Assembly: GCA_023458995.1 (NCBI GenBank)
Contig: JAEWVV010000050.1
Coordinates: 1-12,104 of the forward strand
Length of the DNA stretch: 12,104 nucleotides
From: Bacillota bacterium
GTDB taxonomy: Bacteria; Bacillota_I; Bacilli_A; Acholeplasmatales; Acholeplasmataceae
Direction of reading: 5' to 3'
Shown: positions 1 through 12,104 of the stretch, piece by piece
Layout: every line of letters begins with the position of its first letter
How positions within the stretch are numbered: the stretch's first letter is position 1
Notes under the pieces: generated by a model
Told to the model about the DNA's origin: nothing
Databases searched by the model: none
Seen by the model: the letters and a program-made list of their open reading frames with translations, nothing else
Translations under genes and position numbers: made by a program

Positions 1-543
1 CTCTTAGATAATCCACGTCTTGGTTTGTTATTTACGAAAACAGAAAGAGAATTTTTAAGATTAAATGGGTATATGACCTTAGGTAAAGATGACGATATAA
101 AAAAACAGTTTAAGCTGTTATCAAGTCTTAAACTAAGACCAAGATTAGCACTTGATCTTTATCATAAAGAATTAACCTATTATATCGATACTCAAAAATA
201 TGACTTAGCTTTAATGAGTCATAAAAATTTAAGAGAGATCCTTTTAAAACAAAAGAAAGAACAAGCGAAAAAACTTCTTGAAGAAGCGGATTTAATCGTT
301 CAAATTTACATTCATAAAGATATATCACTGATTCCGCTACTCCTTGAAAAAGCAGAAAAAGAAGAACATATGCTCATTAAAGGCGTTCTTTATTACCGTT
401 TAGCAAAATTATCTTATTTTGCGAAAAAGAATAAAGATGTTGATCTCTATTTAAGAAGAGCAGAACCATTACTTAAGAAAACCACTTATGAACCCATTAT
501 TAAAAGTGCGTTCAAAGACTACCATATTCTAAATATAAAGTGA
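1..543 (+). CDS. Unrecognised helical protein, 5'-truncated by the window edge
   Basis: The frame is open from base 1 to a TGA stop at 541-543, so the visible part is about 180 residues and the true start lies upstream. The TTG at 25 is an internal possibility, but nothing before it resembles a good ribosome binding site. The protein is Lys/Glu/Leu-rich with alternating amphipathic helices, for example around YYRLAKLSYFAKKNKDVDLY near the end, which would suit a TPR-like or other helical-repeat cytoplasmic protein. I see no catalytic motif, signal peptide or membrane segment in this part. The stop is 8 nt before the start of the HPr-like gene, so the two are probably co-transcribed. I do not recognise the family. 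That it is coding is well supported by codon use and its tight junction with the next gene. Confidence 0.75.
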   Translation, partial: LLDNPRLGLLFTKTEREFLRLNGYMTLGKDDDIKKQFKLLSSLKLRPRLALDLYHKELTYYIDTQKYDLALMSHKNLREILLKQKKEQAKKLLEEADLIVQIYIHKDISLIPLLLEKAEKEEHMLIKGVLYYRLAKLSYFAKKNKDVDLYLRRAEPLLKKTTYEPIIKSAFKDYHILNIK

Positions 544-551
544 GGATTATC

Positions 552-812
552 ATGACATCATTTACGTATCAGATTTCTGACCCCATGGGATTTCATGCAC
601 GCCCTGTAGGATTTCTTGCAAAACTTGCAAGTCAGTCAAAAGCTTTAATTACCATTAAGTTTAACGATAAACAAGCAGATGCAAGACGTTTATATCAAGT
701 ACTAGGCTTAGGTATAAAAACTGGAGATACCATGACTTTAGAGATTGAAGGAGAAAGTGAACTCGAAGTTAAAGAAAAAATCCTTGATCTTTTTAAGGAA
801 CAACAACTCTAA
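552..812 (+). CDS. HPr-like phosphocarrier protein with Arg at position 46
   Basis: This 86-aa cytoplasmic protein has the length and pattern of HPr, the phosphocarrier of the PEP:sugar phosphotransferase system. The motif GFHARP puts the phosphorylatable His exactly at residue 15, followed by Arg17 and Pro18, as in canonical HPr. Starting at ATG 552 (rather than GTG 540) gives this numbering, and TGAGGA at 541-546 is a well-placed ribosome binding site. An ungapped alignment with the Ser46 region of Firmicutes HPr (NxK...VxxLGIxxGxT) places Arg46 (CGT, 687-689) where HPr kinase would phosphorylate Ser46. The pattern VLGLGI is kept just after it. The protein may therefore accept phosphate from Enzyme I but escape HPrK control; this is inference. 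It follows the unrecognised gene by 8 nt. No Enzyme I or PTS permease is in the window, so it may be the main HPr or a paralogue. Confidence 0.88.
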   Translation: MTSFTYQISDPMGFHARPVGFLAKLASQSKALITIKFNDKQADARRLYQVLGLGIKTGDTMTLEIEGESELEVKEKILDLFKEQQL

Positions 813-832
813 AAAAAACTATATATTTCATG

Positions 833-838
833 TATAAT
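833..838 (+). promoter_or_regulatory. Probable -10 box for the RpiR-type regulator
   Basis: A perfect TATAAT lies about 28 nt before the TTG start of the regulator gene. The expected -35 region falls around the TAA stop of the HPr-like gene (about 810-815) and does not match TTGACA well, so promoter strength is uncertain. No terminator hairpin separates it from the HPr-like gene, so read-through from upstream is also possible. Confidence 0.5.
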
Positions 839-853
839 AGAAGCGTACAGGAT

Positions 854-858
854 GGAGG
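854..858 (+). promoter_or_regulatory. Ribosome binding site that sets a TTG start at 867
   Basis: GGAGG here is 8 nt before TTG 867. The in-frame ATG at 852 overlaps this site and has only a weak purine stretch before it. The TTG start also gives an N-terminus (MNLLLKMRNV..LSPSER) that matches the usual start of RpiR family proteins. Confidence 0.7.
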
Positions 859-866
859 AATATATT

Positions 867-1706
867 TTGAATCTTCTTCTTAAAATGCGCAATGTTAAAG
901 ACTTATCACCTTCAGAACGTCACGTTGTTGACTACATATTTGACAATATTCAAGAAGTATCTAACATTGGAATTGTTGAATTATCGCAAAAGACATTTAC
1001 ATCAACATCCACAGTGAAAAGACTTTGTGCAAAGCTCGGTATAGATTCTTATATCGATTTTCGTATTCAACTTTCAATGGATTTAAAAGCGTATTTAAAA
1101 GAATCCATTATTAAAGAAGCAAGTATCCCCGTTAAGAAGCATGACTCGATTGAAGATATCATTAGAAAAGTTTCTTATTTTAATGCGAAATCGATTATTG
1201 ATAGTAGAGATATTAACAATAAAGATGTTTTCACGAAAGTCGTTGAGCTGATGACAAAAGCGAAACGTATGGAGTTCTTTGGTGTAGGACCATCAAACTT
1301 GGTTGCTAAAGATGCTGCATTAAAATGCTTAAGACTTGGTATTGACTCATCTGCTTATGATAATAAACTCGAGATGTTTATTAAAGCCAAAAGTTCAAAT
1401 GAAGATACACTCGCATTTTTAATTTCTTATACAGGTGAAACGGGTGACATCTTAGAAGTAGCTGAAGAACTTGCGATGCGTAATGTTCAAACAGTATCGC
1501 TCACAGGGTTAACCGATAACTCACTCATTAAATTATGTACCTATAATTTATTCGTAGACGCATCAGAGGGTGCAGACAGATTAGGTGCGATGTATTCAAG
1601 AACATCAACACTCAATGTCATCGATATTTTATTCACTGCATTTATTAATACCAATTACGAAGTTTATATGGAACGCGCACATCAAACATACGTTCCTAAA
1701 AAATAA
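867..1706 (+). CDS. RpiR/MurR family transcriptional regulator (HTH + SIS)
   Basis: This 279-aa protein has the standard two-domain RpiR layout. Residues 1-77 form the N-terminal HTH_6 domain, with LSPSER at 13-18 and the HTH at about 36-57 (TSTSTVKRLCAKLG contains the recognition helix). Residues about 120-260 form a SIS sugar-isomerase domain, with a first strand and phosphosugar loop at 136-143 (EFFGVGPS) and the typical ISYTGETGDILEVAEELA segment at about 187-203. Family members bind phosphosugars and repress or activate nearby sugar-use genes. Here the neighbours are an HPr-like protein and a lipoprotein, so the target and ligand cannot be read from context. Length is normal for the family and no key segment is missing. 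A hairpin terminator follows 5 nt after the stop. Family assignment is firm; the regulon is unknown. Confidence 0.92.
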   Translation: MNLLLKMRNVKDLSPSERHVVDYIFDNIQEVSNIGIVELSQKTFTSTSTVKRLCAKLGIDSYIDFRIQLSMDLKAYLKESIIKEASIPVKKHDSIEDIIRKVSYFNAKSIIDSRDINNKDVFTKVVELMTKAKRMEFFGVGPSNLVAKDAALKCLRLGIDSSAYDNKLEMFIKAKSSNEDTLAFLISYTGETGDILEVAEELAMRNVQTVSLTGLTDNSLIKLCTYNLFVDASEGADRLGAMYSRTSTLNVIDILFTAFINTNYEVYMERAHQTYVPKK

Positions 1707-1711
1707 AGAAT

Positions 1712-1735
1712 AAGCAACCAAAACGGGTTGCTTTT
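1712..1735 (+). terminator. Rho-independent terminator after the RpiR-type gene
   Basis: AAGCAACC (1712-1719) pairs perfectly with GGTTGCTT (1726-1733) across a 6-nt loop, followed by a short T-rich tail (TTTTAATTT). It begins 5 nt after the TAA stop at 1704-1706. The tail is interrupted, so efficiency may be moderate. Confidence 0.75.
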
Positions 1736-1762
1736 AATTTAGATTAAAGATTTTATATTCTA

Positions 1763-1796
1763 TTGACATTGTTTTATGATAAGGGTATTCTATAAT
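1763..1796 (+). promoter_or_regulatory. Promoter for the lipoprotein gene
   Basis: A perfect TTGACA (1763-1768) and a perfect TATAAT (1791-1796) are present but 22 nt apart, too far for one sigma-A promoter. Two workable pairings exist: TTGACA with TATTCT (1786-1791, 17-nt spacer) or TTGTTT (1769-1774) with TATAAT (16-nt spacer). Either would start transcription near 1798-1804, which rules out the upstream in-frame ATG at 1776 as the translation start. Confidence 0.65.
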
Positions 1797-1801
1797 CAAG
1801 T

Positions 1802-1814
1802 GTTCGATACGAAC
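1802..1814 (+). promoter_or_regulatory. Inverted repeat at the probable transcription start (possible operator)
   Basis: GTTCG-ATA-CGAAC is a perfect 5-bp inverted repeat with a 3-nt centre, lying just after the -10 box of the lipoprotein gene. It could be a repressor site or a small 5' UTR hairpin. It is short, and I see no second copy at the other promoters in the window. Confidence 0.3.
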
Positions 1815-1835
1815 GTAAGAAGCGGGGAATTTTTT

Positions 1836-4295
1836 GTGAAAAAACTCATTTTGTCATTAAGTGTGATATTTTTACTATCATGTTTTCTTTTTGCATGTAC
1901 AGGTGATCAAATCAATTTAGATGATATCGATATTGAAGCGATTGACCGTACCAATATTCCAGTAGGTACATATCAAATTCAGTATACGATTGATGACATC
2001 GTAAACCTCGTAGATAATCATGGAGCAAGCGTCTCATTCACTGTTGAAAACAGTGCAAATGAAGATGTCTTAGTCACTGGTTCAACATTTACTGTAGAAG
2101 CTAACGAGGTATATACAGTCAAAATTAAACTCACCGTAGGAGACAGATTTAAAGAAAAAACAATTACAGTTACTGCTGTAACAGTAGAAACAACAGTGCT
2201 TATAACATTCGTATTAAACGGTGGAAATGGATCATTTCCTGCATTAACTATGGATTACGGCACTACCTTAAACATCACTACCTCCCCAACCAAAGACGGA
2301 TTTAGATTTATGGGTTGGTATTTCGAAGATACACTTACGACACGTTATACAAATCAGATAATAACTTCAAACATTTCACTTTATGCAAAATGGGAACCTG
2401 TCGTTATCGAAACAGCAGTTGTATCTTTTTATACATCACTTGAACCAAACCAAGCACTAGACCAAGCACTCGATCAAACAGTAGTTTATGGAAGTTATGC
2501 GACGAGACCACAAGATCCTGTGATGGAAGGTTACACATTCATAGGTTGGTTTACTGATAGAATAGGTGGAGATGCATTCAATTTTGAAGCACATGCAATC
2601 TATCAAGATACAATCATCTTTGCACACTGGACAGAAATCATTACAAATTCAAAGATAGTGACTTATAACCTAAATGGAGCTTTTCAACCTGAGCCTATCA
2701 CTGAAAAAGTTGAAGTTGGTTCGTCACCTGTTGGACCAGATTATCAATTTACCTATGCAAATCATATCTTTCAAGGATGGTCAACAGATGAAGAAGCTGA
2801 AGTTGCTATGGACTTATCAAAAATGATCATTACAGATTCGATTACACTTTATGCAGTATGGCATATTGATTTTGAAGTGATTGATGGCACATCCTATTAT
2901 CAAGATCATATGGCATTTGAAAGACCTGAGATCAATGATGGTTTTGTGGAACAACGTTATCTCGTCTCTACATTTATGCATTTAACAGAAATAGAAAATG
3001 ATTTATCAATTGAAGAAGCACGCGTAAGTTATGGAATACTTTATAGTTCATTATCTGATGTTCCTAGTTATTACGATATCAACTCAAAACGTCACGATGT
3101 ATCATTTGATGAGTTTGATCAAATGATTACGATACCACTCTTAGAAATCTTGACAGATCCACTCCTAAGTGAAACCCAGTACAAAATGGTATCTTATGTT
3201 CGTTTTGAAACAACAATTGTCTATAGTGATGTCATCGATTTAAAAACATATATTCATGTACCAGAAGGTACAGCTATTGGCGCCAACTATATATTAAATG
3301 GAGGTTATTTCAAGTATGATTCTAATACAACTGCATTCAGACCTTCAATGTATATTGAAATCTTAGACGGTTTTGAGGCTAAACTTGATGGTAATACCTA
3401 TATCAGTTATTCACAGTTGATGCGTGAAGGTATCAGAAGACTAGTTACAAAAGAAATCGCTACAGGTAAAGAGTATCTTCATGTCTTTCATCTCGACTTC
3501 CAAACACCTCATGTTACGATTACTTTATCGAATTATACGGACTTAAGTGGGGATTTATTACCTGTTTATGGTATTGTTTTCCCATTTGAAGAGAATATTA
3601 ATTACCCAGTCTCTGAACTTGGTGTACTCTATTCAAAGACGCATCCATTCTTAAAACTAGATGTTCCTGGAGTTCATAAAAAACTAGCGAGCCTGATTCC
3701 TAATGAAAATAAATTTGAAACAAATAGTAGAATTGATTCATCTAGAGATGATATCTATGTGAGAGGTTACGCGATCATTAATGGTAAAGTATCCTATGCG
3801 AAGTCGATACATAAACTGGTATATAACAGTGCTTCAGAAGTGTATGAAACATTCGAGACTATTGATACAACCGAACTTAAGACAACCGAAGAATTTGGTA
3901 CATCAGCAAACTACACACCACAGATAAAACGTATTTATAAAGTTGTTGGAGACGAGATTACATATCAAGATTATCCCAATGAATTTACACTCACAGAAAA
4001 TGGTCAATACTTTGTAAGAAATAGTGATGGTACAGGAATGATCGATGATATTTTAATTATTGATGATTATCCAGATGTTACAGGCGTTAGCGAACTTGCT
4101 CAATATGTAGGTTCTGTATTGATCACATGTGATATGTATAACCCTGATTGGTATTATTCACTAAATGATGGCGATTTTGTTACATTACCTGCACAAATCA
4201 GACTCACTGTCCCAGGTTTCTATGAACTCTATTACCGCACAGGAGAAGGTATGGAAGTCATCAATTTTGAGATTGTTTCTGAAGCAACTGAATAA
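1836..4295 (+). CDS. Large surface lipoprotein with three InlB/Flg_new-type B-repeats
   Basis: The protein is 819 aa. GTG 1836 is chosen because GGGGA (1824-1828) lies 7 nt before it and the protein then opens with a classical lipoprotein signal peptide: Lys2-Lys3, a hydrophobic stretch, and lipobox LFAC with Cys21. LLSC ending at Cys16 is a second possible lipobox. An upstream in-frame ATG at 1776 would lie inside or before the promoter. Residues about 41-120 look like a beta-rich Ig/cadherin-like segment. Three tandem Listeria-Bacteroides (InlB B-repeat/Flg_new) units follow at about 123-187, 196-267 and 274-344, each with the F.GW pattern and an ending like LYAKW, FAHW or LYAVW. Residues 345-819 are beta-rich with no motif I recognise. 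It is likely anchored to the outer face of the membrane, perhaps for adhesion or matrix contact; that role is inferred only from the repeat family. The gene stands alone with its own promoter and a shared terminator. Confidence 0.9.
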   Translation: MKKLILSLSVIFLLSCFLFACTGDQINLDDIDIEAIDRTNIPVGTYQIQYTIDDIVNLVDNHGASVSFTVENSANEDVLVTGSTFTVEANEVYTVKIKLTVGDRFKEKTITVTAVTVETTVLITFVLNGGNGSFPALTMDYGTTLNITTSPTKDGFRFMGWYFEDTLTTRYTNQIITSNISLYAKWEPVVIETAVVSFYTSLEPNQALDQALDQTVVYGSYATRPQDPVMEGYTFIGWFTDRIGGDAFNFEAHAIYQDTIIFAHWTEIITNSKIVTYNLNGAFQPEPITEKVEVGSSPVGPDYQFTYANHIFQGWSTDEEAEVAMDLSKMIITDSITLYAVWHIDFEVIDGTSYYQDHMAFERPEINDGFVEQRYLVSTFMHLTEIENDLSIEEARVSYGILYSSLSDVPSYYDINSKRHDVSFDEFDQMITIPLLEILTDPLLSETQYKMVSYVRFETTIVYSDVIDLKTYIHVPEGTAIGANYILNGGYFKYDSNTTAFRPSMYIEILDGFEAKLDGNTYISYSQLMREGIRRLVTKEIATGKEYLHVFHLDFQTPHVTITLSNYTDLSGDLLPVYGIVFPFEENINYPVSELGVLYSKTHPFLKLDVPGVHKKLASLIPNENKFETNSRIDSSRDDIYVRGYAIINGKVSYAKSIHKLVYNSASEVYETFETIDTTELKTTEEFGTSANYTPQIKRIYKVVGDEITYQDYPNEFTLTENGQYFVRNSDGTGMIDDILIIDDYPDVTGVSELAQYVGSVLITCDMYNPDWYYSLNDGDFVTLPAQIRLTVPGFYELYYRTGEGMEVINFEIVSEATE

Positions 4296-4308
4296 GCTAT
4301 AAAAAAAG

Positions 4309-4336
4309 AAATCACTTGGACTCAAGTGATTTTTTT
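4309..4336. terminator. Bidirectional terminator between convergent genes
   Basis: AAATCACTTG (4309-4318) pairs with CAAGTGATTT (4323-4332) across a GACT loop, giving a perfect 10-bp stem. On the plus strand it is followed by T4330-4336. On the minus strand the A-run at 4301-4307 supplies the U-tract. It therefore serves both the lipoprotein gene (stop at 4293-4295) and the minus-strand reductase. The reductase TGA stop (4314-4312) lies inside the stem, so its last codons encode one arm of the hairpin. Confidence 0.88.
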
Positions 4337-5184
4337 GGATTTAAATAAGCATAGATCGCATCAGCCGCATTCATACCATCGTATGCAGCTTTTACGATTT
4401 GAAGTTTTCCACCGATGATATCACCAGCTGCAAATAATCCTGGGACGTTTGTCATATAATTTTCATCAACAACAAGACTATTCTTTTCGATAATAACACC
4501 GAGTTGACTTGCAAAATCAACAGAGCTTGGAGTACCTAACGCAATGAAGGCACCACTCACTTCATAGGTAGAAGAAGTTGTTTCAATTGCGGTAAGCTTT
4601 TCTGTTCCAGTAAACTTCGTGATTTTATCACTAACAACAGGAACATCCACTTCCACTTTAAGATCATTTCCATCGGTGAATACGGTGACATCGCTAGTCA
4701 TTTTTTTCAAATATTCAAGTTCATGTAACATGTAAGGGCCACATCCGATGAGTGCAATTTTCTTTCTTCTATAAAAGAATCCATCACAGGTTGCACACAT
4801 GCTAATACCTTTACCACGATATTGGTTAAATCCTGGTCTTCGCATGGTTCGTCTTTGTTTACCTGTGGCAAGTAAAACAGTTTTTGTCTCATAGTGGTTG
4901 TGCTGCGTAATGACTTCAAATGATTCTCCTAATGATTTTAACGAAATAACAGAATCAGTGATCACTTCAATCCCTAAATTCTTAGCTTGATTGATTCCGT
5001 TATTGATTAAGTCTTTACCGTTAATGGGCTCAACTAAGCCATAATAGTTTTCAACTTTATCGTCATAACCCTCAAGAGCTCCTAAGTCTTTACCAATAAC
5101 AAAGGGTTCAATTCCTTGTCTTTTTAAGTAGATGGCTGCCTGTATTCCAGCGGGTCCATAACCTATAATAATAACATCTTTCAT
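4312..5184 (-). CDS. Thioredoxin-reductase-like flavoprotein lacking NADPH motifs (FFTR-like)
   Basis: This 290-aa protein has the low-molecular-weight thioredoxin reductase fold. The FAD dinucleotide site is GYGPAG at 8-13, ATG at 106-108 is in the linker, the redox-active CATCDG has Cys130 and Cys133, and the second FAD motif is AAGD at 252-255. What is missing matters: the NADPH-binding loop, usually GGGDSA, reads GCGPYM (147-152), and the HRRxxxR stretch that binds the NADPH 2'-phosphate is replaced by VTVFTDGNDLKVEV. Flavoenzymes of this kind are known from Clostridium as ferredoxin-dependent flavin thioredoxin reductases (FFTR), which reduce thioredoxin with ferredoxin electrons. The gene is coupled to trxA by a 4-nt ATGA overlap, so its substrate is very probably that thioredoxin. 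The FFTR reading is inference; a degenerate NADPH-dependent TrxB or another pyridine-nucleotide-independent relative is the alternative. Confidence 0.9.
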   Translation of the reverse strand: MKDVIIIGYGPAGIQAAIYLKRQGIEPFVIGKDLGALEGYDDKVENYYGLVEPINGKDLINNGINQAKNLGIEVITDSVISLKSLGESFEVITQHNHYETKTVLLATGKQRRTMRRPGFNQYRGKGISMCATCDGFFYRRKKIALIGCGPYMLHELEYLKKMTSDVTVFTDGNDLKVEVDVPVVSDKITKFTGTEKLTAIETTSSTYEVSGAFIALGTPSSVDFASQLGVIIEKNSLVVDENYMTNVPGLFAAGDIIGGKLQIVKAAYDGMNAADAIYAYLNPKKSLESK

Positions 5185-5492
5185 AAATCAAGTAGTTTCT
5201 TTAATGTGTCCTTGGATTGTACACCAATGGTTGATTGATGAACTTTTCCGTTCTTAAAGACAATCATTGTTGGAATACTCATAATGCCTAATTCATCAGC
5301 AATTTCTGATTCTTCATCAACGTCTAGTTTTCCAATTTTTGCGAGATCTTTAATATCATTTGCTAGGTCTTCTAAGATAGGAGCAACTCTTTGACAAGGA
5401 CCACACCAAGTTGCCCAAAATTCAACAAGAACTGGACGATCACTTTTTAAAACTTCTTCTTCAAAATTGTTTGTTGTAAATGTACGTACCAT
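5181..5492 (-). CDS. trxA: Thioredoxin
   Basis: This is a 103-aa single-domain thioredoxin of normal length. WCGPC is at 29-33 with redox cysteines 30 and 33, the cis-proline is Pro74 in SIPTM, and the VEFWATW strand before the active site is typical. It acts in the cytoplasm as a general disulfide reductant, for example for ribonucleotide reductase and peroxiredoxins (family knowledge). The start is well fixed by a strong GAGGTGA ribosome binding site (plus-strand 5497-5503) 4 nt before the ATG. The stop overlaps the start of the downstream reductase as ATGA, so the pair is translationally coupled. A small oddity is Gln34-Arg35 after the CGPC, where Lys/Arg-Met/Ala is more usual. Confidence 0.95.
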   Translation of the reverse strand: MVRTFTTNNFEEEVLKSDRPVLVEFWATWCGPCQRVAPILEDLANDIKDLAKIGKLDVDEESEIADELGIMSIPTMIVFKNGKVHQSTIGVQSKDTLKKLLDL

Positions 5493-5520
5493 GATTTCAC
5501 CTCATATTGTTTTCATACCC

Positions 5521-5526
5521 ATTATA
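5521..5526 (-). promoter_or_regulatory. Probable -10 box for the trxA-reductase operon
   Basis: Read on the minus strand this is TATAAT, 28 nt before the trxA ATG. The expected -35 region (plus-strand about 5544-5549) is a poor match to TTGACA, so the promoter may be weak or need an activator. An inverted repeat (5538-5558) covers that -35 region. Confidence 0.5.
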
Positions 5527-5537
5527 AATAAAAGATG

Positions 5538-5558
5538 GTAAAAACGCTACCTTTTTAC
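5538..5558. repeat. Inverted repeat over the trxA -35 region
   Basis: GTAAAAA (5538-5544) and TTTTTAC (5552-5558) form perfect 7-bp arms around a 7-nt centre. It lies just upstream of the minus-strand -10 box, where a regulator of the thioredoxin pair could bind. The arms are A/T-rich, so chance is a real alternative. A second near-palindrome (TTCTTT-AG-AAAGAA, 5561-5574) follows directly. Confidence 0.35.
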
Positions 5559-5640
5559 ACTTCTTTAGAAAGAATCTTTTTCGATGATGCACTCCACAAA
5601 TGAAATCAACGTCATGATATTTGGTGCGCTACTTTCATAA

Positions 5641-5671
5641 GTATCTTTAACATGATATAATGTTAAGGTAC
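5641..5671. promoter_or_regulatory. Inverted repeat over the ECF operon -10 box (possible operator)
   Basis: TTAACAT (5647-5653) and ATGTTAA (5660-5666) are perfect 7-bp arms around GATATA. Allowing one bulged T (5644) and one T-G pair, complementarity extends outward to 5641 and 5671. The element is centred on the -10 box, so a dimeric repressor bound here would block transcription. It lies at or before the transcription start, so it probably acts as DNA rather than RNA. The bound protein is unknown. Confidence 0.4.
5653..5661 (+). promoter_or_regulatory. Extended -10 promoter for the ecfA1 operon
   Basis: TGA-TATAAT (TGnTATAAT) is a full extended -10 element, with TATAAT at 5656-5661. The -35 position (5633-5638, TTTCAT) matches weakly, as is common for extended -10 promoters. 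Transcription would begin near 5668, leaving a leader of about 20 nt with AGGTGA (5679-5684) as the ribosome binding site. Confidence 0.65.
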
Positions 5672-5690
5672 GAAATGTAGGTGAACACAC

Positions 5691-6494
5691 ATGATAAAAG
5701 TAAGCGATTTAAGCTTTTCATACAATCAAGATGATGAAGCTTTAAAACGGGTTAGCCTCAAGATTGATAAAGGTTCTTGGGTGTCCATATTAGGACATAA
5801 TGGTTCCGGTAAATCAACGCTATCGAAATGTCTCGTTGGTCTTTTAGCACCCACATCGGGTGAAATTTATATTGATGGTCTTTTGTTAGATGAAAAGAAC
5901 CTTCCAGAAATCAGAAAAAAGATAGGTATCGTTTTCCAAAATCCCGATAATCAGTTTGTCGGTGTTACGGTTAAACACGATATCGCTTTTGGTTTAGAAA
6001 ATCAGTGTCTTCCTCATGATTTGATGATGGAAAAGATTATGCATTATGCAAAATTGGTTAACATGGAAGACTTTTTAAGTAAAGAACCACATCAATTATC
6101 GGGTGGACAAAAACAAAGGGTTGCTATCGCTGGTGCGCTTGCGATGGAACAAGATATTCTTATTCTTGATGAAGCAACTTCAATGTTAGATCCTGAAGGA
6201 ACAAAAGAAATCGTTGAACTCATTAAATATTTAAATCAATCTCTTCAAAAAACGATTATTACGATTACACACGATCTTTCATTTGCAGGATTGAGTGATC
6301 GTCTCATTGTTTTAAAGGATGGAGAAATTATTCTTGAAGGTACACCTAAAGAAGTTTTTAGAGAAGAAGAAAAACTAAAATCTTCTCACTTAGAACTTCC
6401 TTTTGGTTTAGCACTTTATAATGACTTAGCTAAAGATCCAAACACGGATCCCAAACTTTTGGAGGCACTATGGGCATTCAATTCAAAGATGTAA
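5691..6494 (+). CDS. ecfA1: ECF transporter energy-coupling ATPase EcfA1
   Basis: This is a 267-aa ABC ATPase of the energy-coupling factor type. Walker A is GHNGSGKST (35-43), Q-loop Gln83 lies in FQNPDNQFVGVTVKHDIAFG (typical of EcfA1), the signature LSGGQ is at 136-140, Walker B ends in Asp160-Glu161, and the switch His is 194. It pairs with EcfA2 and EcfT on the cytoplasmic face of the membrane to drive interchangeable S-components for vitamins or metal ions. No S-component is encoded here, which fits a shared (group II) module. It is the first gene of the operon, and its 3' end overlaps ecfA2 by 25 nt. Confidence 0.95.
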   Translation: MIKVSDLSFSYNQDDEALKRVSLKIDKGSWVSILGHNGSGKSTLSKCLVGLLAPTSGEIYIDGLLLDEKNLPEIRKKIGIVFQNPDNQFVGVTVKHDIAFGLENQCLPHDLMMEKIMHYAKLVNMEDFLSKEPHQLSGGQKQRVAIAGALAMEQDILILDEATSMLDPEGTKEIVELIKYLNQSLQKTIITITHDLSFAGLSDRLIVLKDGEIILEGTPKEVFREEEKLKSSHLELPFGLALYNDLAKDPNTDPKLLEALWAFNSKM

Positions 6495-7318
6495 GTTATG
6501 CGTATCGCGGTTTAAAAGTCAACTATGATGCGATTGGGCATATCACATTAGATATTAAGCCCAAAGGTGAATTTATTGCGATTGTAGGACATACCGGTTC
6601 TGGTAAATCGACTTTAGTGCAACACATGAACGCACTTCTTTTACCATCTAAAGGAGAAGTTGTTATTTTTGGACAATCACTTCCTCCTAAAAAGAACGAA
6701 AAGATCAATTACTTAAGACAAAAAGTAGGTCTTGTTTTTCAGTTTCCTGAATATCAATTATTTGAAGAAACCATTTTAAAAGATATTATGTTTGGTCCTA
6801 AAAACTTTAAATCAACCGAAGCTGAAGCGATTGAAAAAGCGAAGAAAGCAGCATCCATCGTTGGTATTGATGAATCACTTTATGAACAATCACCGTTTAG
6901 AATCTCAGGTGGCCAAATGAGAAGAGTTGCTGTTGCTGGTATTTTAGCGATGGAACCTGAAATTCTCGTTCTAGATGAACCAACGAGAGGTTTAGATCCT
7001 AAAGGCCGTAAAGACTTAATGGCGATTTTTAAAGATATTCACGAAAAAGAGAATAAAACGATTATTATGATTACACATGATATGGATTTAGTCTCTGAGT
7101 ATGCAAAACGCGTCATTGTTTTAGATAATGGTACGCTTGCTTTCGATGGTACGAAAGAAGCGCTCTTTGAACATCCAAGATTTGATGAATTCCATTTGGA
7201 TATGCCAACATCACTTAAGATCTTAAAACATCTTGAAAAAGAAGTTGGTATTCCATATAAACCGCAATATGATTACACCTCACTACACAAGTATCTTAAG
7301 GAGGTGTCCCATGAATAA
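6470..7318 (+). CDS. ecfA2: ECF transporter energy-coupling ATPase EcfA2
   Basis: This is the 282-aa partner ATPase of EcfA1. Walker A is GHTGSGKST (40-48), and Q-loop Gln91 lies in FQFPEYQLFEETILKDIMFG, the pattern that marks EcfA2 rather than EcfA1. The signature is ISGGQ (145-149), Walker B Asp169-Glu170 and switch His203. All catalytic parts are present. ATG 6470 is supported by GGAGG at 6461-6465 inside the end of ecfA1. The 25-nt overlap suggests the two ATPases are made in equal amounts, as their heterodimer needs. Its end overlaps the start of ecfT by 8 nt. Confidence 0.95.
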   Translation: MGIQFKDVSYAYRGLKVNYDAIGHITLDIKPKGEFIAIVGHTGSGKSTLVQHMNALLLPSKGEVVIFGQSLPPKKNEKINYLRQKVGLVFQFPEYQLFEETILKDIMFGPKNFKSTEAEAIEKAKKAASIVGIDESLYEQSPFRISGGQMRRVAVAGILAMEPEILVLDEPTRGLDPKGRKDLMAIFKDIHEKENKTIIMITHDMDLVSEYAKRVIVLDNGTLAFDGTKEALFEHPRFDEFHLDMPTSLKILKHLEKEVGIPYKPQYDYTSLHKYLKEVSHE

Positions 7319-8288
7319 TATTACAATTGGCCAATATATACCAGGGGACTCGTGGTTACACCGCTTAGATCCACGAATCAAATTACTTTCGCTTGTTTTA
7401 TTACTTGCTGCAACATTTGTGATTCCGATTTCATCTGATTTAATTCCGATTATTGCGATGGGTGTGATTTTCATTGGTGTTTTAATCTTAACGAAAACAT
7501 CAGGTGTTCCCATTAAAAAAGTACTAAACGGACTTAAACCGATTGTCTTCTTGCTGACATTTACCTTCTTTATTCAATTATTCTTTATTACTGAAGGAAA
7601 ACTTTTAGTCAGTTTAGACTTCCATTTATCTTTAACAAGTATTCTAGCAATTATTTTGGTCTTTGTTTTCTACAACTGGTCCAAAAAATACGTCAAATAT
7701 AGAACGACTTACTTCTTGTTTGCAGTTCTCATGATCTTAGCAGTTCAATATTTACTTCCCTATGTTGGTTTCTTTGACTACAAATTAGATATTTATGACC
7801 TTGGTTTAATGCGTGCTGGATTTATCTTTATTCGTATAACAAACGTCATTATCATGACATCACTCTTAACATTTACAACCATGACAACAGATCTTAACTA
7901 CGGAATTGAATCACTTTTAAAACCGTTAAAATGGATCAAAGTTCCTGTCGATGTGATTGCGATGATGTTATCACTTACGCTTCGTTATATTCCAACACTT
8001 CTTGGAGAAACAGAAAAAATCATGAAAGCTCAAGCTTCTCGTGGTGTAGATTTCAAAGAAAGCAAGTTTAAAGATAAAGTCATTCAAATCATTTCACTGT
8101 TAATTCCAGTCTTTGTCATCTCTTTCAAACGTGCTGAAGATTTAGGAAATGCGATGGAAGTTAGAGGATATGTGATTGGTGCGAAACGTACAAAGATTGA
8201 TCAATATAAAATTGGTTTTGCAGATATCATGACCGTAATTACTGTTACCTTATTTTTAGCAGTAATTATCATGTTGAGGTTTATTTAA
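7311..8288 (+). CDS. ecfT: ECF transporter transmembrane protein EcfT (enlarged)
   Basis: This 325-aa membrane protein is the scaffold that links S-components to EcfA1/A2. ATG 7311 is set by an excellent AAGGAGGTG (7298-7306); reading frames open further upstream only because they overlap ecfA2. The N-terminus (IGQYIPGDSWLHRLDPRIKL) is typical of EcfT. Two coupling-helix motifs that contact the ATPases are visible: Ser-Arg-Gly at 243-245 in AQASRGVDF, and AMEVRGY at 281-287, where AMEARGY is more common. Hydrophobic segments lie at about 24-41, 44-61, 76-95, 108-122, 132-155, 166-190, 257-271 and 305-324. Firmicutes EcfT is usually about 265 aa; the extra length is mainly near 105-160 and looks like added hydrophobic segments. 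The stop touches the start of truA. Confidence 0.93.
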   Translation: MNNITIGQYIPGDSWLHRLDPRIKLLSLVLLLAATFVIPISSDLIPIIAMGVIFIGVLILTKTSGVPIKKVLNGLKPIVFLLTFTFFIQLFFITEGKLLVSLDFHLSLTSILAIILVFVFYNWSKKYVKYRTTYFLFAVLMILAVQYLLPYVGFFDYKLDIYDLGLMRAGFIFIRITNVIIMTSLLTFTTMTTDLNYGIESLLKPLKWIKVPVDVIAMMLSLTLRYIPTLLGETEKIMKAQASRGVDFKESKFKDKVIQIISLLIPVFVISFKRAEDLGNAMEVRGYVIGAKRTKIDQYKIGFADIMTVITVTLFLAVIIMLRFI

Positions 8289-9035
8289 ATGAGATATAAA
8301 GCAGTTCTAAGCTATGATGGATCAAATTATGTCGGTTTTCAAAGTCAAAATAACGGTTTAGGTATTCAAGAAGTTGTTGAAAAAGCCCTAAGACTCATGA
8401 CACAAACCGAGATTAAAATCCACAGTGCTGGTAGAACAGATCGTGGTGTTCATGCGATTGGTCAAGTGTTTCATTTTGATACTGATATTGACTTACCTTC
8501 TGAAACTTGGGTTCGAGGGATTAACGACCGCATGCCTTTAGATATCAGAGTCAAATCGGTTAAAAAAGTAGAGAATACCTTTCATGCAAGACATAGTGCA
8601 TCTTCTAAGATTTATAAATATGTGATTGCTAAAAAGCCTGAAACACCATTTACAAAAAACTATGAAGTCTATATCAGAAACTTAGATATTAAACCCATGG
8701 TAGAAGCATTACCCTTACTTGTTGGGACACATGATTTTAGAGGGTTTTGTCAACTGGTTCCTGGTAAGCCAACGATTAAAACGATCTACGAAGCAACCAT
8801 GAAGGAAACGAAAAAACATTATATATTCACCTTTCATGGAAATTCATTCTTAAAGTATATGGTACGCTCCATGATGGGAACACTCATCCAAATTGGATTA
8901 CATCGTAAAGAAGTTTCAATCATTGAATCAATTCTAGAAACGAAGGATCGCCATCTTGCTGGAAAAACTGCAGAAGCACGAGGTCTATTCTTAGTTAAAA
9001 TCAATTATAAAAAACGTCTAAAAGGAAGTGTATGA
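8289..9035 (+). CDS. truA: tRNA pseudouridine(38-40) synthase TruA
   Basis: This 248-aa protein matches TruA in length and pattern. The catalytic Asp51 lies in AGRTDRGVHA (47-56). The N-terminal YDGSNYVGFQ and the later FHARHSASSKIYKY and YMVRSMMGTLIQIG segments are also typical. It converts uridines 38-40 of the tRNA anticodon stem-loop to pseudouridine in the cytoplasm. ATG 8289 directly follows the ecfT stop (8286-8288), and TTGAGG (8274-8279) inside ecfT is the ribosome binding site. The ecfA1-ecfA2-ecfT-truA order is conserved in many Firmicutes, where it follows ribosomal protein genes. Confidence 0.95.
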   Translation: MRYKAVLSYDGSNYVGFQSQNNGLGIQEVVEKALRLMTQTEIKIHSAGRTDRGVHAIGQVFHFDTDIDLPSETWVRGINDRMPLDIRVKSVKKVENTFHARHSASSKIYKYVIAKKPETPFTKNYEVYIRNLDIKPMVEALPLLVGTHDFRGFCQLVPGKPTIKTIYEATMKETKKHYIFTFHGNSFLKYMVRSMMGTLIQIGLHRKEVSIIESILETKDRHLAGKTAEARGLFLVKINYKKRLKGSV

Positions 9036-9036
9036 T

Positions 9037-9639
9037 ATGTTTATCACCTTTGAAGGTGGCGAAGGCACCGGTAAAACAACATTGATTCAAGGTGTCAAGG
9101 CTAGACTAGAACAAAAATATAACATCATAACCACACGTGAACCAGGTGGTTCTATGATTACGGAAGCCATCAGAGACATCATACTCAATCCTAAGTATCA
9201 AGGTGTCACACCCTATACTGAAGCATTACTGCTTGCTGCATCACGTGCACAACATTTAGATGAAGTCATTTTACCAGCACTTCGTGCAGGTAAGATTGTT
9301 TTATGTGATCGTTATGTGGATTCATCACTTGCTTATCAAGCCTATGCGAGAGGTTTGGGTTATGATTTTGTTTCATCGATTAACCAGTACGCCATGAAAA
9401 ATCTACCTAATTTGACCTTCTATATCGATTTAGATCCATCTATTGGATTATCACGCATTGCAAATCGCGATAAATACGACCGTTTAGATCAGGAAGCGTT
9501 CGATTTTCACCAAAATGTCCGCAAGGGCTATATCGAAGTTAGTCATATGTTTAAAGACCGTTTTGTAACCATTGATGGTTCAAAGACGATTGAAGCTATT
9601 TTAGATGAAATCATTTTCGAAATCGAAAAAAGATTATGA
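9037..9639 (+). CDS. tmk: Thymidylate (dTMP) kinase
   Basis: This 200-aa kinase phosphorylates dTMP to dTDP for DNA synthesis. The P-loop is EGGEGTGKTT (6-15), the TREPGG substrate motif is at 33-38, and DRYVDSSLAYQ begins at Asp91. The LID region RIANRDKYDR (140-149) carries arginines, and Arg also follows later in the helix. ATG 9037 is preferred over the in-frame GTG 9028 because GGAA (9024-9027) sits 9 nt before the ATG but touches the GTG. It also gives the family's usual MFITFEGGEG start. One base separates it from the truA stop, and its own stop overlaps holB as ATGA. Confidence 0.95.
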   Translation: MFITFEGGEGTGKTTLIQGVKARLEQKYNIITTREPGGSMITEAIRDIILNPKYQGVTPYTEALLLAASRAQHLDEVILPALRAGKIVLCDRYVDSSLAYQAYARGLGYDFVSSINQYAMKNLPNLTFYIDLDPSIGLSRIANRDKYDRLDQEAFDFHQNVRKGYIEVSHMFKDRFVTIDGSKTIEAILDEIIFEIEKRL

Positions 9640-10580
9640 AAAGAGCGCTCTACTTCTTTAAACAAACCATTTTAAAAAATCGTCTTGCCCATCTCTATCT
9701 GATCGTAGGTCCTAAGGGCTCAGGTAAATCACAGCTCGTTGATGACGTAGCTTATTTGATTTTGAATCAAGGTAAGCCCGATTCTCCTCATTTGAAACTT
9801 CAAATCAAAGAAAGAAAAGTTCAAAACATGATTGTTATTGAACCTGATGGATTATCGATCAAAAAAGAACAAATCTTGTTTTTACAATCAGAGTTCTCAA
9901 AGACAGCACTTGTCAGCGGACCACGTATCTATGTGATTAAAGGGATTGAAAAGATAAGTATTGCTGCAGCAAATTCACTATTAAAGTTCATGGAAGAACC
10001 ACAAAGTCATAATGTATATGGATTCTTACTTGCAGAAGATAAAGAAGATGTTCTAAGAACGATTCAATCTAGAAGTCAAATTTTAACACTTAAGAGCATT
10101 GATGAGTTAGACTTAGAACAGGAACTCATTCAACTTGGGGTCAATGAGAAGGTTGCAACCCTCGCACCCTTTTTGACAAAGGATATCGAAGAAGCAACCC
10201 TTCTTTCAGAGAATCCCAATTTTTTAGATTTAATCAGTTTGATTGAAGAGATTGCGATGCTATGGGATGATAAAAAGATCTCATATCCGATCTATTTTGC
10301 ACAAAAGTCAGTATTTCTCTTGCAAGATCGCGATTTCTTTATGGATTTTTTAGAATTACTGTTATTATATTTTTTAGATTGGGTTCACTATAGAACTCAT
10401 CAACCACTTACATACCGTTTTTTACGTGATGTGATCCAAGTCCAAAGTGATAAAATGCAAGTTACTGAAGTCAATGACTTAATTGAACAAATTCAAGTCG
10501 TCCTCCAACAACAAGCCTATAACATTAACTTGGATTTGGCGCTCGACCATCTGTTTTATATCCTAGAGAAGAAGAGGTAA
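9636..10580 (+). CDS. holB: DNA polymerase III delta' subunit, without zinc-binding cysteines
   Basis: The 314-aa protein has the AAA+ clamp-loader fold. A P-loop-like GPKGSGKS is at 25-32, VIEPDGLSIKKEQI is followed by SEFSKT, and AANSLLKFMEEP is the conserved delta'/RFC segment with the sensor region QSRSQ after it. As delta' it helps load the beta clamp during replication. Two features are odd. The zinc module with four cysteines that normally sits between the P-loop and the HPDxxxVxPDG segment is missing, and the whole protein has no cysteine. The SRC motif reads SRS, but its arginine finger is kept. The C-terminal collar half is weakly conserved, as is usual. Its ATGA overlap with tmk and 4-nt gap to ricT match the conserved Firmicutes tmk-holB-ricT order. 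Confidence 0.9.
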   Translation: MKRALYFFKQTILKNRLAHLYLIVGPKGSGKSQLVDDVAYLILNQGKPDSPHLKLQIKERKVQNMIVIEPDGLSIKKEQILFLQSEFSKTALVSGPRIYVIKGIEKISIAAANSLLKFMEEPQSHNVYGFLLAEDKEDVLRTIQSRSQILTLKSIDELDLEQELIQLGVNEKVATLAPFLTKDIEEATLLSENPNFLDLISLIEEIAMLWDDKKISYPIYFAQKSVFLLQDRDFFMDFLELLLLYFLDWVHYRTHQPLTYRFLRDVIQVQSDKMQVTEVNDLIEQIQVVLQQQAYNINLDLALDHLFYILEKKR

Positions 10581-10584
10581 GGTT

Positions 10585-11379
10585 ATGCAGGTTGCTTTAG
10601 TACAATTCAAAGAAGCAGGGAAGAAATATTATTTTTCCTACGAAGGACTTGAACTTGAAAAAAATGACCAAGTCGTTGTTGAAACAACACGTGGTATTGA
10701 AATAGGTAAAGTATATTTATTTAAAGAAATTGAAGAAACAGATCTCACCGCTGAATTAAAGCCCATTTTAAGAAAAGCAAATGAAGGCGATTTAAAAGAA
10801 GATGAATATAACAGAACATTAGAGCCGGCAATCTTAGAAAAAGCAAAACACTTAGCGAAACAAAACGAACTTGAAATGAAAATTCTAGATGCGGAATATA
10901 CACTAGACCGTAAAAGACTTTTAATTTATTTTGAAGCTGAAAATAGAATCGATTTTAGAAATTTAGTTCGTGATTTATCTGAAGTTTATCATACCCGTAT
11001 TGAACTTAGACAAATTGGACCAAGAGATGCAGCTAAAATGATCGGTGGTATTGGACCATGCGGACTCATTTTGTGTTGTACAACATTTATTGGTGAATTT
11101 GATACTGTCTCTATTAAAATGGCTAAAAACCAAAATATCGCATTAAACCCACAAAAGATTAGTGGGGTATGTGGTAAATTACTCTGTTGCATCAAGTATG
11201 AAGATGATGTCTACACAGAACTTAAGACAACGATGCCTGACTTAAAAGAAAAAGTCATTACACCTAAAGGTGAAGCAACCGTCATTGAATTAAACATCAT
11301 TGGCCAAAAGGTGAAAGTCTATCATGCCGATAATGGTGGAATGGAATGGTTTGCTTTAGCCGATATTACTAGAGCATAA
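10585..11379 (+). CDS. ricT: PSP1-domain protein RicT (YaaT)
   Basis: This 264-aa protein matches RicT/YaaT. Six cysteines occur in two clusters, Cys159, 164 and 165 in GPCGLILCC, and Cys196, 201 and 202 in GVCGKLLCC, as in the [4Fe-4S]-binding Ric complex. The PSP1 core is around 60-150 (GIEIGKV, RKANEGD, AEYTLDRKRLLIYF). In Bacillus RicT acts with RicA (YmcA) and RicF (YlbF) to guide RNase Y in mRNA maturation and to affect sporulation and biofilm regulators. In a non-sporulating relative the RNA-processing role is the likelier one (inference). GAGGTAAGG across the holB stop is the ribosome binding site. It normally lies between holB and yabA, but yabA is absent here. Confidence 0.93.
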   Translation: MQVALVQFKEAGKKYYFSYEGLELEKNDQVVVETTRGIEIGKVYLFKEIEETDLTAELKPILRKANEGDLKEDEYNRTLEPAILEKAKHLAKQNELEMKILDAEYTLDRKRLLIYFEAENRIDFRNLVRDLSEVYHTRIELRQIGPRDAAKMIGGIGPCGLILCCTTFIGEFDTVSIKMAKNQNIALNPQKISGVCGKLLCCIKYEDDVYTELKTTMPDLKEKVITPKGEATVIELNIIGQKVKVYHADNGGMEWFALADITRA

Positions 11380-11380
11380 C

Positions 11381-12082
11381 ATGTTACGCACGCTTCTTGG
11401 AACCGATCTATGGATCGAACAAAATTCAAGACAAGCATTTAATTTAGATACGATACTTTTAGCTCATTTCGCTAAAATACCCTATCGTTCTAAAACGGTA
11501 TTAGATATCGGAACAGGTGCAGGACCTCTGATGCTTTATCTATCGAAAAAGACAAAAGCTAAAATCATAGGAATTGAGATTCAAGAATCTCGGTATCTTC
11601 AAGCAATGAAGAATATCGAAATGAATCATCTAGAAAACCAACTTTCGTGTCTACATATCGATGTTAAAGATTTAAAGATGAAAGATGTGGATGTGATTGT
11701 CACAAACCCTCCATTCTTTAAAGTAAGTGAAACATCATTATTAAATGAAACCGAAGAAGACCAGATTGCACGTCATGAAGTTTCTCTAACCTTAGAGGAA
11801 CTCATCTCAGTCGCATCTAAGACACTTAAATTTGGAGGTTATTTTCAAATGATTCATAGACCTGATCGTTTTGGCGAAATCGTGTTACTTTTAGAAAAAT
11901 ATCAGTTAACACCAAAACGTGTTCAGTTTGTTCATCCTTATATTAACGAGCCAGCAAATCATTTATTAATTGAAGCAATGAAAAAGGGAAGTCCAGGGTT
12001 AACTGTTGAAAGTCCCCTGATACTCTATATAGAAAAACACGTCCTGACCAAAGAAATGACGGACATTTACGGAGGAAAATAA
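11381..12082 (+). CDS. trmN6: tRNA1(Val) (adenine37-N6)-methyltransferase family protein (YabB)
   Basis: The 233-aa protein is a class I SAM-dependent methyltransferase. The SAM-binding loop is LDIGTGAG (41-48), an acidic residue follows strand 2 (GIEIQ, 64-68), and the adenine-N6 catalytic motif NPPF is at 109-112, followed by the KVSE pattern and the ARHE motif (130-133) typical of this family. The N-terminal DLWIEQNSRQAFNLDTILLA is also characteristic. It probably methylates N6 of A37 in a tRNA. Its start lies one base after the ricT stop and has no strong ribosome binding site of its own, so it likely depends on coupled translation. In Bacillus yabB follows yabA in the same neighbourhood. 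Confidence 0.9.
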   Translation: MLRTLLGTDLWIEQNSRQAFNLDTILLAHFAKIPYRSKTVLDIGTGAGPLMLYLSKKTKAKIIGIEIQESRYLQAMKNIEMNHLENQLSCLHIDVKDLKMKDVDVIVTNPPFFKVSETSLLNETEEDQIARHEVSLTLEELISVASKTLKFGGYFQMIHRPDRFGEIVLLLEKYQLTPKRVQFVHPYINEPANHLLIEAMKKGSPGLTVESPLILYIEKHVLTKEMTDIYGGK

Positions 12083-12083
12083 G

Positions 12084-12104
12084 ATGCTATTATCTCTATT
12101 AAAC
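12084..12104 (+). CDS. Start of a further operon gene, cut by the window edge
   Basis: ATG 12084 lies one base after the trmN6 stop and 8 nt after a strong GGAGG (12071-12075). Only seven codons (MLLSLLN) are visible, so the product cannot be named. In Bacillus the next genes after yabB are a GIY-YIG nuclease gene and rsmI, but these seven residues do not identify either. Confidence 0.6.

Follow-up and report, generated by a model that had tools for sequence, protein, structure and literature searches.

A thioredoxin reductase-like flavoprotein of the TRi type, without NAD(P)H motifs, is encoded with thioredoxin in a member of the Acholeplasmataceae

The window, a stretch of 12,104 nucleotides from a wall-less bacterium of the Acholeplasmataceae, carries a trxB-like gene paired with trxA, and the features of this pair are collected in Table 1. 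With names assigned by inspection, the gene order is repeat-domain protein, trxB-trxA, ecfA1, ecfA2, ecfT, truA, tmk and holB, and the neighbourhood around trxB-trxA is identical in genome G019. The 290-aa protein matches Pfam Pyr_redox_2, and the thioredoxin-docking residues GKG and FFY are present in the alignment. Against TIGR01292, the TrxB equivalog, it scores 208 bits, below the cut-off of 343, a shortfall that is a weak test and that the class-A enzymes of relatives (see below) share. One terminator-like hairpin was found versus 0.7 (sd 0.9) in shuffled sequences, making it weak evidence alone, while a promoter scan of positions 4200-5720 gave predictions at or below chance level, with none on the minus strand. 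Elsewhere in the window, a 172-aa open reading frame upstream of HPr (25-543, plus strand) has no Pfam match at E 0.001.

Table 1. Features of the trxB-trxA pair, in window positions
Feature	Position	Strand	Basis
trxB-like gene for a 290-aa FAD flavoprotein, a TRi-type thioredoxin reductase lacking an NAD(P)H site	4312..5184	-	ORF; Pyr_redox_2; best PDB match 5nii
trxA, thioredoxin, 103 aa	5181..5492	-	TIGR01068 above cut-off; PF00085
ATGA overlap of the trxA stop codon (TGA) with the trxB start codon (ATG)	5181..5184	-	sequence
WCGPC, TrxA active site	5394..5408	-	sequence
FAD motif GYGPAG, residues 8-13	5146..5163	-	sequence
Redox-active CATC, residues 130-133	4786..4797	-	sequence; both Cys in 120/120 homologues
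GCGPYM replacing GGGDSA, residues 147-152	4729..4746	-	alignment with eight solved NTR-type sequences
FTDGNDL replacing VHRRDxLRA, residues 169-175, TRi-like TxG motif	4660..4680	-	alignment
Second FAD motif GLFAAGD, residues 249-255	4420..4440	-	sequence
Intrinsic terminator-like hairpin at trxB 3′ end, 10-bp stem then T run	4309..4332	-	terminator scan

A preliminary description of this locus held that the flavoprotein keeps both FAD motifs and the CATC centre, and that it has exchanged GGGDSA for GCGPYM and lost HRRxxxR. The sequence bears out the former and the alignment the latter, with HRR in none of the 167 aligned clade rows (the 120 best homologues plus 47 wider rows, the window being in both sets). 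The GxGxxA/G pattern is intact in 7 of these 167 rows, and at least two basic residues occupy the 2′-phosphate site in 2. To these losses we add a shortening of the pseudo-NADPH domain, which, measured from the loop to the strand returning to the FAD domain, spans 63 residues in the window versus 80 in the TrxB of Bacillus (7aaw) and Staphylococcus (4gcm), a difference of 17. DvTRi has 72 residues here, and 6gna, a clostridial FFTR, has 63. The structure prediction that the preliminary description had proposed for the NADPH pocket points the same way, giving a model without a helix at residues 170-187 and with a 5nii-like arrangement. Y151, M152 and E155 of the loop (GCGPYMLHE) are invariant in the best 120 homologues (window copy included), as are both redox cysteines and GKG, and T170 is kept in 117. 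At the TQ/NGK motif, the 47 wider rows have T in 44, N in 30, G in 42 and K in 13; the window reads TDGN, a variant of the published motif in which T and G are kept but not K. The mean fraction of differing sites is 0.36 for the whole pseudo-NADPH domain, and for the FAD parts 0.31 and 0.23. From the three invariant loop residues and these mean differences, the former NAD(P)H site is, as the alignment reads, not decaying. The reductase is likely NADPH-independent. The altered Rossmann loop also holds a third cysteine, C148 (4741-4743, minus strand), found in 117 of the 120 close homologues and 8 of the 47 wider rows.

By sequence, tree and predicted fold, the 290-aa reductase belongs with TRi (DvTRi, PDB 5nii) and not with clostridial FFTR. 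The 5nii structure is its best match by sequence and fold and shares the domain arrangement of the predicted model, a likeness that AlphaFold may owe to having learned the 5nii conformation. The preliminary description had likened the enzyme to the ferredoxin-dependent reductases of Clostridium and proposed a phylogeny as a check; this went against it, since the window and DvTRi group together (100/99 split) and lie outside the clostridial FFTR clade (100/100). The likeness therefore stands for the motif losses and fails for the family, and the trees together with the 5nii match lead us to reject clostridial FFTR membership. Neither does the enzyme fall inside the canonical NADPH-TrxB (NTR) clade, a placement which the same description had named as contrary to its proposal; it forms a separate clade. 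An AU test with the Desulfovibrio rows rejects grouping these rows with FFTR (p 0.007) and does not reject grouping them with NTR (p 0.14), and with 5nii alone all three alternatives have p 0.07-0.08. The three clades are unrooted. In the second tree P0121 (99% identical) stands in for 5nii, and seven near-duplicate rows were dropped; neither tree includes L110 or GvFFTR, and the structure alignment covered 40 of the 120 homologues. The nearest named records, at 67-81% identity, come from Acholeplasmataceae, Acholeplasma or Tenericutes MAGs and one titled only Bacillota, and some homologues are named 'thioredoxin reductase (NADPH)' in their source records. What is new, at the level of sequence, is a further TrxB lineage that lacks the NADPH motifs and lies apart from the clostridial FFTR clade, of a kind already known.

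Compared with DvTRi, the window enzyme keeps CxxC, GKG and FF, a degenerate pyrophosphate loop, a shortened pseudo-NADPH domain and a TxG motif where HRR stood (CTQGK in DvTRi, FTDGN in the window). It differs in the loop (GCGPYM for GEGVFA), in TDGN for TQGK, in a pseudo-domain nine residues shorter and in overlapping trxA, whereas DvTRi has no adjoining trxA according to the accessible text of its description (PMC5627308). That 2017 text reports 17 TRi homologues in Deltaproteobacteria and Clostridia, a DvTRi that occurs alongside an NADPH-TR acting on the same thioredoxin and that is not reduced by NAD(P)H up to 1 mM, and a donor left open, with the authors arguing against ferredoxin from a dissimilar pocket and suggesting flavodoxin (PMC5627308). 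With the clostridial FFTR (C. acetobutylicum 6gna, 6gnc, 6gnd), the window enzyme shares the absence of NAD(P)H motifs, CATC and, for 6gna, pseudo-domain length, and the C. difficile FFTR likewise sits in one operon with trxA in the available part of its report (PMC10880999). In contrast, GYNKEAESE and VPRYK stand where the window has GCGPYMLHE and FTDGN, and identity in the fold alignment is 27-28%. In the accessible texts FFTR are defined by missing NADPH motifs (PMC10880999, PMC9025218), and the window protein agrees with that definition, having no NAD(P)H motifs and keeping CxxC and GxGxxG. The Gloeobacter FFTR (5j60, 6xtf) is alike in its lost NADPH motifs and a conceivable ferredoxin-type donor, but cyanobacterial FFTR carry a C-terminal tail with a Trp stacking on FAD (PMC12796991, available part), which is absent from the window protein; its 290-aa sequence contains no Trp and ends in YLNPKKSLESK. 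CaFFTR2 is also described as having no such tail (PMC8469568, available part). With NTR the window enzyme has in common the FAD domain, CxxC and the docking residues, while GGGxxA and HRRxxxR are lost.

The TRi type is present in 91 of 160 genomes of the window's order, a carrier being a genome with a match to the window protein of at least 167 bits (matches were listed down to about 110 bits). On this count G047, G081 and G125 are carriers by partial matches of 152-235 residues, G044 is a non-carrier with only an 85-residue contig-end piece matched, and gaps in MAGs can mimic absence. Where flanks were read, trxA adjoins the TRi gene in 54 of 57 order genomes, upstream in 53 and downstream in one; within 1-kb flanks it was not seen in G126, G127 and G130. 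The ATGA overlap, noted earlier as pointing to a dedicated pair, is real, and the 4-nt spacing (spacing only) recurs in 34 of the 57. Outside the order, trxA is adjacent in 5 of 16. The TRi family thus appears, from sequence, to be a common TrxB of the order, and in most of the flanks that were read trxA is its neighbour. Ten order genomes (G098, G105, G107, G100, G099, G116, G118, G112, G104 and G102) instead have FFTR-like enzymes (L104-L113), which are short, without HRR and with another loop; the one used as a search query matches 6gna at 273 bits, and the FFTR clade takes in all nine that were placed in the tree. These genomes have hydrogenase in all ten and POR in nine, and trxA stands next to four of the FFTR-like genes (within 300-bp flanks). 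Among the matches listed, down to about 110 bits, no genome has both types, and such a swap fits a shared role. Bacilli are said to have one TrxB, an NTR (PMC10880999, available part), a statement that the order does not fit if it is counted among Bacilli.

All statements on the metabolism and gene content of the window's organism are by kinship, from ten close relatives. Nine of these also carry a class-A TrxB (GGGNSA, with QNL for HRR; L044-L052), so the TRi-type enzyme is probably accompanied by at least one other TrxB-like enzyme in the cell; with a class-B TrxB (HRSxxRAD) found as well in 5/10, the reading of it as the sole thioredoxin reductase is not supported. Within the window protein's own matches as listed, 13 of the 91 carriers show a single one. 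For the class-A enzyme L044, 7aaw of B. cereus and 7jyp of Thermosipho are among the best solved matches. Since GKG and the FF docking residues are missing from class A, these enzymes may, on their sequences, serve another partner. L044-L052 are possibly NADH-dependent. At the nine class-A and five class-B loci, no same-strand TrxA-like gene was found in the available flanking sequence, and a second thioredoxin is present in nine of the ten relatives. In G019, a class-B-like TrxB (L237, C1:1253700-1255324) has as its neighbour a 213-aa protein with two CxxC motifs; the two are perhaps an AhpF-like split pair, and the other TrxB types may have their own partners. The TrxA adjoining the TRi enzyme of G019 (L179, C1:105019-105327) reads CKSC, not WCGPC, which is kept in a second thioredoxin at 848837-849143.

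The preliminary description also called for a search for ferredoxin-linked genes and a second trxB, and close relatives have both, with POR and FeFe hydrogenase each in 10/10. Short Fer4 frames away from the POR gene occur in seven (none seen in G006, G007 and G008). A clear stand-alone PF00258 flavodoxin is found in eight, with a weak match in G003; G009 has none above the cut-off, and a 185-aa frame there matches PF12682. Rnf and hydrogenases are described for related Tenericutes in the accessible texts of PMC7301438 and PMC8397711. POR or hydrogenase is present in 81 of the 91 carriers. Both are missing in ten (G015-G023 and G025), all of which have a stand-alone flavodoxin, and their Fer4_7 matches are in long frames only (302-446 aa). 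One of these, G019, is a single contig of 1,496,992 bases with the syntenic trxAB pair and a 149-aa flavodoxin. A cysteine-motif scan of its whole chromosome found no short ferredoxin and two Fer4-type proteins, read as RnfC-like (from an Rnf-type cluster context) and QueG-like. The Rnf-like cluster (C1:58659-65347; L176, L177) comprises, by inspection, RnfC-, RnfD-, two RnfG-, RnfE-, RnfA- and ApbE-like proteins, and an RnfB-like Fe-S protein was not among the hits of the motif scan anywhere in this chromosome. Conversely, a stand-alone PF00258 flavodoxin is missing from 31 of the 91 carriers, of which 15 have no PF12682 either (the count covers these two families). Among the 15, G126, G127 and G134 have short Fer4 proteins, no detected flavodoxin and a single match to the window protein among the matches listed. 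No carrier among the 91 is without POR, hydrogenase and stand-alone flavodoxin alike. The pattern serves to check consistency and is no proof, because one or more of the three also occur in 29 of 30 non-carrier genomes of the order, a count that excludes the ten FFTR-like genomes and the small ones, G051-G079. In a relative, a 363-aa flavoprotein next to a Fer4 protein of 160 aa (L067) was considered as a ferredoxin-linked reductase and set aside, its neighbours by inspection resembling a sarcosine/proline-type dehydrogenase operon.

The window gene probably encodes a low-molecular-weight thioredoxin reductase of the TRi type. This would be an FAD-carrying homodimer, unable to bind NAD(P)H, that reduces the thioredoxin of the overlapping trxA with electrons from a low-potential carrier. 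The proposal takes the FFTR mechanism as its template (PMC12796991, available part). Reduced ferredoxin or flavodoxin would deliver two one-electron transfers to FAD, a domain rotation would bring the CATC disulfide to the reduced FAD, and the CATC dithiol would swing out and reduce the WCGPC disulfide of TrxA. We infer the dimer, the carrier's identity and the domain motion. Because carriers without a detected ferredoxin (G019) and without a detected flavodoxin (G126, G127, G134) both exist, the donor is likely a low-potential one-electron carrier, ferredoxin or flavodoxin, whichever the cell has. On the side of ferredoxin, the argument of DvTRi's authors counts against this reading. A strictly ferredoxin-dependent reductase, FFTR in function, is a possible though less favoured reading. 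It draws on both motif losses and the pseudo-domain length shared with 6gna, on the POR, hydrogenase and free-standing Fer4 frames of the close relatives, and on the FFTR-like enzymes that replace TRi in ten related genomes. The window nonetheless lies outside the FFTR clade with other residues filling the site, and the syntenic orthologue is kept in G019, where POR, hydrogenase and ferredoxin were not found. Within the limits of the motif scan, G019 makes it unlikely that ferredoxin is the family's only possible donor. The earlier suggestion that thioredoxin here runs on ferredoxin survives as plausible for this organism, since POR and FeFe hydrogenase are in all ten close relatives; for the window's own organism ferredoxin is the likelier carrier, with flavodoxin a lesser possibility.

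A flavodoxin-dependent reductase, as suggested for DvTRi, is unlikely: the flavodoxins of the ten carriers without POR and hydrogenase, G019 among them, and of most close relatives speak for it, yet they are set against the 31 carriers without stand-alone PF00258 and the 15 without PF12682 as well. That NADH or NADPH is still used in some unusual way is improbable. The GxG kept in the window loop and the lack of an obvious ferredoxin-making route in G019 speak for it, but Y-M stands for S-A in 120/120 homologues, HRR is gone throughout and the basic 2′-phosphate site almost so, residues 170-187 form no helix in the model, and DvTRi is reported not to respond to NAD(P)H. Least probable is that the flavoprotein is decaying or has been repurposed and has ceased to reduce thioredoxin; a second TrxB-like type in nine relatives and the CKSC of the adjacent G019 TrxA could hint at it, against invariant redox cysteines and GKG, the mean differences given above for the pseudo-domain and the FAD parts, and trxA linkage in 54 of 57 genomes.

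We know of no assay for any member of the window's clade, and our search, judged by titles and abstract starts with most subscription journals outside its coverage, found no papers that treat enzymes of this sort in Mollicutes. Within the order, the members without detectable ferredoxin and those without detectable flavodoxin lend themselves as natural tests of the donor. A speculative extension, to which we give little weight, is that TRi enzymes are carrier-generic and that, in ferredoxin-less Acholeplasma, the flavodoxin feeding thioredoxin is reduced from NADH, perhaps via the Rnf-like cluster of G019, in which no RnfB was recognised. If true, membrane energy, and not NADPH, would power the reduction of thioredoxin in these bacteria.
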